Below the pieces are notes generated by a model. That model was not told the origin of the DNA, ran no database searches, and saw only the letters and a program-made list of their open reading frames with translations. Positions 1 to 64,000 of a stretch of DNA of 64,000 nt are shown here, in pieces. A program made the position numbers and the translations under genes. Every line of letters starts with the position of its first letter. Position 1 is the first letter of the stretch. Origin of the DNA: Prochlorococcus sp. AG-402-M23 (GTDB lineage: Bacteria; Cyanobacteriota; Cyanobacteriia; PCC-6307; Cyanobiaceae); contig QCIR01000006.1 of assembly GCA_003216575.1 (NCBI GenBank), positions 1-64,000 of the forward strand, read 5' to 3'.

Positions 1-899
1 AAGTTAAAATAAGCATCAGCATAATCTTTATTAATTTGAATGGCCTTATAAAGATATTTTTCCGCCTCATTGTATTTTCCAAAAGCACTAAATGTATTAG
101 CTAAATTGTTATATGCTTCAGCTAAATTAGGTTTAAGTTCAATTGCCTTTCGAAGATATATCTCCGCTTCTTTAAATTTCCCAAGATCATTAAGTGTATT
201 ACCTAGATTACAATTTACTTCACCTGAGTTAGGCTTAAGGTCAATGGCTTTGCGAAGATACTTTTCTGCTGCTTCATGCTTCCCCAGATGACTTAGGGTA
301 TTGCCTAAATTATTATGAGCTTCAGCTAAACTTGGTTTAAGCTCTATTGCTTTTCGAAGAGACCTTTCTGCTTCTTCTAATTTTCCAAGATCAATAAGTA
401 TTTCCCCCAAATTGAAATAATCTTCTGCAAAATCAGGTTTAAGTTCAATGGCTTTTCTTTGAGAAACCTCAGCTTCTTCTGATTTACCAAGACCTCTCAA
501 AATATTTCCTAAGCTTGAATAGGCAACTGCAAAATCAGGTTTAAGTTCAATCGCTTTTCTTTGAGAAATCTCGGCTTCTTTTAATTTTCCAATATTCTGC
601 AATATATTGCCTAAATTATAGTGAGCAGTAGCAAAATTAGGATTAGTTTTAATTGCTTTTCTTTGTAATTCTTCTGCTTCTATTGATTTTCCAAGAGTAC
701 TTAAGATGGTTCCATAATTTGAATAAATTCTCTCATCAATAAACCCTTGATTAATAAAATAATCATAATACCTTGCGGCCTCTAAAATATTACCTTGTGA
801 ATGAAATTTAAATGCTTGACTAATGATTCTTTCTTTTGAATTTTCATTATTGCTTCCTGAGTTTTTTTTACTTTTATTCTTATTATTAAAACCTTTCAT
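1..899 (-). CDS. TPR-repeat protein, C-terminus beyond window edge
   Basis: The frame is open from an ATG at 899 on the minus strand to the left edge (299 codons), so the C-terminus is missing here. After a Lys/Asn-rich N-terminus of about 20 residues and a leader helix, at least seven tandem 34-residue units follow, each with the pattern LGK-x-EEAE-x(3)-RKAIELKP, the canonical tetratricopeptide consensus. Repeat spacing at the DNA level is 102 bp. TPR arrays are protein-protein scaffolds; no catalytic domain is visible in this part. A second TPR protein, fused to a methyltransferase, lies at 33128-34687, so the missing part could hold a similar domain. It faces away from the divergent FkbM gene across a 258-bp AT-rich gap. 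Confidence 0.85.
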   Translation of the reverse strand, partial: MKGFNNKNKSKKNSGSNNENSKERIISQAFKFHSQGNILEAARYYDYFINQGFIDERIYSNYGTILSTLGKSIEAEELQRKAIKTNPNFATAHYNLGNILQNIGKLKEAEISQRKAIELKPDFAVAYSSLGNILRGLGKSEEAEVSQRKAIELKPDFAEDYFNLGEILIDLGKLEEAERSLRKAIELKPSLAEAHNNLGNTLSHLGKHEAAEKYLRKAIDLKPNSGEVNCNLGNTLNDLGKFKEAEIYLRKAIELKPNLAEAYNNLANTFSAFGKYNEAEKYLYKAIQINKDYADAYFN

Positions 900-1157
900 A
901 TGATGCAATAAAAAATTTTCTATCTACTAACAACTATAAATCTAGTTGATCTCCTAAATCAATCTAATATGAATCTGTTGTAATTATTCCTAATTCTTTT
1001 ATTAGTTGATTCAATCACTAAAAATAAGAGAAATCATTTTATAGGACTCGATATAAAATTAAACTAATACAAAAAAAGATTCTTTGCTGAATTAGATTAG
1101 CTAAGGGAAATTTGCTTTTGTTCTTTTTCTCATTTAATATTTTAAAAATGAAATATT

Positions 1158-1997
1158 ATGTATAACAATTTCAAGGGATCAATATCTCTAGGTGGATTCA
1201 ATGAACTAATAAGAATGAGAGATGGTTGGATTGTTTATAATAAGAATGATAGGTTTATTGGCAGAAGCCTTAAAGAATATGGTGAATGGTCACAAGGTGA
1301 AATAGATTTATGTAAACAGATACTAACTCCAGTTGATGTGGTAATTGAAGTTGGTTCGAATATTGGGAGTCATACTCTTGCTCTATCTAAAATTGTTCAA
1401 AAGGGCACTATTTATTCATTTGAGCCTCAAGCTGTGGTCTTTTTAAATCTGTGTGCAAATATATCTATAAATTCTATAACTAATTGTGTTTGTTCTCAAA
1501 GTGCATTGTCAGATAGCAATTTAAATAGATTATTTTACCCTAAAGTTGTTTATTCTCAAGAAGGTAACTTTGGTGGAATATCCTTAAGTAATGAAAACAT
1601 TGAAAGCTCAATTGAGGCTAATGTAGAGATTTTAGATGAAAGATTTTTTAATTTAAAAAAATTAAAACTCTTAAAAATAGATGCAGAGGGTATGGAAATA
1701 AATATTATCAAAGGCGGAATTAATTTGTTGAAGAGAACAAAACCTTTTCTTTATGTAGAAAATGAAATTGCTCATTTTGATAAATCTCAGGAATTAATTG
1801 AATTAATATTTTCCTTAGGATATAGAATTTTTTGGCATATAGTTCCTATGTTTAATGAAGATAATTTTTTTAATAATCCAGAAAATATTTTTACCGGTCT
1901 TGGATCCAGCAATATGCTTTGTATAAGAGATGATTTTACTATAAACACTGATTTGCCTGAAATAAAAGACAGTTCACTCCATCCTTTTAAGAAATGA
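1158..1997 (+). CDS. FkbM-family SAM-dependent methyltransferase
   Basis: 279 residues. The SAM-binding motif is VIEVGSNIGSHTLALS (about residues 68-83), followed by an acidic strand end in YSFEPQ. The FkbM signature LLKIDAEGMEINIIKGG lies near 170-186 and FLYVENE follows. FkbM enzymes O-methylate sugars or polyketides; in cyanobacterial surface islands they usually act on polysaccharides, but the substrate here is unknown. The start is the ATG in TTATGTAT; no strong Shine-Dalgarno sequence is visible. It stands alone between a divergent TPR gene and the DUF4956/CotH/VTC cassette, in very AT-rich DNA typical of an acquired surface-modification locus. Confidence 0.88.
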   Translation: MYNNFKGSISLGGFNELIRMRDGWIVYNKNDRFIGRSLKEYGEWSQGEIDLCKQILTPVDVVIEVGSNIGSHTLALSKIVQKGTIYSFEPQAVVFLNLCANISINSITNCVCSQSALSDSNLNRLFYPKVVYSQEGNFGGISLSNENIESSIEANVEILDERFFNLKKLKLLKIDAEGMEINIIKGGINLLKRTKPFLYVENEIAHFDKSQELIELIFSLGYRIFWHIVPMFNEDNFFNNPENIFTGLGSSNMLCIRDDFTINTDLPEIKDSSLHPFKK

Positions 1998-2244
1998 GTC
2001 ACTACAGTTAATTAATTAACTGTAGACCTTTTTATAAAATGCAAAACCTTTAAATATATTTCTGGAAAATTAGCAATACAATTCCTATAATTAAATATTA
2101 TTATTTTCTATGTCATTGCTCAAGAATATGTATGGAAATCCCTAAGTAGTATTTAAATAAATATTAAGATTAAAACTTAATTCATAAAAGGATGATCTTT
2201 ATTTATTTAATATTATTTATGTAATAGTAATTAATTTAGAACTT

Positions 2245-2940
2245 TTGCTTACTCTTTTCAGCAAAAATTATTTTTTCTCCTTAGTAATTGGGCAATCATT
2301 TAATTTTGTAGAGGCTTTAGTTTTCTCAATTGGGAAATCTACAGATATTATAGCCTTGCTTCTATCAAGTATTTTAATCAGGCTGATATTAGAGAAATCT
2401 GGGCAGACATGGATAAGAACTTTTTCCCAAACAGCTACAATAATTATATTGCCTATAATCACTTATATTATCACCTCAGTAATCTCTGGAAATATAGCCC
2501 TTTCTCTTGGAATGGTGGGTGCACTTTCAATAGTTAGATTTAGAAATCCTGTAAGATCTCCATTTCAATTATCAGTTTACTTTGGTGCTATTACAATGGG
2601 AATTGCAACTTCTACAAATATTAACTGGTTGCTTTTAATTCTTTTTGCAACTATTCTGATTGTGATATTTATTAAATTATATTCTTTATTTTATAAAAAT
2701 ATTTTGAAGAAAGATTTATTTAATACATCTTTTGCCGAAGGTAATAATCTTTCTACTTTAGAGGTTTCTGCCAAATGTAATATAGAAATTTTAGATAATT
2801 CATTACTGCTAAAGTCTAAGTCAGCTCTTGATCAGAAATGTAATTATTTATTCGCCTCAAATGATTTTAATGAATTAAAAAGATTATTAGTTGAAATAGA
2901 AAACAATGAGAATCTAATAAGTTACCAATTAAATGTATAA
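2245..2940 (+). CDS. DUF4956 family integral membrane protein
   Basis: 231 residues from a TTG codon. The frame is open back to a TAA at 2185-2187 with no ATG or GTG, so the start is uncertain. Three to four hydrophobic segments fill residues 20-150. The DUF4956 signature GALSIVRFRNPVRSPFQL lies near residues 90-107 and is followed by a membrane segment. The last 80 residues are hydrophilic and probably cytoplasmic. The biochemical role of the family is unknown. It is often found beside VTC-type polyphosphate polymerase domains and CotH proteins, and that is the case here. The stop overlaps the next start by 8 nt, so translation is likely coupled. Confidence 0.8.
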   Translation: MLTLFSKNYFFSLVIGQSFNFVEALVFSIGKSTDIIALLLSSILIRLILEKSGQTWIRTFSQTATIIILPIITYIITSVISGNIALSLGMVGALSIVRFRNPVRSPFQLSVYFGAITMGIATSTNINWLLLILFATILIVIFIKLYSLFYKNILKKDLFNTSFAEGNNLSTLEVSAKCNIEILDNSLLLKSKSALDQKCNYLFASNDFNELKRLLVEIENNENLISYQLNV

Positions 2941-5131
2941 GAAATATTTAATTTTCATAATAACTTATCTATTTTTATTCACTGATAAAGTTAATGCAAA
3001 TTGTAATTTTAAAACTGCAGATTATATTGAAGAGCTTGAATTAACTTCAATAATTAAAGAAATAGGAATTGAGATACCTGATAGTAGAAAATTTGTCAAA
3101 AATTCTATGAAGATATTGTTAGAAGATAGCTTAACTATTAACCCTAAATTTAGAAAGAAATATGATTCAACTTTAAATGTTAAATATCCATTTGGAACCT
3201 GTTCTTATAATGCAAAAGTTTGGCAAAACGGCGATTTAAAAGATCATATAAGATGGAATAAGAATTATCCCCTAACTTCTCTTAATGTAAGAATGGAACA
3301 AGGTAATATCCTAAATGCAGTAAAATTTAAACTTTTAATTCCTGAAACAAGAAATGGATTAAACGAAATTCTTGGTACTCTTATCTTAAGACAATTAGGA
3401 TTTATAGCACCGGAAACATTTGAAACTGTTGTTAGTATTAATGGACATAAATCGTTAATGATCTTTCAGGAAGATTCAAGGAAAGAATTGCTAGAGCGAC
3501 ATAAAAGAAGAGAAGGTCCTATATTTGAAGGGGATGAATCTATTCTATGGGGTAACAATTGGTTGACTTTCGAAGAATTATCACTTTCTAGATTAATTAA
3601 TTGGAAATGGTTTCTTAAAGGTAGAAGTTCACAAATTATAACTTTAAATTCCTTAGCAGATTTGCAGCAAAGTTATTTACCATCTTATCAATTAGAAGGT
3701 AATGTTATTAATCCTAATTTTAGAGCCAAGAGTAATTTTGAAGATTACTATTTTATGATGTCTGTCATGGGAGGGCAGCATGCGCTCAGGCCTCATAATA
3801 GGAAATTCTATTTTAATTCTTTAGAAAATAGTTTTGAACCAATTTATTATGATGGTAATTTTAATCTTAATCTGGAAATAGATTTAGGTCATAATTGGCT
3901 ATCTTTTTCAAATGCCTTTAGTGAAAACTATATTTTTCCATTCTCAAGAGAAATTAATAATAAGGAGTTCTATAATCAATTATTAAGTCAATTCAAGTCA
4001 AGAGTCATTAAATTTAACCAAAAGAAATTGTCTTATTTTAATGAATCTCTTAAAAATATTTCCACGAATACTAACATTTTAATTAAACATTTAAAAAATA
4101 TACAAGACTTTAATATAATAAATAGTGATTATTTAAAAAGTAGGAATCTTTATAAGCAATTAATGAATAAAAAGAATTTGAAGCAAAATATCATTAAAGA
4201 ATATGATATCTTTGATGATAATGTAATGATTACCAAAGAAAATAATGAAAAAAATATTTTGTCTTTAAAAGATTTTAGTCAAATTATTAGTAAAAACTAT
4301 TTTAATAATGAAAGATATATTTTTCTTCCTATTAATAAAGAGAAGTTCAATTATTCTCAAGAATTAACTGAAGTCTATGTTGAAGAACTTAATGGTTTTT
4401 TAATTTTTACGCCTAATATCTCTTTAAATATAGATAGCAACAATAAAGAAATCTTGATACGACAAATGCATTTGAATTCTTGGGTTCTGTTTAAGGATGT
4501 TAAACTTAGTGATTGGGATATACGATTTGAAGGTATTAACATAGAAAATAGACAAATTAATAATCAACAAAGATTTAATAAATATGGTATTACAGGATGT
4601 TTGAACTTTTACAAAACAGTATTTGATAAATCATCATTAAGAATGATTGGAGGTGGATGTGAGGATGGCATAAATATAATTCAATCCAAAGGTCTGATTA
4701 AGTTAATAGAGGTGAAGAATTCTTTCCAAGATTCTATAGATTTAGATTTCTCTGATCTTAAAATTAATTTTATATCAGTTGATTCTTCTGGTAATGATTG
4801 CTTCGACGTGAGTGGAGGAAATTATATTCTCGATAAGGCGTATTTAAATCGATGTATGGATAAAGGTTTATCTATAGGAGAGAAATCTAGGGTGGAGGCT
4901 AACAATACTTTTATCACTAATTCTAATATTGGTATATCTGTAAAAGATTTATCTATTGTCAACTTAGGTATTTTAAATATGTCTAATAATAAAATTTGTA
5001 TAGAAGCTAAACAGAAGAAGCAAGAGTTTGGAGGGGGAAGAATCTTGCTTAAATCCTCTATATGTGAGTCTTCGAAGATCTTTATCGATGAACATTCTAA
5101 CATGAGTAAAGTTGATTATTATGAGCTTTAG
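2933..5131 (+). CDS. CotH-like protein with C-terminal beta-helix-like region, secreted
   Basis: 732 residues. Residues 1-22 form a signal peptide with likely cleavage at VNA-NC. Residues about 90-330 resemble the CotH kinase fold: SLNVRMEQGN and the segment HNRKFYFN...FEPIYYDGN match the family's HN-x-Y...D-x-D region, here with DGN. Residues about 560-732 carry short Gly/Asn/Asp-rich strand repeats (GCEDGINI, DCFDVSGGN, NSNIGISV) suggesting a right-handed beta-helix. CotH of Bacillus is a spore-coat protein kinase; a kinase role here is inference because the catalytic motif is weak. It overlaps DUF4956 upstream and the VTC gene downstream, giving a coupled three-gene operon. The codons are extremely AT-rich. 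Confidence 0.7.
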   Translation: MYKKYLIFIITYLFLFTDKVNANCNFKTADYIEELELTSIIKEIGIEIPDSRKFVKNSMKILLEDSLTINPKFRKKYDSTLNVKYPFGTCSYNAKVWQNGDLKDHIRWNKNYPLTSLNVRMEQGNILNAVKFKLLIPETRNGLNEILGTLILRQLGFIAPETFETVVSINGHKSLMIFQEDSRKELLERHKRREGPIFEGDESILWGNNWLTFEELSLSRLINWKWFLKGRSSQIITLNSLADLQQSYLPSYQLEGNVINPNFRAKSNFEDYYFMMSVMGGQHALRPHNRKFYFNSLENSFEPIYYDGNFNLNLEIDLGHNWLSFSNAFSENYIFPFSREINNKEFYNQLLSQFKSRVIKFNQKKLSYFNESLKNISTNTNILIKHLKNIQDFNIINSDYLKSRNLYKQLMNKKNLKQNIIKEYDIFDDNVMITKENNEKNILSLKDFSQIISKNYFNNERYIFLPINKEKFNYSQELTEVYVEELNGFLIFTPNISLNIDSNNKEILIRQMHLNSWVLFKDVKLSDWDIRFEGINIENRQINNQQRFNKYGITGCLNFYKTVFDKSSLRMIGGGCEDGINIIQSKGLIKLIEVKNSFQDSIDLDFSDLKINFISVDSSGNDCFDVSGGNYILDKAYLNRCMDKGLSIGEKSRVEANNTFITNSNIGISVKDLSIVNLGILNMSNNKICIEAKQKKQEFGGGRILLKSSICESSKIFIDEHSNMSKVDYYEL

Positions 5132-5717
5132 AAAAGAAAAAAAAATTAAGTTAACTTTAAGTGATCAGCAGATACTTAAAAATTTTCTTTTGTCTAGGGG
5201 AATGAAAAATCTTTATCCAGCTAGGCAAGTTAATAGTTGTTATTTTGATACCAATGATCTTAAATTTTTCTATGATTCAGATGAAGGTGTTTTGCCTAGG
5301 AAAAAGGTAAGAATTAGGCATTATAATAGTGAGAATATATTTACTAAGGAGACTAAAATAACATCAGAGGAGGGTCGATTTAAAAAGATAAGCCCTTTTA
5401 ATAAAGATATTTCGAAATTTAATTATTCTTTTACTCTCAATGATTTAAGTGTCGGCTTATTATACCCTTCGCTTATTGTAAGCTATTATAGAGAATATTT
5501 TTTATTGGAAAATCTTCGTATTACATTTGATTCTCTAATAAGATACAGAAATCTTTTTAGTCATATTCCATGGACAGAACGAGATCCTGAATGTGTTATT
5601 GAAATTAAAACGGATATTAATATTGATGATGATTTTATATTTAATGTTATTAACATGCCAACTTCTAGGTTCTCTAAATATTGTCGTGGATTACAAATGA
5701 CGCAAGGAATTTTTTAA
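5121..5717 (+). CDS. VTC domain protein, polyphosphate polymerase-like
   Basis: 198 residues from the ATG at 5121, chosen over an upstream in-frame TTG at 5112; the start lies inside the CotH stop region, an 11-nt overlap. The sequence follows the VTC tunnel-fold pattern: basic N-terminus RKEKKIKL, YFDTNDLKFFYDS, RKKVRIRHYN, FTKETKITSEEGRFKK and near the end VIEIKTD. In yeast Vtc4 this tunnel makes polyphosphate from ATP; bacterial homologues are less well characterised. This copy is somewhat short. Its partner DUF4956 membrane protein may place the reaction at the membrane. Polymerase activity is inferred from family only. Confidence 0.78.
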   Translation: MSFRKEKKIKLTLSDQQILKNFLLSRGMKNLYPARQVNSCYFDTNDLKFFYDSDEGVLPRKKVRIRHYNSENIFTKETKITSEEGRFKKISPFNKDISKFNYSFTLNDLSVGLLYPSLIVSYYREYFLLENLRITFDSLIRYRNLFSHIPWTERDPECVIEIKTDINIDDDFIFNVINMPTSRFSKYCRGLQMTQGIF

Positions 5718-5769
5718 TTTAATAATTTTTTCTTTCTATTAATTTGTACTTTCTCCGCAACTTTTGACT

Positions 5770-6233
5770 TTAGATACCTTTCAATTCCCTGGCTGGATTG
5801 GAGTTCAGTTGGCAGCCCAGCTCATCTTTGGCCCAATCCAATAAAACTCGCAAGATCCTCAACTCCCGCATCACAGTGTTGGGCTTGACCTTGCTCAATC
5901 GTTCGTCTCGCCAGAGAGAAAAATGTCTGATGGAAAGTTCCTCTAGAAGAATTCCTCCCATCCAGCTGTTGGCCAAAACTTTTAAAGGGTATTGCTCGTT
6001 AAAACCGCTGCGGTGATCTCGAAGTGGTCCTTGGATATATAGATCCATTGCTTCTCGGAAGATTTGTGGTGGTTTTAGATCAAGTTTAGAGGGCGTTTTA
6101 AGAGAACTTTCAACAGCATTTGCCCACAGTTTGCAGCTGCCTTAGAGGTAAAAGTTTTGGACGTTTGGCCTTGATATTTCTTCTTCCGAATGAGTGCTTG
6201 CCAGCCACTTCCGCTTCTTCTAATCGTTGCCAT
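5770..6233 (-). pseudogene. Tyrosine integrase remnant, frameshifted and lacking the catalytic domain
   Basis: From an ATG at 6233 the reading MATIRRSGSGWQALIRKKKY matches the N-terminal arm-site-binding domain of phage-type integrases, continuing QGQTSKTFTSKAAAN. About codon 40 the frame is lost: restoring one base near 6120-6130 continues into WANAVESSLK, then a SAM-like core-binding domain (ELSIRHFSLWRDERLSKVK, NTVMRELRILRVLLDWA). The frame stops at LKGI without any catalytic R/HxxR/Y domain, so the gene is both frameshifted and truncated. The stretch is visibly richer in G+C than its neighbours, consistent with transfer. It ends about 140 bp from tRNA-Thr, a typical integrase target position. 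Confidence 0.75.
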
Positions 6234-6374
6234 TCTTTAAGGTTGCATCAGGTCAGATGCATCAAGCAAAAATGGTCTAAAAACAACAAAAGTGGACGCG
6301 AAATTGGACATCCACTTTCAAAGATTTGTGATCCTAGTGCCTCAGATCACTTGCCCTGGTTAAGCTTCCGACGA

Positions 6375-6446
<72 letters not shown>

Positions 6447-6457
6447 TTGTGGAAAGA

Positions 6458-6539
6458 TGGGCCGGGTTGGATTTGAACCAACGTAGGCGTAGCCAGCGGA
6501 TTTACAGTCCGCCCCCATTAACCACTCGGGCACCGACCC
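6458..6539 (-). tRNA. tRNA-Tyr (anticodon GTA)
   Basis: An 82-nt class II tRNA on the minus strand. Acceptor GGGTCGG pairs with CCGGCCC, anticodon stem GCGGA/TCCGC encloses loop CTGTAAA (anticodon GTA), a long variable arm (TGGCTACGCCTA region) follows, and the T loop is TTCAAAT. It is followed immediately by tRNA-Thr on the same strand. Confidence 0.95.
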
Positions 6540-6647
6540 GATCCACTGAATGAGATTACCAGCAAAAGGTGCCACTTTTCTCGAATTTGTTGGTCCTTTT
6601 AGGTGGAAATCGATACGATCATTAAAGATATTCAATTTGAAAGGCAT

Positions 6648-7085
6648 ATGAATCTTTTATTAATTAACGGCCCTAATTTGAATCTTGTTGGGAAAAGAGA
6701 GCCTTCTATATATGGTTCACAAACGTTAGAGGATATTCAAGAAGATTTATTGGATTTAGCTAGAGAACTCGACGTAAAACTCAAATTCTTTCAGAGTAAT
6801 TCAGAAGGTGAGATGATTGATTACATTCAAGAAAGTGCTGATTCAACTGATGGAATATTAATTAATGCAGGCGCTTACACTCATACTTCTATTGCTCTTA
6901 GAGACGCTTTATTAGGAGTTGCGGTTCCCTATATAGAGGTACATTTGAGCAATATTTACGCTAGAGAAGACTTTCGTCATAAATCATTTCTGTCAGATAG
7001 AGCATTGGGCTTGGTTTGTGGCTTTGGTCCAATTAGCTATCAACTTGCTCTGCAAGGAATAGTTTCTTATTTAAAGCGAGTCTGA
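6648..7085 (+). CDS. aroQ: 3-Dehydroquinate dehydratase, type II
   Basis: 145 residues from the ATG at 6648; the open frame extends upstream to 6603 but the family begins at [15 protein letters not shown]. It catalyses dehydration of 3-dehydroquinate to 3-dehydroshikimate in the shikimate pathway, as a cytosolic dodecamer. Visible motifs are [17 protein letters not shown] (residues 7-23, with catalytic Tyr22), NAGAYTHTS (73-81), EVHLSN (97-102, catalytic His99) and Arg110. The length matches the family. It is first in an operon with miaE (7-nt gap) and cobI. Confidence 0.97.
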
Positions 7086-7092
7086 AGAGATC

Positions 7093-7707
7093 ATGGACAA
7101 TTCACACTCTCAATTTGGAGGGCAATCAAAGATTCGCTGGCTAATTGAGAAAACTAGTGAAGATTGGGTCAATCTTGCAATTTCTAATCCAATGGAAATA
7201 CTTTTAGATCATGCTCATTGTGAACGAAAAGCTGCTGGAGTAGCACTCCAACTTATGTTTCGTTATGTAAGTGAGCCTGGCTTATCAGCAGTCTTAAGCC
7301 CATTAGCTCGAGAAGAACTTGAACATTTTGAGAGAGTTTTATCTATTTTGAACTCACGTGGAAGAAAGCTTGAAAAATTAGTTTCACCTCCCTATGGAGC
7401 TATCTTGGCAAAAAATATCCGAAAAGATGAACCAAGACGAATGTTGGATAGCTTTCTAGTTGCCGGACTGATTGAGGCAAGGAGTCATGAAAGAATGACA
7501 TTATTGTCCATACATTCTCCTGATCTTGAGCTTCGTAATTTATACAGTGATTTATTAAAAAGTGAGGCTAGGCATTTTGGGATTTATTGGAGGTTGGCAG
7601 ATGAACGTTTTGATAGAAATACTCTCACTTCTAGATTGGAGGAATTAGCTAAAGTTGAGTCTGATGCTTTAGTGGAAATGCATCAGGAGCCGAGAATGCA
7701 TAGTTAA
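7093..7707 (+). CDS. miaE: tRNA-(ms2io6A)-hydroxylase-like di-iron protein
   Basis: 204 residues. MiaE hydroxylates the isopentenyl group of ms2i6A37 in tRNA with a non-haem di-iron centre. Ferritin-like ligand motifs are in place: HAHCERKAAG (Glu44), REELEHFE (Glu74/75, His78), IEARSHER (Glu128) and SEARHF (Glu158, His161), in a four-helix arrangement of normal length. It sits 7 nt after aroQ and 35 nt before cobI, in the same direction. The substrate is inferred from the family; cyanobacterial members are not well studied. Confidence 0.88.
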   Translation: MDNSHSQFGGQSKIRWLIEKTSEDWVNLAISNPMEILLDHAHCERKAAGVALQLMFRYVSEPGLSAVLSPLAREELEHFERVLSILNSRGRKLEKLVSPPYGAILAKNIRKDEPRRMLDSFLVAGLIEARSHERMTLLSIHSPDLELRNLYSDLLKSEARHFGIYWRLADERFDRNTLTSRLEELAKVESDALVEMHQEPRMHS

Positions 7708-7742
7708 TCGACTCTTTGGAGTTGAAAGTAGTTACTAACTTA

Positions 7743-8471
7743 ATGAAAACCTTAACTATCACGGGCGTAGGCCCTGGAGACCCCTCTTTATTAACTTTGG
7801 CAGCAGTTGATGCCATTCAATCTTCAACTGTGGTTTCTTACCCTGTTTCTATTAGAGGAGGAGATAGCCTTGCGGAACAAATTGCTTCAAAATGGATCTC
7901 AAAAGACAAGAAAAAATTGCCATTACATTTTCCTATGGTTAAAGACCAAAAAATTTTAAAAAATGCATGGCAAGTTGCTGGAAATGAGTTGATGAAGTTG
8001 GTTGATCAAGGTGAAAGAGTCGTTTTCCTCGCTCAAGGAGATATCTCACTTTTTTCAACAGGGTCATACCTTTCAAAGGAATTAGAAAAAAATCATCCAG
8101 ATTGTCTTGTTAAATTAATTCCAGGTGTTACATCTTTTTCTGCTGCTGCGGCTAAAAGTAAATTGCCACTTGCTTTTCAAGAAGAACAATTGCTTGTAAT
8201 GCCAGTACCAGGATCCTCTGACGAGCTTAAGGTTATTTTGTCTGAAGCAGCATTACTGAAAAGGGTAGTTGTTTTGCTCAAGCTTGGTAAAAAGTGGAGA
8301 TGGGTTAAACCTTTGCTTAAAGAATTGGATTTATTAGAAAATTCTATATTTGCAGAAAGGCTAGGTTTTTTAGATCAAAAAATTTTGAAAGCATCTAATT
8401 TATCCTCTGAAAGTAGTCCCTATTTTTCTTTACTACTTGTGCGACAAGGTTGGCCTTTGATAATCCCTTGA
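7743..8471 (+). CDS. cobI: Precorrin-2 C(20)-methyltransferase
   Basis: 242 residues from the ATG at 7743; a TTG at 7716 extends the frame, but TLTITGVGPGDPSLLTL is the normal N-terminus. It transfers a methyl group from SAM to C20 of precorrin-2 in cobalamin (pseudocobalamin) synthesis. The tetrapyrrole-methylase motifs are GVGPGDP near the N-terminus, AQGDISLFSTGSY (about 97-109) and IPGVTSFSAAA (about 126-136). It ends 5 bp before the convergent dus gene. Confidence 0.92.
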   Translation: MKTLTITGVGPGDPSLLTLAAVDAIQSSTVVSYPVSIRGGDSLAEQIASKWISKDKKKLPLHFPMVKDQKILKNAWQVAGNELMKLVDQGERVVFLAQGDISLFSTGSYLSKELEKNHPDCLVKLIPGVTSFSAAAAKSKLPLAFQEEQLLVMPVPGSSDELKVILSEAALLKRVVVLLKLGKKWRWVKPLLKELDLLENSIFAERLGFLDQKILKASNLSSESSPYFSLLLVRQGWPLIIP

Positions 8472-8476
8472 AATTC

Positions 8477-9469
8477 TTAGTTTAATTTAATAAGTTCTTC
8501 TTCGAGTAATTTCATAGCTTCATTTGGAGTACTTGCTCTTAATAATTTATGTCTCAGTGCGGAGGATCCTGGAAAACCTCTACAAGTCCAATTCATATGT
8601 TTTCTAGCAATTAAAAGTCCATGATTTCCTTTTTTTGAAACGAGTAACTTAAGTTGCTCTAAAGACAAACTAATTCTCATCTTTGCATCAGGTGTTCTAA
8701 AAGTTTTTTGATTGTTTATCTCGGCATCAATTTGTCCAACAAGCCATGGAGCTCCCATGCTTGCTCTACCTATCATTACTCCATCGGCACTAGTAATCTC
8801 AATACATTTAATTGCATCTCGAGCACTTTTTATATCACCATTTGCAATAACAGGAATATCCAATGACTGTTTGATTTTAGCAATGGCTTCCCAGTCGGCA
8901 CTGCCTGAAAAACCTTGCCTTCTTGTTCTCCCATGAACAGTTATTAGTTGTGCACCAGCCTCCTGAAGACCCAATGCAAAAGATATTGGATCACTGCTAC
9001 TTTCACACCAACCCAATCTTATTTTTACTGTCACTGGAATTGAGATGGCTTTAGAAACGTTCTTGATGATTTCTTGAGCAAGTTCTGGATCTTTTAATAG
9101 AGCACTTCCTCCTCCTTTCTTTGCAATTTTTTTTACGGGGCAACCCATATTTATATCTATGAGAAAGGCACCTGCTGATTCGGCTTTGATAGCAGCCTCA
9201 ATCATTGGTTCTGGTCTATGATCAAAAAGTTGAACACCAATGGGTCCGCTCTCTTCTGAAAGCTCACTTACCTTTTCTTCTCCATAACCTAATTCAAGAC
9301 TTTTAGCATTTACCATTTCTGTAAAAAGTAAAGCTTTTGGAGACCATCTACGAACAAATTTCCTAAATATTTGATCGCTTATACCTGCTAGTGGGGACTG
9401 AAGAATTGGACATTCCAAAGATCTAGAAGTCCCATTGCCCGCTAAAAAAATGGGAGGTAATACTCTCAT
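8477..9469 (-). CDS. tRNA-dihydrouridine synthase (DusB-like)
   Basis: 330 residues. Dus enzymes reduce uridines in tRNA D loops using FMN and NADPH. Visible: N-terminal SPLAGISDQIFR (FMN site), the catalytic-Cys motif DINMGCPVKKIAKKGGGSALL (Cys110), TVKIRLGW, ITVHGRTRRQGFSG, VIANGDI and GVMIGRASMGAPWL. Length and motif order fit the DusA/DusB fold. The precise U position cannot be fixed from sequence. It is convergent with cobI and is probably transcribed with the small membrane gene upstream at 9494-9721. Confidence 0.92.
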   Translation of the reverse strand: MRVLPPIFLAGNGTSRSLECPILQSPLAGISDQIFRKFVRRWSPKALLFTEMVNAKSLELGYGEEKVSELSEESGPIGVQLFDHRPEPMIEAAIKAESAGAFLIDINMGCPVKKIAKKGGGSALLKDPELAQEIIKNVSKAISIPVTVKIRLGWCESSSDPISFALGLQEAGAQLITVHGRTRRQGFSGSADWEAIAKIKQSLDIPVIANGDIKSARDAIKCIEITSADGVMIGRASMGAPWLVGQIDAEINNQKTFRTPDAKMRISLSLEQLKLLVSKKGNHGLLIARKHMNWTCRGFPGSSALRHKLLRASTPNEAMKLLEEELIKLN

Positions 9470-9493
9470 TTTTAAATTGATCTTGAATGAATA

Positions 9494-9721
9494 TTAGTCA
9501 TCGCAAAAAAACAATGTTTTATTAGTATTGCCAGCTTTAGAAAATAAGCAAACAAGATCGAATGATGCCTCTATCGAAATTGGTATTTGAGCCAAAGCTA
9601 TAATAATTAGAAGTATTGCAATTGAAAATGGCCTTTTATTTAAAGAATCCCTTTTCCTTGAAGTTAATCGTTTTGAGGTTTGATTTTTAAATCTCATTTG
9701 GGATTCAATCACTATGCTCAT
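9494..9721 (-). CDS. Small membrane protein, conserved-hypothetical type
   Basis: 75 residues with a basic N-terminus (KNQTSKRLTSRKRDSLNKR), one transmembrane helix at about residues 32-50 (FSIAILLIIIALAQIPIS) and a short tail. I do not recognise the family. It lies 24 bp upstream of dus in the same direction and 71 bp from divergent der. The positive-inside pattern suggests an N-in membrane anchor. Confidence 0.5.
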   Translation of the reverse strand: MSIVIESQMRFKNQTSKRLTSRKRDSLNKRPFSIAILLIIIALAQIPISIEASFDLVCLFSKAGNTNKTLFFCDD

Positions 9722-9792
9722 ACTTGTAGTATGAAGAATTAATCTTGATTTTGACCTATAAAGGGGAATAATCTAATGAAAGGTATAGAAAT

Positions 9793-11157
9793 TTGGCGCT
9801 ACCAATAGTTGCAATAATTGGGCGTCCAAATGTTGGTAAATCGACATTGGTAAATCGCTTATGTCAAAGTAGACAAGCCATTGTTCATGATGAACCAGGT
9901 GTAACTAGAGATCGAACTTATCAAGATGGATTTTGGAGGGATAGAGATTTTAAAGTAGTAGATACTGGTGGTTTGGTTTTTGATGACGATAGTGAGTTCC
10001 TTCCTGAAATAAGAGAACAAGCAAATCTTGCTCTTGAAGAAGCTGTGGTCGCATTAGTAATTGTTGATGGCCAGGAAGGGGTTACTGCAGCTGATGAATC
10101 GATTGCTGCATTTTTAAGGTCTCACTCTTGCAAAACACTAGTGGTAGTTAATAAATGTGAATCTCCCGAGCAAGGATTGGCAATGGCAGCTGAATTTTGG
10201 AAGCTTGGTCTTGGTGAACCGTATCCAGTCTCTGCCATCCATGGAGTAGGGACTGGCGACCTGCTTGACCATGTAATCAATTTGTTTCCATCCAAAGATT
10301 TAGATGAAATTAGTGATGCTCCTGTTCAATTGGCAATTATTGGGAGACCAAATGTAGGGAAGTCAAGTCTTCTTAACTCTATTTGTGGAGAGACAAGAGC
10401 AATTGTTAGTTCTATAAGAGGTACAACTAGAGATACAATTGATACTCGAATCACTCATCAAGGTAAACATTGGAAATTAATTGATACCGCTGGGATACGT
10501 AGACGAAGAAATGTTAATTATGGTCCAGAGTTCTTTGGAATTAATCGTAGCTTTAAGGCAATAGAGAGGAGCGATGTCTGTGTCTTGGTTATAGATGCTT
10601 TGGATGGCGTAACAGAACAAGATCAAAGGCTTGCAGGTAGAATTGAACAGGAAGGAAGAGCCTGTTTGGTTGTTGTTAATAAATGGGATGCTGTTGAAAA
10701 AGATAGTCATACAATGTCCGCAATGGAAAAAAATATTCGTTCAAAGCTATATTTTCTTGATTGGGCTCAAATGATTTTTACCTCTGCGCTAACAGGGCAA
10801 AGAGTAGAAGGGATTTTTGCTTTAGCTACATTGGCAGTTGATCAAAACCGAAGAAGGGTTGGCACCTCAGTTGTTAATGAAGTACTTTCTGAGGCATTGA
10901 AATGGAAAAGTCCTCCTACATCCAGAGGAGGGAAACAGGGGCGTCTTTATTACGGTACTCAAGTAGCTATCAATCCTCCAAGCTTTACTCTTTTTGTCAA
11001 CGAACCTAAATTATTTGGCGAAACTTATAGAAGGTATATTGAGAGACAAATTAGAGAAGGTCTTGGTTTTGAAGGGACTCCTATAAAATTGTTTTGGAGA
11101 GGAAAGCAGCAACGTGATGTAGAAAAAGATTTAATACGTCAACAGAAAGGGGTCTGA
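9793..11157 (+). CDS. der: Ribosome-biogenesis GTPase Der (EngA)
   Basis: 454 residues from a TTG start ([18 protein letters not shown]). Der has two tandem Ras-like GTPase domains and a KH-like C-terminal domain and is needed for 50S assembly. G1 motifs GRPNVGKS occur near residues 10-17 and again near 184-191; DTGG and DTAG (G3), and NKCE and NKWD (G4) are also visible. The C-terminal [23 protein letters not shown] is typical. It leads the operon der-ecfT-pipX-pipY; ecfT starts 15 nt later. Confidence 0.97.
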
Positions 11158-11172
11158 AACTAGTAATTATTT

Positions 11173-12087
11173 ATGGATTGGCTAAAAAAAATTCCAATAG
11201 GTCAATATGTCTCTGGCAAATCTAGTTGGCTTCGTTCCATTGATCCTCGAATTAAAATTTCATGGATTCTTTTGTTTTTGTTAACGCCAATTTTGGCAAA
11301 CTCCATCTGGAGAATTTCAACAGCTTGTGTTCTTTTATTGATAACAATATTTAGTTTATTACCGCTACGTATTTGGTGGCGATCGTTATTGTTTTTGCTA
11401 GTACTCTCATTACTTATTGGGGCTTTATCGGTTGTTTTACCTGCTAGTGAAATATCAGCTGAATTGACTTTAAGAGCACCTAGTGAGATACCTGGAGCAA
11501 TTGTTTTAGCTAGATCTTGGGAAATATTTAGACTTGGGCCATTTCATTTTGGAGATATTGCATTAGGACCATTTATTATTGATCGTCGTTCTGCCGAATT
11601 AGGTATTAAGACTTCGACGTTGATTTTTACCGTTATTCACAGTGTAAATTTGATGTTAATTACAACTCCTCCTGAAGATCTTGTATGGGCGATAAGGTGG
11701 TTTTTGGGGCCTTTAACTCTATTGGGATTCTCTTTGGAAAAATTGTCATTTCAACTTCTTTTGGCATTAAGGTTTTTACCTTTGGTTCAAGAAGAACTCC
11801 AAAACCTCTTTCGTTCAATTGGTGTTAGGGCAATTGATTTTAGAAAACTAGGACTTAAATCAACAATAGTTTTCTTCATGTCGCTGGGTGAAAGACTTCT
11901 GTCAAATATTTTGCTTAGGGCAGAACAAGGAGCTGATTCTTTAATGTTAAGAGAGGGGCTTTGGCTATCATCTGAACAACTTCGACCTTCGATTGTTGTT
12001 GATTCTAGATATTTGTGGATTAATTTAGGCTCAGTTTTTTTATTTTTAATAGCTATTCTCTTACGTTGTATGTATGGTGGATCTTAA
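11173..12087 (+). CDS. Energy-coupling factor transporter T component (CbiQ/EcfT family)
   Basis: 304 residues with about six hydrophobic helices. EcfT/CbiQ proteins couple a substrate-binding S component to paired ATPases in vitamin or metal importers. The coupling-helix pattern is visible in FRSIGVRAID and in ILLRAEQGADSLMLRE, which resembles the family's A-R-G signatures. No S component or ATPase lies beside it, as expected for a shared ECF module. It is in the same operon as der upstream and pipX downstream (14-nt gap). Confidence 0.85.
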   Translation: MDWLKKIPIGQYVSGKSSWLRSIDPRIKISWILLFLLTPILANSIWRISTACVLLLITIFSLLPLRIWWRSLLFLLVLSLLIGALSVVLPASEISAELTLRAPSEIPGAIVLARSWEIFRLGPFHFGDIALGPFIIDRRSAELGIKTSTLIFTVIHSVNLMLITTPPEDLVWAIRWFLGPLTLLGFSLEKLSFQLLLALRFLPLVQEELQNLFRSIGVRAIDFRKLGLKSTIVFFMSLGERLLSNILLRAEQGADSLMLREGLWLSSEQLRPSIVVDSRYLWINLGSVFLFLIAILLRCMYGGS

Positions 12088-12101
12088 TTAAATTATTGAG
12101 T

Positions 12102-12368
12102 TTGAACGCCGAACGCTATCTAAATCATCCTACTTTTGGAATGTTATATCTGGTTTCACCTGCAAGTAATGGTAGAGATGTATATGCAACTTTGTACGCA
12201 CAGAAAATATTCTTTTTAGTCACTTTGCAACCAAGAGGAGCAACTTTTGAAGTCATTCCATATATGGATGCTAGGCATTATGCAGAAATGCATTTGTCTA
12301 AATGTAGAAGAGAGAAATATTCCGATATTGACGTTTGGCAGAAATTATTTAATCAAACATTTATTTGA
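12102..12368 (+). CDS. pipX: PipX, coactivator of the nitrogen regulator NtcA and PII partner
   Basis: 88 residues from a TTG at 12102 (MNAERYLNHPTFGMLYLV), chosen because cyanobacterial PipX begins just before YLNHPTFG; the frame stays open upstream into ecfT. PipX binds either NtcA with 2-oxoglutarate, boosting nitrogen-control transcription, or PII. The Tudor-like half contains YATLYAQKIFFLVT and FEVIPYMDAR, followed by two C-terminal helices ending FNQTFI. The length matches the roughly 89-residue family. It is 7 nt upstream of pipY, the conserved arrangement. Confidence 0.93.
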   Translation: MNAERYLNHPTFGMLYLVSPASNGRDVYATLYAQKIFFLVTLQPRGATFEVIPYMDARHYAEMHLSKCRREKYSDIDVWQKLFNQTFI

Positions 12369-12375
12369 TTAGGTT

Positions 12376-13017
12376 TTGATTTCTCTAAATGAATTTAAGA
12401 AAATAAAAGATTCAATACCTTTAGGGGTTAGCTTACTTGCCGTTAGCAAGGGGCATCATTCTGAATCTATACGCAAACTTTTTGGCTATGGTCAATTGGA
12501 CTTTGGAGAAAGTCGTTTACAGGAGTCAATCCCAAAAAAAAATGAACTGAATGATTTAAATAAAATTCGTTGGCACTTCGTAGGTAAACTACAGAAAAAT
12601 AAAGTTCGAGGAGTTATAAAAGAATTTGATTTCATTCATTCAGTAGATTCATTATCTTTAATTGAGCGCATATCGAGGATTTCAAAGGAAGAACAAAAAA
12701 CTCCAAAGATATTATTACAAGTAAAACTTAGAGAAGATCCTCAAAAGGGTGGATTCTTAAAACAAGATCTTTTGAAAAGTTGGTCCCAAATTATTTCTTT
12801 AAAGAATATTCATTTGGTTGGTTTGATGACCATACCACCATTGTCTTTGAATGCTGTTCAAAGAAAAGATTTATTTTGTGAATGTAGAGACCTGGCCAAT
12901 CAATTGGAATTAAGGGAATGTTCAATGGGAATGAGTAACGATTGGGAAGAGGCTATTGAGGGTGGTGCTACATGGATACGTTTAGGGTCTCTGTTGTTTG
13001 GTAAAAGACAGATTTAG
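12376..13017 (+). CDS. pipY: PLP homeostasis protein (YggS/PipY family)
   Basis: 213 residues from a TTG start. The family is a single-domain TIM barrel that binds pyridoxal phosphate and buffers its supply. Visible: LLAVSKGHH (PLP lysine in the AVSK motif), FGESRLQE, WHFVGKLQKNKVR, HSVDS and LSMGMSNDWEEAIEGGATWIRLGS-like end (SMGMSNDWEEAIEGGA, then WIRLGSLLFG). The linkage to pipX is the known PipX-PipY pairing in cyanobacteria. A strong intrinsic terminator follows at 13126. Confidence 0.95.
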   Translation: MISLNEFKKIKDSIPLGVSLLAVSKGHHSESIRKLFGYGQLDFGESRLQESIPKKNELNDLNKIRWHFVGKLQKNKVRGVIKEFDFIHSVDSLSLIERISRISKEEQKTPKILLQVKLREDPQKGGFLKQDLLKSWSQIISLKNIHLVGLMTIPPLSLNAVQRKDLFCECRDLANQLELRECSMGMSNDWEEAIEGGATWIRLGSLLFGKRQI

Positions 13018-13125
13018 TAAATAGTCAAAGATATGAAAAAAACAATAAAAAAGCTTGCCCCTTAAGGTAAGGAACGTTATTTAAGTGTATGGTTCATTCT
13101 TCAGTTTGTTGAAGATGTATCGTTT

Positions 13126-13147
13126 GTTGGGTTACCCAACTTTTTTT
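13126..13147 (+). terminator. Intrinsic terminator between pipY and sepF
   Basis: A perfect 6-bp stem GTTGGG/CCCAAC with a TTA loop is followed by seven T. It lies 109 nt after pipY and only 24 nt before the sepF start, so it either ends the der-pipY operon or sits in the sepF leader. Confidence 0.8.
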
Positions 13148-13171
13148 AAATTATCCCGAGAGGATTAACTG

Positions 13172-13747
13172 GTGTCGCTTATTTCCCGTCTTCGTGCTGT
13201 CGTCGCTGGTGATGACTTTTTAGATAGTGATTTTGATGAGCTCGATTACGAAACAAGCGATGATTATGAAAATTTTAATAGGGCCAATAAAGAAGGAAGT
13301 AGAGAAATAGCAACTATCTCTCAGTCCAATCCTTTTGATGATCGAAGTGGCTTTGCTTCTTCAAATGTCATTGGTATGCCTGGAATTTCAACAAATGATT
13401 CTGAAGTAAGTTTAATGGAACCTCGAAGTTTTGATGAAATGCCTAGAGTGATTCAAGCTTTACGTGAGCGTAAAACTGTTATTTTAAATCTCACAATGAT
13501 GGAGCCTGATCAGGCTCAAAGGGCGGTCGATTTCGTGGCTGGTGGCACGTTTGCTATCGATGGGCATCAAGAAAGAGTAGGTGAAAGTATTTTCCTTTTT
13601 GCTCCTTCTTGCGTAACAGTAACCAATTCATTCCAAGAGGAAGCTTCTCCCTCAAATATGACTAATAAAGGTACGGATATGATTCCCAAAGAGTCTTCTC
13701 CTGCACCAGAACCTGCTTGGGGGGAGACTGTGGCTACGGCCCTTTGA
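13172..13747 (+). CDS. sepF: Cell division protein SepF
   Basis: 191 residues from a GTG preceded by GAGAGGA. SepF anchors FtsZ to the membrane and organises the division ring. N-terminal [15 protein letters not shown] is the amphipathic membrane helix; residues about 20-85 are an acidic linker; the SepF core runs from [16 protein letters not shown] through [20 protein letters not shown] to [11 protein letters not shown]. The remaining 40 residues are a flexible tail. It lies 13 nt upstream of proC, as in other picocyanobacteria. Confidence 0.95.
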
Positions 13748-13760
13748 AAGATTAAATAGA

Positions 13761-14603
13761 TTGGAAATCTCTATTGGTGTCATTGGTTTTGGTCGTATGG
13801 CTAAAGCTATTATTTCACCTCTTTTAGAAAGAGGTGAATACAAACCTGAGAATGTTTTTGGAATTGTTGGCAGTAATGCAAGTATTCCCTTTGTTTTGAG
13901 TGATCTTCCAGAAGGAGTGAAAATCGTTTCAAGTGATGATGCTTTTTCAAGAGAAGTATGGAATGCTCCTTTAAAAATATTGGCTGTAAAACCTCAACAA
14001 CTTTGCAAAGTTAAAGAATTTGTTTCACCATTTCAGTCAAATAATCAGTTCCCTAAACCTCTATTGGTCTCAGTTTTAGCTGGTGTACCATTGAAAAGTC
14101 TTAAGAAAGCTTTCCCTGGACACACATGTGTGAGATCTGTTCCAAATACTCCTTCTCTTGTAGGAGAAGGACTTACTGGCTTAGCTTGGGATGCTGATAT
14201 CACATCGGATCAAAAGATTGCAGTTAGAAAGATTTTTGAGCCTATAAGTGAGATTTTTGAGTTACCAGAAAGACAACTTGATCCCTTTCTGGCTTTAACT
14301 TCTTCAGGTCCTGCATACATAGCTTTAGTGGTAGAGGCGATGGCTGATGGTGCTGTTGCCGCAGGATTGCCACGTAATTTATCCAATCAATTAGCTCATA
14401 AAACCCTTTCAGGAACTGCATCTTTACTAAGAGAGAAGGGTTTGCATCCTGCTGAACTTAAAGATATGGTTGCCTCTCCTGCAGGGACGACAATCAGTGC
14501 TCTTCGACATCTTGAACTTGCGGGTTTGAGATCCGCTTTAATTGAAGCAGTTGTCTTGGCCGCTCAGAAGAGTTGTCAATTGGCTGAAGAGGTTTCGAGC
14601 TAG
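13761..14603 (+). CDS. proC: Pyrroline-5-carboxylate reductase
   Basis: 280 residues from a TTG start. The enzyme reduces P5C to proline with NAD(P)H. The N-terminal Rossmann motif is GVIGFGRMAKAI; VKPQQL, RSVPNTPSLVGEG, LTSSGPAYIALVVEAMADGAVAAGLPR and the C-terminal MVASPAGTTISAL signature are all present. The last 110 bp overlap the 3' end of the convergent glycosyltransferase gene. Confidence 0.96.
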   Translation: MEISIGVIGFGRMAKAIISPLLERGEYKPENVFGIVGSNASIPFVLSDLPEGVKIVSSDDAFSREVWNAPLKILAVKPQQLCKVKEFVSPFQSNNQFPKPLLVSVLAGVPLKSLKKAFPGHTCVRSVPNTPSLVGEGLTGLAWDADITSDQKIAVRKIFEPISEIFELPERQLDPFLALTSSGPAYIALVVEAMADGAVAAGLPRNLSNQLAHKTLSGTASLLREKGLHPAELKDMVASPAGTTISALRHLELAGLRSALIEAVVLAAQKSCQLAEEVSS

Positions 14604-15768
14604 AAGAACCAAGAACATTCGCATATAGATTTTCAATTGAGTTAATATTTTGTTGGAGTGTATATTTCTTTTCTACTCTTAGGCGAGCACGTCTACCTAA
14701 TTCAGAAGTCAGAACTGGTTGATCTCGTAAAACAGGTAAAAGGGTTCTTAATTGAGAAGTGACACCCTCCGTATTGAGTACTATTCCAGCACCATCTTCA
14801 AGGACTTCTCCATCTGCACCTGCGTCTGTTGCGACACAGGCTGTGCCAGTTGCCATGGCTTCAAGTAATGCTATAGATAAACCCTCTACTAGACTTGGCA
14901 ATAAAAAAACCTCAGCGACTTGAAGAAGAGCGATTCTTTTATTTTCATCAGCTTCGTATCCCCACCAAATCACATTGTCTTCTTTGTTAAAGATGGAATT
15001 ATGTTCAAGTGTAGGTCTTAATGGCCCATCGCCTACAATTACTAGTCTACATCCTTTGGGCTGGACAAATCTCCATGCACGTAGTAAAGCCTCAACATTT
15101 TTTTCAGAAGCTATTCTGCCCATATAGATAAAAATTCTTTCAGAGCCTACCCTTCTTCTGATCTCAAGTTGAAGGTTATTTGGTGAATGATTTGGATTAT
15201 GAGGTTTCCATTTTTTTATATCAATTCCGTTTGGTATTACATCGAGTCGGTTCTCTTTTACACCTAGCTTTGCAAGCACTTCAGCTTGCATATCTGAAAA
15301 AACAATAACTTTGTCATACTTGGCTAATGATGGTGCATAAAGTTGGTAGGTAAGTTGCTGTGTATTGGCGGTGAGGTTTCTGAGCTTTGAATCGAAAGCT
15401 GGGTGAAAAGTTGCGATTAAAGGTAAATCAAGTTTATGGCAAAGTTCAGGGAGTCTAAAATCCAATGGAGAGAGAGTAAGGCTGGCGTGAACCAAATCAG
15501 GTTTAAGTCTTAAAAGAGATTCTCTAAGCTCTCTTTGGGCATTTAAAGATGGGATAGTATAAACCTGAGATTTAATTAAATATGGAAGACTGACATCTGG
15601 ATCATTTGCGAGTAGGGACGTTTTATTGTTTCCTTCTCGAAGTGGGTTATCAAAGTGAATAAAACTAGTATGATAGCCTCTGTTCCTAAGCTCTTCAGTC
15701 GTGCTTAGCCCGTAACAGACATTCCCGCAAAAAGGTGTTTTTTTGCCTAGCCAGGCGATATGGGTCAA
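14494..15768 (-). CDS. GT4-type glycosyltransferase
   Basis: 424 residues. The N-terminal Rossmann half begins AWLGKKTPFCGNVCYGL, and the GT-B C-terminal half has YMGRIASEKNVEALLRA, LVIVGDGPLRPTLE and the nucleotide-sugar-binding EX7E stretch SLVEGLSIALLEAMATG. It probably makes a glycolipid or a surface glycan; donor and acceptor cannot be read from sequence. The 37-residue Ser/Pro/Gln-rich C-terminal tail lies antisense to proC, so this tail is likely a 3' extension accepted by overlap. No membrane helices. Confidence 0.88.
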   Translation of the reverse strand: MTHIAWLGKKTPFCGNVCYGLSTTEELRNRGYHTSFIHFDNPLREGNNKTSLLANDPDVSLPYLIKSQVYTIPSLNAQRELRESLLRLKPDLVHASLTLSPLDFRLPELCHKLDLPLIATFHPAFDSKLRNLTANTQQLTYQLYAPSLAKYDKVIVFSDMQAEVLAKLGVKENRLDVIPNGIDIKKWKPHNPNHSPNNLQLEIRRRVGSERIFIYMGRIASEKNVEALLRAWRFVQPKGCRLVIVGDGPLRPTLEHNSIFNKEDNVIWWGYEADENKRIALLQVAEVFLLPSLVEGLSIALLEAMATGTACVATDAGADGEVLEDGAGIVLNTEGVTSQLRTLLPVLRDQPVLTSELGRRARLRVEKKYTLQQNINSIENLYANVLGSSSSKPLQPIDNSSERPRQLLQLKRISNPQVQDVEEH

Positions 15769-15892
15769 ACTTTAAAAAACCGGTAATTTAAACTAGCAGT
15801 TAGCCTCTATTCCTTCTCGAAGTATTGTTAATAGTAAATAATTGATAAATAAGTTTTTTATAATAATAAAAAATTTATTTAAATATTTAGTC

Positions 15893-16693
15893 CTACTTTG
15901 TATTTAGATCGTTACTAATTTGTACTTCTCTCATCATTTGAAGTGATTTAATCCTTTTTTGTAAATTGATTTCGATCCAGGTTTCAACAATTTTTAATAA
16001 TTTTAGCCAGACACTTTTAGGCCCTAATAATTTTCCATTACTATGAAACGGTATGTTTTCTTGTAATAGCCTTTGAAGTAAAGCTAATTCAGATGGATTC
16101 AGTTCAACTTTTGCATTCGGTAACTTTCCAATTGCAAAACCTTCTTCGGGAATAAAGCTACATTTCCAATTCCATTCTCCAATGGGAGGTATTAGTTTTG
16201 AGCCAGAATTACAACAATTCTGAATAGGTAAGCAATAACCCCCTAGCGCTAATAAATGTATACATGATTGAACGCTTATCGCCAAAGCTAGTAATGAATC
16301 AAATTTTTTTTTATGTAAATCGTCTAGTCTATTTAGATGGATTAAAACTAGTTTAAGTAAATCTCTTTGAGGATCATCATCGCCAACCATAATCATTATT
16401 ATCTCTGAAATTGCTTGCGCTGCTGAAAGAGTCTCTAAATGCTTTCCCAGGTTTCCATAACTCTTAAGTATATTTATTTGTGTAACTCGCTTAAGCCCTT
16501 TTTTACCGACTATATGTAGATCTAAGAAATTAAAAGGTGATGTCGCTCCAAGTTTGCTTCTAGGTTTTCTTGCTCCTGGTATCGCAAGACGAGATATTCC
16601 TTTCTCTTCACTAAGTATGGTTAAAAGTCTATCATTTTCACCAAGAGGTCCTACTTTTAAAGATAGTCCTTTCATTCTTTGAGTTACACTCAT
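15893..16693 (-). CDS. recO: DNA repair protein RecO
   Basis: 266 residues. RecO loads RecA in the RecFOR pathway of gap repair. The N-terminal OB fold begins MKGLSLKVGPLGENDRLLTIL; the C-terminal region holds a cysteine cluster (CLPIQNCC) in the position of the family zinc site, though reduced to a partial set. The start codon ATG overlaps the stop of upstream deoC at 16693, so the two are cotranscribed. Confidence 0.9.
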   Translation of the reverse strand: MSVTQRMKGLSLKVGPLGENDRLLTILSEEKGISRLAIPGARKPRSKLGATSPFNFLDLHIVGKKGLKRVTQINILKSYGNLGKHLETLSAAQAISEIIMIMVGDDDPQRDLLKLVLIHLNRLDDLHKKKFDSLLALAISVQSCIHLLALGGYCLPIQNCCNSGSKLIPPIGEWNWKCSFIPEEGFAIGKLPNAKVELNPSELALLQRLLQENIPFHSNGKLLGPKSVWLKLLKIVETWIEINLQKRIKSLQMMREVQISNDLNTK

Positions 16694-17376
16694 TATTCTT
16701 TTTTCTTTTGCTCTTGGGTGATTTCAAAACCAAAACTTGTACCAATATATGTTGATCCTGCTTCAATAGTATCTATGGCTTGATCAAAAGTTTTAATACC
16801 TCCAACTACCTTTATTGAGCATCTATTTTTGACAATGTCAGAGACCATTTGAGTTTGATTTATTGTTATGACTGGTCCAAAACCATTCCCTATTTGAATT
16901 CCAGTTGCCCCTGCATCAATTAAGGCATTTATTGCTAAGGAAAGTTTTGATTTGGTTTTGAGTGTATGCGCATCAAGTATTACTCTTACTGGAGTACCAA
17001 GTTCACTTATTTGATTTATTTCCTCAGCAAAAGTTTCGATATTTCCTTCTATTAATGCAAAATAATTTGGAACAAAATCCAATTCTTCTGCTCCTTTTTC
17101 AATTGCATACTCAGCTTCTTGGAGTTTGTTAAAAGTTGGGATAAAACCAAAAGGGAAACCAATTACTGATACTAATTTTGTTGTGCTTTCACTCCCCAAT
17201 CTCTCTCGTGCAATTGATAGATGAGAAAGGCTAGTACATAAACCTGCAAAACCATTTTGTTTAGAGCCATCGCAAATCCGAACAAGCATTTCTTTATTTG
17301 CATGAGGATTTAAGACTGCTTGATAAATCACATTAGATATTTTGTTATGAGCTTTTTCCCAACTCTTGTTAACCAT
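16693..17376 (-). CDS. deoC: Deoxyribose-phosphate aldolase
   Basis: 227 residues of TIM-barrel sequence. It splits 2-deoxyribose-5-phosphate to glyceraldehyde-3-phosphate and acetaldehyde through a Schiff base. Visible: SVIGFPFG, AEELDFVPNY, VRVILDAHTL (second catalytic Lys region), TGIQIGNGFG and KVVGGIKTFDQA, whose Lys forms the Schiff base. It lies 11 nt after hpf in the same direction and overlaps recO. Confidence 0.95.
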   Translation of the reverse strand: MVNKSWEKAHNKISNVIYQAVLNPHANKEMLVRICDGSKQNGFAGLCTSLSHLSIARERLGSESTTKLVSVIGFPFGFIPTFNKLQEAEYAIEKGAEELDFVPNYFALIEGNIETFAEEINQISELGTPVRVILDAHTLKTKSKLSLAINALIDAGATGIQIGNGFGPVITINQTQMVSDIVKNRCSIKVVGGIKTFDQAIDTIEAGSTYIGTSFGFEITQEQKKKE

Positions 17377-17387
17377 TGAAATTGCAG

Positions 17388-17972
17388 CTAAATTTTTTCC
17401 TGGATTACTCCATATCCTCCATGATTTCGTTTATATATAACTCTTAGTTCTGACCCCTCTTCCTCCCTAAAAATATAGAAGTCATGATCAATGAGATCTA
17501 ATTGCGCTCTTGCTGTTTCAATGTTCATCGGTTTCATTTCAAAATATTTGCGTCTTACTCCTGGGCTAGGAAGATGAGGCTCTTTACCTTTAATTATTGG
17601 ATTATCTGAAGAAGAAAAATTTTGAGACTCCTCGGTTTTGATTGTTTTGGGTGACTTATTATGATGAGAATGATGAGTGTTATGACGCTCTTTATACTTA
17701 CGTAATTGTCGTGCAAGTTTATTTGCTACTAAGTCGATACTTGCGTATAGATTTTCACTCCTTTCTTGTGCTCTTATTACAGTTCCATTTGCAAAAACAG
17801 TTACTTCCGCTGTTTGTTGAGGCACTCGAGGATTTCGAGCAACTGAGAGGTGGACATCAGCTTCCTTCACCATTTCTTGGAAATTGTGAATTGCTTTATC
17901 AATTTTTATTTGGGTGTAATCACGAAGTGATGGAGTTAATTCAAGATTACGTCCATGAATAAGAAGCTTCAT
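17388..17972 (-). CDS. hpf: Ribosome hibernation promoting factor, long form (LrtA-like)
   Basis: 194 residues. The N-terminal S30AE domain (residues 1-105, KLLIHGRNLELTPSLRDYTQIK...) binds the 30S decoding region; a His/Lys/Ser-rich linker (KERHNTHHSHHN) and a C-terminal dimerisation domain (about 135-194, VRRKYFEMKPMNIETARAQLDLIDHDFYIF) complete the long form that pairs ribosomes into 100S particles. The 5' end overlaps divergent lipB by 18 bp, so the two start regions are intertwined. Confidence 0.95.
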   Translation of the reverse strand: MKLLIHGRNLELTPSLRDYTQIKIDKAIHNFQEMVKEADVHLSVARNPRVPQQTAEVTVFANGTVIRAQERSENLYASIDLVANKLARQLRKYKERHNTHHSHHNKSPKTIKTEESQNFSSSDNPIIKGKEPHLPSPGVRRKYFEMKPMNIETARAQLDLIDHDFYIFREEEGSELRVIYKRNHGGYGVIQEKI

Positions 17973-18677
17973 TCTGTTTCGCCTGAATCAGGACCTATTA
18001 GCAACTTAGATCTAACCCCTCAATTTGCACAAACTTCTTCGGCTTTTCTTTTTGAACCTAAAAATATTGTGCCATTTGAGACTGCTTGGATTTGGCAGAA
18101 AAAATTTCAGGAAAGCCTTATTGAGAAACCGTTTTCACCTCAAGCAGTATGGTTCCTTGAACATTTCCCCTGCTACACGATAGGCAGAGGCAGTAACACA
18201 AAAAATTTATTATTTGAAGAAAATAAATCTCCCATACCTCTATTCATGATTGATAGAGGAGGTGAGGTTACTCATCATATGCCTGGGCAGATTGTTGGAT
18301 ACTTGGTTCTGAATTTAGGTCTTTATAAAAAAGATTTATTTTGGTACTTGAGAGAATTAGAACAGGCACTGATAGATGTTCTTGACTTGTTAGGGATAGA
18401 GGGAAAGAGGGGTGATGGCTTAACAGGGGTTTGGTGTGAAGATAAAAAGGTTGGTTCAATAGGGATTGGTTGCAAGAGATGGGTTACTCAGCATGGATTT
18501 TCACTAAATGTAGATTGTGATTTTATTGGTTTTGAGAAGATAATTCCTTGTGGACTGAGTAAAGTAAAATTAGGTAAATTGAGTGATTTGATACCTGGTA
18601 TCAAAGTCTGTGACGTTAAGCCCCTTTTAAGAGAATCTGTGCAAAAACGTTTTAAATTAAAATGGGAAAACATATAA
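17955..18677 (+). CDS. lipB: Lipoyl(octanoyl) transferase
   Basis: 240 residues. LipB moves octanoyl from ACP to lipoyl domains, such as that of PdhC encoded at 21401. Motifs are YTIGRGSNTKNLL, the substrate-binding RGGEVTHHMPGQIVGY (about 95-110), KVGSIGIGCKRWVTQHGFSLNV with the catalytic Lys, and IIPCGLSKVK with the catalytic Cys. The start overlaps divergent hpf by 18 bp; the N-terminal 25 residues are poorly conserved, so a later start is possible. Confidence 0.94.
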   Translation: MNKKLHSVSPESGPISNLDLTPQFAQTSSAFLFEPKNIVPFETAWIWQKKFQESLIEKPFSPQAVWFLEHFPCYTIGRGSNTKNLLFEENKSPIPLFMIDRGGEVTHHMPGQIVGYLVLNLGLYKKDLFWYLRELEQALIDVLDLLGIEGKRGDGLTGVWCEDKKVGSIGIGCKRWVTQHGFSLNVDCDFIGFEKIIPCGLSKVKLGKLSDLIPGIKVCDVKPLLRESVQKRFKLKWENI

Positions 18678-18720
18678 ATTACGCATTGCCAAAAATAATA
18701 AAAAATTATTTTTAATAGCT

Positions 18721-20694
18721 ATGAAAAAGACTAATACACAAAAAAATAGTTTTGAAGCTAATGATGCTTTATCTTTTTGGATTCCAAATAGAGAAGAGGT
18801 AAGAGCAATAAATAAAAGATCTCACCTTGATGAAATTACTCAAGTAGATCAAATTTGGGAACGATTAAAAGTTCAATTAGGCAATGTTTTGGCAGTTGAG
18901 TCACCGCATACTTTTCATCCAGAAAGCTTTACATATAAAGAACTTGCTGAAAATATTTCTAAAGCAGCATATGCTTTTTCTGAAATTGGAGTAGAGCCTG
19001 ATGATGTAGTCGCACTTTTTGCAGAAAACAGTCCAAGATGGCTCATTGCTGATCAAGGTCTTATGCGGTTAGGGGCCTCAGACTCAGTTAGGGGTGCAAC
19101 TGCCCCACCAAGTGAGCTTAGATATATTCTTGAGGATTCAAATGCGGTTGGATTGATTGTTCAAAACTCTGAGGTATGGGAGAAACTCTCTCTTGATGAT
19201 AATCAAATTAATAATTTGAAATTTGTCATTCAACTTGAAGGTAAAGCTTGTGAGGGAGTCTTTGAATGGGAGAGTTTTTTGAAGAAAGGATTGAATAAAG
19301 TAAATGTACGTAAAGAGGTCAAAATAATTGATAGAAAACAAAAAAAAATTGCAACTATTTTGTATACTTCTGGTACGACAGGTAGGCCTAAAGGCGTTCC
19401 ATTAACACATTCTAATTTGTTGCATCAAGTAAGATCTCTGGCTTGTGTGGCAAATCCTTCTCCAGGTTCACCTATCTTAAGTGTTTTACCAATTTGGCAT
19501 TCATATGAACGTAGTGCTGAATATTATTTTTTCTCTTGTGGTTGCACTCAAACTTATACATCGGTTAGGCATTTAAAAGAAGATTTGCCAAGGGTTAAAC
19601 CAATAGTAATGGCAACTGTGCCACGACTTTGGGAGTCAATAAAGTTAAGTTTCGAGGATGCTGTTGAAAAAATGCCAAGTTTTCGAAAGACCTTGATAAA
19701 AAATGCGATTTCTAATAGTAAGGCGTATAAATTGGCATGTAGAAAAGTTAATTGTTTAACGATTGAAAGTGTTTCTATTTTAGATAAAATCATCTCTTCA
19801 ATTGAGATCTTTTTACGGTTTCCAATTCATAGGATTTCTTCAATTTATTTGTGGCCAAAAATTCTTACCAAAATTTGTGGTGGAAGATTGAGATTCCCAA
19901 TTAGTGGAGGAGGCGCTATTGCCCCGCATATTGATTCTTTTTTTGAAGCTTTAGGAGTTGAACTATTAGTTGGTTATGGTTTAACTGAGACAAGCCCTGT
20001 ACTTACATGTAGAAGACCTTGGAGAAATATACGTGGAGGCGCAGGGCAACCTTTACCAGAGACAGAGATAAAAATTGTAGACCAAGATACATTCCAATTA
20101 AAAAAGCTGGGTCAGAAAGGATTGGTTCTCGCTCGTGGCCCTCAAATAATGTCTGGATATTTAGGAAAAGAATCAGCATCAAAGAAAGTTTTAGATGCTG
20201 CTGGCTGGTTCAATACTGGAGATTTAGGAATGTTACTAGCTGATGGATCTTTGATTCTCACTGGAAGAGCTAAGGACACGATTGTACTAAGTAGTGGAGA
20301 AAATATTGAGCCTGGTCCTTTAGAGGAAGCCTTAATTGCATGCCCTTTAATTGATCAGGCTTTTTTATTGGGACAAGATCAAAAGCAACTGGCTGCTTTG
20401 GTTGTGCCAAAAATTGATTATTTAAAACGATGGCTTTCAGAAAGGGGTTTAAATTCAAAAGTTGTTTTGGGACTTTGTTCTGAAAATCGCAAATTAAGAC
20501 AAATTTTAAGATTAGAAATGAATAAAGTTTTAAAAAATCGTCTTGGATCTCGAAGAGAAGAGAGATTATTTTCAATTGCTTTAGTTAAGCCATTTACAAT
20601 AGAAAATGGTTTATTAACTCAAACTCTTAAGCAAAAAAGTGAAAAAATTATTCAACGTGATTTAAAGCTTATAAATGAAATATATGATTTGTAA
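18721..20694 (+). CDS. aas: AMP-forming fatty acyl-CoA/acyl-ACP synthetase
   Basis: 657 residues of the adenylate-forming superfamily. The P-loop-like motif is ILYTSGTTGRPKGVPLTH (about residues 218-235); VGYGLTETSPVLTCR, GWFNTGDLG and ILTGRAKDTIVLSSGENIEP follow in order. Cyanobacteria usually have one such enzyme, which reactivates free fatty acids to acyl-ACP; that role is inference. An 11-residue insertion-rich middle (residues 300-370) is typical of the long-chain class. It is followed by a hairpin at 20704. Confidence 0.88.
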   Translation: MKKTNTQKNSFEANDALSFWIPNREEVRAINKRSHLDEITQVDQIWERLKVQLGNVLAVESPHTFHPESFTYKELAENISKAAYAFSEIGVEPDDVVALFAENSPRWLIADQGLMRLGASDSVRGATAPPSELRYILEDSNAVGLIVQNSEVWEKLSLDDNQINNLKFVIQLEGKACEGVFEWESFLKKGLNKVNVRKEVKIIDRKQKKIATILYTSGTTGRPKGVPLTHSNLLHQVRSLACVANPSPGSPILSVLPIWHSYERSAEYYFFSCGCTQTYTSVRHLKEDLPRVKPIVMATVPRLWESIKLSFEDAVEKMPSFRKTLIKNAISNSKAYKLACRKVNCLTIESVSILDKIISSIEIFLRFPIHRISSIYLWPKILTKICGGRLRFPISGGGAIAPHIDSFFEALGVELLVGYGLTETSPVLTCRRPWRNIRGGAGQPLPETEIKIVDQDTFQLKKLGQKGLVLARGPQIMSGYLGKESASKKVLDAAGWFNTGDLGMLLADGSLILTGRAKDTIVLSSGENIEPGPLEEALIACPLIDQAFLLGQDQKQLAALVVPKIDYLKRWLSERGLNSKVVLGLCSENRKLRQILRLEMNKVLKNRLGSRREERLFSIALVKPFTIENGLLTQTLKQKSEKIIQRDLKLINEIYDL

Positions 20695-20703
20695 TTTGTT
20701 TGT

Positions 20704-20724
20704 TTGGTCAATTAAATTGACCAA
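20704..20724 (+). terminator. Hairpin after acyl-ACP synthetase gene
   Basis: A near-perfect inverted repeat, TTGGTCAATT-A-AATTGACCAA, begins 9 nt after the stop. The downstream T tract is weak (ACTATCTTTT), so termination efficiency is uncertain. Confidence 0.55.
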
Positions 20725-20774
20725 TACTATCTTTTACTGAGAGCCTGGGAATTGATTCGTGATTTATTTCTCAG

Positions 20775-21209
20775 GTGAATTCAATTTCCATAAAACGCTC
20801 AATAACGGTCAGAGCAGTTGTTACGCCTTCATGGAAAGAGGAAGCTGAGCGCGAATTAAGTAATGCAATATCAACAACAGATCAGCAACTTGGCGAATTA
20901 GAAAAAGAAGGTCAACAAATAGTTGATGGTATTAGAAGTCAGAGTTCAAACCCCCTTGACCCTAGAGTTCAAGAGCAAGTAGCTCAAGTTCAGAATCAAG
21001 TTGCTGCAAAGAGATCCGAATTTGAAGAACAAAAAAGAAATCTTCTTTCACAGCAATCTCAAGTGCGTGACTTAGAAATGGATCAAATTGTTGAGCAAGG
21101 TCAGATTGACAGTTTTTGTGATTTAAAAGTTGGTGATAACCTAGTAAAGAAAATGGGTGTAAGTATTCTAGTCAGAGATGGGATCGTAGAAGCAATTGAT
21201 CAGAGCTGA
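20775..21209 (+). CDS. YlqD-like coiled-coil protein
   Basis: 144 residues from a GTG start. N-terminal SISIKRSITVRAVVTPSWKEEAERELSN matches the YlqD family; residues about 35-105 are Gln/Glu-rich heptads predicting a coiled coil; the C-terminal VGDNLVKKMGVSILVRDGIVEAI is a short beta domain. The family function is unknown. Single gene, 190 bp ahead of pdhC. Confidence 0.8.
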   Translation: MNSISIKRSITVRAVVTPSWKEEAERELSNAISTTDQQLGELEKEGQQIVDGIRSQSSNPLDPRVQEQVAQVQNQVAAKRSEFEEQKRNLLSQQSQVRDLEMDQIVEQGQIDSFCDLKVGDNLVKKMGVSILVRDGIVEAIDQS

Positions 21210-21400
21210 AATTTGGCTAACTTCATGTATCCAAAAATAAATTTTGAAAATAAGAAGAAATCCAAATAAAAAAAACTATCGTTGTAAGGACACTCATGTA
21301 GAACTAACATTGGTATGTATTGATACTTGCAAAGCTTCTAGATATAAAATTTTGAAGCCTTGCCATAAACTCACTCTCAATAAAGGAAATAGGAACAATT

Positions 21401-22762
21401 ATGGCCACTCATGACATCTTTATGCCTGCTTTAAGTTCAACAATGACTGAGGGCAAGATCGTGGAGTGGCTAAAAAAACCTGGAGATAAAGTAGAAAGAG
21501 GTGAGTCTGTGTTGGTTGTTGAGTCAGATAAAGCTGATATGGATGTTGAGTCTTTCCAAGATGGTTTTCTTGCCTCGATTGTTATGCCTGCTGGTAGCTC
21601 TGCACCCGTTGGAGAGACAATTGGATTAATTGTTGAGACAGCAGATGAAATTGCTGCGGCTCAAGCTAATGCTCCTTCTCAAGCAGCTAGTCAAGAGAAA
21701 GAAAGTTCACCTCCTCCAGTTCAAGAAAAACAAACCTCTTTTGACTCTCCTAAAGCAACAGAAATTCCAAAGACATCTCCTGCACCTCTTGTCTCAGAAT
21801 CCTCTGTAAATCAGAATCAGTTTTTAAATGATGGTCGAATTGTCGCCTCTCCAAGAGCTAAAAAACTTGCTTCTCAAATGGGAGTCGATTTGGCAACAGT
21901 TAGGGGCTCAGGTCCTCATGGACGGATACAAGCTGAGGATGTTCAAAGTGCAAAAGGGCAACCCATAAGCGTTCCTTGGATTGCTGAAAGTAATGCTCCA
22001 GCGAAAATTGTTTCTGATGCGCCTCGCATAGAAAAAAAATCTGTTGACTCCGGTAAGCCACCTACTCCTGGAAAAAGTTTTGGGTCTAGAGGGGAAACAA
22101 TTGCCTTCAATACTCTTCAACAAGCTGTAAATCGGAACATGGAGGAAAGCTTAAATACTCCTTGTTTCAGAGTTGGCTATTCAATTATTACTGATGAATT
22201 GGATGATTTTTATAAACAAGTCAAACCTAATGGAGTAACTATGACTGCTTTACTTGCTAAAGCAGTTGGTTTAACCCTCGCTAGGCACCCCCAGGTGAAT
22301 GCAGCTTTTAGTTCTGAGGGGATTGCCTATCCTTCACAAATAAATGTAGCCGTTGCAGTTGCCATGGAGGACGGAGGGTTGATAACTCCAGTGTTGCAAA
22401 ATGCTGACAAGACCAGTCTCTCTGACTTATCCCTACAATGGGCAGATCTGGTTAAGCGTGCGAGGAATAAGCAATTAGAACCTCAAGAATATAGCAGTGG
22501 TACGTTTACACTCTCTAATCTAGGTATGTTTGGCGTGGATCGTTTTGATGCAATTCTGCCCCCAGGGACTGGAGCAATTTTAGCGGTAGGCGCTTCCTTG
22601 CCTAAAGTGGTTGCTGCTAAAGATGGCTCGATTTCAATCAAAAAACAGATGCAAGTAAATCTTACCGCTGATCATAGAGTGATCTATGGGGCTGATGGAG
22701 CACTATTCCTGAAGGATTTGGCTTACTTAATCGAAAAGAACTCTTATAGCCTCTCGTCTTAA
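21401..22762 (+). CDS. pdhC: Pyruvate dehydrogenase E2, dihydrolipoamide acetyltransferase
   Basis: 453 residues. An N-terminal lipoyl domain (residues 1-78) has the lipoylated Lys44 in ESDKADMDVES. A Pro/Ser/Gln-rich hinge follows, then a peripheral-subunit-binding domain (about 148-180, VASPRAKKLASQMGVDL ... GPHGRIQAEDV), another hinge, and the acetyltransferase core ending with the catalytic TADHRVIYGADGA. E1 and E3 genes are not in this window. LipB, which modifies this protein, is 3 kb upstream. Confidence 0.96.
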   Translation: MATHDIFMPALSSTMTEGKIVEWLKKPGDKVERGESVLVVESDKADMDVESFQDGFLASIVMPAGSSAPVGETIGLIVETADEIAAAQANAPSQAASQEKESSPPPVQEKQTSFDSPKATEIPKTSPAPLVSESSVNQNQFLNDGRIVASPRAKKLASQMGVDLATVRGSGPHGRIQAEDVQSAKGQPISVPWIAESNAPAKIVSDAPRIEKKSVDSGKPPTPGKSFGSRGETIAFNTLQQAVNRNMEESLNTPCFRVGYSIITDELDDFYKQVKPNGVTMTALLAKAVGLTLARHPQVNAAFSSEGIAYPSQINVAVAVAMEDGGLITPVLQNADKTSLSDLSLQWADLVKRARNKQLEPQEYSSGTFTLSNLGMFGVDRFDAILPPGTGAILAVGASLPKVVAAKDGSISIKKQMQVNLTADHRVIYGADGALFLKDLAYLIEKNSYSLSS

Positions 22763-22813
22763 GATTTAATTAGTCGAACCACAAGTGATTTTTTTACTTT
22801 AATCTGATTTGAT

Positions 22814-23911
22814 GTGTTAGACCAAAAAGATAATCTTTTAAGCTCCTATAACTATGATTTACCAAATGACTTAATTGCTCAATCACCTACCGAGAGTAGG
22901 CATGATGCGAAATTGATGATTGTTAAAGATGGTCTCGATGACTCTTTAAACCTAGTGCATGCAAAGGTATGGGACATAAAGGATATTTTGAAGACTGGTG
23001 ATCTTTTAGTTGTCAATAATACGCGAGTGATTAAGGCAAGATTGAAAATTCGATTATCAGGAGGAGGTTTAGGTGAATTGTTGCTAATGGAACCAAAGGG
23101 GAATGGCCAATGGCTTTGCTTAGGTCGTCCTGCTAGACGTATGAGAAGCGGTGATCAATTATGGTTGGATAAGTCTTCAAATGATTCTTTATGTTTAAAG
23201 GTTATTGATAAAGACGAGAGTACAGGTGGAAGGATTATTCAATTTCCTAATGAGTTTACTAGTAGGATCGAAATGGAAAATTTACTTGATTTATATGGCG
23301 AAGTACCATTACCTCCCTATATAGATAAGGAAAAATCTAGTGGGCATGAGGCAAGATATCAGACTAGATTTGCCTCGAAGCCAGGAGCTATAGCTGCGCC
23401 CACAGCGGGCTTACATCTAAGTGATGAACTTATAGAAATTTTAAAAATCAGAGGTATTAGAATTGCACAAATTACTTTGCATGTCGGTTTAGGTACTTTT
23501 AGGCCATTAGAGAAAGAAGACCTATCTCAGTTGCATTTACATAGTGAGTGGATAGAGGTTACTGAAGAGACCACAAAAGCGATAATTAATTGTAAGGAAG
23601 ATGGGGGAAAAGTCTTTGCTGTTGGTACTACAAGTGTGAGAGCTCTTGAGGCTGCTTACCTTTCAGGAAGAGGCAGCTTGAAGCCGTATAAGGGCAAAGT
23701 GAATTTGCTAATTAAACCAGGATTTAAATTTTCCGTAATTGATGGATTGCTCACTAACTTCCATCTACCTAAAAGCTCCCTATTACTTTTAGTTAGCGCT
23801 CTAATTGGTCGAAAACGTATGTTGAAACTTTATAAACATGCTGTTTCTAACAAATATCGATTTTTCTCTTATGGAGACGCGATGCTGATAACACCGGAGT
23901 CAGTTATATAA
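22814..23911 (+). CDS. queA: S-adenosylmethionine:tRNA ribosyltransferase-isomerase
   Basis: 365 residues from a GTG start. QueA transfers and isomerises the ribose of SAM onto preQ1-modified tRNA to form epoxyqueuosine. Motifs: [12 protein letters not shown] at the N-terminus, [55 protein letters not shown] and [14 protein letters not shown]. Length is normal. It is convergent with cysK, with 9 bp between. Confidence 0.97.
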
Positions 23912-23920
23912 ACTCAAAAG

Positions 23921-24907
23921 TCAAGCTAAGGATGGTTCCTTGATAACGCCTGTAGGAACATTCTCAAACATTACGGATGAGATATATCTTTCGGCAAGGT
24001 CAGGTAGGACTACAACGATTGTCTTCCCTGAGAACTCTTCTTTTTCGGCCAGTCTTAAAGCCACAGCTGCAGCGGCACCACATGAGATGCCAACTAGTAG
24101 ACCTTCTTCTTGTGCTAAACGTAATGCCATTGAAATAGACTCATCGTTAGAGACTTGTTCAACTTGATCGACTACCGATAAGTCAAGATTTTTAGGAATA
24201 AAACCAGCTCCAATCCCTTGAATTTTATGAGGGCCGGGTTTTACTTCTTCTCCATTGAGAGTTTGTGTTATTACTGGGCTATGAGTGGGCTCAACGGCAA
24301 CAGATAATAATGAATGATTTTTTTCTTGCTTTATGAAACGAGAAACACCTGTTATTGTTCCACCTGTTCCGACACCAGAGACTAAAACATCAATTTGGCC
24401 ATCGGTATCATCCCAAATTTCAGGACCTGTTGTTTTGAAATGTATTTCTGGATTAGCTGGATTATCAAATTGTCCTGGCATGAAGTATTTTTGAGGGTCG
24501 CTATTTGCTATTTCCTTCGCTTTTGCAATGGCACCAGGCATTCCTTTTGCTGCTTCAGTAAGTATTAATTCAGCACCAAGAACAGCCATCATCCTCCGAC
24601 GTTCAATTGACATGGACTCAGGCATCGTGAGGATTAACTTGTAACCTCGAGCAGCAGCTGTATAAGCAAGGGCTATTCCAGTATTTCCAGACGTTGGTTC
24701 AATAATGACTTTATCTTTATTAAGTAAACCTTTCTTCTCAGCATCCCAGATCATATTCGCTCCAATTCTGCATTTGACGCTGTAAGCAGGGTTACGGCCT
24801 TCTATCTTTGCAAGTACTGTTGCTTTTGCATTTTTTGTAATCGAATTAAGCTTGACTAATGGTGTATGACCAATAGCAAAACTATTGTCTTCATAGATTC
24901 TGGACAT
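23921..24907 (-). CDS. cysK: Cysteine synthase A (O-acetylserine sulfhydrylase)
   Basis: 328 residues. The PLP Lys45 is in the segment [11 protein letters not shown]; the substrate loop [12 protein letters not shown] and the phosphate-binding [13 protein letters not shown] are clear. It makes cysteine from O-acetylserine and sulfide. It precedes two Cys/Met PLP genes on the same strand, suggesting a sulfur amino-acid cluster. The family usually has SVKDRIG; here Asp is replaced by Cys. Confidence 0.95.
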
Positions 24908-24995
24908 TTTTTAAATGACTTAATTAACTAATACTATAAATCTATATAAAAATCTCGATAATTGGTTATTTAGATAATCTTTATTAGTGATTTTT

Positions 24996-26462
24996 TTATA
25001 TTACTGAATTAAATCTTGACCATAAGTCCTCTTCATTTTCTAGCCCTACGGACACTCTTAATAAGTGTTCCGAGACGCCACAACTTTCAGCCCATTTCAA
25101 TTCTTTAAAGTGAGCCAGCTGAACATATGGACAAACTAATGTAAAATTTGTACCTAAACTTGGCCCTTTATTTACTCTTAATGAATCATAAACTCTTTTT
25201 GATTCTTCAATCCCCCCTTTAAGTTCGAATGATAATAGACATCCATAACCGCCTCCCTTTTTTAATAGCGAATTAAAATTTTTACAATATTGAGGATGCA
25301 AAACCTTTGATATTTCTTTTTTTGTTTCTAATTTTTCTTTCAGCTTTAAGCAAGATAGATTTAACCTTTTTAAGCGATCCTCGACGTCTCGACTAGTTTT
25401 CTCCAACTCGATAGTGTCTGAATTGGATAAGGTAGATAATGCAACTTTAGGAATTATTTCTGCTAATTCTTTTTCCCATTTGGAATAAGGACTTATGACC
25501 GTGCTGCCAGCAAGAATATCTCCTCTTCCGGCAAAACTTTTTGTAAGTGAACTAAAAACCACATCTGCATAAGGAGTTAGGTGAACATTTAGAGATGAAC
25601 CGATGGTATCGTCAACAATAATTGGGATATTTTTATCTTGAGCTAATTTTGAAATAGATATTAGGTCAACACATTTCAATAAAGGGTTACTAGGTATTTC
25701 TATAATTAATGCAGCTGGATTTTTTTTATCCAGCTCTTCTTTTATATGACTTAATGTTGTTTCAATAATGAGATCGCTTCCTTGGAAAATGACCTGAGGG
25801 AGTTTAAGCACATCAACATATGGGAAGCCTATTTGAAGTGTTGAATTATTTCCTTTAATATACTTTAACGCTGTAAGAATAGTCGTTAAGGCCGCCATGC
25901 CTGAGCGATGTAGTTGTATTAAATTGCAATCACAATTGTATATATTTGCTAAACGATTAAGAATTTCACCTCGAGCGCAATGACTATTTGAAGTGGAGGG
26001 GGCTCTCTCTCTTCCAAGGGCAATTGCAGCTTCACGTGATGATAATCCCAGACCAGTGTGTTGCCAGAAGGCTTTTGCTGAAGGAGTACTCCTTTGGTCA
26101 ACAATTAGACATGAAATACCAAGAAAATCTTTTATTTTTGAAGAACAATCAGAATATTTTTGATGACAATATTTTTGAGCACTCAAAGCAGAAGCTCTAT
26201 TGGGATATGGCCAACTACTTTTCTGTGATTCACCATGAAATTCAAGTGATTTACGAGCTACCTCAGCAACAAAAGGGTTAAACCCAAATCTAGGGTAAAT
26301 TGCTTTTAATGAATCTATACAGGCTGGAACCTTTTCTTCGTAGGCGATTACATCTTCCCATCTGGGTAAAGCAACAGATACGGCATGTGGCCTATTTGGT
26401 AGAGGCTCTCCTAAATCTTTAGGACTCCAGCATGGATCATTTAGTAAATTTCTTTCAGTCAA
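24996..26462 (-). CDS. Cys/Met metabolism PLP-dependent enzyme (cystathionine gamma-synthase-like)
   Basis: 488 residues, about 100 longer at the N-terminus than typical family members. The PLP-lysine motif is SSLTKSFAGRGDILAGS; IPSNPLLKCVDL and VDDTIGSS match the cystathionine synthase/lyase fold. It overlaps the upstream gene by 4 bp (ATGA), so the two are coupled. Having two adjacent family members suggests split roles (cystathionine synthase versus lyase), but which does which cannot be told from sequence. Confidence 0.85.
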   Translation of the reverse strand: MTERNLLNDPCWSPKDLGEPLPNRPHAVSVALPRWEDVIAYEEKVPACIDSLKAIYPRFGFNPFVAEVARKSLEFHGESQKSSWPYPNRASALSAQKYCHQKYSDCSSKIKDFLGISCLIVDQRSTPSAKAFWQHTGLGLSSREAAIALGRERAPSTSNSHCARGEILNRLANIYNCDCNLIQLHRSGMAALTTILTALKYIKGNNSTLQIGFPYVDVLKLPQVIFQGSDLIIETTLSHIKEELDKKNPAALIIEIPSNPLLKCVDLISISKLAQDKNIPIIVDDTIGSSLNVHLTPYADVVFSSLTKSFAGRGDILAGSTVISPYSKWEKELAEIIPKVALSTLSNSDTIELEKTSRDVEDRLKRLNLSCLKLKEKLETKKEISKVLHPQYCKNFNSLLKKGGGYGCLLSFELKGGIEESKRVYDSLRVNKGPSLGTNFTLVCPYVQLAHFKELKWAESCGVSEHLLRVSVGLENEEDLWSRFNSVI

Positions 26463-27628
26463 GAGATGTTTCCCAAGGCTTGATTTAAATCAACACTCAA
26501 GTCCTCAATATCTTCACATCCGACGGAAAATCGAATAAGTGAATCAGTAATTCCAATCTTTAATTTGGTTTCTTTTGGAACTGATGCGTGTGTCATTGTT
26601 GCTGGGTGGCAAACAAGACTTTCAATTCCTCCGAGACTTTCTGCCATCTTGAAGTAATGAAGACTTTTGCAAAATGAATAAGTTTGGGCTTGAGTTGCGT
26701 TAACAGTGGCAGTAACAATTGCACCTCCCAGAGCCATTTGCCTTTGTGCTAATTTACATTGTGGATGATCACTCCTGAAGGGATATAGAACTGATTTGAT
26801 TGCTGGATTGTTGGCTAATTGATTGGCTATTTTAGATGCATTATTTATTTGTCTTTCTAAGCGAAGTGGAAGAGTTTTTATCCCCCTAGTAATAAGCCAG
26901 CAATCAAAAGGAGAAGGATTTAGACCAAGAGCTTTTTGGGCGAAATTGAGCTTGTCTCTCCATACGGAACTCTCGGTACATACCGCACCTCCAAGTGCGT
27001 CTGAGTGACCATTGATATACTTGGTTGTGCTAGTTAAAGATAAGGTCGCACCAAGTTTAAGAGGTCTTTGCAATAGAGGAGTTGCAAAAGTATTGTCTAC
27101 AACAACAGGAATTTGCATTTTATTTGAGAAATGACAAATCCCCTCAATATCAATAATTTTAAGGAGTGGGTTGGTCGGACTTTCAATCCAAATCATCGAG
27201 GGTTTGTGGTTTGAAATGACTTCTTGAAAATTGGGCTTTGTAAAGTCTATCCATTGGGTTTTTAATCCAAAACGATTAAAAACTTGTTCAAATAATCTCA
27301 CCGTACATCCATAAAGGTTTTCTTCACAAAGGATTAAGTCTCCAGCCTTAAGTGAGGAGACTATTGCTGTAATTGCAGCTACTCCAGAACTAAATACACT
27401 TGCGAACTGACATTCTTCTAGATCAGACAAAACTGATTCAAGAATTCTAAAATTTGGATTTCCTGAACGAGTGTAGTTAAAGCCACCCTCATTGCCATGA
27501 ACGAACGTTGATGTTGGGAAGATTGGAGGCATTATTGATCCAGTCTCTTCAGAAAAATTTTCTTTGGGATGAATGACTCTTGTGTTTACTCCAGTGCTGA
27601 ACTCCTGTTCTTTTTTGAATGATCCCAT
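26459..27628 (-). CDS. metB: Cystathionine gamma-synthase / trans-sulfuration PLP enzyme
   Basis: 389 residues. Motifs: TRVIHPKE, PIFPTSTFV, FNYTRSGNPNFRILE, FSSGVAAITA, ESPTNPLLKI, VDNTFATPLLQRPL, the PLP-lysine segment STTKYINGHSDALGG and the C-terminal IRFSVGCEDIEDL. These fit the MetB/MetC family at normal length; the exact reaction (synthase or lyase) is uncertain. Its leader (27629-27694) has two consecutive inverted repeats. It is translationally coupled to the 488-residue paralogue. Confidence 0.85.
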   Translation of the reverse strand: MGSFKKEQEFSTGVNTRVIHPKENFSEETGSIMPPIFPTSTFVHGNEGGFNYTRSGNPNFRILESVLSDLEECQFASVFSSGVAAITAIVSSLKAGDLILCEENLYGCTVRLFEQVFNRFGLKTQWIDFTKPNFQEVISNHKPSMIWIESPTNPLLKIIDIEGICHFSNKMQIPVVVDNTFATPLLQRPLKLGATLSLTSTTKYINGHSDALGGAVCTESSVWRDKLNFAQKALGLNPSPFDCWLITRGIKTLPLRLERQINNASKIANQLANNPAIKSVLYPFRSDHPQCKLAQRQMALGGAIVTATVNATQAQTYSFCKSLHYFKMAESLGGIESLVCHPATMTHASVPKETKLKIGITDSLIRFSVGCEDIEDLSVDLNQALGNIS

Positions 27629-27641
27629 ATCCTTTGAGATG

Positions 27642-27664
27642 TTTTTCTATAGGCTATAGAAAAA
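27642..27664. repeat. Perfect palindrome in the metB-like leader
   Basis: TTTTTCTATAG-G-CTATAGAAAAA is an 11-bp perfect inverted repeat with a one-base centre, 14 bp upstream of the start of the gene at 27628. It could be an operator or a leader hairpin. Confidence 0.6.
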
Positions 27665-27668
27665 CATG

Positions 27669-27694
27669 AAAAAGCCCCTGAAAAAAGGGGTTCT
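27669..27694 (-). terminator. Terminator-like hairpin upstream of the metB-like gene
   Basis: On the minus strand ACCCC pairs with GGGG(C) around a T-rich loop and five T follow. No minus-strand gene lies upstream for more than 2 kb, so it may be a leader attenuator for the gene at 27628 rather than an operon end. Confidence 0.5.
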
Positions 27695-27938
27695 ATAAAT
27701 AAATTTAATGAGAAAGAAGTTATGTGTAGCTCTATAGCTTTCTTAAAATAATACAAGGTTCTAGCTATAGCAACTAATTATAAAGAAAATCAAATTGGAC
27801 TCAAGTTTGACTATTTATTCTGCAGATCGCGCAATACTCACGAAATAAGTTTGATTGGCTATCTGTACAAACCTATTATCACTATTATATTAATTGGGAG
27901 CGAGTATTAAACAAAATCAAGAACTGAATTAATTCTCA

Positions 27939-28109
27939 ATGAATTTATTTGAAAATATCTTTCATAATCAAGTCTTGATGATTTTCCTGATTGCATCAAT
28001 ATGGATCGTTCCAGGTTTTGTATTTGCCAGAATGACAAATAAAAAATTCAAGACAATAGAACTTGCAAGACAAGCTAAGAGAGTCTCAAAACTTTATCCC
28101 TCTTCTTAG
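27939..28109 (+). CDS. Small single-helix membrane protein
   Basis: 56 residues (MNLFENIFHNQVLMIFLIAS...). One transmembrane helix spans about residues 12-31 and ends in PGFVFARM; the basic tail (KKFKTIELARQAKRVSK) is probably cytoplasmic. Family not recognised. It is the first of the run of tiny accessory genes. Confidence 0.5.
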   Translation: MNLFENIFHNQVLMIFLIASIWIVPGFVFARMTNKKFKTIELARQAKRVSKLYPSS

Positions 28110-28365
28110 TTTTGAAAGTTCAAAAGTAATAGTAAATCGCTTTGAAAAAAATCTGCGCGGTTAATCATTCAATAAATACCTCACGATATTTAGCAAAAGT
28201 CCCTTACGAGATTTTTTAAACCAAGTTTTATTTCAATGACATATTAAATAACCTAATAGGTAAAATTAACCCGAACTGGTTAGCCCTACATCGACCGAAC
28301 TATGAAAAAAAGAACTAACTTCTATAGTCGCTATATCTTTACTAAACAATAGAGAAGGATTAGCT

Positions 28366-28476
28366 ATGCACGCAATAAACAAAATTACTGCTGCTAAGCT
28401 ATTGGTTCTTTTTAATCTTCCAGCAATCCTTTTATTGGCCGGAGCGTTCGAAATTGGTTCTTCAGTACTTGCATAA
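28366..28476 (+). CDS. 36-residue hydrophobic peptide, paralogue of 38871-38981
   Basis: MHAINKITAAKLLVLFNLPA followed by ILLLAGAFEIGSSVLA. A single hydrophobic helix; a GAAGGAT ribosome site (AGAGAAGGATTAGCT) precedes the ATG. The second copy at 38871 has the same length and pattern, which supports both as real genes. Function unknown. Confidence 0.6.
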   Translation: MHAINKITAAKLLVLFNLPAILLLAGAFEIGSSVLA

Positions 28477-28861
28477 TTAAGACTGCATTTAATGAAAGAG
28501 TTATTTGCTAATAATGTTTACTCCATATCAAGTTCTTTTTTGGGATCCTATTAATAGTCAACTCTGCCTCAATTTTTCAACTTTCTACAGCAGAACCTAT
28601 TAAGCAATAACATGTTCGCTATACTTTTCAGATTCATTTTCATTTGTCCTTATTTATCTGGACACGAGCAGGTCAAGAAAAATAAATTCATTTAATCACT
28701 CTGCAGTTTTACTGCTGGAAACCCGAAACAGCTTTCGTAAGTAGAAAATGAATCAATAGTAAAAAAAATCTATAATCATCTTGTTTTTATAGTTAACCGA
28801 ACGATTTGATCTCACGAAACTTATTTTATTTTCCAATCATATTATTATCCGACACAACTCA
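28477..28861. other. Intergenic region without a supported gene
   Basis: Only frames of 20-27 codons occur, none with convincing composition. Nothing else recognised beyond AT-rich spacer sequence. Confidence 0.5.
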
Positions 28862-29035
28862 ATGAAGAAATTACTTCCACTATTACTTCTTTCATCTGCA
28901 ACTCTTTATTCAACGATTGGTACATTGCCTGTTAGTGCTATGGGTTGCAATTTATCTACCAATAAAGCCGAGGCGGTTTGTGATGAAGGTGATATTGATT
29001 GTGAAAAGAAATTAATAGAAGATCGAATCAACTAA
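28862..29035 (+). CDS. Small secreted protein
   Basis: 57 residues. A signal peptide (MKKLLPLLLLSSATLYSTIG) is probably cleaved after PVSA-MG; the mature part is short and acidic with three Cys (MGCNLSTNK, VCDEGDIDCEKK), suggesting disulfide or metal binding. Family not recognised. Confidence 0.55.
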   Translation: MKKLLPLLLLSSATLYSTIGTLPVSAMGCNLSTNKAEAVCDEGDIDCEKKLIEDRIN

Positions 29036-29039
29036 AAAA

Positions 29040-29171
29040 ATGTCAAATCACTTCCCTGAATTTTACGAATCAATTGTCATAGCCTTTAATCGTGGTGAGT
29101 TGTGGGGGATTGAGAGATCTTCTGCTGACTCAACTCAATTAGAAATTGTTTTTAATATTAATAATGCCTAG
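29040..29171 (+). CDS. Small hypothetical protein
   Basis: 43 residues (MSNHFPEFYESIVIAFNRGE...), beginning 4 bp after the previous stop. Its end overlaps the next start by 8 bp. No recognised family; acidic, soluble. Confidence 0.4.
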   Translation: MSNHFPEFYESIVIAFNRGELWGIERSSADSTQLEIVFNINNA

Positions 29172-29304
29172 CCAAATTATTGTGATTTTTACGTCAGGTT
29201 TGTTTGCATTGGGAGGCATTTGGGTTCTAATTTCTGGCTTTGATGATGACGATAATGACGGAGATGGTATGACTTTCCCAGAGTTGCAAAGCTTGGGCAC
29301 TTAG
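29164..29304 (+). CDS. Small membrane protein with acidic tail
   Basis: 46 residues. One transmembrane helix (IIVIFTSGLFALGGIWVLIS) followed by FDDDDNDGDG, an Asp-rich segment resembling a small Ca-binding loop. Overlaps the gene before it by 8 bp. Confidence 0.5.
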   Translation: MPSQIIVIFTSGLFALGGIWVLISGFDDDDNDGDGMTFPELQSLGT

Positions 29305-29381
29305 TCACGGAAATAATCTATTTTTAATGTCTATTTAGTGATATTCTCTCTCATAAAGTGAAAATGAAAAGAAAAGGTGCT

Positions 29382-29511
29382 ATGGCTGAATTACATTAAA
29401 TCCTGATTCAGATGATGTAGTAACGAAATTCAAGATCTTTGAAATTTCAGTTGTCTTGGGTTCAAATGCAATCTTTTTAATTGATATGTTTTCTTTTCAG
29501 GTCTTACCTAA
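29382..29511 (+). pseudogene. Degenerate copy of the 43-residue membrane protein at 42386
   Basis: The ATG frame stops after five codons, but another frame reads LNPDSDDVVTKFKIFEISVV, matching LNSGSDDVGMKFKIIGISV of the intact gene at 42386-42517, and the end again encodes FSGLT in a shifted frame. At least one deletion and scattered substitutions break it. Its partner 61-residue gene is absent here. Confidence 0.65.
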
Positions 29512-29565
29512 CCCTTGTCTTTAATTGATTATTTGTTTATAGATATAGAAGGATGATTTGAAAAT

Positions 29566-29739
29566 GTGGTCAAAGAAATTTCTATTTACGAAACTATTGA
29601 TGGCTCAAGGTTTGACTCTCTTCACGAAGCCAATAAATACGAAGATCGTTTAAAGAATCAGGCTATAAGATCGTTATGCAATCACGACTATGACGAATGG
29701 GAAGACTATATGTTCACTCTATCTAAGGAAAACAGCTAA
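29566..29739 (+). CDS. Small acidic hypothetical protein
   Basis: 57 residues from a GTG start (MVKEISIYETIDGSRFDSLHE...). Soluble, helical (ANKYEDRLKNQ), no known domain. The composition looks coding; start uncertain. Confidence 0.45.
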   Translation: MVKEISIYETIDGSRFDSLHEANKYEDRLKNQAIRSLCNHDYDEWEDYMFTLSKENS

Positions 29740-29833
29740 AAAAGAATTTCAATGCTCCACCGCTCAACAGAATTAGGAGTTACGCCGTAAATATCACCAA
29801 TCTTTCCCCAACTTCATAAAAACCCTTATGGCT

Positions 29834-30115
29834 TTAATTCTTGAAATCTACAAATTGATTGATAACTGCTTTAAAACTAGAAATCCATCTACCTATTCTT
29901 GATGAAGAAGTAAGAGATTTAGTTAAAAGTTCTATTTGTTCTTGTCTCTCTTTGTGTTTAGCTTTTAGTTCGTTTTTTGCAATAGCAAGGTTTTCTTGTT
30001 GAATAGAGCAATCATTCTTTCTTTCCCAGTCGTTGATACTTGCTTCTAATTCTTCAATACCCATAGTCCTGTACTTGCTGATAAGTATTTTTAAATCATC
30101 AGGTTCGGGACGCAT
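29834..30115 (-). CDS. Coiled-coil hypothetical protein
   Basis: 93 residues, mostly Glu/Lys-rich helix (LEASINDWERKND...AIAKNELKAKHKERQEQIELL). No membrane segment or signal peptide. Family not recognised. It is divergent from the hli cluster. Confidence 0.55.
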   Translation of the reverse strand: MRPEPDDLKILISKYRTMGIEELEASINDWERKNDCSIQQENLAIAKNELKAKHKERQEQIELLTKSLTSSSRIGRWISSFKAVINQFVDFKN

Positions 30116-30371
30116 GAAAATCCATTTTTAACTAATGAAATCTAACTCTTAAAAAAAATATCAAGGATGGGTAAACACACTCGTGTTTGGGCTATTTATA
30201 CTTATCAGGGTCATCAGTTGATCTAATCATTGGATAAGATCTCTCTAATTAGTAGCTGTCATTGGTGTTTGAGGTTTATATCTATTAAGGATTAGAAGAA
30301 GCCGTACCAGACCGAATCTTTACCTCAGAAAGCCGATGCTTTACATTTCTTTACATATATTATTTTCAGTA

Positions 30372-30578
30372 ATGACTTCTTCTCCTTCTTCTCAGGTAAT
30401 CACTGAGTACGGCAAGCAAAACATCTTTGGCCGTGAAACACAGCCACAGCTTGTCGAGGATTACACAAGTTATCCAGAAGAAGCAGAAAAGACAAATGGT
30501 CGTTGGGCGATGATTGGCTTTTTTAGTCTTCTCGTTTCTTACTTCACAACTGGTCAAATCATTCCTGGAATCTTTTGA
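30372..30578 (+). CDS. hli: High-light-inducible protein (Hli), copy 1
   Basis: 68 residues from the ATG at 30372. The chlorophyll-binding helix carries EKTNGRWAMIGF, the canonical ExxNGRxAM motif, and it ends SYFTTGQIIPGIF, the C-terminal signature of the multicopy, phage-related hli class. Hli proteins bind chlorophyll and carotenoid and protect photosystems under stress. First of six tandem hli genes; stop and next start overlap. Confidence 0.93.
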   Translation: MTSSPSSQVITEYGKQNIFGRETQPQLVEDYTSYPEEAEKTNGRWAMIGFFSLLVSYFTTGQIIPGIF

Positions 30579-30739
30579 CTTCTGAATCGCCTTCTGCATC
30601 TGGCAACTACGTCAACATAGTTGAGAAGTTCAAACCAGAAGACGCCGAGAAAACGAATGGACGCTGGGCGATGCTCGGCATGATCGCTCTACTCGGTTCC
30701 TACTCAATAACCCACCAAATCATTCCTGGAATCTTCTAA
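30575..30739 (+). CDS. hli: High-light-inducible protein (Hli), copy 2
   Basis: 54 residues from a TTG that overlaps the previous TGA (TTGA), so translation is probably coupled. The motif EKTNGRWAMLGM and the end SYSITHQIIPGIF are present; TTGQ is changed to ITHQ. The frame has no ATG, but the family match is clear. Confidence 0.88.
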   Translation: MTSESPSASGNYVNIVEKFKPEDAEKTNGRWAMLGMIALLGSYSITHQIIPGIF

Positions 30740-30750
30740 AACAATTAATC

Positions 30751-30870
30751 ATGCAACCATCTAACAAAACAATTCTAGAAAGAAGCATCGGCAGACCAGC
30801 CATGATGGCCTTCGTTCTACTAACAGGTATCTACCTAACAACCGGTCAACTTATCCCAGGTGTCGTTTAA
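30751..30870 (+). CDS. hli: High-light-inducible protein (Hli), short copy 3
   Basis: 39 residues. The helix reads ERSIGRPAMMAFVLLTGIYL, replacing Asn-Gly of the motif by Ile-Gly, and it ends TTGQLIPGVV. The N-terminal extension is only eight residues, making it close to the minimum single-helix Hli. Its stop TAA overlaps the next ATG. Confidence 0.85.
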   Translation: MQPSNKTILERSIGRPAMMAFVLLTGIYLTTGQLIPGVV

Positions 30871-31016
30871 TGACTACTCGAAATAACAACAACATAAATA
30901 TTGATCCTGAAAAGGTAACTGCAGAAAGACTTAATGGCTATGCAGCATTATTTGGTTGCATTGCTCTGGTCGGTGCCTATACCACAACAGGTCAAATCAT
31001 CCCAGGTTTCGTGTAA
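30870..31016 (+). CDS. hli: High-light-inducible protein (Hli), copy 4
   Basis: 48 residues starting in the overlapping TAATG. The motif is altered to ERLNGYAALFG, losing the Arg that pairs with Glu to ligate chlorophyll in the canonical ExxNGRxAM. Ends TTGQIIPGFV. The overlap with the following copy is again TAATG. Confidence 0.87.
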   Translation: MTTRNNNNINIDPEKVTAERLNGYAALFGCIALVGAYTTTGQIIPGFV

Positions 31017-31162
31017 TGAAGAATCAAACCACTGAAACATCAAGAGTCGAAGAAGGCAAAGTGTTTGCTGAACGACTCAATGGTCTAGCTGCTTCTGTTG
31101 GCTGTTTAGCTCTCATTGGCGCATACCTAACAACTGGTCAAATCATTCCTGGAGTTGTGTAA
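31016..31162 (+). CDS. hli: High-light-inducible protein (Hli), copy 5
   Basis: 48 residues from the overlapping TAATG at 31016 (MKNQTTETSRVEEGKVFAER...). The motif is ERLNGLAASVG, again without the Arg, and the end is LTTGQIIPGVV. It is most similar to copy 4, suggesting a local duplication. Confidence 0.87.
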   Translation: MKNQTTETSRVEEGKVFAERLNGLAASVGCLALIGAYLTTGQIIPGVV

Positions 31163-31287
31163 TGAATTCCGAAACTAACTACTGGAAAACAGCCGAGCGA
31201 ATGAATGGTCGTCTAGCGATGATGGGATTCTTTGCAGCTGTCATTAACTACGGAATAACAGGCTGGATCATTCCTGGAATTGTCTAG
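31162..31287 (+). CDS. hli: High-light-inducible protein (Hli), copy 6
   Basis: 41 residues from the overlapping TAATG at 31162. It has a full motif, ERMNGRLAMMGF, and ends GITGWIIPGIV (TGQ changed to TGW). Last of the operon; a terminator follows 27 bp later. Confidence 0.9.
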   Translation: MNSETNYWKTAERMNGRLAMMGFFAAVINYGITGWIIPGIV

Positions 31288-31313
31288 TCCTAGACTGCAA
31301 ACCTAATTAAATA

Positions 31314-31347
31314 CCTCTTCTCTGTCAAAACGGAAGGGGCTTTTTTT
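31314..31347 (+). terminator. Intrinsic terminator of the hli operon
   Basis: CCTCTTC pairs with GAAGGGG (one G-U) across a 12-base loop and is followed by C and seven T. Confidence 0.75.
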
Positions 31348-31390
31348 ATGTTTTTGAAGCTGATCCCCATGAGAAACTGTCGATATTCGA

Positions 31391-31822
31391 CTAATTCCTT
31401 TTGCAAAATTCTTTTTCTTTACAAAGTTGCTCTAGAGATGGACGTCTAGTCAGAGGTAGACGCCATTGTGCCCATACTTTATAAACTTGATTTATCAATT
31501 GACCTAAAACTGGCCATCTTGTTGGAGCGTATATCCACCCCAGTCCAACTAATCGATATGCTTCTCTGAAAACAGTGACATCTCTAAGAATTTCACCTGA
31601 TTCATTAATTGCATGAATTCGATCCATTGCATCTTTGTAACTTATTCCTGAAAAAAGATCTGGCTCATAATCTGATGAATCAATATCTACAAAGCTAATA
31701 TTTTTATGTGTATCTCTAGAGCTTAGGAATTTGACCTCTCTTAAGCAAAGAGGGCAACCACCATCAAAAAGTAATGTGAGCTTAGCTTTAGTCAAATTTA
31801 AATCAGAGGTTCTTGAATACAA
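31391..31822 (-). CDS. DCC-family thiol-disulfide oxidoreductase-like protein (DUF393)
   Basis: 143 residues. The family signature DGGCPLCLREVKFL, with a CPLC redox pair, lies at about residues 20-33, followed by FVDID and GEILRDVTVFREAY. DCC proteins are small thioredoxin-like proteins of unknown substrate. Convergent with the hli operon; the position on the island edge is typical for picocyanobacteria. Confidence 0.85.
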   Translation of the reverse strand: MYSRTSDLNLTKAKLTLLFDGGCPLCLREVKFLSSRDTHKNISFVDIDSSDYEPDLFSGISYKDAMDRIHAINESGEILRDVTVFREAYRLVGLGWIYAPTRWPVLGQLINQVYKVWAQWRLPLTRRPSLEQLCKEKEFCKRN

Positions 31823-32049
31823 CTTATCTAATTAATGCGACAAATGGGGTTCAGGAATCGGGTGTAGAAACACTTTGGCAATATCTATTTTCTACTTGAT
31901 TAAATGCAAAAAGAAAATGATTGTATTTCTTTAGCACTTATCGGTTGCTACGAAACATAAGTAGTAGCAACCGATCTTGGTCGTAGAGGCCGTATCTGAT
32001 TTTTCGGTTTACAACATTTTAAATTATATGTAGTCGAGTCAAAGTAGAT

Positions 32050-32337
32050 ATGTCCTTTGAAATGAATGTAATGTATTCCTCTTTATTTGATGCAGTCTTC
32101 GCTGACTCTTTCTTCTCTCCTATGAGAACAGTTTATGTCGTCTCTGATAGTCAGCTAGAAGAAATCAAGCGTAACCAAAGAGAAGAAGAACTCGAGAATA
32201 TCGAGACTTCTCGTAAGAGGCTTGAGGAGAGTTATCAAGCTCGAGTCAAGGTGCTTGATGAACGTGAGCATGAACTTCAAGAGGAGATCAAAGCTCTTGC
32301 TCCAGCCAAGAAGGAAAAGGAAAAAATCACTGCTTAG
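32050..32337 (+). CDS. Small coiled-coil hypothetical protein
   Basis: 95 residues. After about 30 uncharged residues the sequence becomes a long Glu/Arg/Lys helix (QLEEIKRNQREEELENIETS...). Predicts a coiled coil; Ala/Lys tail. Family not recognised. A strong terminator follows. Confidence 0.6.
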   Translation: MSFEMNVMYSSLFDAVFADSFFSPMRTVYVVSDSQLEEIKRNQREEELENIETSRKRLEESYQARVKVLDEREHELQEEIKALAPAKKEKEKITA

Positions 32338-32370
32338 TAAATATGGTCAGTGGACGAGAGACGATCATGA

Positions 32371-32396
32371 GGGGGCAATTTGCCCCCTTTTTTTTC
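32371..32396 (+). terminator. Strong intrinsic terminator
   Basis: GGGGGCAA-T-TTGCCCCC forms an 8-bp perfect stem followed by nine T. Confidence 0.9.
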
Positions 32397-32602
32397 TATT
32401 TTTTTTCCTCTGTAATGCGGAAATACGAATTGGTATGAGGTGCTCGAATTGTTTTTAGCCTTTGATATTCATCAGATTCGGAGCATTTAATTACTGCATC
32501 CTTACCCTTTGGATGTCTTGCAATAACAGTAAGAGGACCACTCGAATTAAAGAGAATGAATAAGAAACCTCTTGCATGTAGAAACGGTATTTGGGATAAA
32601 AA
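32396..32602 (-). pseudogene. Coding-like frame without a start codon
   Basis: A minus-strand frame of 68 codons reads SSGPLTVIARHPKGKDAVIK and continues CSESDEYQRLKTIRAPHTNS, which has the composition of a real protein, but no ATG, GTG or TTG precedes it before an in-frame TGA at 32603-32605. It may be a decayed gene whose N-terminus was lost, or start at ATT. Its stop abuts the T tract of the terminator. Family not recognised. Confidence 0.35.
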
Positions 32603-32751
32603 TCATCTGAAGTGTAGAGATGACGGAGTCACCTCATCAATGGATATGGATTAATGAAACGCTTTTTACTCCCAGCCCTTGCTTTTTTAATGGGAATACG
32701 CTCAAGGTCCCTCACGGATCTCCCTTGAGTATTAACTCGGAAGTAATAGCT

Positions 32752-32937
32752 TTATTTCTTGTTTTTCCAGCCGAACATCTCAGCCATTTTTCTAGTTATA
32801 GCAAAGTATCCAATCGCTCCAAGGAACAACCCAAAAGCAATCAGATTGAGAATGATTCCACCAATGATCTGAGCTTCTCCAAAAGTCGGAAACGTAATCA
32901 CATCAAAAACCCTTGCCCAGTTATCCGGGAAATTCAT
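32752..32937 (-). CDS. 61-residue small membrane protein, IIGG/MAEMFGW family (copy B)
   Basis: Starts MNFPDNWARVFDVITFPTFG; a hydrophobic core, AQIIGGIILNLIAFGLFLGA, and the C-terminal motif KMAEMFGWKNKK define the family, which recurs at 42537-42722 and 45536-45682 and as remnants elsewhere in this window. One or two helices; no known function. Here it follows a frameshifted 43-residue partner gene. Confidence 0.75.
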   Translation of the reverse strand: MNFPDNWARVFDVITFPTFGEAQIIGGIILNLIAFGLFLGAIGYFAITRKMAEMFGWKNKK

Positions 32938-32956
32938 AATTCCTTCTTGATTGTTT

Positions 32957-33087
32957 TTAGATAAGACCTGAGAAGAAAAAATACCAAATAAAAACAATAG
33001 CGTTTAAGCCAAAAGTTGCTGAAATCTCAATGATTTTGAATTTTGTTCCAACATCATCTGAACCAGAATTAATTTCACGTAAGGCAT
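32957..33087 (-). pseudogene. Frameshifted copy of the 43-residue partner gene
   Basis: The segment aligns base for base with the intact gene at 42386-42517 but is 131 instead of 132 bp: one A is missing after ATGCCTTACGTGAAATTA, so the frame reads MPYVKLILVQMMLEQ and stops early. The rest still encodes GLNAIVFIWYFFFSGL in the correct frame. The mutated copy keeps its place 19 bp ahead of the 61-residue gene. Confidence 0.75.
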
Positions 33088-33127
33088 CGTTTTGATCTAA
33101 GGCTTCCCTGTGTGTGTTTTTTTTTCT

Positions 33128-34687
33128 CTAGGAAATTTTTTCCAGCACATATATTATTGCTGGAATAGGGATTTCTTTATGATATTCATGAATATCTTTC
33201 TGCTTGTAAATTATTTTTAATTTTTGGCGATGAGCTAATGAAGCGATATACTCAGAGTTGTGAGAGTACAAAAAAAAAGAATTTAAATCCTTGGATTTTT
33301 GGGTTCCTTCGAAAATTGAAAATACAAATTTACCATTTATTTTTAAACTATTTTTAACCAAGAAAAATATATTGTCTAGGTCAAGGAAATGGATCAATAC
33401 AGCTGCAGCTACTACCGTATCGAAATGATTTGTTATCTTTTCTAGATAATGATTAATATCTTTTTGATATAATGAATCATATAGACATTTTTTCTCCGCC
33501 TTAAGAAGCATATCAGCTGATAAATCCACTCCAATCAATGTTTTTGCATAAGGACGTAAAGTACTAGCGAAACTTCCTGTACCGCATCCCAAGTCTAAGA
33601 TATCTAGTTGTTTATTCAGATCATGAGTCTTTTTAAACGCATCTTCAATCAATAAATGTCCACGATATTTGCTTTGATTGTTTTGAGAAGCATCCCATTT
33701 ATTTGATTTTCTTCTGTAAAAATCCTGCATGTATTTTTCTGGAGTTTTATTTGGTATCTCTCTTTTTCCTAAACTTGCTAGTTTCAACGTCGCACCTAGA
33801 GAATCTTCAGAACTTAATTCAAGTACTTTCTCAAAGCATTCCACAGCTTTAATATGCTTTCCAATTCCTATATACACATCACCCAAGTTGCTGTGGGCTT
33901 CAGCATGGTCAGGCTTCAATGCTATTGCTTGGTTATAGCTATCTTCAGCATCTTCTAGTCTTCCTAGCTCAAGGAGTGTGTTACCTAAGTTGTAGTGGGC
34001 TTCAGCATGGTCAGGCTTCAATGCTATTGCTTGGTTATAGCTAGCTTTAGCATCGTCTAATCTTCCGAGTTCTATGAGCGTGTTACCTAAATTGTAGTAG
34101 GCTTCTGCATCTTGAGGGCTTAATTCTACTGCTGTTTGTTTGGCATGTAATGCTTCAAGTTCTCTACCTGTTTTTCCAAATATTGCGCCGAGTACTTTCC
34201 AGGCAAAATGATGATTAGGATACTCTTGGCTTATGGCTGTGGCAATCTTTTCTGCGTCATTAAATCGTCCTTGCTTGTAGTGTTCCAATAGGCTATCAAG
34301 TTGTGCTTGAGACGGGACATTGAGGTCGCTTACACTTTTTGATTGAGAGAGTAATGCTTGTAGTTTCTTAACCTCAAAACCTTTCTTTTTAGCTTTTTTA
34401 ATAGTTTGGGTAGCATCCTCGAGCCGGTTATTTTTAACTAGTGCATCAATATAGCTCATCCAAAATTGTTCTATATTTGGGTTTACGTCCAAAGCGGTTT
34501 TGAATAACGGCAGTGCAGTCTCAATCTGATTCGCCGAAATGGCTATAAGCCCTAAATTGTGATTTGCATCAGGATTGTTCTGCTGGATGTTCAATATAGA
34601 TCGGTAAGCAACCTCGGCTTCTTTAAGATTACCTGCTTTATGTGCAGCAACACCATGCTGTAGGGCTTGCTCTATAGTTTCTTCCAC
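33128..34687 (-). CDS. TPR-repeat protein with C-terminal SAM methyltransferase domain
   Basis: 519 residues. An N-terminal array of about nine TPR units (residues 5-290; e.g. AYYNLGNTLIELGRLDDAKA, AHYNLGNTLLELGRLEDAED) precedes a class I methyltransferase: LDILDLGCGTGSFASTLRP at about 360-378, DLSADMLLKAEKK, then VVAAAVLIHFLDLD. The repeats at 33890-34080 are almost identical at the DNA level. The target is unknown; TPR-methyltransferase fusions are common in picocyanobacterial surface loci. It ends beside a frameshifted membrane-protein pair and starts near a tRNA-Pro fragment. Confidence 0.9.
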   Translation of the reverse strand: MEETIEQALQHGVAAHKAGNLKEAEVAYRSILNIQQNNPDANHNLGLIAISANQIETALPLFKTALDVNPNIEQFWMSYIDALVKNNRLEDATQTIKKAKKKGFEVKKLQALLSQSKSVSDLNVPSQAQLDSLLEHYKQGRFNDAEKIATAISQEYPNHHFAWKVLGAIFGKTGRELEALHAKQTAVELSPQDAEAYYNLGNTLIELGRLDDAKASYNQAIALKPDHAEAHYNLGNTLLELGRLEDAEDSYNQAIALKPDHAEAHSNLGDVYIGIGKHIKAVECFEKVLELSSEDSLGATLKLASLGKREIPNKTPEKYMQDFYRRKSNKWDASQNNQSKYRGHLLIEDAFKKTHDLNKQLDILDLGCGTGSFASTLRPYAKTLIGVDLSADMLLKAEKKCLYDSLYQKDINHYLEKITNHFDTVVAAAVLIHFLDLDNIFFLVKNSLKINGKFVFSIFEGTQKSKDLNSFFLYSHNSEYIASLAHRQKLKIIYKQKDIHEYHKEIPIPAIIYVLEKIS

Positions 34688-34733
34688 TAAATCCCCCCCC
34701 TAAATATTCTTAAATACTTGCACGTGATCTGGT

Positions 34734-34880
34734 TCAACTAATCTTCTTGTTGTAGCTTTGATGGCTTTCATAAATAGGTCGGGTGCTTAGTGGCACTAGG
34801 TCTAAGGCGGGGATCATTGGGTGATCAATTGCATAACTTTGCTCACATTCGCTGCAAGACAAGTCAACCCTGAGACTCAT
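34734..34880 (-). CDS. Short Cys-containing hypothetical protein, doubtful
   Basis: 48 residues (MSLRVDLSCSECEQSYAIDH...) with a CSEC pair at residues 9-12. It lies upstream of the TPR-methyltransferase gene and could be a truncated zinc-ribbon protein or chance frame. Confidence 0.3.
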   Translation of the reverse strand: MSLRVDLSCSECEQSYAIDHPMIPALDLVPLSTRPIYESHQSYNKKIS

Positions 34881-34954
34881 TATTTTTACTACAATCTTGA
34901 CTCTAAAGTTATAGCCTGACTACGATTATTACAACTTGTCTCGAATTGCTAATT

Positions 34955-35003
34955 GCCTGCTTTGGGAGCATTAGGTCGCAGGTTCGAAATCTGTCTCCCC
35001 GAT
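34955..35003 (+). pseudogene. Partial tRNA-Pro (3' part), possible attachment-site remnant
   Basis: CTGC-TTTGGGA-GCAT (anticodon loop with TGG), AGGTCGCAGGTTCGAA, then ATCTGTCTCCCCGA reproduces the anticodon-to-acceptor part of tRNA-Pro, with mismatches in the anticodon stem and T stem. There is no 5' half. A closely similar fragment lies on the other strand at 45781-45827 next to an intact integrase. A weak hairpin (GAGG...CCCTC plus TTTT) follows as an old terminator. Confidence 0.65.
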
Positions 35004-35017
35004 TAGTCAAAGAGAGG

Positions 35018-35107
35018 CTATTTTCCCCTCTTTTGATTATTCCTTTTAACCCTGCAAAGATCGCAGTTGTCTTTTTTGGGGATGGTGAAGGGAGTAAAGA
35101 GTTTCAT
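35018..35107 (-). CDS. 29-residue CxxC peptide, MKLFTPF family copy 1
   Basis: Starts MKLFTPFTIPKKDNCDLCR and ends KRNNQKRGK. A strong Shine-Dalgarno (GGAGG) precedes the ATG. Copies with the same 19-residue N-terminus occur at 38574-38699 and 43406-43558. The CDLC pair may bind metal or form a disulfide. Function unknown. Confidence 0.55.
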   Translation of the reverse strand: MKLFTPFTIPKKDNCDLCRVKRNNQKRGK

Positions 35108-35133
35108 AAAGCCTCCTTTCTTACACCTTTGGT

Positions 35134-35314
35134 CTAATCCTTCTTTTTATTGGATGGGAGTAGGGAAACACTACCCCAACCGAACATCAGGTCCGGAATA
35201 GTTCTTTTTAAAGTATCTTCAAGTTGATGGCGTGATACGGAAGCATCATCAAGCCAGATCGGGGGACGGTCGTCGAAATCCTGTCCTCTCTTCGCTAATT
35301 CAAAAAAAGTTCAT
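35134..35314 (-). pseudogene. Frameshifted small gene upstream of MKLFTPF copy 1
   Basis: MNF then, after a T7 homopolymer with one extra base, FELAKRGQDFDDRPPIWLDD and RHQLEDTLKRTIPDLMFG, ending PSNKKKD. Removing one T would give about 59 residues of plausible protein. The LMFG end and the following 27-bp spacer are conserved before copies 2 and 3 of the peptide, so this may be the ancestral upstream gene. A sequencing error in the T run is possible. Confidence 0.4.
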
Positions 35315-35330
35315 TAGGTCTGCACTTTTT

Positions 35331-35422
35331 GAGAACCCGAAGGGGTGGAATTTTCAGTCTGTTCCTTCAAATACTTCCTCACACAATTTTTAGAAAACCC
35401 TCTGAAGAGGGTTTTCTTTTTT
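35331..35422 (+). ncRNA. Candidate Yfr1-like small RNA
   Basis: A 5' hairpin ACCC-GAAG-GGGT (35335-35346) is followed by an AU-rich single strand carrying TCCTCACAC (35376-35384), and then by a perfect terminator stem AGAAAACCCTCT/AGAGGGTTTTCT with T6. Two hairpins flanking an unpaired UCCUCACAC is the architecture of cyanobacterial Yfr1. The core differs by one inserted T from ACUCCUCACAC and the genomic context (guaB-trxA) is absent, so this would be an extra or diverged copy. Confidence 0.4.
35392..35422 (+). terminator. Strong intrinsic terminator
   Basis: A 12-bp perfect stem AGAAAACCCTCT/AGAGGGTTTTCT around GA, followed by T6. It forms the 3' end of the candidate RNA at 35331. Confidence 0.85.
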
Positions 35423-35750
35423 GTATGACTTCAACTGATAAAGCAGCATTCGAAAGGAAGGCTTTTAATTTTCTTCCTTTCCCCTATATTGGGAAAATTA
35501 TATTTTCCGCTAAAATTTTATAAAATTTTTCAGAGCGCAGTTTTAAATAAGTATGTTCTTTAAAGAAGAAGATGTTGAGTGGTCATCTGTTTCGATTTGT
35601 AGAGCACGTTGGAACATTAGTAGAACTTACTCCATATATTTGAGCAATCTTTCTCCAGGTTCTATACCTCTTAGTAACTTTGCTTACAGCAAGAACATGA
35701 TTTGTATTAGTTCAGCTAGAAAGGGTTTATGTAGTACTCAGTAGATTTTT

Positions 35751-35972
35751 ATGGGAGAAGCAAAAAGACGAAAGGAACTTGGTTTACCTCCAAGAGAAAA
35801 ACAAGTTGAGTTAAAGTTGCCCGTCCTTGATAAACAAAATATCCAAAAAAAAGTTAGATCTTTTTTATATAAAAATCCAATTGTTCCATTTATTTTTTAT
35901 GGTCTTGTACTAGGTACGCTTGGTTGGGGTATATATAACCTTGTAAAAGGTTATCAACTGATTAATCCATAG
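35751..35972 (+). CDS. Small membrane protein, DUF2839-like
   Basis: 73 residues. N-terminal MGEAKRRKELGLPPREKQ is the cyanobacterial MGEAKRRK-type motif; one transmembrane helix spans about residues 44-62 (IVPFIFYGLVLGTLGWGIY). Function unknown. The assignment to DUF2839 rests on the N-terminus only. Confidence 0.7.
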   Translation: MGEAKRRKELGLPPREKQVELKLPVLDKQNIQKKVRSFLYKNPIVPFIFYGLVLGTLGWGIYNLVKGYQLINP

Positions 35973-36077
35973 ACCGCCACCTAGCAGTAGTAAAAAAAAC
36001 CAAAGAGAGATTCGCTTTCTACTTCATTACTTTCATATCTCAACTCATTAGATTTTTATAAGTGTAGTTTTTGGAAA

Positions 36078-36158
36078 ATGTTTACTGCATATCACGCAAT
36101 AATGTTCGTAGTTTTATTGATAGGTGGGGCTGGAGTTATCTTTCAGGCTTCCTCATGA
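36078..36158 (+). CDS. 26-residue hydrophobic peptide
   Basis: MFTAYHAIMFVVLLIGGAGV then IFQASS: a single helix with a short polar end. The size is typical of small photosystem-like subunits, but I cannot place it in a family. Confidence 0.35.
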   Translation: MFTAYHAIMFVVLLIGGAGVIFQASS

Positions 36159-36272
36159 GATGATTCTCTAGCAAATAATCCAATTCCATTTAAGGCTCCT
36201 GAATCAAAATTCGAATTAAACACTTATTCGGTCGACAGTCGATTTATCTTAAAGGTATTGGCCCCCATTCTT

Positions 36273-36569
36273 ATGGATCAAGAAACTACTTCAACTACTA
36301 CAGTCTTAGATACAAGGACAACAACAAAAAAATACCCAGAAGCAAGGATAATAATTCTTGATGATGATTTTAATACGTTTGAACATGTAGCAAATTGTCT
36401 TGTGGTAATCATCCCTGGGATGAGTGAAAAAAGATCATGGGTACTTGCCGTCGAAGTAGATAGGGAAGGTTTGGCGGAAGTATGGAGAGGTCCCCTTGAA
36501 CAGGCAGAGCTATATCATCAGCAATTAATCAGCAAAGGATTAACAATGGCACCAATTGAAAAAACATAA
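36273..36569 (+). CDS. clpS: ClpS-like adaptor of the Clp protease
   Basis: 98 residues from the ATG at 36273. ClpS delivers N-degron substrates to ClpA/ClpC. The core matches: ARIIILDDDFNTFEHVANCL (usual YNDDxNTxxxV), MSEKRSWVLAVEVDREGLAE, GPLEQAELYHQQL and GLTMAPIEK. The sequence after the NTFEHV motif has WV in place of the usual Ala, suggesting the ClpS2-like variant seen in cyanobacteria. Monocistronic. Confidence 0.82.
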   Translation: MDQETTSTTTVLDTRTTTKKYPEARIIILDDDFNTFEHVANCLVVIIPGMSEKRSWVLAVEVDREGLAEVWRGPLEQAELYHQQLISKGLTMAPIEKT

Positions 36570-36604
36570 AATTTCTTATCTATATAGAAACTCTCAGAAA
36601 AACA

Positions 36605-36838
36605 ATGAAAAAATTCTTCTCTTTTGCTCTTTGTCTTCTTTTGTTTCTTTGCCCTCGTGCAGCTCAAGCAGAATATGTTGAGCCAACGCCTCAAGAGGAA
36701 ATAGTTGAAGCACCTTCACCTGATCCAATGTCTGATGAGGCAATTAGATATTTACAAGGTGAGGACATGTATCAAGGCACTCTTAGTTGGCAAGGCTACA
36801 AAGCTTCTACCAAATTTAATTACGACATGAAAAAGTAA
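36605..36838 (+). CDS. Small secreted protein
   Basis: 77 residues: a signal peptide (MKKFFSFALCLLLFLCPRAA, cleaved after AQA), then an acidic Pro/Glu-rich region (PTPQEEIVEAPSPDPM) and an aromatic tail. Family not recognised. It is 9 bp ahead of the next gene. Confidence 0.6.
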   Translation: MKKFFSFALCLLLFLCPRAAQAEYVEPTPQEEIVEAPSPDPMSDEAIRYLQGEDMYQGTLSWQGYKASTKFNYDMKK

Positions 36839-36847
36839 AAAAGATAG

Positions 36848-37072
36848 ATGGCACTATTCGCAGTTTTAGTTCTCATTGGATTTGCCCTGTCTTTGTTATT
36901 TCCGAGGTGGAGAGTTTTTAATCACATGCTTGGATATGGTTTGATTTTTGCCTCAATACCTTTAGGGCTGAAATTCGCATCGGTGGCAGGGTTAAACCCA
37001 ATAGCAGTTTTCTTTATTTACGTAGCTGTCTTTTGGATTGTTTATTTCTTTATTTACAGAAGGAACCGTTAA
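36848..37072 (+). CDS. Small membrane protein with two to three helices
   Basis: 74 residues. Helices at about 2-16, 27-46 and 51-70, with the RRNR end likely cytoplasmic. No family recognised; probably cotranscribed with the secreted protein upstream. Confidence 0.6.
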   Translation: MALFAVLVLIGFALSLLFPRWRVFNHMLGYGLIFASIPLGLKFASVAGLNPIAVFFIYVAVFWIVYFFIYRRNR

Positions 37073-37118
37073 ACATCCAAAACTCATTAGGGTGATTTTA
37101 TTAGTAATTGATTTTTGA

Positions 37119-37307
37119 ATGCCTAGTCCTTTATTTGCAATACCTCTCAATATGGGAACAGGTACTTGGATTGTGACGATTGTTGCTGGACTAGGTTTTG
37201 TTGTGATGTTTGGTCTTGCCTCAGCAGGTGGAGACTATCAAGGTTTGATAAATACAACGCTTGAAAATGATGCACTTGCCCGTAAAAAGAGAAAGGGCAA
37301 AAAGTAG
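37119..37307 (+). CDS. 62-residue small membrane protein, copy 1 of two
   Basis: MPSPLFAIPLNMGTGTWIVT starts a single helix at about 15-36, followed by ASAGGDYQGLINTTLENDAL and a basic tail. It differs from the copy at 47436-47624 at only a few positions (IVT/VVT, GFVVM/SFIVM, RKKRK/REKRK). Function unknown; having copies inside and outside the putative element suggests recent transfer. Confidence 0.75.
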   Translation: MPSPLFAIPLNMGTGTWIVTIVAGLGFVVMFGLASAGGDYQGLINTTLENDALARKKRKGKK

Positions 37308-37461
37308 CTGCATGAAAACAACAAAGATCCCAAATGAAGAGAACCGATATTGATCTGATTATTCCAGAGGCTCAAGATTTGGAAAGATAATTACATATGG
37401 CATTGGTACAAAGCTCACCATTCTTGCTGGATTTCTTTTTTAAATGATGGCTAATTAAAAG

Positions 37462-37488
37462 AAAAAGGACTGAGCTAAGTCAGTCCTG
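37462..37488 (-). terminator. Intrinsic terminator of the DUF3303 gene
   Basis: On the minus strand AGGACTGACTT-AGC-TCAGTCCT is followed by T5. The stem sequence is nearly the same as those at 42179 and 44844, so this terminator belongs to the repeated module. Confidence 0.75.
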
Positions 37489-37532
37489 AGTGTTCATCTG
37501 AAAATGATTTCAACTATAGATAAGTCAATTAC

Positions 37533-37838
37533 TTAAGATGCGTAGATTTTTTTCGCAGTAGTAACAAATTGCTCGTCCGAGAACACAGCCTCTACTTCGC
37601 ACATACATCCAAAACCTTTTATCCAAGGAGCAGCGTGTTCCCACATCTTGCTGATATCAGTTGCTTCAGCGACGAAGCTACCTGTTCCATTAAGTGGGTT
37701 GGTTACACGCCAAAGAATTTTAAAACCATCAGTTTCGTCAGCTGGGCCACCAGCTTCTAGATATTCAAGAAATTTTTCGCCTCCTGCAAATGATGATTCC
37801 TGAGTAGGAAATGCCCAGTCAAGTTTAAAAAGAGCCAT
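37533..37838 (-). CDS. DUF3303 family protein
   Basis: 101 residues from the ATG at 37838, chosen over an upstream extension with no support. Conserved: MALFKLDWAFPTQESSFAGG, FLEYLEAGGPAD, FKILWRVTNPLNGTGSFVAE and WIKGFGCMCEVEAVFSD. A ferredoxin-like small protein family of unknown function in marine cyanobacteria and phages. Confidence 0.75.
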   Translation of the reverse strand: MALFKLDWAFPTQESSFAGGEKFLEYLEAGGPADETDGFKILWRVTNPLNGTGSFVAEATDISKMWEHAAPWIKGFGCMCEVEAVFSDEQFVTTAKKIYAS

Positions 37839-38022
37839 TGAAGAAAAATATATTTGAATTTGATTTTTAACGAAAATGGATATAAAAAATGCAAAAAGTC
37901 TTCCAATTAACATCGAGTAACTTTTGAGGTAGCCTTCCGACGGATGAATTTGTGTAGTATTTTCCGTCAACTATATTCTTATCTTCTGTGAGAATATTTA
38001 GTGAAGTTTTTTAGTGATAATT

Positions 38023-38184
38023 ATGGATGCTCCCATTCAACACATAAATTTATTCAATGCAATGCTTGCTTTATATGTAATTGGTTATCAAATAACCATT
38101 TGCGTTGATTGGAGTTGGATTCCTATGAATAAAGAGGATTACCAACTTCCATATCAAGATAAATGGAGTGTTAATCAACAATGA
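38023..38184 (+). CDS. Small membrane-associated hypothetical protein
   Basis: 53 residues (MDAPIQHINLFNAMLALYVI...). One helix at about 9-28, then DWSWIPMNKEDYQLPYQDK. Its stop overlaps the next ATG (ATGA). Confidence 0.5.
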   Translation: MDAPIQHINLFNAMLALYVIGYQITICVDWSWIPMNKEDYQLPYQDKWSVNQQ

Positions 38185-38333
38185 TTCCTGATATTTTTAA
38201 TCAAACAGCAGCTGAATCAAAACAATTTGGCATTTGGGTTCCTGTGATAGGAGTCATTATTGTTTTTTTAGGAATGAATATGAGAGTTGAAATTAAAATC
38301 CAGAAAGAAGAAGAATTTGATAATGAGGATTGA
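38181..38333 (+). CDS. Small membrane protein
   Basis: 50 residues, translationally coupled to the gene before. One helix at about 17-36 (FGIWVPVIGVIIVFLGMNMR), then a charged tail KIQKEEEFDNED. Confidence 0.5.
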   Translation: MIPDIFNQTAAESKQFGIWVPVIGVIIVFLGMNMRVEIKIQKEEEFDNED

Positions 38334-38388
38334 CAAAGTCATTTCATTCCTGTGTTTTCGATAGCAATCGGCGGTCAAACGGTGAGGA

Positions 38389-38433
38389 CTAATATGATTT
38401 GGGCCGTTTTCTAATACCAAACATCTCAGCCAT
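38389..38433 (-). pseudogene. Remnant of the MAEMFGW small membrane protein family
   Basis: The frame reads MAEMFGIRKRPKSY before a stop; MAEMFG is the C-terminal family motif of the genes at 32752, 42537 and 45536. The rest is missing. It lies next to a reversed, degenerate copy of the repeat element at 42149 (CCGATTGCTATCG around 38358-38374). Confidence 0.45.
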
Positions 38434-38573
38434 TAACAAAATGAAAACCTTCATATTAGGGGAAGCTTCCTTATGCTTAACCTGAGCTAGCAGAGCTAAG
38501 TCTTAACTTAATAGTTTGATTTTAGCCTTTCACCTGAAGAACGCGGTTGGTCGAATACGAAATCGAATATTTG

Positions 38574-38699
38574 CTAGTAGAGGTTTTTAAATAGTCGATC
38601 TATGAATGGATTCTCAACTACTTTTTGCTTATTCTTTTCGAGCCTGCAAAGATCGCAGTTGTCTGTTAGAGGAATGGTGAAAGGAGTAAAGAGTTTCAT
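38574..38699 (-). CDS. 41-residue CxxC peptide, MKLFTPF family copy 2
   Basis: Starts MKLFTPFTIPLTDNCDLCR and ends FIDRLFKNLY. Shine-Dalgarno AAGGAGG lies upstream. N-terminus and leader are almost identical to copies at 35018 and 43406; the C-terminal part corresponds to VENPFLDQLFKFLY of copy 3. Confidence 0.6.
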   Translation of the reverse strand: MKLFTPFTIPLTDNCDLCRLEKNKQKVVENPFIDRLFKNLY

Positions 38700-38870
38700 A
38701 AGTCCTCCTTGCGACACCTTTGGTCTACTCCTTTTTTTAGTAAAAAGAGGGTAGGAAAGCCCTACCTCAACCGAACATCAGTAGTAGAAGATTAGTTTTT
38801 ATCTTTACATCATTGGTGACAGGAATGTTCAACCCTTGTATCACCGAAACCTTTTCAACCTCTACTTGCT

Positions 38871-38981
38871 ATGACTTCAATCAATAATTCTTCAGCAGCT
38901 AAGTTCCTAGCTCTTTTCTGTATACCTGCGCTACTACTTGCATCAGGTTCTTTTGATGTTGCTACTTCAGTAATCGCGTAG
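38871..38981 (+). CDS. 36-residue hydrophobic peptide, paralogue of 28366-28476
   Basis: MTSINNSSAAKFLALFCIPA followed by LLLASGSFDVATSVIA. Matches the other copy over AAKxLxLFxxPAxLLLAxxxF and has the same length. Probably one inner-membrane helix. Confidence 0.6.
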   Translation: MTSINNSSAAKFLALFCIPALLLASGSFDVATSVIA

Positions 38982-38991
38982 GACTAGAAAA

Positions 38992-39117
38992 ATGGACATA
39001 AATCCTTTTAAGCCGTTAATTCAACATTGTGCAGATTTCTACGGAAAAATACTTTCCGTAAAAGAGCCACTAAACAATCTTTATTTAAAACTACGACTAA
39101 GCAAAGCCAATGCTTAA
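38992..39117 (+). CDS. 41-residue hypothetical peptide
   Basis: MDINPFKPLIQHCADFYGKI..., soluble and basic. It begins 11 bp after the 36-residue peptide and is followed 6 bp later by another. Coding status is uncertain. Confidence 0.35.
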   Translation: MDINPFKPLIQHCADFYGKILSVKEPLNNLYLKLRLSKANA

Positions 39118-39122
39118 AACAT

Positions 39123-39230
39123 ATGTACGGAATTAACGAAGCAACAATCATTGCAAGCTTGGCTGTCCCCGCTGGGTTGTTCATTGGTTTTTCAACAATC
39201 CTAGTTAATAGACTTCGCCAGTGCATGTAA
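39123..39230 (+). CDS. 35-residue single-helix peptide
   Basis: MYGINEATIIASLAVPAGLF, then IGFSTILVNRLRQCM. One hydrophobic helix with positive end. The stop TAA overlaps the next ATG (TAATG). Confidence 0.5.
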   Translation: MYGINEATIIASLAVPAGLFIGFSTILVNRLRQCM

Positions 39231-39328
39231 TGCCTACATCTACTCCAGATAAATCGAATAATAAATTTTGGTTCGGATTGGGTGAATTAATTGGTCAACT
39301 TTTGTTTGATTTTTACGCTCGTTACTAG
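39230..39328 (+). CDS. 32-residue hypothetical peptide
   Basis: MPTSTPDKSNNKFWFGLGEL, then IGQLLFDFYARY. Starts in the TAATG overlap with the gene before, which supports translation. Confidence 0.45.
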   Translation: MPTSTPDKSNNKFWFGLGELIGQLLFDFYARY

Positions 39329-39410
39329 TCAATACTTCATTCCCTGCCTGTTTAAAATAAATAATCAAAACTAATCTGCCAGAGCTGGGAGATGTTCGTC
39401 TCTTTATACC

Positions 39411-39488
39411 ACCTGTTTAGATTGTTTAGGTTGTTTAGGTTGTTTAGGATTTATCTAAGGTAAACAAGGTAAAAAATGATAAACAGGT
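39411..39488. repeat. Four 9-bp tandem repeats flanked by an inverted repeat
   Basis: The unit TGTTTAGRT occurs four times in a row (39414-39449), and the outer arms ACCTGTTTA (39411-39419) and TAAACAGGT (39480-39488) are inverted copies. The pattern resembles iterons or a protein-binding array. It lies downstream of the foreign peptide deformylase gene. Confidence 0.75.
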
Positions 39489-39591
39489 ACTTATTTAATA
39501 CAAGAACTAATGTCTGATTGAACTAGATCAGCTAGTAAGGGAGGATGACACGCTTTCTACTTTCACCTTTACTAAAGCAAAAATATGAGGT

Positions 39592-40125
39592 TTAAGGAAT
39601 CCGTCCATGAGCCTGAAGCTCATCCGTAAATCCAAAAGCTAGTGGACTGGTAAGACGGTCAGGGAAAAGCACACCATCCAAATGATCATTTTCATGCTGC
39701 ACGACTCGTGCTTGAAAATCTTGCAACTCTTCTGAATGGAAAGCACCTTCTCGGTCTTGCCATTTGAGGTGAATACGTTGCCAACGCTTCACCTCACCGC
39801 GCAAACCAGGCACACTAAGACATCCCTCCCAACCAGTGATTAAGTTATTCCCAATTGCTTTGATGACAGGATTGATCAGTACACGTTCTGGCAAAGGATC
39901 TGCATTGGGGTATCGAGGGTTATGCCCCATTCCGATAACGAAAATCCTCCAAGGTTCATCGATCTGCGGTGACGCCAGCCCTGCTCCAGAACAAGCCGAT
40001 TTTGTATCGAACAGATCGTCTATTAGCTGCTGTAGACGTTCACTGCCGAACCAGCCATCAGGGACTTCTGTCGCACATTTGCGCAATGCCGGATGACCAA
40101 TTCGAAGAACATTCCGAATCCCCAT
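39592..40125 (-). CDS. def: Peptide deformylase, acquired-looking copy
   Basis: 177 residues from the ATG at 40125 (MGIRNVLRIGHPALRK). PDF removes the N-formyl group from nascent peptides using a metal. All three motifs are present: SGAGLASPQI (G-x-G-L-A-x-x-Q, with Ser for Ala), WEGCLSVPG (EGCLS; metal Cys) and QHENDHLDG (HExDH; metal ligands). Base composition is unlike the surroundings: 31 of 60 bases in 39601-39660 are G or C. It could be a transferred or phage-derived second copy; a housekeeping def is expected elsewhere. Confidence 0.88.
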   Translation of the reverse strand: MGIRNVLRIGHPALRKCATEVPDGWFGSERLQQLIDDLFDTKSACSGAGLASPQIDEPWRIFVIGMGHNPRYPNADPLPERVLINPVIKAIGNNLITGWEGCLSVPGLRGEVKRWQRIHLKWQDREGAFHSEELQDFQARVVQHENDHLDGVLFPDRLTSPLAFGFTDELQAHGRIP

Positions 40126-40198
40126 ATGCCAATCATACCTACAGTAAAAGCCTACCTTGATCAAGCCCAGATGATCACATTAGTTTTGAAAAATACTT

Positions 40199-40327
40199 TT
40201 GTCAGAAGAGCCTGAAGAGATAAGCTTCCGTCTGGAAAATCTAGAAGATTTATGCAAACTATATGATGTTGAATTTGATTTGAGATACGATTACTTACAA
40301 AGGCTTGATGATAGGTATAAGAAGTAA
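40199..40327 (+). CDS. Small acidic protein coupled to the nuclease gene
   Basis: 42 residues from a TTG (MSEEPEEISFRLENLEDLCK...). Charged and helical; its stop abuts the ATG of the gene at 40328. Could be an accessory or antitoxin-like partner; this is inference from position only. Confidence 0.4.
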   Translation: MSEEPEEISFRLENLEDLCKLYDVEFDLRYDYLQRLDDRYKK

Positions 40328-41236
40328 ATGAAGATAGATTTCTTAAAGCAATTCATAAGGCAAACCAAAACTGGCAGCTTGAAGACAAAGGAGTATCCCA
40401 GAGAGTTTTTGGACTTAAATATGAAGGTTTCCTTTGGACAAGGGGCTTTAGCTCATGTCCCATGGGTCGCTCTGAATGCCCCAGATATGCCTGTAAGCAG
40501 TGGTTATTACCCTGTTTATCTTTTTTATAAAGAACAAAACATATTAATTCTTACTTATGGAATAAGTGAAACGAACGTACCTGAAAAAAGTTGGACGCGA
40601 AATATTCACGAAAGCAAAACTAAAATTTCGAACTTTATTCAGAATCCTTTTCGATATGGTGATTCTTTTGTTCATAGTCACTATCAGCCAAAAGTCGAAG
40701 GTGATGAAGTTGTCTTTTATAGAGAAAATCAAAAAATCTCTGATGAAATTATTTGTAGTGAGCTTTTGGATTTGGTGAATTTCTACAAAAGCTGCCTTGA
40801 TCTTGACGTGAAAGATGAAACTTCCTCTATTAGCAGTGGATTATTTTATTTAGAGAGCCAACTAGAAGATTTTTTAATTGAAAATTGGAATGAAACAGAT
40901 TTTGGAAAAAAATATGAGCTGATATTTGAATCAGGAGAGTTGAAGAGTCAACAATATAGAACTGATATTGGAAGGATAGATATCCTTGCAAAAAAGAAGG
41001 CTGACAACTCATATGTAGTTATCGAGTTAAAAAGAAATCAGACTAGTGACGATACTGTTGGGCAAGTAACGAGATATATGGGTTGGGTTCAAGAAAAATT
41101 TGGAGACAATAATGTCTGCGGTGTAATTGTTGCGGGGAAATATGATGAAAAACTTTATTACGCCCAAAAGATGCTTAAGAATATTGAGGTTTTTCTCTAT
41201 GAAGTGAATTTCAAATTGAATGCATATAAAAAATAA
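40328..41236 (+). CDS. MrcB-like domain fused to a NucS-type PDDEXK nuclease
   Basis: 302 residues. Residues about 40-150 resemble the MrcB N-terminal domain (PWVALN...GYYPVYLFYKE...LTYG), which in restriction systems recognises modified bases. The C-terminal half is a restriction-like nuclease: Glu180 in LESQLEDFL, Asp218 in DIGRIDILA, E233-L-K235 in VVIELKRN, and GQVTRYMGWV. The arrangement suggests a single-polypeptide, modification-dependent (type IV-like) restriction enzyme. Recognition of modified DNA is inference; family members vary. It follows a small coupled gene and precedes a membrane protein. Confidence 0.7.
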   Translation: MKIDFLKQFIRQTKTGSLKTKEYPREFLDLNMKVSFGQGALAHVPWVALNAPDMPVSSGYYPVYLFYKEQNILILTYGISETNVPEKSWTRNIHESKTKISNFIQNPFRYGDSFVHSHYQPKVEGDEVVFYRENQKISDEIICSELLDLVNFYKSCLDLDVKDETSSISSGLFYLESQLEDFLIENWNETDFGKKYELIFESGELKSQQYRTDIGRIDILAKKKADNSYVVIELKRNQTSDDTVGQVTRYMGWVQEKFGDNNVCGVIVAGKYDEKLYYAQKMLKNIEVFLYEVNFKLNAYKK

Positions 41237-41284
41237 AGTAGTTTGGTTGTTGTATAGCTGGACTGTTAAAAGGAGACTTTGGTG

Positions 41285-41674
41285 ATGAGCCGCTTGACTA
41301 ATAAGAAGACACTAAAAGAAATTCTTGCACCCTATGACAGACAGATAAGAAAAGATATGAGCTTTTGGATAAAGTATCGACCATCTCGTTGGGGAGATTT
41401 GCTACCTGAAGAATTTATAAGAGCTTTACTGACATTTATCAAGACGAAAGGTGGTAAGAAATTTGTATTGATATTGGCTTTTCTTTTAAGCTTGATATTT
41501 GTTGGAGTTATACCAACTTTAAATTTTATCTGGTCAAATATTTTCAGGCTTTGGTGGATTCTCCTTGTTATTCCATTGGTTTATTGGACATTAGCAATTA
41601 CTTCCGTCTATTCAAGGGTCCTCGTTCAGGGAGTTTTTGAATTTTCACGAGCTGTGTTAAGAGAATTAAAATGA
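41285..41674 (+). CDS. Small membrane protein with two helices
   Basis: About 129 residues from the ATG at 41285, preceded by AAGGAG. Two helices at about 58-76 (KFVLILAFLLSLIFVGVI) and 87-110. The N-terminal 50 residues are basic and probably cytoplasmic. Family not recognised. Its stop overlaps the next gene's ATG. Confidence 0.55.
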   Translation: MSRLTNKKTLKEILAPYDRQIRKDMSFWIKYRPSRWGDLLPEEFIRALLTFIKTKGGKKFVLILAFLLSLIFVGVIPTLNFIWSNIFRLWWILLVIPLVYWTLAITSVYSRVLVQGVFEFSRAVLRELK

Positions 41675-42110
41675 AACGCTTCTTCCTTGTTGCTCTAACC
41701 GCTGTACCCTAACGGCATGTTCTAGTGAAACAAAAGATCCTAAGTATTTATGTGTGATAAATAGAGTAGAAAGAGCTCAGCAATTAAGAGCTGAAAAGTC
41801 ATTACCTCGTGATGGGAAAAGGTTTGATTTAGATAAAATTACAAATGAGGAATGGGAGAATTACCTTTTGATAGAGAAAAAAGCGGAACAAAATTGGGTA
41901 GACATATTTGTAGCGATGGGAGGCAACAGAAAAGAACTCCAGGAAGAAATGGAATTTCAGAATAAATTGACTCAACTTACAAGAAATAAGAAGCCAATTT
42001 CTGAAGAATTAATAGATAAATTAGTTAATGACTCAAAAGGTGCATTTGATAGGATCCAATCGGCAAAAGTCTTCTACAAAGGTTACGGTGTTGACTTAGA
42101 TGACTATTGA
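41671..42110 (+). pseudogene. Lipoprotein-like gene with a frameshift in the signal peptide
   Basis: From the ATG at 41671 the frame reads MKRFFLVALTAVP and stops at 41710. Adding one base near 41707 lets it continue LTACSSETKDPKY into the long downstream frame (118 residues from GTG 41754, VINRVERAQQLRAEKS...). L-T-A-C is a good lipobox, so the ancestral product was a lipoprotein of about 145 residues. The mature part is charged and helical, unknown family. A sequencing error is possible. Confidence 0.55.
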
Positions 42111-42148
42111 GATAAGTTTTTTTAGCTTATATTGCTTAAATAAAGAAG

Positions 42149-42202
42149 GTTGACAGCCGATTGCTATCGGAACCAGTGGGACTGACTTAGGTCAGTCCTT
42201 TT
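42149..42202 (+). repeat. Repeated 55-nt module with terminator, copy 1
   Basis: GGTTGACAGCCGATTGCTATCGG then AACCAG, followed by the terminator hairpin GGACTGAC-TTAG-GTCAGTCC and TTTT (42179-42202). A second copy at 44813-44868 is nearly identical, and a reversed degenerate copy is near 38358. The stem itself also occurs at 37462. Could be a small RNA or a mobile terminator unit. Confidence 0.7.
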
Positions 42203-42231
42203 GGAATATTCATTTACGGGAAGAAGGATTA

Positions 42232-42393
42232 ATGGTTCCAATTTTCGCAACTTCTACAAAAGCAAACCTACTGATTTATTTAGGTGGTGGTGGTTTTGTT
42301 TTACTTGGAGCTTTTTACTTTGGTCGTCTGGTTACATTCTTTTTCCCAAAAAATCCATTAATTAGAAAAGGGAAGGGGGAGAACGATGCCTGA
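42232..42393 (+). CDS. Small membrane protein
   Basis: 53 residues with an AAGGATTA ribosome site. One helix at about 14-32 (LIYLGGGGFVLLGAFYFG) and a second hydrophobic stretch, then a basic tail. Overlaps the 43-residue gene by 8 bp. Family not recognised. Confidence 0.55.
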   Translation: MVPIFATSTKANLLIYLGGGGFVLLGAFYFGRLVTFFFPKNPLIRKGKGENDA

Positions 42394-42517
42394 TGTGAAA
42401 TTAAATTCTGGTTCAGATGATGTTGGGATGAAATTCAAGATCATCGGAATTTCAGTGACCTTTGGCTTAAACGCTATTGTTTTTATTTGGTATTTCTTCT
42501 TCTCAGGTCTTACCTAA
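42386..42517 (+). CDS. 43-residue small membrane protein, intact copy
   Basis: MPDVKLNSGSDDVGMKFKII then GISVTFGLNAIVFIWYFFFS and GLT. One transmembrane helix at residues about 20-40. Frameshifted copies sit at 29382 and 32957. It precedes its partner 61-residue gene by 19 bp, the same spacing as at the 32957 locus. Confidence 0.7.
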   Translation: MPDVKLNSGSDDVGMKFKIIGISVTFGLNAIVFIWYFFFSGLT

Positions 42518-42536
42518 AAAGAATCATGAGGGAAGA

Positions 42537-42722
42537 ATGAACTTCGCTGATAACTGGGCAAGGGTTTTTGTTGTGATTACGTTTCTGACTTTTGGAGAAG
42601 CTCAAATCATTGGTGGCATTGTTCCCAATCTGATTGCTTTTGGTTTGTTTCTTGGAGCGATTGGATACTTTGCATCAATGGGAAAAATGGCTGAAATGTT
42701 CGGCTGGGAAAGCAGGAATTGA
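42537..42722 (+). CDS. 61-residue small membrane protein, IIGG/MAEMFGW family (copy C)
   Basis: Starts MNFADNWARVFVVITFLTFG; core AQIIGGIVPNLIAFGLFLGA, end KMAEMFGWESRN. Most similar to copy B at 32752. Preceded by GAGGGAAGA. Probably membrane-embedded with two helices; function unknown. Confidence 0.75.
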   Translation: MNFADNWARVFVVITFLTFGEAQIIGGIVPNLIAFGLFLGAIGYFASMGKMAEMFGWESRN

Positions 42723-42802
42723 CAGGTACAGAAGTTATGGCTGGGCCTGGTGCAAGATTTCAAAAATCTATGGAGTTAGCCTTAGTACTATTAGTCGATT
42801 GT

Positions 42803-42934
42803 CTATGGCTTAGAAAGTTTAGTGATAGCCTTATCAGACTTTTTTAAAATTTTTAGAGCCTCTTTTCTTGAAGTACAAGCATCCGCTTTAGCTTGAAGTT
42901 TTAAAAGTTTGGCGTGTTGTTTCTCTAAGTTCAT
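42803..42934 (-). CDS. 43-residue Lys-rich peptide
   Basis: MNLEKQHAKLLKLQAKADAC then TSRKEALKILKKSDKAITKL and SKP: a basic amphipathic helix. Soluble; family not recognised. No clear terminator for it. Confidence 0.5.
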   Translation of the reverse strand: MNLEKQHAKLLKLQAKADACTSRKEALKILKKSDKAITKLSKP

Positions 42935-43405
42935 CCAACATTAGATAAAAACGAAGACGACAAACTAACAACTTTAGGCCCTAATCGAGGAAAGCCGACT
43001 CGTAAGGTTCTCTAATTTGTATATTTTGAATTTTTGCAATAGAAAACCCCTTTTTTTAAGAAGGGGTTTTCTAACTTTAATAGTTACTTAAAGCTCCAAA
43101 TGGGAGTTTCGAAGTGAATGATTAAGCCCGGTATGTAGTAGGAAATGCAGAGCTTAGATTTGTTTATCAAGGAAATCGGAGGACTACCTTTAATAAATTT
43201 GCGAACAAAGGGACAGGATTTCACCGACTGTCCCCTTCTCTGACTAGAGCTTGAACGCAACGTGTCTTTAGTAGAAGTTACTCGCTCTTGCGTGAATAGA
43301 ATATAAAAAGAATTTCTTTAAAACTGATGTTCGGTTGAGGTAGGGCTTTCCTACTCCCTTCTTACTAAAAAAAGGAGTAGACCAAAGGTGTCGCAAGGAG
43401 GGCTT
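42935..43405. other. Noncoding stretch with hairpins and MKLFTPF leader
   Basis: No supported gene. It holds a palindrome at 43041-43072 and a hairpin GGGACAG/CTGTCCC at about 43209-43235. The last 80 bp are the conserved leader of MKLFTPF copy 3. Confidence 0.6.
43041..43072. terminator. Long palindromic hairpin, terminator-like
   Basis: AGAAAACCCC/GGGGTTTTCT around a T-rich 12-base loop. Neither flank has a clean T tract and no gene ends just before it, so its role and strand are uncertain. The stem resembles that at 35392. Confidence 0.4.
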
Positions 43406-43558
43406 ATGAAACTCTTTACTCCTTTCACCATTCCTCAAAAAGATAACTGCGATCTTTGCAGGGGTAAAACTAATAAAAGAAGAGAAGTTGAGAATCCATT
43501 TTTAGATCAATTATTTAAATTCCTCTACAGGGATAAGTTTGATTTCGTGTTCGACTGA
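43406..43558 (+). CDS. 50-residue CxxC peptide, MKLFTPF family copy 3
   Basis: Starts MKLFTPFTIPQKDNCDLCR, then NKRREVENPFLDQLFKFLY and RDKFDFVFD. Excellent Shine-Dalgarno AAGGAGG six bases before the ATG. Longest of three copies with a shared leader and N-terminus. Confidence 0.65.
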   Translation: MKLFTPFTIPQKDNCDLCRGKTNKRREVENPFLDQLFKFLYRDKFDFVFD

Positions 43559-43640
43559 CCTTGGTCTATAAAAATGAGGGATATTCGAGGCCAAACAATA
43601 ATTAATGTTCTATGGACACTGCAGTAAAGGAGGATTTGCA

Positions 43641-44168
43641 ATGCGTTTAAATTTTGTTCCTACTCATGTTTTCCGTGAGACGCCTCAAGTATCGTTCTTC
43701 GATGCGGGAGTAAAAGGATCCAATGGATCTGATGTCGTAATTCATCACGGCAATGCCATCTCACCTCCAAACGATGGAGATTTTGAAAAGTATTACGTAC
43801 ATCGACATCAAATTGATCACAATTTAGTAATTGAAGGTAGTCGTATTTTTACTTTGATCAATCCAGAATGGGATGAACCTCATCACATTATTTATTTAAA
43901 TCGTGCGATGGGCGCACTTCAAATTCCTGTCGGAACATATCATCGATCAATTTCTAATAAAGAAGGAAGTATTGTTCTAAACCAAGCCGTAAGAGATGAA
44001 AAATTTAATCCTGAAAATGAATTTATACCAGTTAGTTTAAGAGACAGAAAAGATCTGCAAGAAGCTCAAAAGAAAAATCCTGTTTACTGGGTTTGGGAAA
44101 AAGATCAAATCAAAAGGATTAAGTTTGAGCCAATTCAAGCTAGAGAAAAAATTTCTTGTTCGGATTAA
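43641..44168 (+). CDS. Cupin-like small-molecule or sugar-binding protein
   Basis: 175 residues from the ATG at 43641 (preceded by AAAGGAGG). The cupin core shows HRHQIDHNLVIEGSRIFTLI (metal-His motif, H-x-H-x-x-x) and, after a 25-residue spacer, IYLNRAMGALQIPVGTYHRS. A single cupin domain; enzymatic role cannot be assigned. Probably stands alone. Confidence 0.72.
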   Translation: MRLNFVPTHVFRETPQVSFFDAGVKGSNGSDVVIHHGNAISPPNDGDFEKYYVHRHQIDHNLVIEGSRIFTLINPEWDEPHHIIYLNRAMGALQIPVGTYHRSISNKEGSIVLNQAVRDEKFNPENEFIPVSLRDRKDLQEAQKKNPVYWVWEKDQIKRIKFEPIQAREKISCSD

Positions 44169-44177
44169 AATTGAGCC

Positions 44178-44363
44178 ATGACACAAAAGAAGCTACCACC
44201 ACTCATAGTGCTTCAAGAATCGAAAGAAGTGATTTTCTACTTAGAAAACCCATTGCCTTCAGAAATCACAATGCCTACGTGGATGAAATCTTTCCCTGAT
44301 GATTACAAAGGAATGATTATGACAAACGCCTGCTTGTTTAAAAGATTAAAGGATCACTCATGA
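44178..44363 (+). CDS. Small hypothetical protein
   Basis: 61 residues (MTQKKLPPLIVLQESKEVIF...). Soluble, begins 9 bp after the cupin gene and is probably cotranscribed. Family not recognised. Confidence 0.5.
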   Translation: MTQKKLPPLIVLQESKEVIFYLENPLPSEITMPTWMKSFPDDYKGMIMTNACLFKRLKDHS

Positions 44364-44519
44364 ATCGGAATTAAATGTCTGAGATGCAAGGATGTAAAGA
44401 CAAAAAATAGAGACATATCATTTCCATTGAAGTCAAAGATTTAATTATTGGGAGGTTCAACAAAATTTCGTTCAAACAATACGAAACATGTTCTAATTAC
44501 TGAGTCTTATTAATTAAAA

Positions 44520-44783
44520 ATGAAGGTAGCAACTCGGATCATCTTTAAGATCAGCAACACTTTCTCTGAATGGGCGAAAGCATTTGATGATGATCGCACC
44601 AATCAAGAAGCCGCAGGGATAAAAGCAATCTTTCGAGGTGTCAGCGAAACAGATTCTTCCACTGTGATGGCAATACTTGAGGCTGAACCAGGAGTTTTAG
44701 GCAAATACATGGAAGGAAACAAAGATGTAGAAGCTTCTGGTCACATTATTGGTAGTGAAGAATTTTCAAATTGGATGGCATAA
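44520..44783 (+). CDS. DUF3764 family protein
   Basis: 87 residues. The fold and motifs match small DUF3764 proteins of marine cyanobacteria: IFKISNTFSEWAKAFDDD near the N-terminus, IKAIFRGVSETDSSTVMAIL, KYMEGNKDVEASGHI. Dimeric ferredoxin-like barrels in this class often act as small ligand-binding proteins. Function unknown. Confidence 0.72.
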   Translation: MKVATRIIFKISNTFSEWAKAFDDDRTNQEAAGIKAIFRGVSETDSSTVMAILEAEPGVLGKYMEGNKDVEASGHIIGSEEFSNWMA

Positions 44784-44812
44784 AAACACATTAATCGCAA
44801 TAATCTTTAACT

Positions 44813-44868
44813 GGTTGACAGCCGATTGCTATCGGAACCAGAAGGACTGACTCAGGTCAGTCTTTTTT
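44813..44868 (+). repeat. Repeated 55-nt module with terminator, copy 2
   Basis: GGTTGACAGCCGATTGCTATCGG and AACCAG as in copy 1 at 42149, then GGACTGAC-TCAG-GTCAGTC and T6 (44844-44868). It follows the DUF3764 gene by 29 bp and probably ends its transcript. Confidence 0.75.
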
Positions 44869-44969
44869 CTGTTCCCTATCGTTTCACTAGGAAGTAGTAC
44901 TTGAGTAAAAGCCGAGGTGTTTAAATCAAAAGGAATCAAGTAGAACATATTCATCCGTAAAGGAGGTTT

Positions 44970-45134
44970 ATGAAGCTAAGAACTCCATTTTCTTTAATCA
45001 AAAATGCTTTGAGTGATATTCGAGTAATGCATGATTTCAATTACGAAATTCCTGCAGAAACCAGAGAAGAGTTTTGGAAAGAAGAATGTGAGGTCCACCC
45101 AACTTCTTCAACATGCAAAGTTTATGACGACTAA
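44970..45134 (+). CDS. CP12-like small protein (C-terminal CP12 motif)
   Basis: 54 residues, preceded by the strong site AAAGGAGG. The C-terminus reads REEFWKEECEVHPTSSTCKVYDD-like: two Cys eight residues apart with VYDD at the end, the pattern of the GAPDH-binding end of CP12. The N-terminal Cys pair of full CP12 is absent. CP12 locks GAPDH and PRK of the Calvin cycle in the dark; cyanophages also carry it. A role in carbon-flux control is inference. The start MKLRTPF resembles the MKLFTPF peptides. Confidence 0.5.
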   Translation: MKLRTPFSLIKNALSDIRVMHDFNYEIPAETREEFWKEECEVHPTSSTCKVYDD

Positions 45135-45149
45135 TAAAACAAAAATCTA

Positions 45150-45332
45150 ATGGATCCGTTAGATCCTGCTCTTCAAAGTACAGCTGTATCAGGAGTTAAA
45201 CCTTTACTGACTCTGGCAATTTTTGCTGGAGTGGGTTCTTTTTTTCTTGGAGCACTTGTTACTGCTATTAGAAGAGGCATGAATGAAGAAGGTTGGTTCA
45301 AATTCAACCAAGACAAAGAAGAGCAAGACTAA
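45150..45332 (+). CDS. Small membrane protein
   Basis: 60 residues. One helix at about 18-39 (PLLTLAIFAGVGSFFLGALV) then a charged tail (RRGMNEEGWFKFNQDKEEQD). Begins 15 bp after the CP12-like gene. Family not recognised. Confidence 0.6.
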   Translation: MDPLDPALQSTAVSGVKPLLTLAIFAGVGSFFLGALVTAIRRGMNEEGWFKFNQDKEEQD

Positions 45333-45392
45333 GCAATTTCTTTTTTAAGGATCTAATCTAAACAAGACAAATTGGAGTAGATAAAAATAGAA

Positions 45393-45539
45393 ATGGAGTT
45401 CTTTGATGAGTTCGAAATAATTGGTGGGATTATGCCAAACTTGGTTGGATTAGCATTTTTTTGTGGGGTGATTATTTATTTCGATCAAACCAGAAAAGCA
45501 AAAGTCAGGAGAGGAGAGAAAGTACCTCCTCATCAATGA
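45393..45539 (+). CDS. 48-residue diverged member of the IIGG small membrane family
   Basis: MEFFDEFEIIGGIMPNLVGL then AFFCGVIIYFDQTRKAKVRR and GEK. EIIGGIMPNLVGLAFFCGVI aligns with AQIIGGIVPNLIAFGLFLGA of the 61-residue family, but the end lacks MAEMFGW. Its stop overlaps the next family member's ATG. Confidence 0.6.
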   Translation: MEFFDEFEIIGGIMPNLVGLAFFCGVIIYFDQTRKAKVRRGEKVPPHQ

Positions 45540-45682
45540 AAATGATTCTCTTAGCTAAAGCTCAAATTATTGGTGGAATAGTTCCGAATCTGATTGCTTT
45601 TGGGTTATTTCTTGGAGCAATTGGATACTTTGCTTCAACCGGAAAAATGGCTGAAATGTTCGGCTGGAAAAACAAGAAATAA
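45536..45682 (+). CDS. 48-residue IIGG/MAEMFGW family protein (copy D)
   Basis: Starts in the ATGA overlap (MKMILLAKAQIIGGIVPNLI), then the same core and the end KMAEMFGWKNKK. The N-terminal 13 residues of copies B and C are replaced. Tandem with the diverged paralogue at 45393, suggesting a local duplication. Confidence 0.7.
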   Translation: MKMILLAKAQIIGGIVPNLIAFGLFLGAIGYFASTGKMAEMFGWKNKK

Positions 45683-45744
45683 AGCTATCACTAGAGAATA
45701 AAGACGCAGGACATCCCGCTGAGATCCCAGTCTCATTTCCCCAT

Positions 45745-45772
45745 TAAAAAAGACAGGCTGCGAAACCTGTCT
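45745..45772 (-). terminator. Terminator downstream of the tRNA-Pro fragment
   Basis: On the minus strand AGACAGG...CCTGTCT is followed by T6. It lies 8 bp beyond the tRNA-Pro 3' end and was probably the original tRNA terminator. Confidence 0.75.
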
Positions 45773-45780
45773 CTGACTGA

Positions 45781-45827
45781 TCGGGGCGACAGGATTCGAA
45801 CCTGCGACCTAGTGCTCCCAAAGCACT
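45781..45827 (-). pseudogene. Partial tRNA-Pro (3' part), candidate attachment site
   Basis: AGTGC-TTTGGGA-GCACT (anticodon TGG), AGGTC, GCAGG-TTCGAAT-CCTGT and CGCCCCGA form the anticodon arm, T arm and acceptor 3' strand. The acceptor 5' strand and D arm are missing; the sequence toward the integrase is unrelated. This is what remains when an element integrates in the tRNA gene. Confidence 0.8.
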
Positions 45828-45927
45828 TTTTCAGCCCTTTGAGGCACTTGGTCAACAGGCATACCAATTGATATGAAAAGGTCTGTCATTTTCTGTCTGG
45901 TCAGTTTAAGCTATATTTGTTGGCTAT

Positions 45928-47175
45928 TTGTTGGCTCTTTTGAGTAAAGATTGGGAACCGATCGCACGAAAACAAATAAAGGGACTGAGTCCTGAAAGTG
46001 GCCTGACGACAAATAAATCCAAGCGTGGAATGGTCGAGCTTCGCCTAAGGAAACCAGGTCTTAAGCCCGAATCCGTTATTCTGCCTTTCAAATGGGCAGA
46101 AGAAAATTGGGGAGATGCTTATTCAAGAGCAAGAAATATATTTGTTTTCCTTAAAAAAGGTCACTCACTTAAAGCCGCAGCGGAAATGGCCGCAGGCAAA
46201 GCCCCAAAGAAACCAAAAGATTGGAGAAAAATATTAGAGAGCTTTAAAGATCAAAAGATTAATTTTGGAACTGCTATAAGCGAAGCAACATTCAACAAGC
46301 AATATCTTCCACCATGCCAAATGGTGGTCGAAGTCATGAGCAAAAAAAATCCACCAACTAATCCAAGAGATCTAATCGATATTTGCGTAAAAGATTGGAA
46401 GCCTGAAAGTGTCTCTCGAAAACATAGAACAAGAGCGATCAAACAGTTCTTAGATCATGCAGTAAATAGAGAAGGCATTGCCGACATATGGAAACCTCCA
46501 GCAGATTTAAAGCAACATATAGGGAAAGCTAAACCTAAAGATATTGTCAATCAAAAAGCCGCTGCATTTGAAAGTGATGTCCAAATATTAGATTTCTTAG
46601 AGACATTGCCAACTGATAGTCCCTATCAAAAAGATGCAGAAGCCGCTACAAATTGGTTCAACTGTTTTTGCCTAATGGCGGAACTAGGTCTAAGACCAAT
46701 CGAAGTTAATTACTTACAAGTATTGTTTGATCCAATTTCTAAAGAGCATTATTGGCATTGCACGTACATCAAGAAAGCTGGTAATGGAGCGACAGAGCCA
46801 AGACGAATCGAACCGCTACCATTGATTTATCGAGATGGAAAAGAAATTCAATGGAATCTTCTTGAAAGGTTTAGAAGTAATCTTTTACCCTTACCGGAAA
46901 GGGTTGATGGTGAAGCTGCTGGGACATATTTAAAACGTCGACCGAGTTGGAAAGATTTAAAAGAAGTCATGAGAAAAACCCAGGGAGCCAATATCACCTG
47001 TTATTCATTTCGGCATTATTACGCTCTTCGTTGTCACCTAAATCGCATTGACTCTGGAAGTGCCTCTCGAAGCATGGGACATTCAATAGAAGCTCACCAT
47101 AGAAATTATCCATATTCAAAAGAATCAACTACGACTAATGCTTTTAAGTTGGCAAGAGAGAGGATGACCAAGTGA
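45928..47175 (+). CDS. Tyrosine recombinase (integrase) of the putative element
   Basis: 415 residues from a TTG. It cuts and joins DNA at attachment sites via a 3'-phosphotyrosyl link. The core-binding region is near residues 120-200. Catalytic signs: Arg I in LGLRPIEVNYL (about 252), the box II Arg in CYSFRHYYALR (His of HxxR replaced by Tyr), MGHSIEAHHRNY with His and the nucleophile Tyr. The promoter region carries the 11-bp direct repeat ATTTGTTGGCT (45914-45935). It starts 101 bp from the tRNA-Pro fragment and runs away from it. The stop overlaps a zinc-finger gene. Confidence 0.9.
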   Translation: MLALLSKDWEPIARKQIKGLSPESGLTTNKSKRGMVELRLRKPGLKPESVILPFKWAEENWGDAYSRARNIFVFLKKGHSLKAAAEMAAGKAPKKPKDWRKILESFKDQKINFGTAISEATFNKQYLPPCQMVVEVMSKKNPPTNPRDLIDICVKDWKPESVSRKHRTRAIKQFLDHAVNREGIADIWKPPADLKQHIGKAKPKDIVNQKAAAFESDVQILDFLETLPTDSPYQKDAEAATNWFNCFCLMAELGLRPIEVNYLQVLFDPISKEHYWHCTYIKKAGNGATEPRRIEPLPLIYRDGKEIQWNLLERFRSNLLPLPERVDGEAAGTYLKRRPSWKDLKEVMRKTQGANITCYSFRHYYALRCHLNRIDSGSASRSMGHSIEAHHRNYPYSKESTTTNAFKLARERMTK

Positions 47176-47411
47176 CAGAAAAAATGATTAGAGCAAGCAA
47201 GCCTAAAAAATGTCCTCTTTGTAAGCACTCCCCTATGCAACTCTGCATCCTTGGTTATCCATCAGAAGAAGATTGGCTTAACCCGAAATATCATTGCCTT
47301 GGATGCATTCCTACGCCGCCAGATGAAAACGGTTATGGAGATCCAAAATGGGCTTGTCCAAAATGTGACTTATTAATTTGGAAAAGATTGACTCCTAAAA
47401 AATATGTCTAG
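47172..47411 (+). CDS. Small zinc-ribbon-like protein
   Basis: 79 residues. Begins GTGA-overlapping the integrase stop. Cys pairs CPLC, CLGC and CPKC are spaced to bind one or two zinc ions. Tightly linked to the integrase; may be an accessory factor (excisionase-like or DNA-binding). Role is inference. Confidence 0.65.
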   Translation: MTEKMIRASKPKKCPLCKHSPMQLCILGYPSEEDWLNPKYHCLGCIPTPPDENGYGDPKWACPKCDLLIWKRLTPKKYV

Positions 47412-47435
47412 GATCTTTTTATTGATAAATTTCTA

Positions 47436-47624
47436 ATGCCTTCTCCATTATTTGCAATCCCTCTCAATATGGGGACAGGGACATGGGTTGTGACGATTAT
47501 CGCGGGCTTAAGTTTTATTGTTATGTTTGGCCTTGCCTCAGCAGGCGGAGACTATCAAGGTTTGATAAATACAACTCTAGAAAATGATGCACTTGCTCGA
47601 GAAAAAAGGAAGGGGAAAAAATAA
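47436..47624 (+). CDS. 62-residue small membrane protein, copy 2 of two
   Basis: MPSPLFAIPLNMGTGTWVVT, helix at about 15-36, then ASAGGDYQGLINTTLENDAL and a basic tail. Nearly identical to 37119-37307. It is the first cargo gene of the element. Confidence 0.75.
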   Translation: MPSPLFAIPLNMGTGTWVVTIIAGLSFIVMFGLASAGGDYQGLINTTLENDALAREKRKGKK

Positions 47625-47630
47625 CTTAAG

Positions 47631-47729
47631 ATGACAAAAGACAATACTTTTAAGTGGTTTATTCTCACCTACGTTGCTATTCCAATTGTTCTCATAATCA
47701 TTGTCTACGGATATTTAATTCTTAAATGA
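47631..47729 (+). CDS. 32-residue single-helix peptide
   Basis: MTKDNTFKWFILTYVAIPIV then LIIIVYGYLILK. One hydrophobic helix. Starts 6 bp after the previous gene. Confidence 0.45.
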   Translation: MTKDNTFKWFILTYVAIPIVLIIIVYGYLILK

Positions 47730-47758
47730 AGATCATAGTAATTACGACATAATGGAGT

Positions 47759-48220
47759 ATGACTAGCAACAAAAATCTTGGTAATGCTGGTGAGTTTTAT
47801 GTTCTCGCTCAATTAGCACAACTTGGTTATATCGCTGGAAAGACCGATGACGGACAAACTCTTATAGATGTAATTGCAACCGATGAAGAAACACTTAAGA
47901 CAGTAAACATCCAAGTAAAGGCAACTGGTGATTATGGAAAAATCCCATCTTGGATTATGAGCAAAAAGAACGAGCAAGTTCACCAGACTCTTTGGTATGT
48001 ACTTGTTCAAATTGGAGGAGAATCAGAGATGCCGAATTTTTATATTTACCATTCTTCAGAAATTGGCCCTTGGCTTAAGAATGATCATTCTTATTGGTTG
48101 AGTGTTCCTAAGAAAAATGGTGAACCGAGAAAAGATACAGATATGCGAAGATTTAGACCAACTGCTGAAGAGTTAGAAAAGCACAAAGGTAATTGGGAAA
48201 AAATGTTTGAGGAGGCATAA
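47759..48220 (+). CDS. PDDEXK-fold (DUF4365-like) protein
   Basis: 153 residues. A restriction-endonuclease-fold core: NAGEFYVLAQLAQLGY (Glu12), LIDVIAT (Asp37) and NIQVKAT (Gln52-Val-Lys54). This E-D-QxK set is typical of the fold; family members are nuclease-like or DNA-binding. It is cotranscribed with a GIY-YIG gene (7-bp gap). Substrate unknown; a defence or mobility role is inferred. Confidence 0.65.
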   Translation: MTSNKNLGNAGEFYVLAQLAQLGYIAGKTDDGQTLIDVIATDEETLKTVNIQVKATGDYGKIPSWIMSKKNEQVHQTLWYVLVQIGGESEMPNFYIYHSSEIGPWLKNDHSYWLSVPKKNGEPRKDTDMRRFRPTAEELEKHKGNWEKMFEEA

Positions 48221-48227
48221 TGAATAA

Positions 48228-48902
48228 ATGAGCGAAGGAATTGTCTACGTACTAACTAATCCTGCGATGCCAAGGATGGTGAAAATTGGCAGGACAGGAA
48301 AAGGAATTGATGCTCGTTTATCTGGCTTATATACAACTGGAGTGCCACTTCCTTTTGAATGTGAATATGCAGCAAGAGTTAAAGATCAAAACGAAGTTGA
48401 ATCAGCTTTCCACTTAGCTTTTGGACCCTATCGAGTTAATCCAAAAAGAGAGTTTTTTAATATCGAGCCAGAGCAAGCAATTACTTTGCTCAAATTAATG
48501 GCATTAGAAGACGTCACACCAGTCGTTCAAAAAGAAGCTGAAAGCGTTGATATAGAAGCCAAAGCTTCAACTGAAAAATTCAAAAAAGCCAGAAGACCTA
48601 ACTTAAATCTCTGGACTATGGGTTTTATGGGCGAAGAAGTTTTGTTCAAGGATGGAAAAACAAAAGCAAAGGTTATTTATGACGGTTGGATTGAACCAGA
48701 AGGGCATAACCCAGATAATGGGAAAGTTTCATTAACGAGTTTCACCAAAGAATTACTTTCTCTCCCTCTCGATGCAAGACCAAATATCAAACCATATTGG
48801 GTACTTAACGGAAAAACTCTTACTGAGTTATATAACGAGTGGGAGGATGCAGGTTTCCCAAATAGATCCGAAAAAAAAAAAGGAATGACAAACAAAACAT
48901 GA
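48228..48902 (+). CDS. GIY-YIG (T5orf172-like) nuclease-domain protein
   Basis: 224 residues. N-terminal GIVYVLTNPAMPRMVKIGRT (residues 4-23) is the GIY-like motif of the T5orf172 family; RLSGLYTTGVPLPFECEYAA and FHLAFGPYRV follow, with the conserved Glu in KREFFNIEPE. A C-terminal region (130-224) has no known domain. T5orf172 proteins occur in phages and mobile elements. Overlaps the next gene by 4 bp. Confidence 0.75.
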   Translation: MSEGIVYVLTNPAMPRMVKIGRTGKGIDARLSGLYTTGVPLPFECEYAARVKDQNEVESAFHLAFGPYRVNPKREFFNIEPEQAITLLKLMALEDVTPVVQKEAESVDIEAKASTEKFKKARRPNLNLWTMGFMGEEVLFKDGKTKAKVIYDGWIEPEGHNPDNGKVSLTSFTKELLSLPLDARPNIKPYWVLNGKTLTELYNEWEDAGFPNRSEKKKGMTNKT

Positions 48903-49222
48903 TTTCTAATCATGATCTTGTTTTAGAAAAGATTCCTAATCCAGAGAATACATCCTCTGATTACATAGAGATATGGGAGAAATTTGCTCTAACAATGAAT
49001 GCTTATGAGGTATGTGGCGACTCTGAAAAAGCTTTTGAGACAAGGGATAAAGTATTCAAGGATCCTTTAATTGCTTCTTTAACAGAACTTCGATGCGCTT
49101 TATTTGTTGTTCAACGTCATCATCGTTGGAACTCTCCTTATTCAGTGCCTGGTGAAGATAAAAGGATAGTTCAACTACTTAAATTAATTAGAGAGAAAGT
49201 GAAAAAAAGAGATTTGAAATAA
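48899..49222 (+). CDS. Hypothetical protein
   Basis: 107 residues (MISNHDLVLEKIPNPENTSS...), helical and soluble, translationally coupled (ATGA) to the GIY-YIG gene. Family not recognised. Confidence 0.6.
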   Translation: MISNHDLVLEKIPNPENTSSDYIEIWEKFALTMNAYEVCGDSEKAFETRDKVFKDPLIASLTELRCALFVVQRHHRWNSPYSVPGEDKRIVQLLKLIREKVKKRDLK

Positions 49223-49321
49223 TTGAAGCTAAGAACAAAAAAGAAATACTGAAGCTAGATCTAAATTAAAGAATTTAAATATGTCATAGAGTTATAGTTA
49301 ATCATAATAAGTAAATGAAGG

Positions 49322-49465
49322 ATGCCTAATAGACCTAAAGATGAAACAAGGTGGGATCAAATTCTTCAAGTCAGTGTCACAGAAGAAGTAAAGACCTCTA
49401 TTGCCAAAATCTCAGAAAAGACTGGGAAAAGTCAAAGTAGTGTAATTCGAGAGTTGATTGACTAA
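49322..49465 (+). CDS. Ribbon-helix-helix regulator, possibly truncated by an in-frame stop
   Basis: 47 residues (MPNRPKDETRWDQILQVSVT...); SVTEEVKTSIAKISEKTGKS is a CopG/Arc-type strand plus helix-helix, predicting a dimeric DNA-binding repressor. After TAA at 49463 the same frame stays open to 49627 and reads SLKSNATFKSHGEKSQWLNQ and LISKEEYEAMRKNLLGLC, which resembles a SHOCT-like end. The stop may be a mutation that shortened a 101-codon gene. Confidence 0.65.
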   Translation: MPNRPKDETRWDQILQVSVTEEVKTSIAKISEKTGKSQSSVIRELID

Positions 49466-49651
49466 TCTCTCAAATCCAATGCCACCTTTAAGAGTCACGG
49501 AGAGAAATCTCAATGGCTTAATCAAACAGAATCTAAATTAAATGACTTTAAATCTCTTCTAGGGAAGGAGCTAATAAGCAAAGAAGAATATGAAGCAATG
49601 AGAAAAAATTTATTAGGACTTTGTTAAACGACATATAAAGGTTGACAATTC

Positions 49652-49834
49652 ATGTATAGTGTCGCCAGACAACGTTGAATACATCAACTAGTCACCTCCG
49701 TCGCTTTTGCGTCCCTTATCGACGATCAACTACCTAGAGATCACTTCAGGGAGAAAACCCTTGAATATTTACTAGGAGAACGCCGATTTTATCCAGAGGG
49801 GAAAACGATTGTTCGGAAACCAGGGCCCGCTTAG
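49652..49834 (+). pseudogene. Possible interrupted small gene ahead of the HTH gene
   Basis: ATG at 49652 reads MYSVARQR and meets TGA at 49676. The same frame then continues for 51 codons, including DDQLPRDHFREKTLEYLLGE and RRFYPEGKTIVRKPGPA. The composition is coding-like and has higher G+C than neighbours. It may be a decayed gene or a structured leader. Confidence 0.3.
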
Positions 49835-49904
49835 ACCGCTTGATCTAAGTAAGGAAAGACCTGTACGGAGAAATCAGAGCAGTTCCTAAGCCTCTTGGTT
49901 TCCC

Positions 49905-50171
49905 ATGTCTAATAGTTTCCGTGAATTGGTATCACAACGTGATGCTGCCTATGCCTTAAGCACTAGTGAAAGAACACTTGCTCGACTAAGAGCTACTGGA
50001 GTTTTACCCATTGGTCGATGTTGGCAAAGAAAGAATCCAACCAATAAAAATAGTCACTGTCTATATAACCTCGAAGCTTGTATAGAAGTCCTTAGCGGAC
50101 AATCCAAAGCAGCTGAAATAGAGCAGGACTTGTTATCTCAATCACGAGTTCAAGAACTCGCAGAGGGATAA
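49905..50171 (+). CDS. Excisionase-like helix-turn-helix protein
   Basis: 88 residues. The segment QRDAAYALSTSERTLARLRA followed by GVLPIGRCWQRKNPT resembles the winged-helix DNA-binding region of MerR/Xis-type proteins. Its position 3 bp ahead of the RepA-type ATPase suggests that it controls element replication or excision. Role is inference. Confidence 0.7.
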   Translation: MSNSFRELVSQRDAAYALSTSERTLARLRATGVLPIGRCWQRKNPTNKNSHCLYNLEACIEVLSGQSKAAEIEQDLLSQSRVQELAEG

Positions 50172-50174
50172 AAA

Positions 50175-51242
50175 ATGACTGACAACTTAAAAGCTGCCAG
50201 CCAGGGTGATATACGTAAACCCAGGTTAGCAAAAACGAGTGCAAGTAGGCATGACTACTTCCCCCATGTAGGAAAAGGTCCTAAAAGTATAGATGAGTTA
50301 TTAAAACGTCGACGACCAGCCGAGTGGATTGTTGACCTATTCGGAGCACGAGGTGCATGTGTATTACTTGCCGGTGAAAGCGGTGCAGGTAAGACATCGC
50401 TTCTTTATCAAATGGCTAACGCAATATCAAAGGGCAAGTTGTTTATGGGGCAACTAAATACAGTTAAAAACAAAGTTCTAATTCATCAAGCTGATGAAAG
50501 CGTGAATAACGCCCTCGATAAATTACAGCTAATGGGTATAGACGCTGGTATTGATTTCCTATTCGGAGAGGATGGTTGGGATACTCTTGATATTGATCGG
50601 ATACGGAGGGAAGTAAAAGAAGGTGGTTATGGTGTTCTGTTCTTAGACAGTGTCACAACATTGCTTACTAATAGAGGTTATTCGATGCGAGATCCAGAGT
50701 TTGCAAGTCCTCTCTATGAACTCAATTCTCTAGCTAGCGAATTAAATATCTTGATCGTATGTAATGCCCATCTACGAAAGCCAGAGGGTATTAGACAAGA
50801 AGTTTGTATTCACGATGTCATTGGAGCTGGAACACAATCAGGTGCAGTTAGTGATACTTGGGGACTTTGGTCGGCAACAAAACCTGAATTTGAGAATCAC
50901 TATGTGTTGAAATGTCTCGGAAAAAGGAACTGTCAGAAAGGAACAATCATGCACCTGCAAGGAAACGAAGAAGACTTCAGTTGGTATTTAAAAAGTGTTG
51001 GGAAAGATGATCTCTTACCTAAGAAAAAGCAGGAATTAAGGAATCAAGTTCTACTACTGCTTCACAAAGATGATATTTGGAGAACTGCTAATGAAATTGC
51101 ATTAGCTATTGGATCTAATCCAGAACATACAAGACGTATTTGTAAAAAATTATTTCTTGAAAGAGAAATTGCAAGAGAACAACGATCCTCAAATGGCGGG
51201 CGACCACTGTGGCTTTACGGTCCAAAGACTTTTCCTACATAG
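50175..51242 (+). CDS. RepA/DnaB-type AAA ATPase (replicative helicase-like)
   Basis: 355 residues. Walker A GESGAGKT is at residues 67-74, Walker B VLFLDSVTTLL at 154-164, then CNAHLRKPEG, which marks a RecA/RepA-type hexameric ATPase. The last 80 residues form a winged helix (WRTANEIALAIGSNPEHTRR). Such ATPases drive replication or primosome loading of plasmids, phages and satellites. In this element it follows the HTH gene. Confidence 0.85.
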   Translation: MTDNLKAASQGDIRKPRLAKTSASRHDYFPHVGKGPKSIDELLKRRRPAEWIVDLFGARGACVLLAGESGAGKTSLLYQMANAISKGKLFMGQLNTVKNKVLIHQADESVNNALDKLQLMGIDAGIDFLFGEDGWDTLDIDRIRREVKEGGYGVLFLDSVTTLLTNRGYSMRDPEFASPLYELNSLASELNILIVCNAHLRKPEGIRQEVCIHDVIGAGTQSGAVSDTWGLWSATKPEFENHYVLKCLGKRNCQKGTIMHLQGNEEDFSWYLKSVGKDDLLPKKKQELRNQVLLLLHKDDIWRTANEIALAIGSNPEHTRRICKKLFLEREIAREQRSSNGGRPLWLYGPKTFPT

Positions 51243-51311
51243 GGTATGTAGATAAAGCACACACAAAAACATAATATTGAGGCAAGCTATGAAGCAAAGA
51301 TCAAATGTTTC

Positions 51312-52889
51312 TTGAGCGACCAACTTGCCCCAGGCGTCACAGCAGAATCAGTTCTTACAGGCGATCTTCGTAATAAGGTAGATGGTATTTGGGATGCCTT
51401 TTGGAGTGGTGGAATATCAAATCCATTAGAAGTTCTAGAACAATTAACGTATTTACTTTTCATCCGTCGATTGGATGAATTACAAACTCTTGAAGAAAAC
51501 AAAGCAAATAGAACTGGGAAACAAATAGAGCGAAGAATCTTTCCTGAAGGTAACGATCAAGAAGATCGATCATGGGATGATCTTCGCTGGAGTCGTTTTA
51601 AACAAAAAAGTCCTGCTGAGATGTTCTCCATCATGGGAGAACGAGTATTTCCCTTTCTTCAAGCGCTAGGGGAAGAAGGCAGTACATACGCAGGGCATAT
51701 GAAAGATGCTCGCTTCACGATCCCGACAGGTGCACTACTTTCCAAAGTTGTTGATCTGCTTGATGCTGTCCCGATGCAAGACAGAGATACGAAAGGCGAT
51801 ATTTATGAATACATGCTTGGCAAACTTGCAACTGCAGGAACAAACGGACAATTCCGTACGCCGCGTCACATCATCCAATTAATGGTTGAGATGACACAGC
51901 CAACAGCGAAAGATGTCATATGTGATCCAGCCAGTGGAACAGCAGGATTCTTAGTTCAAGCAGGTGAATATTTACGTAAGACTGATCCAACTCTTTTAAC
52001 TGATCCAGAGAAAAAGAATCACTTCAACCATGGGTTATTTCATGGATTTGATTTTGATTCGACAATGCTACGTATCGGCAGTATGAACATGTTGCTCCAT
52101 GGTGTTGAAGATCCAAATATCAGCTATCGAGATTCTCTTTCTGATGAGGTTTCTGACAGAGAAGATCGTTACACCTTGATTTTGGCCAATCCACCTTTTG
52201 CTGGATCTTTGGATTACGAGGCAACTTCTCAAAAGCTTCAACGAGTTGTCAAAACAAAGAAGACAGAATTGTTATTTGTAGCTTTGTTCTTACAGCTGCT
52301 CAAGCCTGGTGGCAGAGCAGCTGTCATTGTTCCTGATGGAGTTTTATTTGGTTCATCAAAAGCTCATAAAGAGCTACGACGTTCATTAGTAGAAGATCAT
52401 TTCCTTGAAGGAATTGTGTCTTTACCTTCAGGTGTCTTTAAGCCTTATGCAGGAGTTAGTACAGCAATCTTGCTATTCACGAAAACAGGAAAAGGTGGCA
52501 CAGAGAATGTTTGGTTCTATGACATGCAAGCTGATGGATGGAGCTTGGATGACAAGCGCAATCCACTACTGCCAATTGAAAAGATTGGGCCTACTCCAAA
52601 AGCCGGTCTAGGTGAAGGGGAACATGACAAGAACAATCTCCCTGATTGCTTGAAGCGTTGGACAGAGCGAACAGGATCAGAACAAGAACGACCCAAAACA
52701 GAACAGAGTTTTTGTGTCAGCAAAGAGGAGATAAAAGAACAGGGATATGACTTAAGCCTGAATCGCTACAAAGAGATCGTCTATGAAGAAGTAGAGCATC
52801 GCCCACCATTAGAAATTCTTGCTGAATTAAGAGAACTAGAATCTGAGATTTCTAAAGGCATGGATGAACTTGAGGAGATGTTGCGATGA
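51312..52889 (+). CDS. hsdM: Type I restriction-modification DNA methyltransferase subunit
   Basis: 525 residues from a TTG. N-terminal HsdM helical domain (residues 15-150, LEVLEQLTYLLFIRRLDEL) and an adenine-methylase core: SAM motif DPASGTAGFL (205-214) and catalytic NPPF (293-296). C-terminal coiled coil (PLEILAELRELESEISKGMD) contacts HsdS. It overlaps hsdS by 4 bp (ATGA). Together with HsdS it methylates the target adenine and with HsdR forms the restriction complex. Confidence 0.95.
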   Translation: MSDQLAPGVTAESVLTGDLRNKVDGIWDAFWSGGISNPLEVLEQLTYLLFIRRLDELQTLEENKANRTGKQIERRIFPEGNDQEDRSWDDLRWSRFKQKSPAEMFSIMGERVFPFLQALGEEGSTYAGHMKDARFTIPTGALLSKVVDLLDAVPMQDRDTKGDIYEYMLGKLATAGTNGQFRTPRHIIQLMVEMTQPTAKDVICDPASGTAGFLVQAGEYLRKTDPTLLTDPEKKNHFNHGLFHGFDFDSTMLRIGSMNMLLHGVEDPNISYRDSLSDEVSDREDRYTLILANPPFAGSLDYEATSQKLQRVVKTKKTELLFVALFLQLLKPGGRAAVIVPDGVLFGSSKAHKELRRSLVEDHFLEGIVSLPSGVFKPYAGVSTAILLFTKTGKGGTENVWFYDMQADGWSLDDKRNPLLPIEKIGPTPKAGLGEGEHDKNNLPDCLKRWTERTGSEQERPKTEQSFCVSKEEIKEQGYDLSLNRYKEIVYEEVEHRPPLEILAELRELESEISKGMDELEEMLR

Positions 52890-54025
52890 GCACAGAAAAA
52901 ATTGAAATTAAGAACCTAATTGAAAAAGTGATCAAGTTGGATCCTAAAACTTACTTCGATGAAAATTATTTTAAATATATTGATTTAGGAAGTATCTCTC
53001 AAAGTAAAAAATGTATAGAAAAAATAGCACCTATTAAAACAAATGAAGCCCCTTCAAGAGCCAGACAACTAATAAGATCAAATGATGTACTGGTTTCTAC
53101 AGTTAGACCAAACCTAAATGGCGTAGCTCGAATTTCATCAGAGCATGATGGTGCAATCGCTTCAACTGGATTCTGTGTACTTCGTCCAAAAGCTGATCTG
53201 CTTGATAGTAAATATCTCTTTCATTGGGTTTGTTCATACAACTTCGTTAGAGATATGTCTCACAAAGCTACTGGCGCTAGCTACCCGGCTGTTAGCGATA
53301 AAATTGTAAAGGACTCAAAGATTCCACTCCCCCCGCTCGATGAGCAGAGGCAAATTGCGAAGATTTTGGATAAAAGTAATTATTTAATAGATACCTCAAA
53401 AAATTTTAACGACTTACTAGACAAATTAGCCTTATCTTATTTCTCTCAAAAAGTTATTGATCTTTGTCCAGATGAAAAAAAACTTGGAGATATTGTAAGT
53501 TTCAAAGGAGGAGGTACGCCTAAGAAAGAAATAAAAGAATATTGGAATGGTAATATTCCATGGGCTTCTGTAAAAGATTTCAAATCAAATCAATTATCAA
53601 CGACAAAAGAATATATTTCACACCTAGGTTTGCAAAATAGTTCTGCCAACTTAATCCCAATTGGAACAATTATAATTCCTACAAGAATGGCACTAGGCAA
53701 AGCCGCTATTAATTCAGTTGAGCTAGCAATAAACCAAGATTTAAAAGCTCTAATACCAAAACAAAAATTTATTACTCAATATTTACTATCAGCTCTACAA
53801 ATAAAAAAAGAATCAATAATAAAGCTTGGACAAGGAGCAACAGTTAAGGGCATAACTATTGATGTTTTGAAAAATGTCAAAATTCCTTTTCCATCTATTT
53901 CAGAACAAAAAAAAATTTCTACTTCACTTGAAAAAATAAATAGTTTGAAAAAAATTTCTCAAAAATCAGAGAAGAGATCAAAGGAAATAAAAGACTCAAT
54001 CCTTATGGGATTTTTTCAAGGTTAA
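52886..54025 (+). CDS. hsdS: Type I restriction-modification specificity subunit
   Basis: 379 residues. Two target-recognition domains are separated by the coiled-coil segment IPLPPLDEQRQIAKILDKSN at about 148-167, and the second ends IPFPSISEQKKISTSLEKIN. A central TRD2 start (GDIVSFKGGGTPKKEIKEYW) is classic. It decides the DNA sequence cut by the system. Codons are more AT-rich than hsdM, consistent with exchange of specificity genes. Confidence 0.93.
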   Translation: MSTEKIEIKNLIEKVIKLDPKTYFDENYFKYIDLGSISQSKKCIEKIAPIKTNEAPSRARQLIRSNDVLVSTVRPNLNGVARISSEHDGAIASTGFCVLRPKADLLDSKYLFHWVCSYNFVRDMSHKATGASYPAVSDKIVKDSKIPLPPLDEQRQIAKILDKSNYLIDTSKNFNDLLDKLALSYFSQKVIDLCPDEKKLGDIVSFKGGGTPKKEIKEYWNGNIPWASVKDFKSNQLSTTKEYISHLGLQNSSANLIPIGTIIIPTRMALGKAAINSVELAINQDLKALIPKQKFITQYLLSALQIKKESIIKLGQGATVKGITIDVLKNVKIPFPSISEQKKISTSLEKINSLKKISQKSEKRSKEIKDSILMGFFQG

Positions 54026-54032
54026 AAGTCTA

Positions 54033-57000
54033 ATGTCTTCTCCTCAATTCCATTTTATTAATAGTCAGTGGCCCTTCCTTTTAGAGTCATCATCAAAAGT
54101 TGAAAGGACTACTCTTAGAGATCCTAGAACAGCCTGTTTCTATGCACGTCGTACAACAGAGTTAGTCGTCGAATGGATTTATGAACACGACAATACTCTT
54201 AGACGCCCATACGAATCATCACTATCAAACCTAATTCATGCTTTTGATTTCAGAGAATTAGTTGGAGAACAACTGCTAGGAAAATTCAAGCTCTTAAAGG
54301 ATTTAGGGAATAAAGCAGTTCATAGGAATGACCCAATCAGTCAAGGAAATGCAGTACTTGCAGCATCAGAACTTTTTCAAATTCTTCGTTGGTTTGCTCT
54401 TACCTATGGGCGTAATCCCCAAGCAGTTAAAGGACTTAAGTTTGATAAAAAGCTTTTACCAAAAGGCAATGAAGTCCCTGAACAAACCAAACAACAAATA
54501 GCCACTCTTGCTGGTCAATTAAGTGAAAGGGATAAGGAGCTACGAGAAGCACAAGCTAAAAACACTTCTCATCAAGATGAATTAGAGCGTTTACGCAAAG
54601 AACTCGCAGAGATCAAGAAAGCAAATAAAGCGACACAAGAACCGGAAGAAGACATCACGGAATATGAGACTCGCAAGCTTTATATCGATCACTACTTAGA
54701 AGAAGCAGGATGGCAATTAGGGAAGGGCCGCTCTGACGAAATAAAGGTTAATGGAATGCCCAATAACGAAGGGATTGGCTTTGTTGATTATGTGCTTTGG
54801 GGTGATGATGGAAAACCACTTGCATTAGTAGAAGCTAAAAAGACAAGCAAAGATCCGATCATCGGACAACAGCAAGCAAAGTTATATGCAGATTGCTTAG
54901 AGACTCAATTCGGTCAACGACCAATCATCTTTTTATCAAATGGCTATCGACATTTGATATGGGATGACCACAATTATCCGCGTCGTGATGTTCAAGGTTT
55001 CTACAAAAAAGATGAACTGGAGTTATTGATCCGTAGAAGAGAAAGCCTAAAGCCACTCAAAGATACAAAGATCAGCAAAAGCATTACTGGACGGGATTAC
55101 CAGCAAAGAGCAATTAGATGTATCACTGAATCGCTTGAATTAAAGAAGCGCAAAGCACTTCTTGTTATGGCGACAGGAACAGGAAAAACACGGACTGTTA
55201 TTAGCCTCTGTGATCTATTGATTCGATGCAACTGGGTCAAGAGAGTCTTGTTCTTAGCTGATCGAACTGCACTTGTTAATCAAGCAGAAAAAGCATTTAA
55301 GGCACATCTACCAGATTGCAGCCCTGTGAATCTTGTCACCAATAGAGAGGGAGAAGGAAGAGTTTTCTTAAGTACTTATCCAACAATGAGTAACTTAATT
55401 GATAGTGAAGATCAATCAGGTCAAAGACGTTTTGGAGTTGGTCATTTTGATCTCGTTGTCATTGACGAGGCTCATAGAAGTGTTTACCAGAAATATGCTG
55501 CAATTTTTGATTACTTCGATAGTCTTCTTGTTGGCTTAACTGCAACTCCTAAAGAAGAAATCGATAGGAACACCTATGGATTATTTGATCTTGATATTGG
55601 GATGCCCACTGATGAATATGGATTTACACAAGCCGTCGAAGACAAGTTCCTTAATCCCTTTAAAGCATTATCTGTTCCTTTACATTTTGTTCGAGAAGGT
55701 ATTCGTTATGACGAACTTTCAGACGAAGAAAAAGCTGAATGGGATGAGATGGAATGGCAAGAAGAACAAGCTCCTCCCAATCAGGTCACTTCAGGTGCTT
55801 TAAATAAATGGCTTTTCAATGAAGACACTGTCGACAAAGTTCTTGAACACCTTTGGACCCATGGTCAGAGAGCAGAAGATAGTGACCGACTTGGAAAAAC
55901 AATTATCTTTGCTAAGAACCATGATCATGCTGTCTTTATTGAAGATCGATTCAATGCCAACTATCCACACTTAAATGGTCATTCTGCACGCGTTATCGAT
56001 AATTACGCACCTTATGCACAAAGTATGATTGAGGATTTTTCTGATCCACAAAAATCATTAGACATTGCCATCTCAGTAGACATGCTTGACACAGGTATTG
56101 ATGTCCCTGAAATCGTCAACCTTGTCTTCTTTAAGTTGGTTAGATCAAAGACAAAATTCTGGCAAATGGTTGGAAGAGGAACAAGACTATGCCCTGATTT
56201 GTTTGGTCCCGGTTTTGATAAAAGCTTCTTTTGGATTTTTGATTATTGCCAAAACCTTGAATTTTTCCTTGGACAAGGTGGTGTCGAGAGTGGTTCGAAG
56301 CAAGAAACAATCTCAGCAAAGTTGTTCAAAATTCGTCTTGAGTTACTTCAATCTCTAGATCAAGGAGGACATAAAGATCCATCCTCTGGCCTGCTAAATG
56401 ATGACTTAACTCAACTGCCAAAAAGCTTTAGTCAACATCGTGCACAAATAGCTGGTTCCTTAAAGGCAGACGTCACTTCATGTAATCCAGATAATTTTCT
56501 AATTAGACCACACCTCGAACAAGTTGAACGCTTTAGCAAAGCTGAAACATGGGGTGGAATCAATGAATCAGACCGGAGTGTTTTATCTGGAACGATTGCA
56601 TACCTACCTTTTGGATTAGAAGCAGATGATCCCGATGCAAAACGTTTTGATCTATTACTCTACAAACTTCAAATCACTCAACTCAGACAAGAACCTATTT
56701 ATCAAACACTTCAGCAACAAGTTCAAGAAATTGCTGGCTTGCTTTCAGAAAAAGAAAGTATCCCAATGGTTGCAGCAGAATTATCACTTATCCAAGACTT
56801 GCAAACTAATGAATGGTGGCAAGATGCCACTGCCTTGATGCTCGAGAACGTAAGAAGAAAGTTACGGGGACTTGTTGGGTTGATTGAAAAGAAAGCTAGA
56901 AAGCCTCTTTATACAAACTTTGAAGACACGATTGGATCAGGCGAATTAGTTGATAGCGCTCAACTCTTAGCTTCAGATGAATTTGATCAATTCCGTCTAA

Positions 57001-57458
57001 GGACAAGAAATCTGTTAAATCAATACCAAGAGAACTTAACCATTCAACGTTTAAAAAGAAATCAAGCTCTTACGCAAACTGACTTAGAAGAATTAGAAAA
57101 ATTCCTCATTGAGCAAGGTGCAGGCACTCAGGCAATGATCAACAAGGCAAAAGAAGAAGACAAAGGGTTGGGGATTTTTATTCGTCATCTTGTCGGTTTA
57201 GATCGAAGTGCAGCTAAAGAAGTCTTTTCAGATTTTCTAAGTGAAGGAACTTACACCTCAAATCAAATTCAATTTGTTAATGAAATCATCAATTACTTAA
57301 CTCAGCATGGAGTTATGGAAATAAAGAGACTTTACGAGCAGCCCTTCAGTGAGATTTGCAACTCACCTGAGGATTTATTTAAAGAATCAGATTTAGATAA
57401 AATTTGCAGTCTTATCAAATTTGTTAGGAACAGAGCAGAAGGACCTCTGGCGGCCTAA
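54033..57458 (+). CDS. hsdR: Type I restriction enzyme R subunit
   Basis: 1141 residues. An N-terminal DUF4145-like helical region (residues 30-130), a coiled coil (about 155-205), a PDDEXK nuclease (Asp252 in FVDYVLW, Glu267-Ala-Lys269 in LVEAKK), a helicase with Walker A MATGTGKT (379-386), DEAH in VVIDEAHRS, and motif VI QMVGRGTRLCPDLFG; a C-terminal EcoEI-type helical region follows. It translocates and cuts unmethylated DNA. Order M-S-R with short spacing implies one operon. Confidence 0.95.
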   Translation: MSSPQFHFINSQWPFLLESSSKVERTTLRDPRTACFYARRTTELVVEWIYEHDNTLRRPYESSLSNLIHAFDFRELVGEQLLGKFKLLKDLGNKAVHRNDPISQGNAVLAASELFQILRWFALTYGRNPQAVKGLKFDKKLLPKGNEVPEQTKQQIATLAGQLSERDKELREAQAKNTSHQDELERLRKELAEIKKANKATQEPEEDITEYETRKLYIDHYLEEAGWQLGKGRSDEIKVNGMPNNEGIGFVDYVLWGDDGKPLALVEAKKTSKDPIIGQQQAKLYADCLETQFGQRPIIFLSNGYRHLIWDDHNYPRRDVQGFYKKDELELLIRRRESLKPLKDTKISKSITGRDYQQRAIRCITESLELKKRKALLVMATGTGKTRTVISLCDLLIRCNWVKRVLFLADRTALVNQAEKAFKAHLPDCSPVNLVTNREGEGRVFLSTYPTMSNLIDSEDQSGQRRFGVGHFDLVVIDEAHRSVYQKYAAIFDYFDSLLVGLTATPKEEIDRNTYGLFDLDIGMPTDEYGFTQAVEDKFLNPFKALSVPLHFVREGIRYDELSDEEKAEWDEMEWQEEQAPPNQVTSGALNKWLFNEDTVDKVLEHLWTHGQRAEDSDRLGKTIIFAKNHDHAVFIEDRFNANYPHLNGHSARVIDNYAPYAQSMIEDFSDPQKSLDIAISVDMLDTGIDVPEIVNLVFFKLVRSKTKFWQMVGRGTRLCPDLFGPGFDKSFFWIFDYCQNLEFFLGQGGVESGSKQETISAKLFKIRLELLQSLDQGGHKDPSSGLLNDDLTQLPKSFSQHRAQIAGSLKADVTSCNPDNFLIRPHLEQVERFSKAETWGGINESDRSVLSGTIAYLPFGLEADDPDAKRFDLLLYKLQITQLRQEPIYQTLQQQVQEIAGLLSEKESIPMVAAELSLIQDLQTNEWWQDATALMLENVRRKLRGLVGLIEKKARKPLYTNFEDTIGSGELVDSAQLLASDEFDQFRLRTRNLLNQYQENLTIQRLKRNQALTQTDLEELEKFLIEQGAGTQAMINKAKEEDKGLGIFIRHLVGLDRSAAKEVFSDFLSEGTYTSNQIQFVNEIINYLTQHGVMEIKRLYEQPFSEICNSPEDLFKESDLDKICSLIKFVRNRAEGPLAA

Positions 57459-57563
57459 GCACAACCTGGAGAAGAATAATCTTGACCAAAAGATACGAAA
57501 AAGAGCTTAAAAAACAAAGGGAAGCTAATTTAACTAGATGTGCTATTACCGTAAGATTTTTCA

Positions 57564-60500
57564 GTGAGCAGGCAGTTAAAAGCAAAACTAGAAGAACAAC
57601 GCAAGAGACTGCTTGATTTATCAAGTAGAAACAAGCTTCTTAACTACAAGCATGCTGGCCCTAGTGCGAGATCAAAAAGACAAAGCTATCTGAGAATTGT
57701 TGATGAAATACCTGAATTTATTATTGAAAGACTTGAATCAGAAAGAAACTTTGAGCTTATTGCTAAACCTAAAAACAAAGAATATGAAGTTGACCTAAAA
57801 CTTATTTCAGAGGTCGAATCACTTTCCAAATCCCAAAAAGATAACAAAATACAAGTCATAGAAGAATTAGATATTTTCAACCCAAGCTGTGAAAAGCTAA
57901 GAAACGATAATCGTCTTAGTAATCAAGAAAGAGGTATAAATGTTCTTCAAATTGCTATTGGTTTCCTTAGTTGGTTCGAAAGCAAAGGCATAACAAAAGA
58001 AGAAGAGAGACTCTCTCCTTTACTTCTATATCCAGTCGATATAACGCGCTCAAGATCAGACACTGGATATAAATATTACCTAGAGAGTACAGGCGAAGAC
58101 CTTAAAATCAACACAACTTTATGGCGTAAATTAAAAGAGCTCGAAGGATTATCGCTACCTGAACTTGAATTAGATGAAGAAGGCATCCCAAAGATCAAGG
58201 AGCTCTTTCAAGCTATTAATACCCGATTAAAGAAAAGAAATAGCAAAGTAAATCGTTCCGAATGGAGCTTGAAAAGTTGGGCAACAGTTGGTCTTTTTTC
58301 CTTCTCCAATATTTCTATATACAACGATCTTGATTTTGAGAATTGGGATAGCAATCCTCTTGAAGAAAAAGAAGTCTTAAAAAGCTTTGTTCAAGGAACA
58401 CCATGCGGCTCACTTGAATCAATGGGTAGCTTGGAGTTGTATCAGGATAAAGAAGAAATTTCTAATACAATTGACGAAGTTCCAAGATTAATTGCTGATG
58501 CAGATAGCACTCAATATGCAGTAATCAAAAAATCCCTTGAAGGGAAAAGTCTTGTCGTGCAGGGCCCTCCAGGGACAGGAAAGAGTCAAACAATCACCAA
58601 CATAATCGCATCACTACTTGGAAAAGGCCAAAGGGTTTTATTTGCAGCAGATAAGCTTGCTGCTCTTGAAGTTGTTCATAATCGTTTAGCTGATAAAGGT
58701 ATAGACCAATTCTGTCTAGAGGTCCACAGCACTGGTACAGCTAAAGCGAAAGTAATTGACAACCTAAAGGAGAGGTTATCTCTTGAATCAACTAGATTTT
58801 CAAAGAAAAAACATCAGGAAAGTTACCAAAAGCTAAAGGAACTTAGAAAAGGCTTAAATGAGCATTCAGATGTTTTAAACACCCCTAGAGATACAGAGAA
58901 GGGTGAAGTAACTATTCATGATTTAATCTGGAGCCAAATCAATTTTGATTTAGATGTTTCATCTAAAGAAGAGAAAGATGCCTTTGAGAAAGCCAGTGCC
59001 ATCAAAGTAGATCAAGTATCTAAAGCAAGTATTGACCTTCTATCAAAAACACTAAATAATTTATCAAGCAAAATCAAAGAATTAGAAACGCTTGGACTCG
59101 TCGAAATAATTTTAACGGAGGGCTTACCTGATACCGAAACAAACTTATCTTCACTTATTTCTAAAGCTACTGAGTCCTTGCCTGTTCTAATTGATCTAAT
59201 CAAGGAAATAAATGAATCTGCATTTAGCTGGAGGGAATTAGATCACTTAACTTCTGATGACTTAAATACAAAAGCAAGACAAATCAAAGAACTAACTCAA
59301 ACCTATTCAATTTCAGAAAATCAACCTCTTAATAATCAACGTCTTGATGAATTAAGCAAAATACTAGAGAAGGTGATTGAGAGAGAAGCTTCGCAACAAG
59401 GCTTAGAGCCATGGACTGATGGCTTTCTGAATAACCAAGAAAAATTCAACTCAGTTAAAGAATGTCTTGAAAAGATACTTGAGGCATACTCTAGCGACTA
59501 TCAACACATTCAATCAGTTCAAGAATGTATAGCAGCTCTTGAAGTATCAACAAATTTACTTAGAGATTTAAATAGAAAAATTTCTAGAAAAGATAAGTCC
59601 TTATCTAGCAAATGCACTATTTCCCTTTTGATTAATGCCCTAGAGACAATAGAAATTATTGGTAATAATTCTCTTGAGGCAATTCATACTCTTCTTACAA
59701 GGACAAGTCAGTTTGAAGATATACAGCAATGCTTTATTGCCATAAAGGAAATACAAAAGACAACTTCCCTCGCAATAAAAATCCGGGAGAAGGGATTAGA
59801 CCCTTTAAAAGTTTGTGCTATTGGAGCTGATCGTTTTGAAGGTGCTGAGCAAGCAATTAAATCAGCCGGATTTCTTGGTTGCCTCTTTGACAAAGATGTC
59901 CGATCAGCCAAAAACCTTTGGAAACAGTGCGCATTAAAAGGCTTTAAAAGACCAAAACTATCTTCTTTAGCAAGAGTTTATTTATATGCCAAGGATTACT
60001 CTAATCGAATCCAAAATGAAGATAAAAATATAAAAGCACCAGGGTTCAGCCTTGATCAAGTCAAAGATCTTGCTGAAAAGATTGAGCCAACAGACGAACT
60101 TTTGAATGCCTTAGGTTTGTACAAAGACAAATCTCAAGAGATACCCCTTACACAAGATGGTAGTGAGTCACTTTTAAATATTTGCTCTGATATTTTCAAC
60201 TCACAAGAAACTTCGATCTCAAAAGAACTTCAAAAAAGTTCTATAGAGATAATCATGGAGAAAAGTCTAGAAGAATCTCAACCACTAATAAGTAAACTTT
60301 CAGCGAATATCAAAACAAAAACAAGTCTTCTAGATGAGTCAATCAAACGAGAAATAAATAAGCTTAATTGGACAGGGTTAGATGATTTATTACAGGACAT
60401 AGAGGGGTATAGAGATTCAGCAAATTCATTAGCAAGAACCCTTGAAGACATAGCGATCTTTGATGGTTCAGGTTTGGAATATTCAATAACTTCAAAACAA

Positions 60501-62498
60501 ATTGAAGAGTTAATTAGACATATCAGTTCAATGGACATATCAAGCTGGGAACCAGAGATTAAAACTTCCCTGGAGTCGTCCGGACCAGAATCGACATTGG
60601 ATTTAATTAATCGGATCATTGGAATTAAGACTCATCAGAAACAATTCAGAGCCTTGATCGATAAAAAGCCTCTAAGTTTATTTCTTCAAAATAATGAATG
60701 CCTATCCTCTGAGATAGAAATAGAGCCGAGCACAATAGAGAGCAAGTTATCCCTTCTTAATAAATTAAAAGGACATCAGCCAGAAGTTCTTCAAATACTT
60801 AGAGATAAGAAGAGCCTAAACAAAGCAGGGATTGAAAAAGGTCTTACCGAAATTATTAAGCTCTCTAATGAATACAACATTGAAGCTTCCAAATTATTCA
60901 GATACGCCTCATTGAATGGCCAGTCTTTAGAAATAGGACTAGAAAATCAGATCAGTAGTTTTTCAGGAACCGCTCTAAGTTCATCACGTGAATTATTTTG
61001 CGAGATAGATAGAGAGTTCATTTCATCTACAAGTGAATATCTTTATCACGCCTTATGTGGCTCTACAAGTAGTTGCTTGGTAGAGGGAAATTCATATGGA
61101 AGTCCAAAAGACTTTACTGAAGGGCCATTAATCCAACATGAGGTTAAAAAACAAAAGCGTCATATCCCAATGAGACTTTTACTGAGCCAAGCATTTGAGA
61201 GCATTTCAAATCTTAAACCTTGCTGGATGATGTCCCCCGCTTCTGCGGCAGAACTTCTACCAAAACAATCAGATATATTTGATGTTTTAATAATCGATGA
61301 AGCTTCTCAGATGAAACCTGAAAAAGCTTTTTCTCTTATCGCCAGATGTAAACAGTTAATTATTGTCGGAGATAGGAAACAGCTACCGCCAACAAATTTC
61401 TTTCAAAAACAGGATAGTCAAACAGAAGATGAAGACATTGAGATTGAAGACAATGAATCGATTCTTGAATTAGCAGATAAGGTCATCAGTAAAAATGGAT
61501 GTTCTCTTGGGTGGCATTATCGTTCAAGACATCAATCTTTAATTGCCTTTTCTAATCATTACTTCTATGACGACAATCTAACAATTTTCGCATCCAATTC
61601 TGTTGGATCAGAAGTCAAATTTCATCCTGTTGAAAGACCTAATTACAGAGCTGGGGTGAATCTACCTGAAGTCGAAGAAACGATCATTGCACTTAAAAAA
61701 CAAATCAAAGAAGCCCCAGACAAATCAATTCTTATTGCAACAATGAATGAGGCACAAACCTCAGAATTAAAGATTGCATTGGAGAAAGAGTTAACGCAAG
61801 ATCGAGATTTAGATGCATTTACTGCAAGACACAAAGGTACGCTCGATGAACTGATAGTCAAAAATCTTGAGAACGTACAGGGTGATGAACGTGATGTAGT
61901 GATTATTTCTACTGTTTATGGGCCAAATGCAGAAGGAAGAGTTATGCAAAACTTTGGTCCAATTAATAAAGATGCAGGATGGAGAAGATTAAATGTCTTG
62001 TTTACTCGAGCTAAACATCGGGTCATTCTTGTCTCATCTCTAAAACCAGCGGACATCGTCGTTACCCCAAAATCAAGCAGAGGAGTCCAAGCACTAAAAG
62101 ATTATTTAGCTTATGCACAAACAGGAAGGATTACTGATACCGGAGTAAAAACAAGTGGTGACATAGAAAGTCCATTTGAAGAAGCTGTTTTTAATTCTTT
62201 AAAAGAGCGTGGTTATCAATTAGATCTTCAGGTAGGAGTAGGAGCGTATCGAATAGATATGGCAATTAAAGATCCTGAAGATCCCAGTAAATATCTATTA
62301 GCGATTGAATGTGATGGTGCTGCTTATCACTCTTCTTATAGTGCGCGTTCGAGAGATCGACTTCGTCAAGAAGTTTTAGAAGGTCTTGGTTGGAAGGTCT
62401 ATCGAATTTGGTCAACAGATTGGTTTAGAGATCCCAAAGGAGAACTTGATTTACTTGAAAAAGAAATAAAAGCACTTAAACGTTTCAACCAAGACTGA
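57564..62498 (+). CDS. Large SF1 helicase (DUF4011-type) with C-terminal Vsr-like nuclease domain
   Basis: 1644 residues from a GTG. N-terminal DUF4011-like region (LEEQRKRLLDLSSRNKLLNY, 9-28). Walker A GPPGTGKS is at 334-341; a long helical insertion runs to about 1150; Walker B VLIIDEASQM (about 1241), GDRKQLPPTNF and VLFTRAKHRVILV complete a DNA2/UPF1-type SF1 motor. Residues about 1530-1640 are a restriction-like nuclease of Vsr/DUF559 type (ESPFEEAV..., YRIDMAI, LAIECDGAAYHSS, WKVYRIWSTDWF). Placed right after hsdMSR, it is likely a defence helicase-nuclease. The motor plus nuclease plan resembles Mokosh type II, but with a different nuclease. Confidence 0.85.
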   Translation: MSRQLKAKLEEQRKRLLDLSSRNKLLNYKHAGPSARSKRQSYLRIVDEIPEFIIERLESERNFELIAKPKNKEYEVDLKLISEVESLSKSQKDNKIQVIEELDIFNPSCEKLRNDNRLSNQERGINVLQIAIGFLSWFESKGITKEEERLSPLLLYPVDITRSRSDTGYKYYLESTGEDLKINTTLWRKLKELEGLSLPELELDEEGIPKIKELFQAINTRLKKRNSKVNRSEWSLKSWATVGLFSFSNISIYNDLDFENWDSNPLEEKEVLKSFVQGTPCGSLESMGSLELYQDKEEISNTIDEVPRLIADADSTQYAVIKKSLEGKSLVVQGPPGTGKSQTITNIIASLLGKGQRVLFAADKLAALEVVHNRLADKGIDQFCLEVHSTGTAKAKVIDNLKERLSLESTRFSKKKHQESYQKLKELRKGLNEHSDVLNTPRDTEKGEVTIHDLIWSQINFDLDVSSKEEKDAFEKASAIKVDQVSKASIDLLSKTLNNLSSKIKELETLGLVEIILTEGLPDTETNLSSLISKATESLPVLIDLIKEINESAFSWRELDHLTSDDLNTKARQIKELTQTYSISENQPLNNQRLDELSKILEKVIEREASQQGLEPWTDGFLNNQEKFNSVKECLEKILEAYSSDYQHIQSVQECIAALEVSTNLLRDLNRKISRKDKSLSSKCTISLLINALETIEIIGNNSLEAIHTLLTRTSQFEDIQQCFIAIKEIQKTTSLAIKIREKGLDPLKVCAIGADRFEGAEQAIKSAGFLGCLFDKDVRSAKNLWKQCALKGFKRPKLSSLARVYLYAKDYSNRIQNEDKNIKAPGFSLDQVKDLAEKIEPTDELLNALGLYKDKSQEIPLTQDGSESLLNICSDIFNSQETSISKELQKSSIEIIMEKSLEESQPLISKLSANIKTKTSLLDESIKREINKLNWTGLDDLLQDIEGYRDSANSLARTLEDIAIFDGSGLEYSITSKQIEELIRHISSMDISSWEPEIKTSLESSGPESTLDLINRIIGIKTHQKQFRALIDKKPLSLFLQNNECLSSEIEIEPSTIESKLSLLNKLKGHQPEVLQILRDKKSLNKAGIEKGLTEIIKLSNEYNIEASKLFRYASLNGQSLEIGLENQISSFSGTALSSSRELFCEIDREFISSTSEYLYHALCGSTSSCLVEGNSYGSPKDFTEGPLIQHEVKKQKRHIPMRLLLSQAFESISNLKPCWMMSPASAAELLPKQSDIFDVLIIDEASQMKPEKAFSLIARCKQLIIVGDRKQLPPTNFFQKQDSQTEDEDIEIEDNESILELADKVISKNGCSLGWHYRSRHQSLIAFSNHYFYDDNLTIFASNSVGSEVKFHPVERPNYRAGVNLPEVEETIIALKKQIKEAPDKSILIATMNEAQTSELKIALEKELTQDRDLDAFTARHKGTLDELIVKNLENVQGDERDVVIISTVYGPNAEGRVMQNFGPINKDAGWRRLNVLFTRAKHRVILVSSLKPADIVVTPKSSRGVQALKDYLAYAQTGRITDTGVKTSGDIESPFEEAVFNSLKERGYQLDLQVGVGAYRIDMAIKDPEDPSKYLLAIECDGAAYHSSYSARSRDRLRQEVLEGLGWKVYRIWSTDWFRDPKGELDLLEKEIKALKRFNQD

Positions 62499-62660
62499 AG
62501 CCAAGTAGTACATTCGACCTCTTGCGAGCCCAATCAAGATATTGCACAATCAGGAACCAACTCACAAATCGGAACACCATCTAATGATGTCCCGATGGGA
62601 AGCGAAATACCAGTTCCTTGGTCAATCACAGAAAGCCAGAGATTCATCTATTCGAATTGA
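62499..62660 (+). other. In-frame open extension past the helicase stop
   Basis: After the TGA at 62496-62498 the same frame stays open for 53 codons and reads, for example, SCEPNQDIAQSGTNSQIGTP and VPMGSEIPVPWSITESQRF. Composition looks coding. It could be the original C-terminus cut off by a stop mutation, or a remnant. Confidence 0.4.
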
Positions 62661-62701
62661 ATTGATTTTTCGCTAGATACAACTCCTCACAATTGAATCC
62701 A

Positions 62702-63493
62702 ATGAAAGTTCTATCTCTTATAAGAGCTTTACCTTTTAATGCGCTTGAAATTATTCGACGCACTCCTCCTCTAGTTTTTGCCACAACTGTTTTATCAATT
62801 GGTGGGCTTATTGGATTTACAAGTGCATCAAAGATTTTGGTTGATGGTCTAAAACCTGCAGCAAACAGCATCACAGTTACTGGAGCAAGTACAGAACGAA
62901 TAGAAAGTGATTTTGCAAAATGGGACATCAAGGTTGAAACGACAGGAAATTCTCAGATTGATTCATATAAAAAACACAAAGTATCTATCGAAAAAACAAT
63001 GACTTTCCTTGATCGCTATGACGTTAAGAACAATGACTACCAATCAGTTGCTCTATTACCTGCCTCAACCTCAAAAGTAATAAACAAAAACCCTAAAACA
63101 GGTGAAATAATTTCTAAGGAATGGGTCACTACACAATGGATCGAAATTGAAAGTAATGATGTTTTTAATATTGATCAAACATATAGACAGATGAGTGAGC
63201 TGCTAGGTAAAGGAGTTCTTGTAAGGCCAAGTCGACCAGAGTTCACATACACAAAACTCGCAACTAAACGAGTGGATATGCTTGCAAAAGCGACAAAGGA
63301 TGCACATACAAGAGCTGAAGCTATTGTCTACCAAACGGGTTCTGAACTTGGCAGTGTAAGGAAGGTTGATACTGGCGTTTTCCAAATAACAGTACCCAAT
63401 TCAACGAGAGTAAGTAGCTGGGGCTCTTATGACACAAGCACAATTAATAAAGATATAACCGCTGTGATGGGAGTCACATTCGAAGTTAACTAA
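62702..63493 (+). CDS. SIMPL domain (DUF541) protein, membrane-anchored
   Basis: 263 residues from the ATG at 62702, after an upstream in-frame TTG. An N-terminal helix at about 22-45 (TTVLSIGGLIGFTSASKILV) anchors the protein outside the cytoplasm; the rest is a SIMPL domain (SITVTGASTERIESDFAKWD, then QWIEIESNDV, ATKDAHTRAEAIV). The domain oligomerises in cell-envelope proteins; function in cyanobacteria is unknown. It may lie beyond or inside the element. Confidence 0.82.
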   Translation: MKVLSLIRALPFNALEIIRRTPPLVFATTVLSIGGLIGFTSASKILVDGLKPAANSITVTGASTERIESDFAKWDIKVETTGNSQIDSYKKHKVSIEKTMTFLDRYDVKNNDYQSVALLPASTSKVINKNPKTGEIISKEWVTTQWIEIESNDVFNIDQTYRQMSELLGKGVLVRPSRPEFTYTKLATKRVDMLAKATKDAHTRAEAIVYQTGSELGSVRKVDTGVFQITVPNSTRVSSWGSYDTSTINKDITAVMGVTFEVN

Positions 63494-63523
63494 AAAAACT
63501 CACAGACAACTCAAAGGAAAATC

Positions 63524-63811
63524 ATGTGCTTAGAGCCAGAAAACCACATGGAGTGGTACAAAAGAACAAAAGCTCTTTCAACAGAAAGACTCCACAAATT
63601 AGATCTCTACTGGAGAGACAACTTCGAAAACTCCGTTCATCAAGAACTTCATTCAATGGTTCAAATGATCTTGGTGGAGAGAGGTGAGAAAACATTAGAG
63701 ATGCAAAGGCAAGAAAAAATTCAAGAACTCAATCGATCACTACAACTATCCAATCCTTTTGGTCGAGTTCTTTCAGAAATTAATGTTTTATTCAACCGGA
63801 GGCTTAACTAA
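63524..63811 (+). CDS. Hypothetical charged helical protein
   Basis: 95 residues (MCLEPENHMEWYKRTKALST...). Mostly helical (KLDLYWRDNFENSVHQELHS), soluble. Its stop TAA overlaps the next ATG. Family not recognised. Confidence 0.55.
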   Translation: MCLEPENHMEWYKRTKALSTERLHKLDLYWRDNFENSVHQELHSMVQMILVERGEKTLEMQRQEKIQELNRSLQLSNPFGRVLSEINVLFNRRLN

Positions 63812-64000
63812 TGAATCCATCAAACAAAAGAAAAAAGGCGCAACAACAACTTGAAATTCAAAGACTTGATGAATTGCTTTGGAGCTCTACACCTTTAGGT
63901 GAATTTATGAACAACATTAATAAAACAAGTAATAAAAATGGCCCTTCTTATCAACTAAAAGCCAAAAACAATGATAGATCATGGATTGTTCGAATCCCTG
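63811..64000 (+). CDS. Hypothetical protein, truncated by the window edge
   Basis: 63 codons are visible from the TAATG overlap (MNPSNKRKKAQQQLEIQRLD...). Basic N-terminus then KNNDRSWIVRIP; the C-terminus lies outside the window. No assignment. Confidence 0.5.
   Translation, partial: MNPSNKRKKAQQQLEIQRLDELLWSSTPLGEFMNNINKTSNKNGPSYQLKAKNNDRSWIVRIP

What the first reader, a model, noticed from the sequence alone, without database searches (positions are those of the whole stretch)
35018..43558. Three-copy family of CxxC peptides starting MKLFTPFTIP with a conserved leader
Copies at 35018, 38574 and 43406 share 10 residues exactly, the DNCDLCR motif, a strong Shine-Dalgarno, and about 80 bp of upstream DNA including a GTAGG/CCTAC hairpin and an LMFG-coding end. 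Conservation of the upstream DNA together with differing C-termini (29, 41, 50 residues) argues that the leader or N-terminus is what is selected.
Basis: partly seen in the sequence, partly recalled or inferred. Interest (0 to 1): 0.65.

Follow-up and report, generated by a model that had tools for sequence, protein, structure and literature searches.

The report
MKLxTPF small-protein family of Prochlorococcus
The three look-alike mini-genes are members of a large, undescribed family of very small Prochlorococcus proteins that share their first seven to ten amino acids and differ afterwards; the shared start is preserved as protein, while most of the conserved upstream DNA is promoter-like sequence that many other small genes in the same island also carry.

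Summary
In detail: three copies (29, 41, 50 aa) with matching upstream DNA at the stated places. It is more than a three-copy curiosity. Leader plus ORF recur in 37 of 41 genomes of the host genus (LLI-type Prochlorococcus), often several per genome. Codons 1-24 evolve under protein-level constraint (pS 0.48, pN 0.10), while decayed copies do not. Two forms recur: a 50-aa form, also constrained in its tail, and a 28-29-aa form whose last codons are the 5' arm of an intrinsic terminator. The 41-aa window copy is a 50-aa form cut by a TAG. The family belongs to a wider Prochlorococcus set sharing the N-terminus M[KR]LxTPFx[IV] (24 of 59 sampled genera), including a 54-aa near pan-Prochlorococcus protein with a copy at 44970-45134. 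CxxC is not shared by the set, so it is not the defining feature. The upstream DNA is two pieces: the family's own ~65-nt leader, with a GTAG/CTAC dyad, and a separate promoter-like block found beside Yfr13 and many other small genes. My mechanism, an N-terminal docking motif with exchangeable tails, is inference.

The parts
35018..35107 (-). copy 1, short form, 29 aa MKLFTPFTIPKKDNCDLCRVKRNNQKRGK
   Evidence: short form recurs (25 distinct copies)
38574..38699 (-). copy 2, 41 aa: long form cut by a TAG at codon 42
43406..43558 (+). copy 3, intact long form, 50 aa
35160..35174 (-). dyad GTAG-N7-CTAC of copy 1
38751..38765 (-). dyad GTAG-N7-CTAC of copy 2
43340..43354 (+). dyad GTAG-N7-CTAC of copy 3
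43378..43383 (+). TAGACC, 23 nt after the dyad in 54 of 62 copies; candidate -10 (unproven)
43396..43401 (+). Shine-Dalgarno AGGAGG of copy 3
35112..35117 (-). Shine-Dalgarno AGGAGG of copy 1
38704..38709 (-). Shine-Dalgarno AGGAGG of copy 2
35012..35030 (-). weak terminator hairpin overlapping the end of the copy 1 ORF
   Evidence: -6.7 kcal/mol; stronger in most other short forms
43300..43351 (.). block L1 (TATAAAAAGAA..TGATGTTCGGTTGAGGTAGGGCTTTCC) upstream of copy 3; promoter-like towards the left, shared with other genes
38754..38805 (.). block L1 upstream of copy 2, facing the small gene at 38871-38981
35163..35212 (.). block L1 upstream of copy 1
44970..45134 (+). 54-aa relative sharing only the N-terminal signature (subfamily E), MKLRTPFSLIKNALSDIRVMHDFNYEIPAETREEFWKEECEVHPTSSTCKVYDD
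43635..44168 (+). gene downstream of copy 3, recurrent partner of the long form; cyanophage 'hn/hemagglutinin' family
   Evidence: (14 of 72 regions)

Best explanation
These are real, translated micro-protein genes of a Prochlorococcus-specific family. Shown by sequence: (1) the first ~24 codons, above all MKLxTPF[ST]I, are conserved as protein; (2) the same N-terminus heads at least five small-protein subfamilies with different tails; (3) each gene in the window's subfamily is a compact unit: dyad, fixed 23-nt spacer, TAGACC, strong SD, ORF, and in the short form a terminator built into the last codons; (4) the unit has been copied several times per genome in a hypervariable island and joined to many neighbours. 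Inferred mechanism: the N-terminal MKLxTPF stretch is a docking motif for a common partner, and the tail (a basic, partly helical segment here, a CP12-C-terminus-like segment in subfamily E) decides what is delivered to or blocked at that partner. I put about 0.9 on 'translated, selected protein family', about 0.3 on N-terminal docking as the mechanism, and about 0.5 on the dyad being a protein-binding or hairpin element that controls expression.
For: Presence in 37/41 genus genomes. pN/pS: intact copies 0.134/0.514; decayed copies 0.424/0.552; other frames show no excess of synonymous change except the antisense frame that mirrors third positions. Third-position heterozygosity 0.30 against 0.11/0.13. 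Signature pattern in 37/41 genus genomes with 0 control hits, and 0/41 for a T-P swapped pattern; HL genus 21/41; 24 of 59 family genera. Profile comparisons: window subfamily A vs HL subfamily D over 41 columns, E 1.1e-6; A vs B/C over 32 columns, E 1.1e-13; A vs E only columns 1-14, E 3.4e-5. Terminator-like hairpins at short-form ends in most of 25 copies. Fixed dyad-TAGACC spacing against variable TAGACC-ATG spacing. Mosaic neighbours. A phage relative of E is an annotated gene in P-TIM68.
Against: No expression or protein data seen. pN/pS pools non-independent pairs and selects intact ORFs; the trend survives dropping the selected codons (0.161/0.499). About 34 of 87 located copies lack an ATG or have an unusual length, so turnover is high. 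AlphaFold gives no confident fold (pLDDT 61.5). No binding partner is known. The A-E link rests on 14 residues. TAGACC is a poor -10.
Confidence: 0.55

Rival explanations
1. RNA first: the transcript is a regulatory or dual-function RNA whose leader hairpin and start region act by pairing; the peptide is secondary.
For: GTAG/CTAC hairpin kept in 52/56 with one double compensation; HL relatives have GGGTA-N4-TACCC at the same distance, -53 from the ATG; short form is a compact unit with its own terminator; Yfr13 sits on the same shared block.
Against: Synonymous sites in codons 1-24 vary freely; no excess folding stability; second helix not conserved; about half of HL copies lack the hairpin.
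Confidence: 0.2
2. Dyad as DNA operator: GTAG-N7-CTAC is bound by a dimeric activator centred near -43, in the geometry of NtcA-type class II promoters, so the 'leader' is mostly promoter.
For: Dyad-to-TAGACC spacing fixed at 23 nt in 54/62 while the SD side tolerates indels; the canonical NtcA site is GTAN8TAC centred near -41.5 (abstract of PMC3898017, listed); one class of copies diverges from a glutamine-II riboswitch gene.
Against: Spacing here is GTA-N9-TAC, not N8; TAGACC does not match TANNNT; no TSS data.
Confidence: 0.35
3. CxxC metal-binding or redox micro-protein: two CxxC peptides share one zinc or disulfide.
For: NCDLCR nearly invariant in subfamily A.
Against: Cysteines are replaced in HL subfamily D (EMDLIR), reduced to one in B (ELCR) and absent in C (ALPK), although D and B/C align over 41 and 32 columns.
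Confidence: 0.15
4. Leader peptide or attenuator for the downstream gene (43635-44168).
For: The long form precedes this gene in 14 of 72 regions examined.
Against: Most copies have other downstream neighbours or a terminator; tail and N-terminus are conserved as protein.
Confidence: 0.07
5. Selfish or merely repetitive DNA spread by recombination at the shared 12-bp core GTAG[GT]GCTNNCC, with no function for the host.
For: 203 distinct core sites join at least 10 left and 17 right flank clusters in many combinations; many decayed copies.
Against: Purifying selection on intact ORFs; no Y1 transposase in the genus; the HL subfamily is conserved without this core.
Confidence: 0.1

Closest known systems
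Multi-copy small genes of Prochlorococcus islands (e.g. hli genes)
   Same: many short, variable-copy genes in islands; hli genes lie near the same type of core
   Different: no sequence similarity to HLIPs; different N-terminal motif
RiPP precursors with conserved leader peptide and variable core (prochlorosins)
   Same: shared N-terminus, divergent C-terminus, several per genome, Prochlorococcus
   Different: conserved part is only ~10 residues; no LanM-type or other modifying enzyme seen beside the copies; no family match
CP12 (CP12-C type), for subfamily E only
   Same: C-x3-[HN]-P-x4-C-[KR]-x-Y end, as in CP12 peptides 3b1j_C and 3zdf_C
   Different: E-values 0.6-0.8 only, no Pfam CP12 match, broader profile finds nothing; unrelated N-terminus
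Yfr13 (RF02364)
   Same: lies on the same upstream block in LLI genomes
   Different: a non-coding RNA; only the upstream block is shared, not the transcript

Membership tests
MKLxTPF family (as defined here) | N-terminal M[KR]LxTPFx[IVM] at an ATG of a small ORF | tested here: met
   swapped control 0
MKLxTPF family (as defined here) | protein-level constraint | tested here: met
   (subfamily A only)
CP12 | match to CP12 models or solved CP12 chains | tested here: not met
   no PF02672 match; PDB CP12 peptides only at E 0.6-0.8
CP12 | C-terminal cysteine pair (subfamily E only) | tested here: met
   C40 and C49 invariant in A8; the copies of the finding lack it
RiPP precursor | modification enzyme encoded nearby | tested here: inconclusive
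   none recognised among the recurring neighbour families; no dedicated search for such enzymes was made
NtcA-activated promoter | GTAN8TAC about 22 nt before TANNNT | tested here: not met
   N9 spacing and TAGACC; geometry similar
Known RNA family (Rfam 15) | gathering-score match at the copies | tested here: not met
REP/RAYT element | Y1 transposase in the genome | tested here: not met
   PF01797 in 0/41 genus genomes
Cyanophage-borne gene | copies of the window subfamily in phage genomes | tested here: not met

The most novel reading that the evidence does not exclude
Prochlorococcus uses one short N-terminal tag, MKLxTPF, as a common docking motif for a set of small regulatory proteins with exchangeable tails, one of which (subfamily E, also carried by a cyanophage) mimics the GAPDH-binding end of CP12; the LLI clade has amplified tagged proteins in its island under a shared promoter block.
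Probability: 0.15. Interest if true: 0.75.

Novelty: new member of a known kind. Interest (0 to 1): 0.45.

Why it matters
Prochlorococcus has few protein regulators, and much of its island content is tiny genes of unknown function. A lineage-wide N-terminal signature that links at least five such families, including a 54-aa protein found in most sampled Prochlorococcus genera and in a cyanophage, gives a concrete handle: one tag, several tails, testable by pull-down. It also warns that 'conserved leader' DNA in these islands may be a shared promoter block rather than an RNA element.

Tried and rejected
Rfam at gathering and E-value levels: nothing at the copies. RNA structure: RNAalifold on 56 leaders finds only the 4-bp hairpin at -1.5 kcal/mol; alternative SD-sequestering and ORF helices are kept in only 8-16 of 56. 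LMFG as a coding end: rejected. REP/RAYT: rejected. Phage origin of the window subfamily: no hits. Site-specific cassette joint: the combinatorial flanks suggest it, but most cases are also explained by a leftward promoter block whose upstream side is free to vary; no recombinase or empty-site pair was shown. NtcA: spacing off by one. Pfam, NCBIfam, PHROGs, PADLOC for the ORF: none. AlphaFold: low confidence. One MAG contig labelled Alteromonadaceae (L101) carries the short form with Prochlorococcus-like flanks and is probably mis-binned.
Full report
1. Observation. They align over 160-256 bp at 80-84% identity, leader included. The upstream 20-mer occurs three times in the window against 0.01 expected. 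A fourth, decayed copy lies on another contig of the same genome (C9:44553).

2. Spread. The 163-bp leader-plus-ORF query hits 37 of 41 genomes of the GTDB genus, often several times. One of them, G002, has 1,842,899 bases, which from my own knowledge is the NATL2A genome, so I take the genus to be the LLI clade. With a single sequence the protein is confined to this genus apart from one weak hit.

3. Coding. In copies with an intact start, codons 1-24 have pS 0.48 and pN 0.10; codons 1-12 have 0.50 and 0.05. Without selecting on the FTIP residues the values are 0.514 and 0.134, and copies that lost the start or carry early stops have 0.552 and 0.424. Shifted frames show no such contrast; one antisense frame does, because it mirrors the third positions. 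So the N-terminus is selected as protein, and its synonymous sites vary. The 50-aa tail is also constrained (codons 36-50: 0.483 and 0.115). These are pooled pairwise counts and overstate independence.

4. Forms. Of 87 located copies, 27 are 50 aa and 26 are 28-29 aa. The short form ends ...NNQKRGK, and in most of 25 copies its last codons form the 5' arm of an intrinsic terminator such as GAAGAGGGGCAAATAGCCTCTCTTTTTT. The long form usually lacks one and often precedes a 175-aa gene (14 of 72 regions), which in the window belongs to a cyanophage 'hn/hemagglutinin' family. The 41-aa window copy is a long form with a TAG at codon 42. So the different C-termini are two classes plus truncations.

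5. The upstream DNA. Alignment of 56 leaders shows that the family's own leader begins at GTAG, about 67 nt before the ATG, and is preceded by three unrelated blocks. One of them, L1 (TATAAAAAGAA..TGATGTTCGGTTGAG), occurs next to many other right-hand flanks; 203 distinct cores GTAG[GT]GCTNNCC join at least 10 left and 17 right clusters. The right-hand partners include the sRNA Yfr13 (RF02364), ends of other small genes, and in variant form the hli operon. One left-hand block belongs to a divergent gene with a glutamine-II riboswitch. The core with its CGGTT box is found in 20 of 24 genus genomes sampled and in none of 276 others. L1 looks like a promoter facing left: an AT-rich TTTTTATATT lies at constant distance from the core. 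That is inference from layout.

6. Dyad or hairpin. GTAG-N7-CTAC is complete in 52 of 56 leaders, with one double compensatory change. The distance to TAGACC is 23 nt in 54 of 62 copies, while the distance from TAGACC to the ATG varies. HL relatives have a GGGTA-N4-TACCC-type hairpin ending 53-54 nt before the ATG in 12 of 31 copies. Both a DNA operator and an RNA hairpin fit. Folding energies are ordinary, and the other helices are not maintained.

7. The wider family. The pattern M[KR]LxTPFx[IVM] at an ATG occurs in 37 of 41 genus genomes with no control hits; a version with T and P swapped occurs in none. It occurs in 21 of 41 HL genomes and in 24 of 59 sampled genera of the family, nearly all with small, Prochlorococcus-like genomes. 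The proteins fall into subfamilies: A (window, NCDLCR); B, 35 aa (MTELCRIQKAAKKK); C, 30 aa (MTALPKRKNKA); D, 49 aa, HL (EMDLIRDAMKNRR); E, 54 aa, in most sampled Prochlorococcus genera (EC-x-x-HPTKSTCKLYEV), with a window copy at 44970-45134 and a phage homologue in P-TIM68. A aligns with D over 41 columns (E 1.1e-6) and with B/C over 32 (E 1.1e-13), but with E only over the first 14 (E 3.4e-5). The CxxC is therefore a feature of A only.

8. Mechanism. A short N-terminus that is kept while tails change is best read as a contact site for a common partner (inferred, about 0.3). Subfamily E ends like the C-terminal loop of CP12, but the statistical support is poor, so this is a lead. For A I can only say: a small, basic, probably helical tail (low confidence).

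9. Known or new. No Pfam, NCBIfam, PHROG or PADLOC family covers A, and no paper found in the held library describes it; the search was limited and the supplements of PMC7368042 were not available. I file it as a new lineage-specific small-protein family, a known kind of thing in these islands, with an unusual shared N-terminus.

Noticed in passing
window 44970-45134 +: 54-aa member of subfamily E (MKLRTPF...HPTSSTCKVYDD), in most sampled Prochlorococcus genera and in phage P-TIM68; C-terminus resembles CP12.
   Followed up: partly
L1 block: window 43300-43351, 38754-38805, 35163-35212; many loci: Genus-specific promoter-like block with a 12-bp core, combined with many different flanks (Yfr13, 3' ends of small genes; variants beside hli); could be an island regulon operator or a recombination joint.
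   Followed up: partly
window 43300->43045 and 35210->35420: Candidate leftward transcripts from L1 carrying a GGGACAG..CTGTCCC-type hairpin and ending at a terminator-like hairpin; no Rfam match in the window.
   Followed up: no
window 34958-35017 and 45766-45825: Inverted, degenerate copies that look like the 3' half of tRNA-Pro (45781-45838 scores 29.6 bits as tRNA), with further copies elsewhere in the genome; possible attachment-site remnants bounding the island segment.
   Followed up: partly
window 45928-47175 +: 415-aa ORF whose C-terminus (FRHYYA..MGHSIEAHHRNY) looks like a tyrosine recombinase, but without a Pfam or PHROG match.
   Followed up: no
window 40328-41236 +: 302-aa protein matching PADLOC candidate defence family PDC-S02 (E 1.6e-43, C-terminal part only).
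   Followed up: no
window 43511-43594 -; other long-form loci: The tail of the long form lies antisense to the end of a small convergent ORF (..EIKSIPVxxFK); in the overlap the constraint is on the MKLF frame.
   Followed up: partly
window 37094-37309 / 47412-47626 and 32756-33091 / 42382-42718: Duplicated small genes within the window (83-88% identity).
   Followed up: no
L101 (CAJYAI010000077.1): Contig labelled Alteromonadaceae MAG that starts with a short-form copy and Prochlorococcus-like sequence; likely mis-binned.
   Followed up: partly
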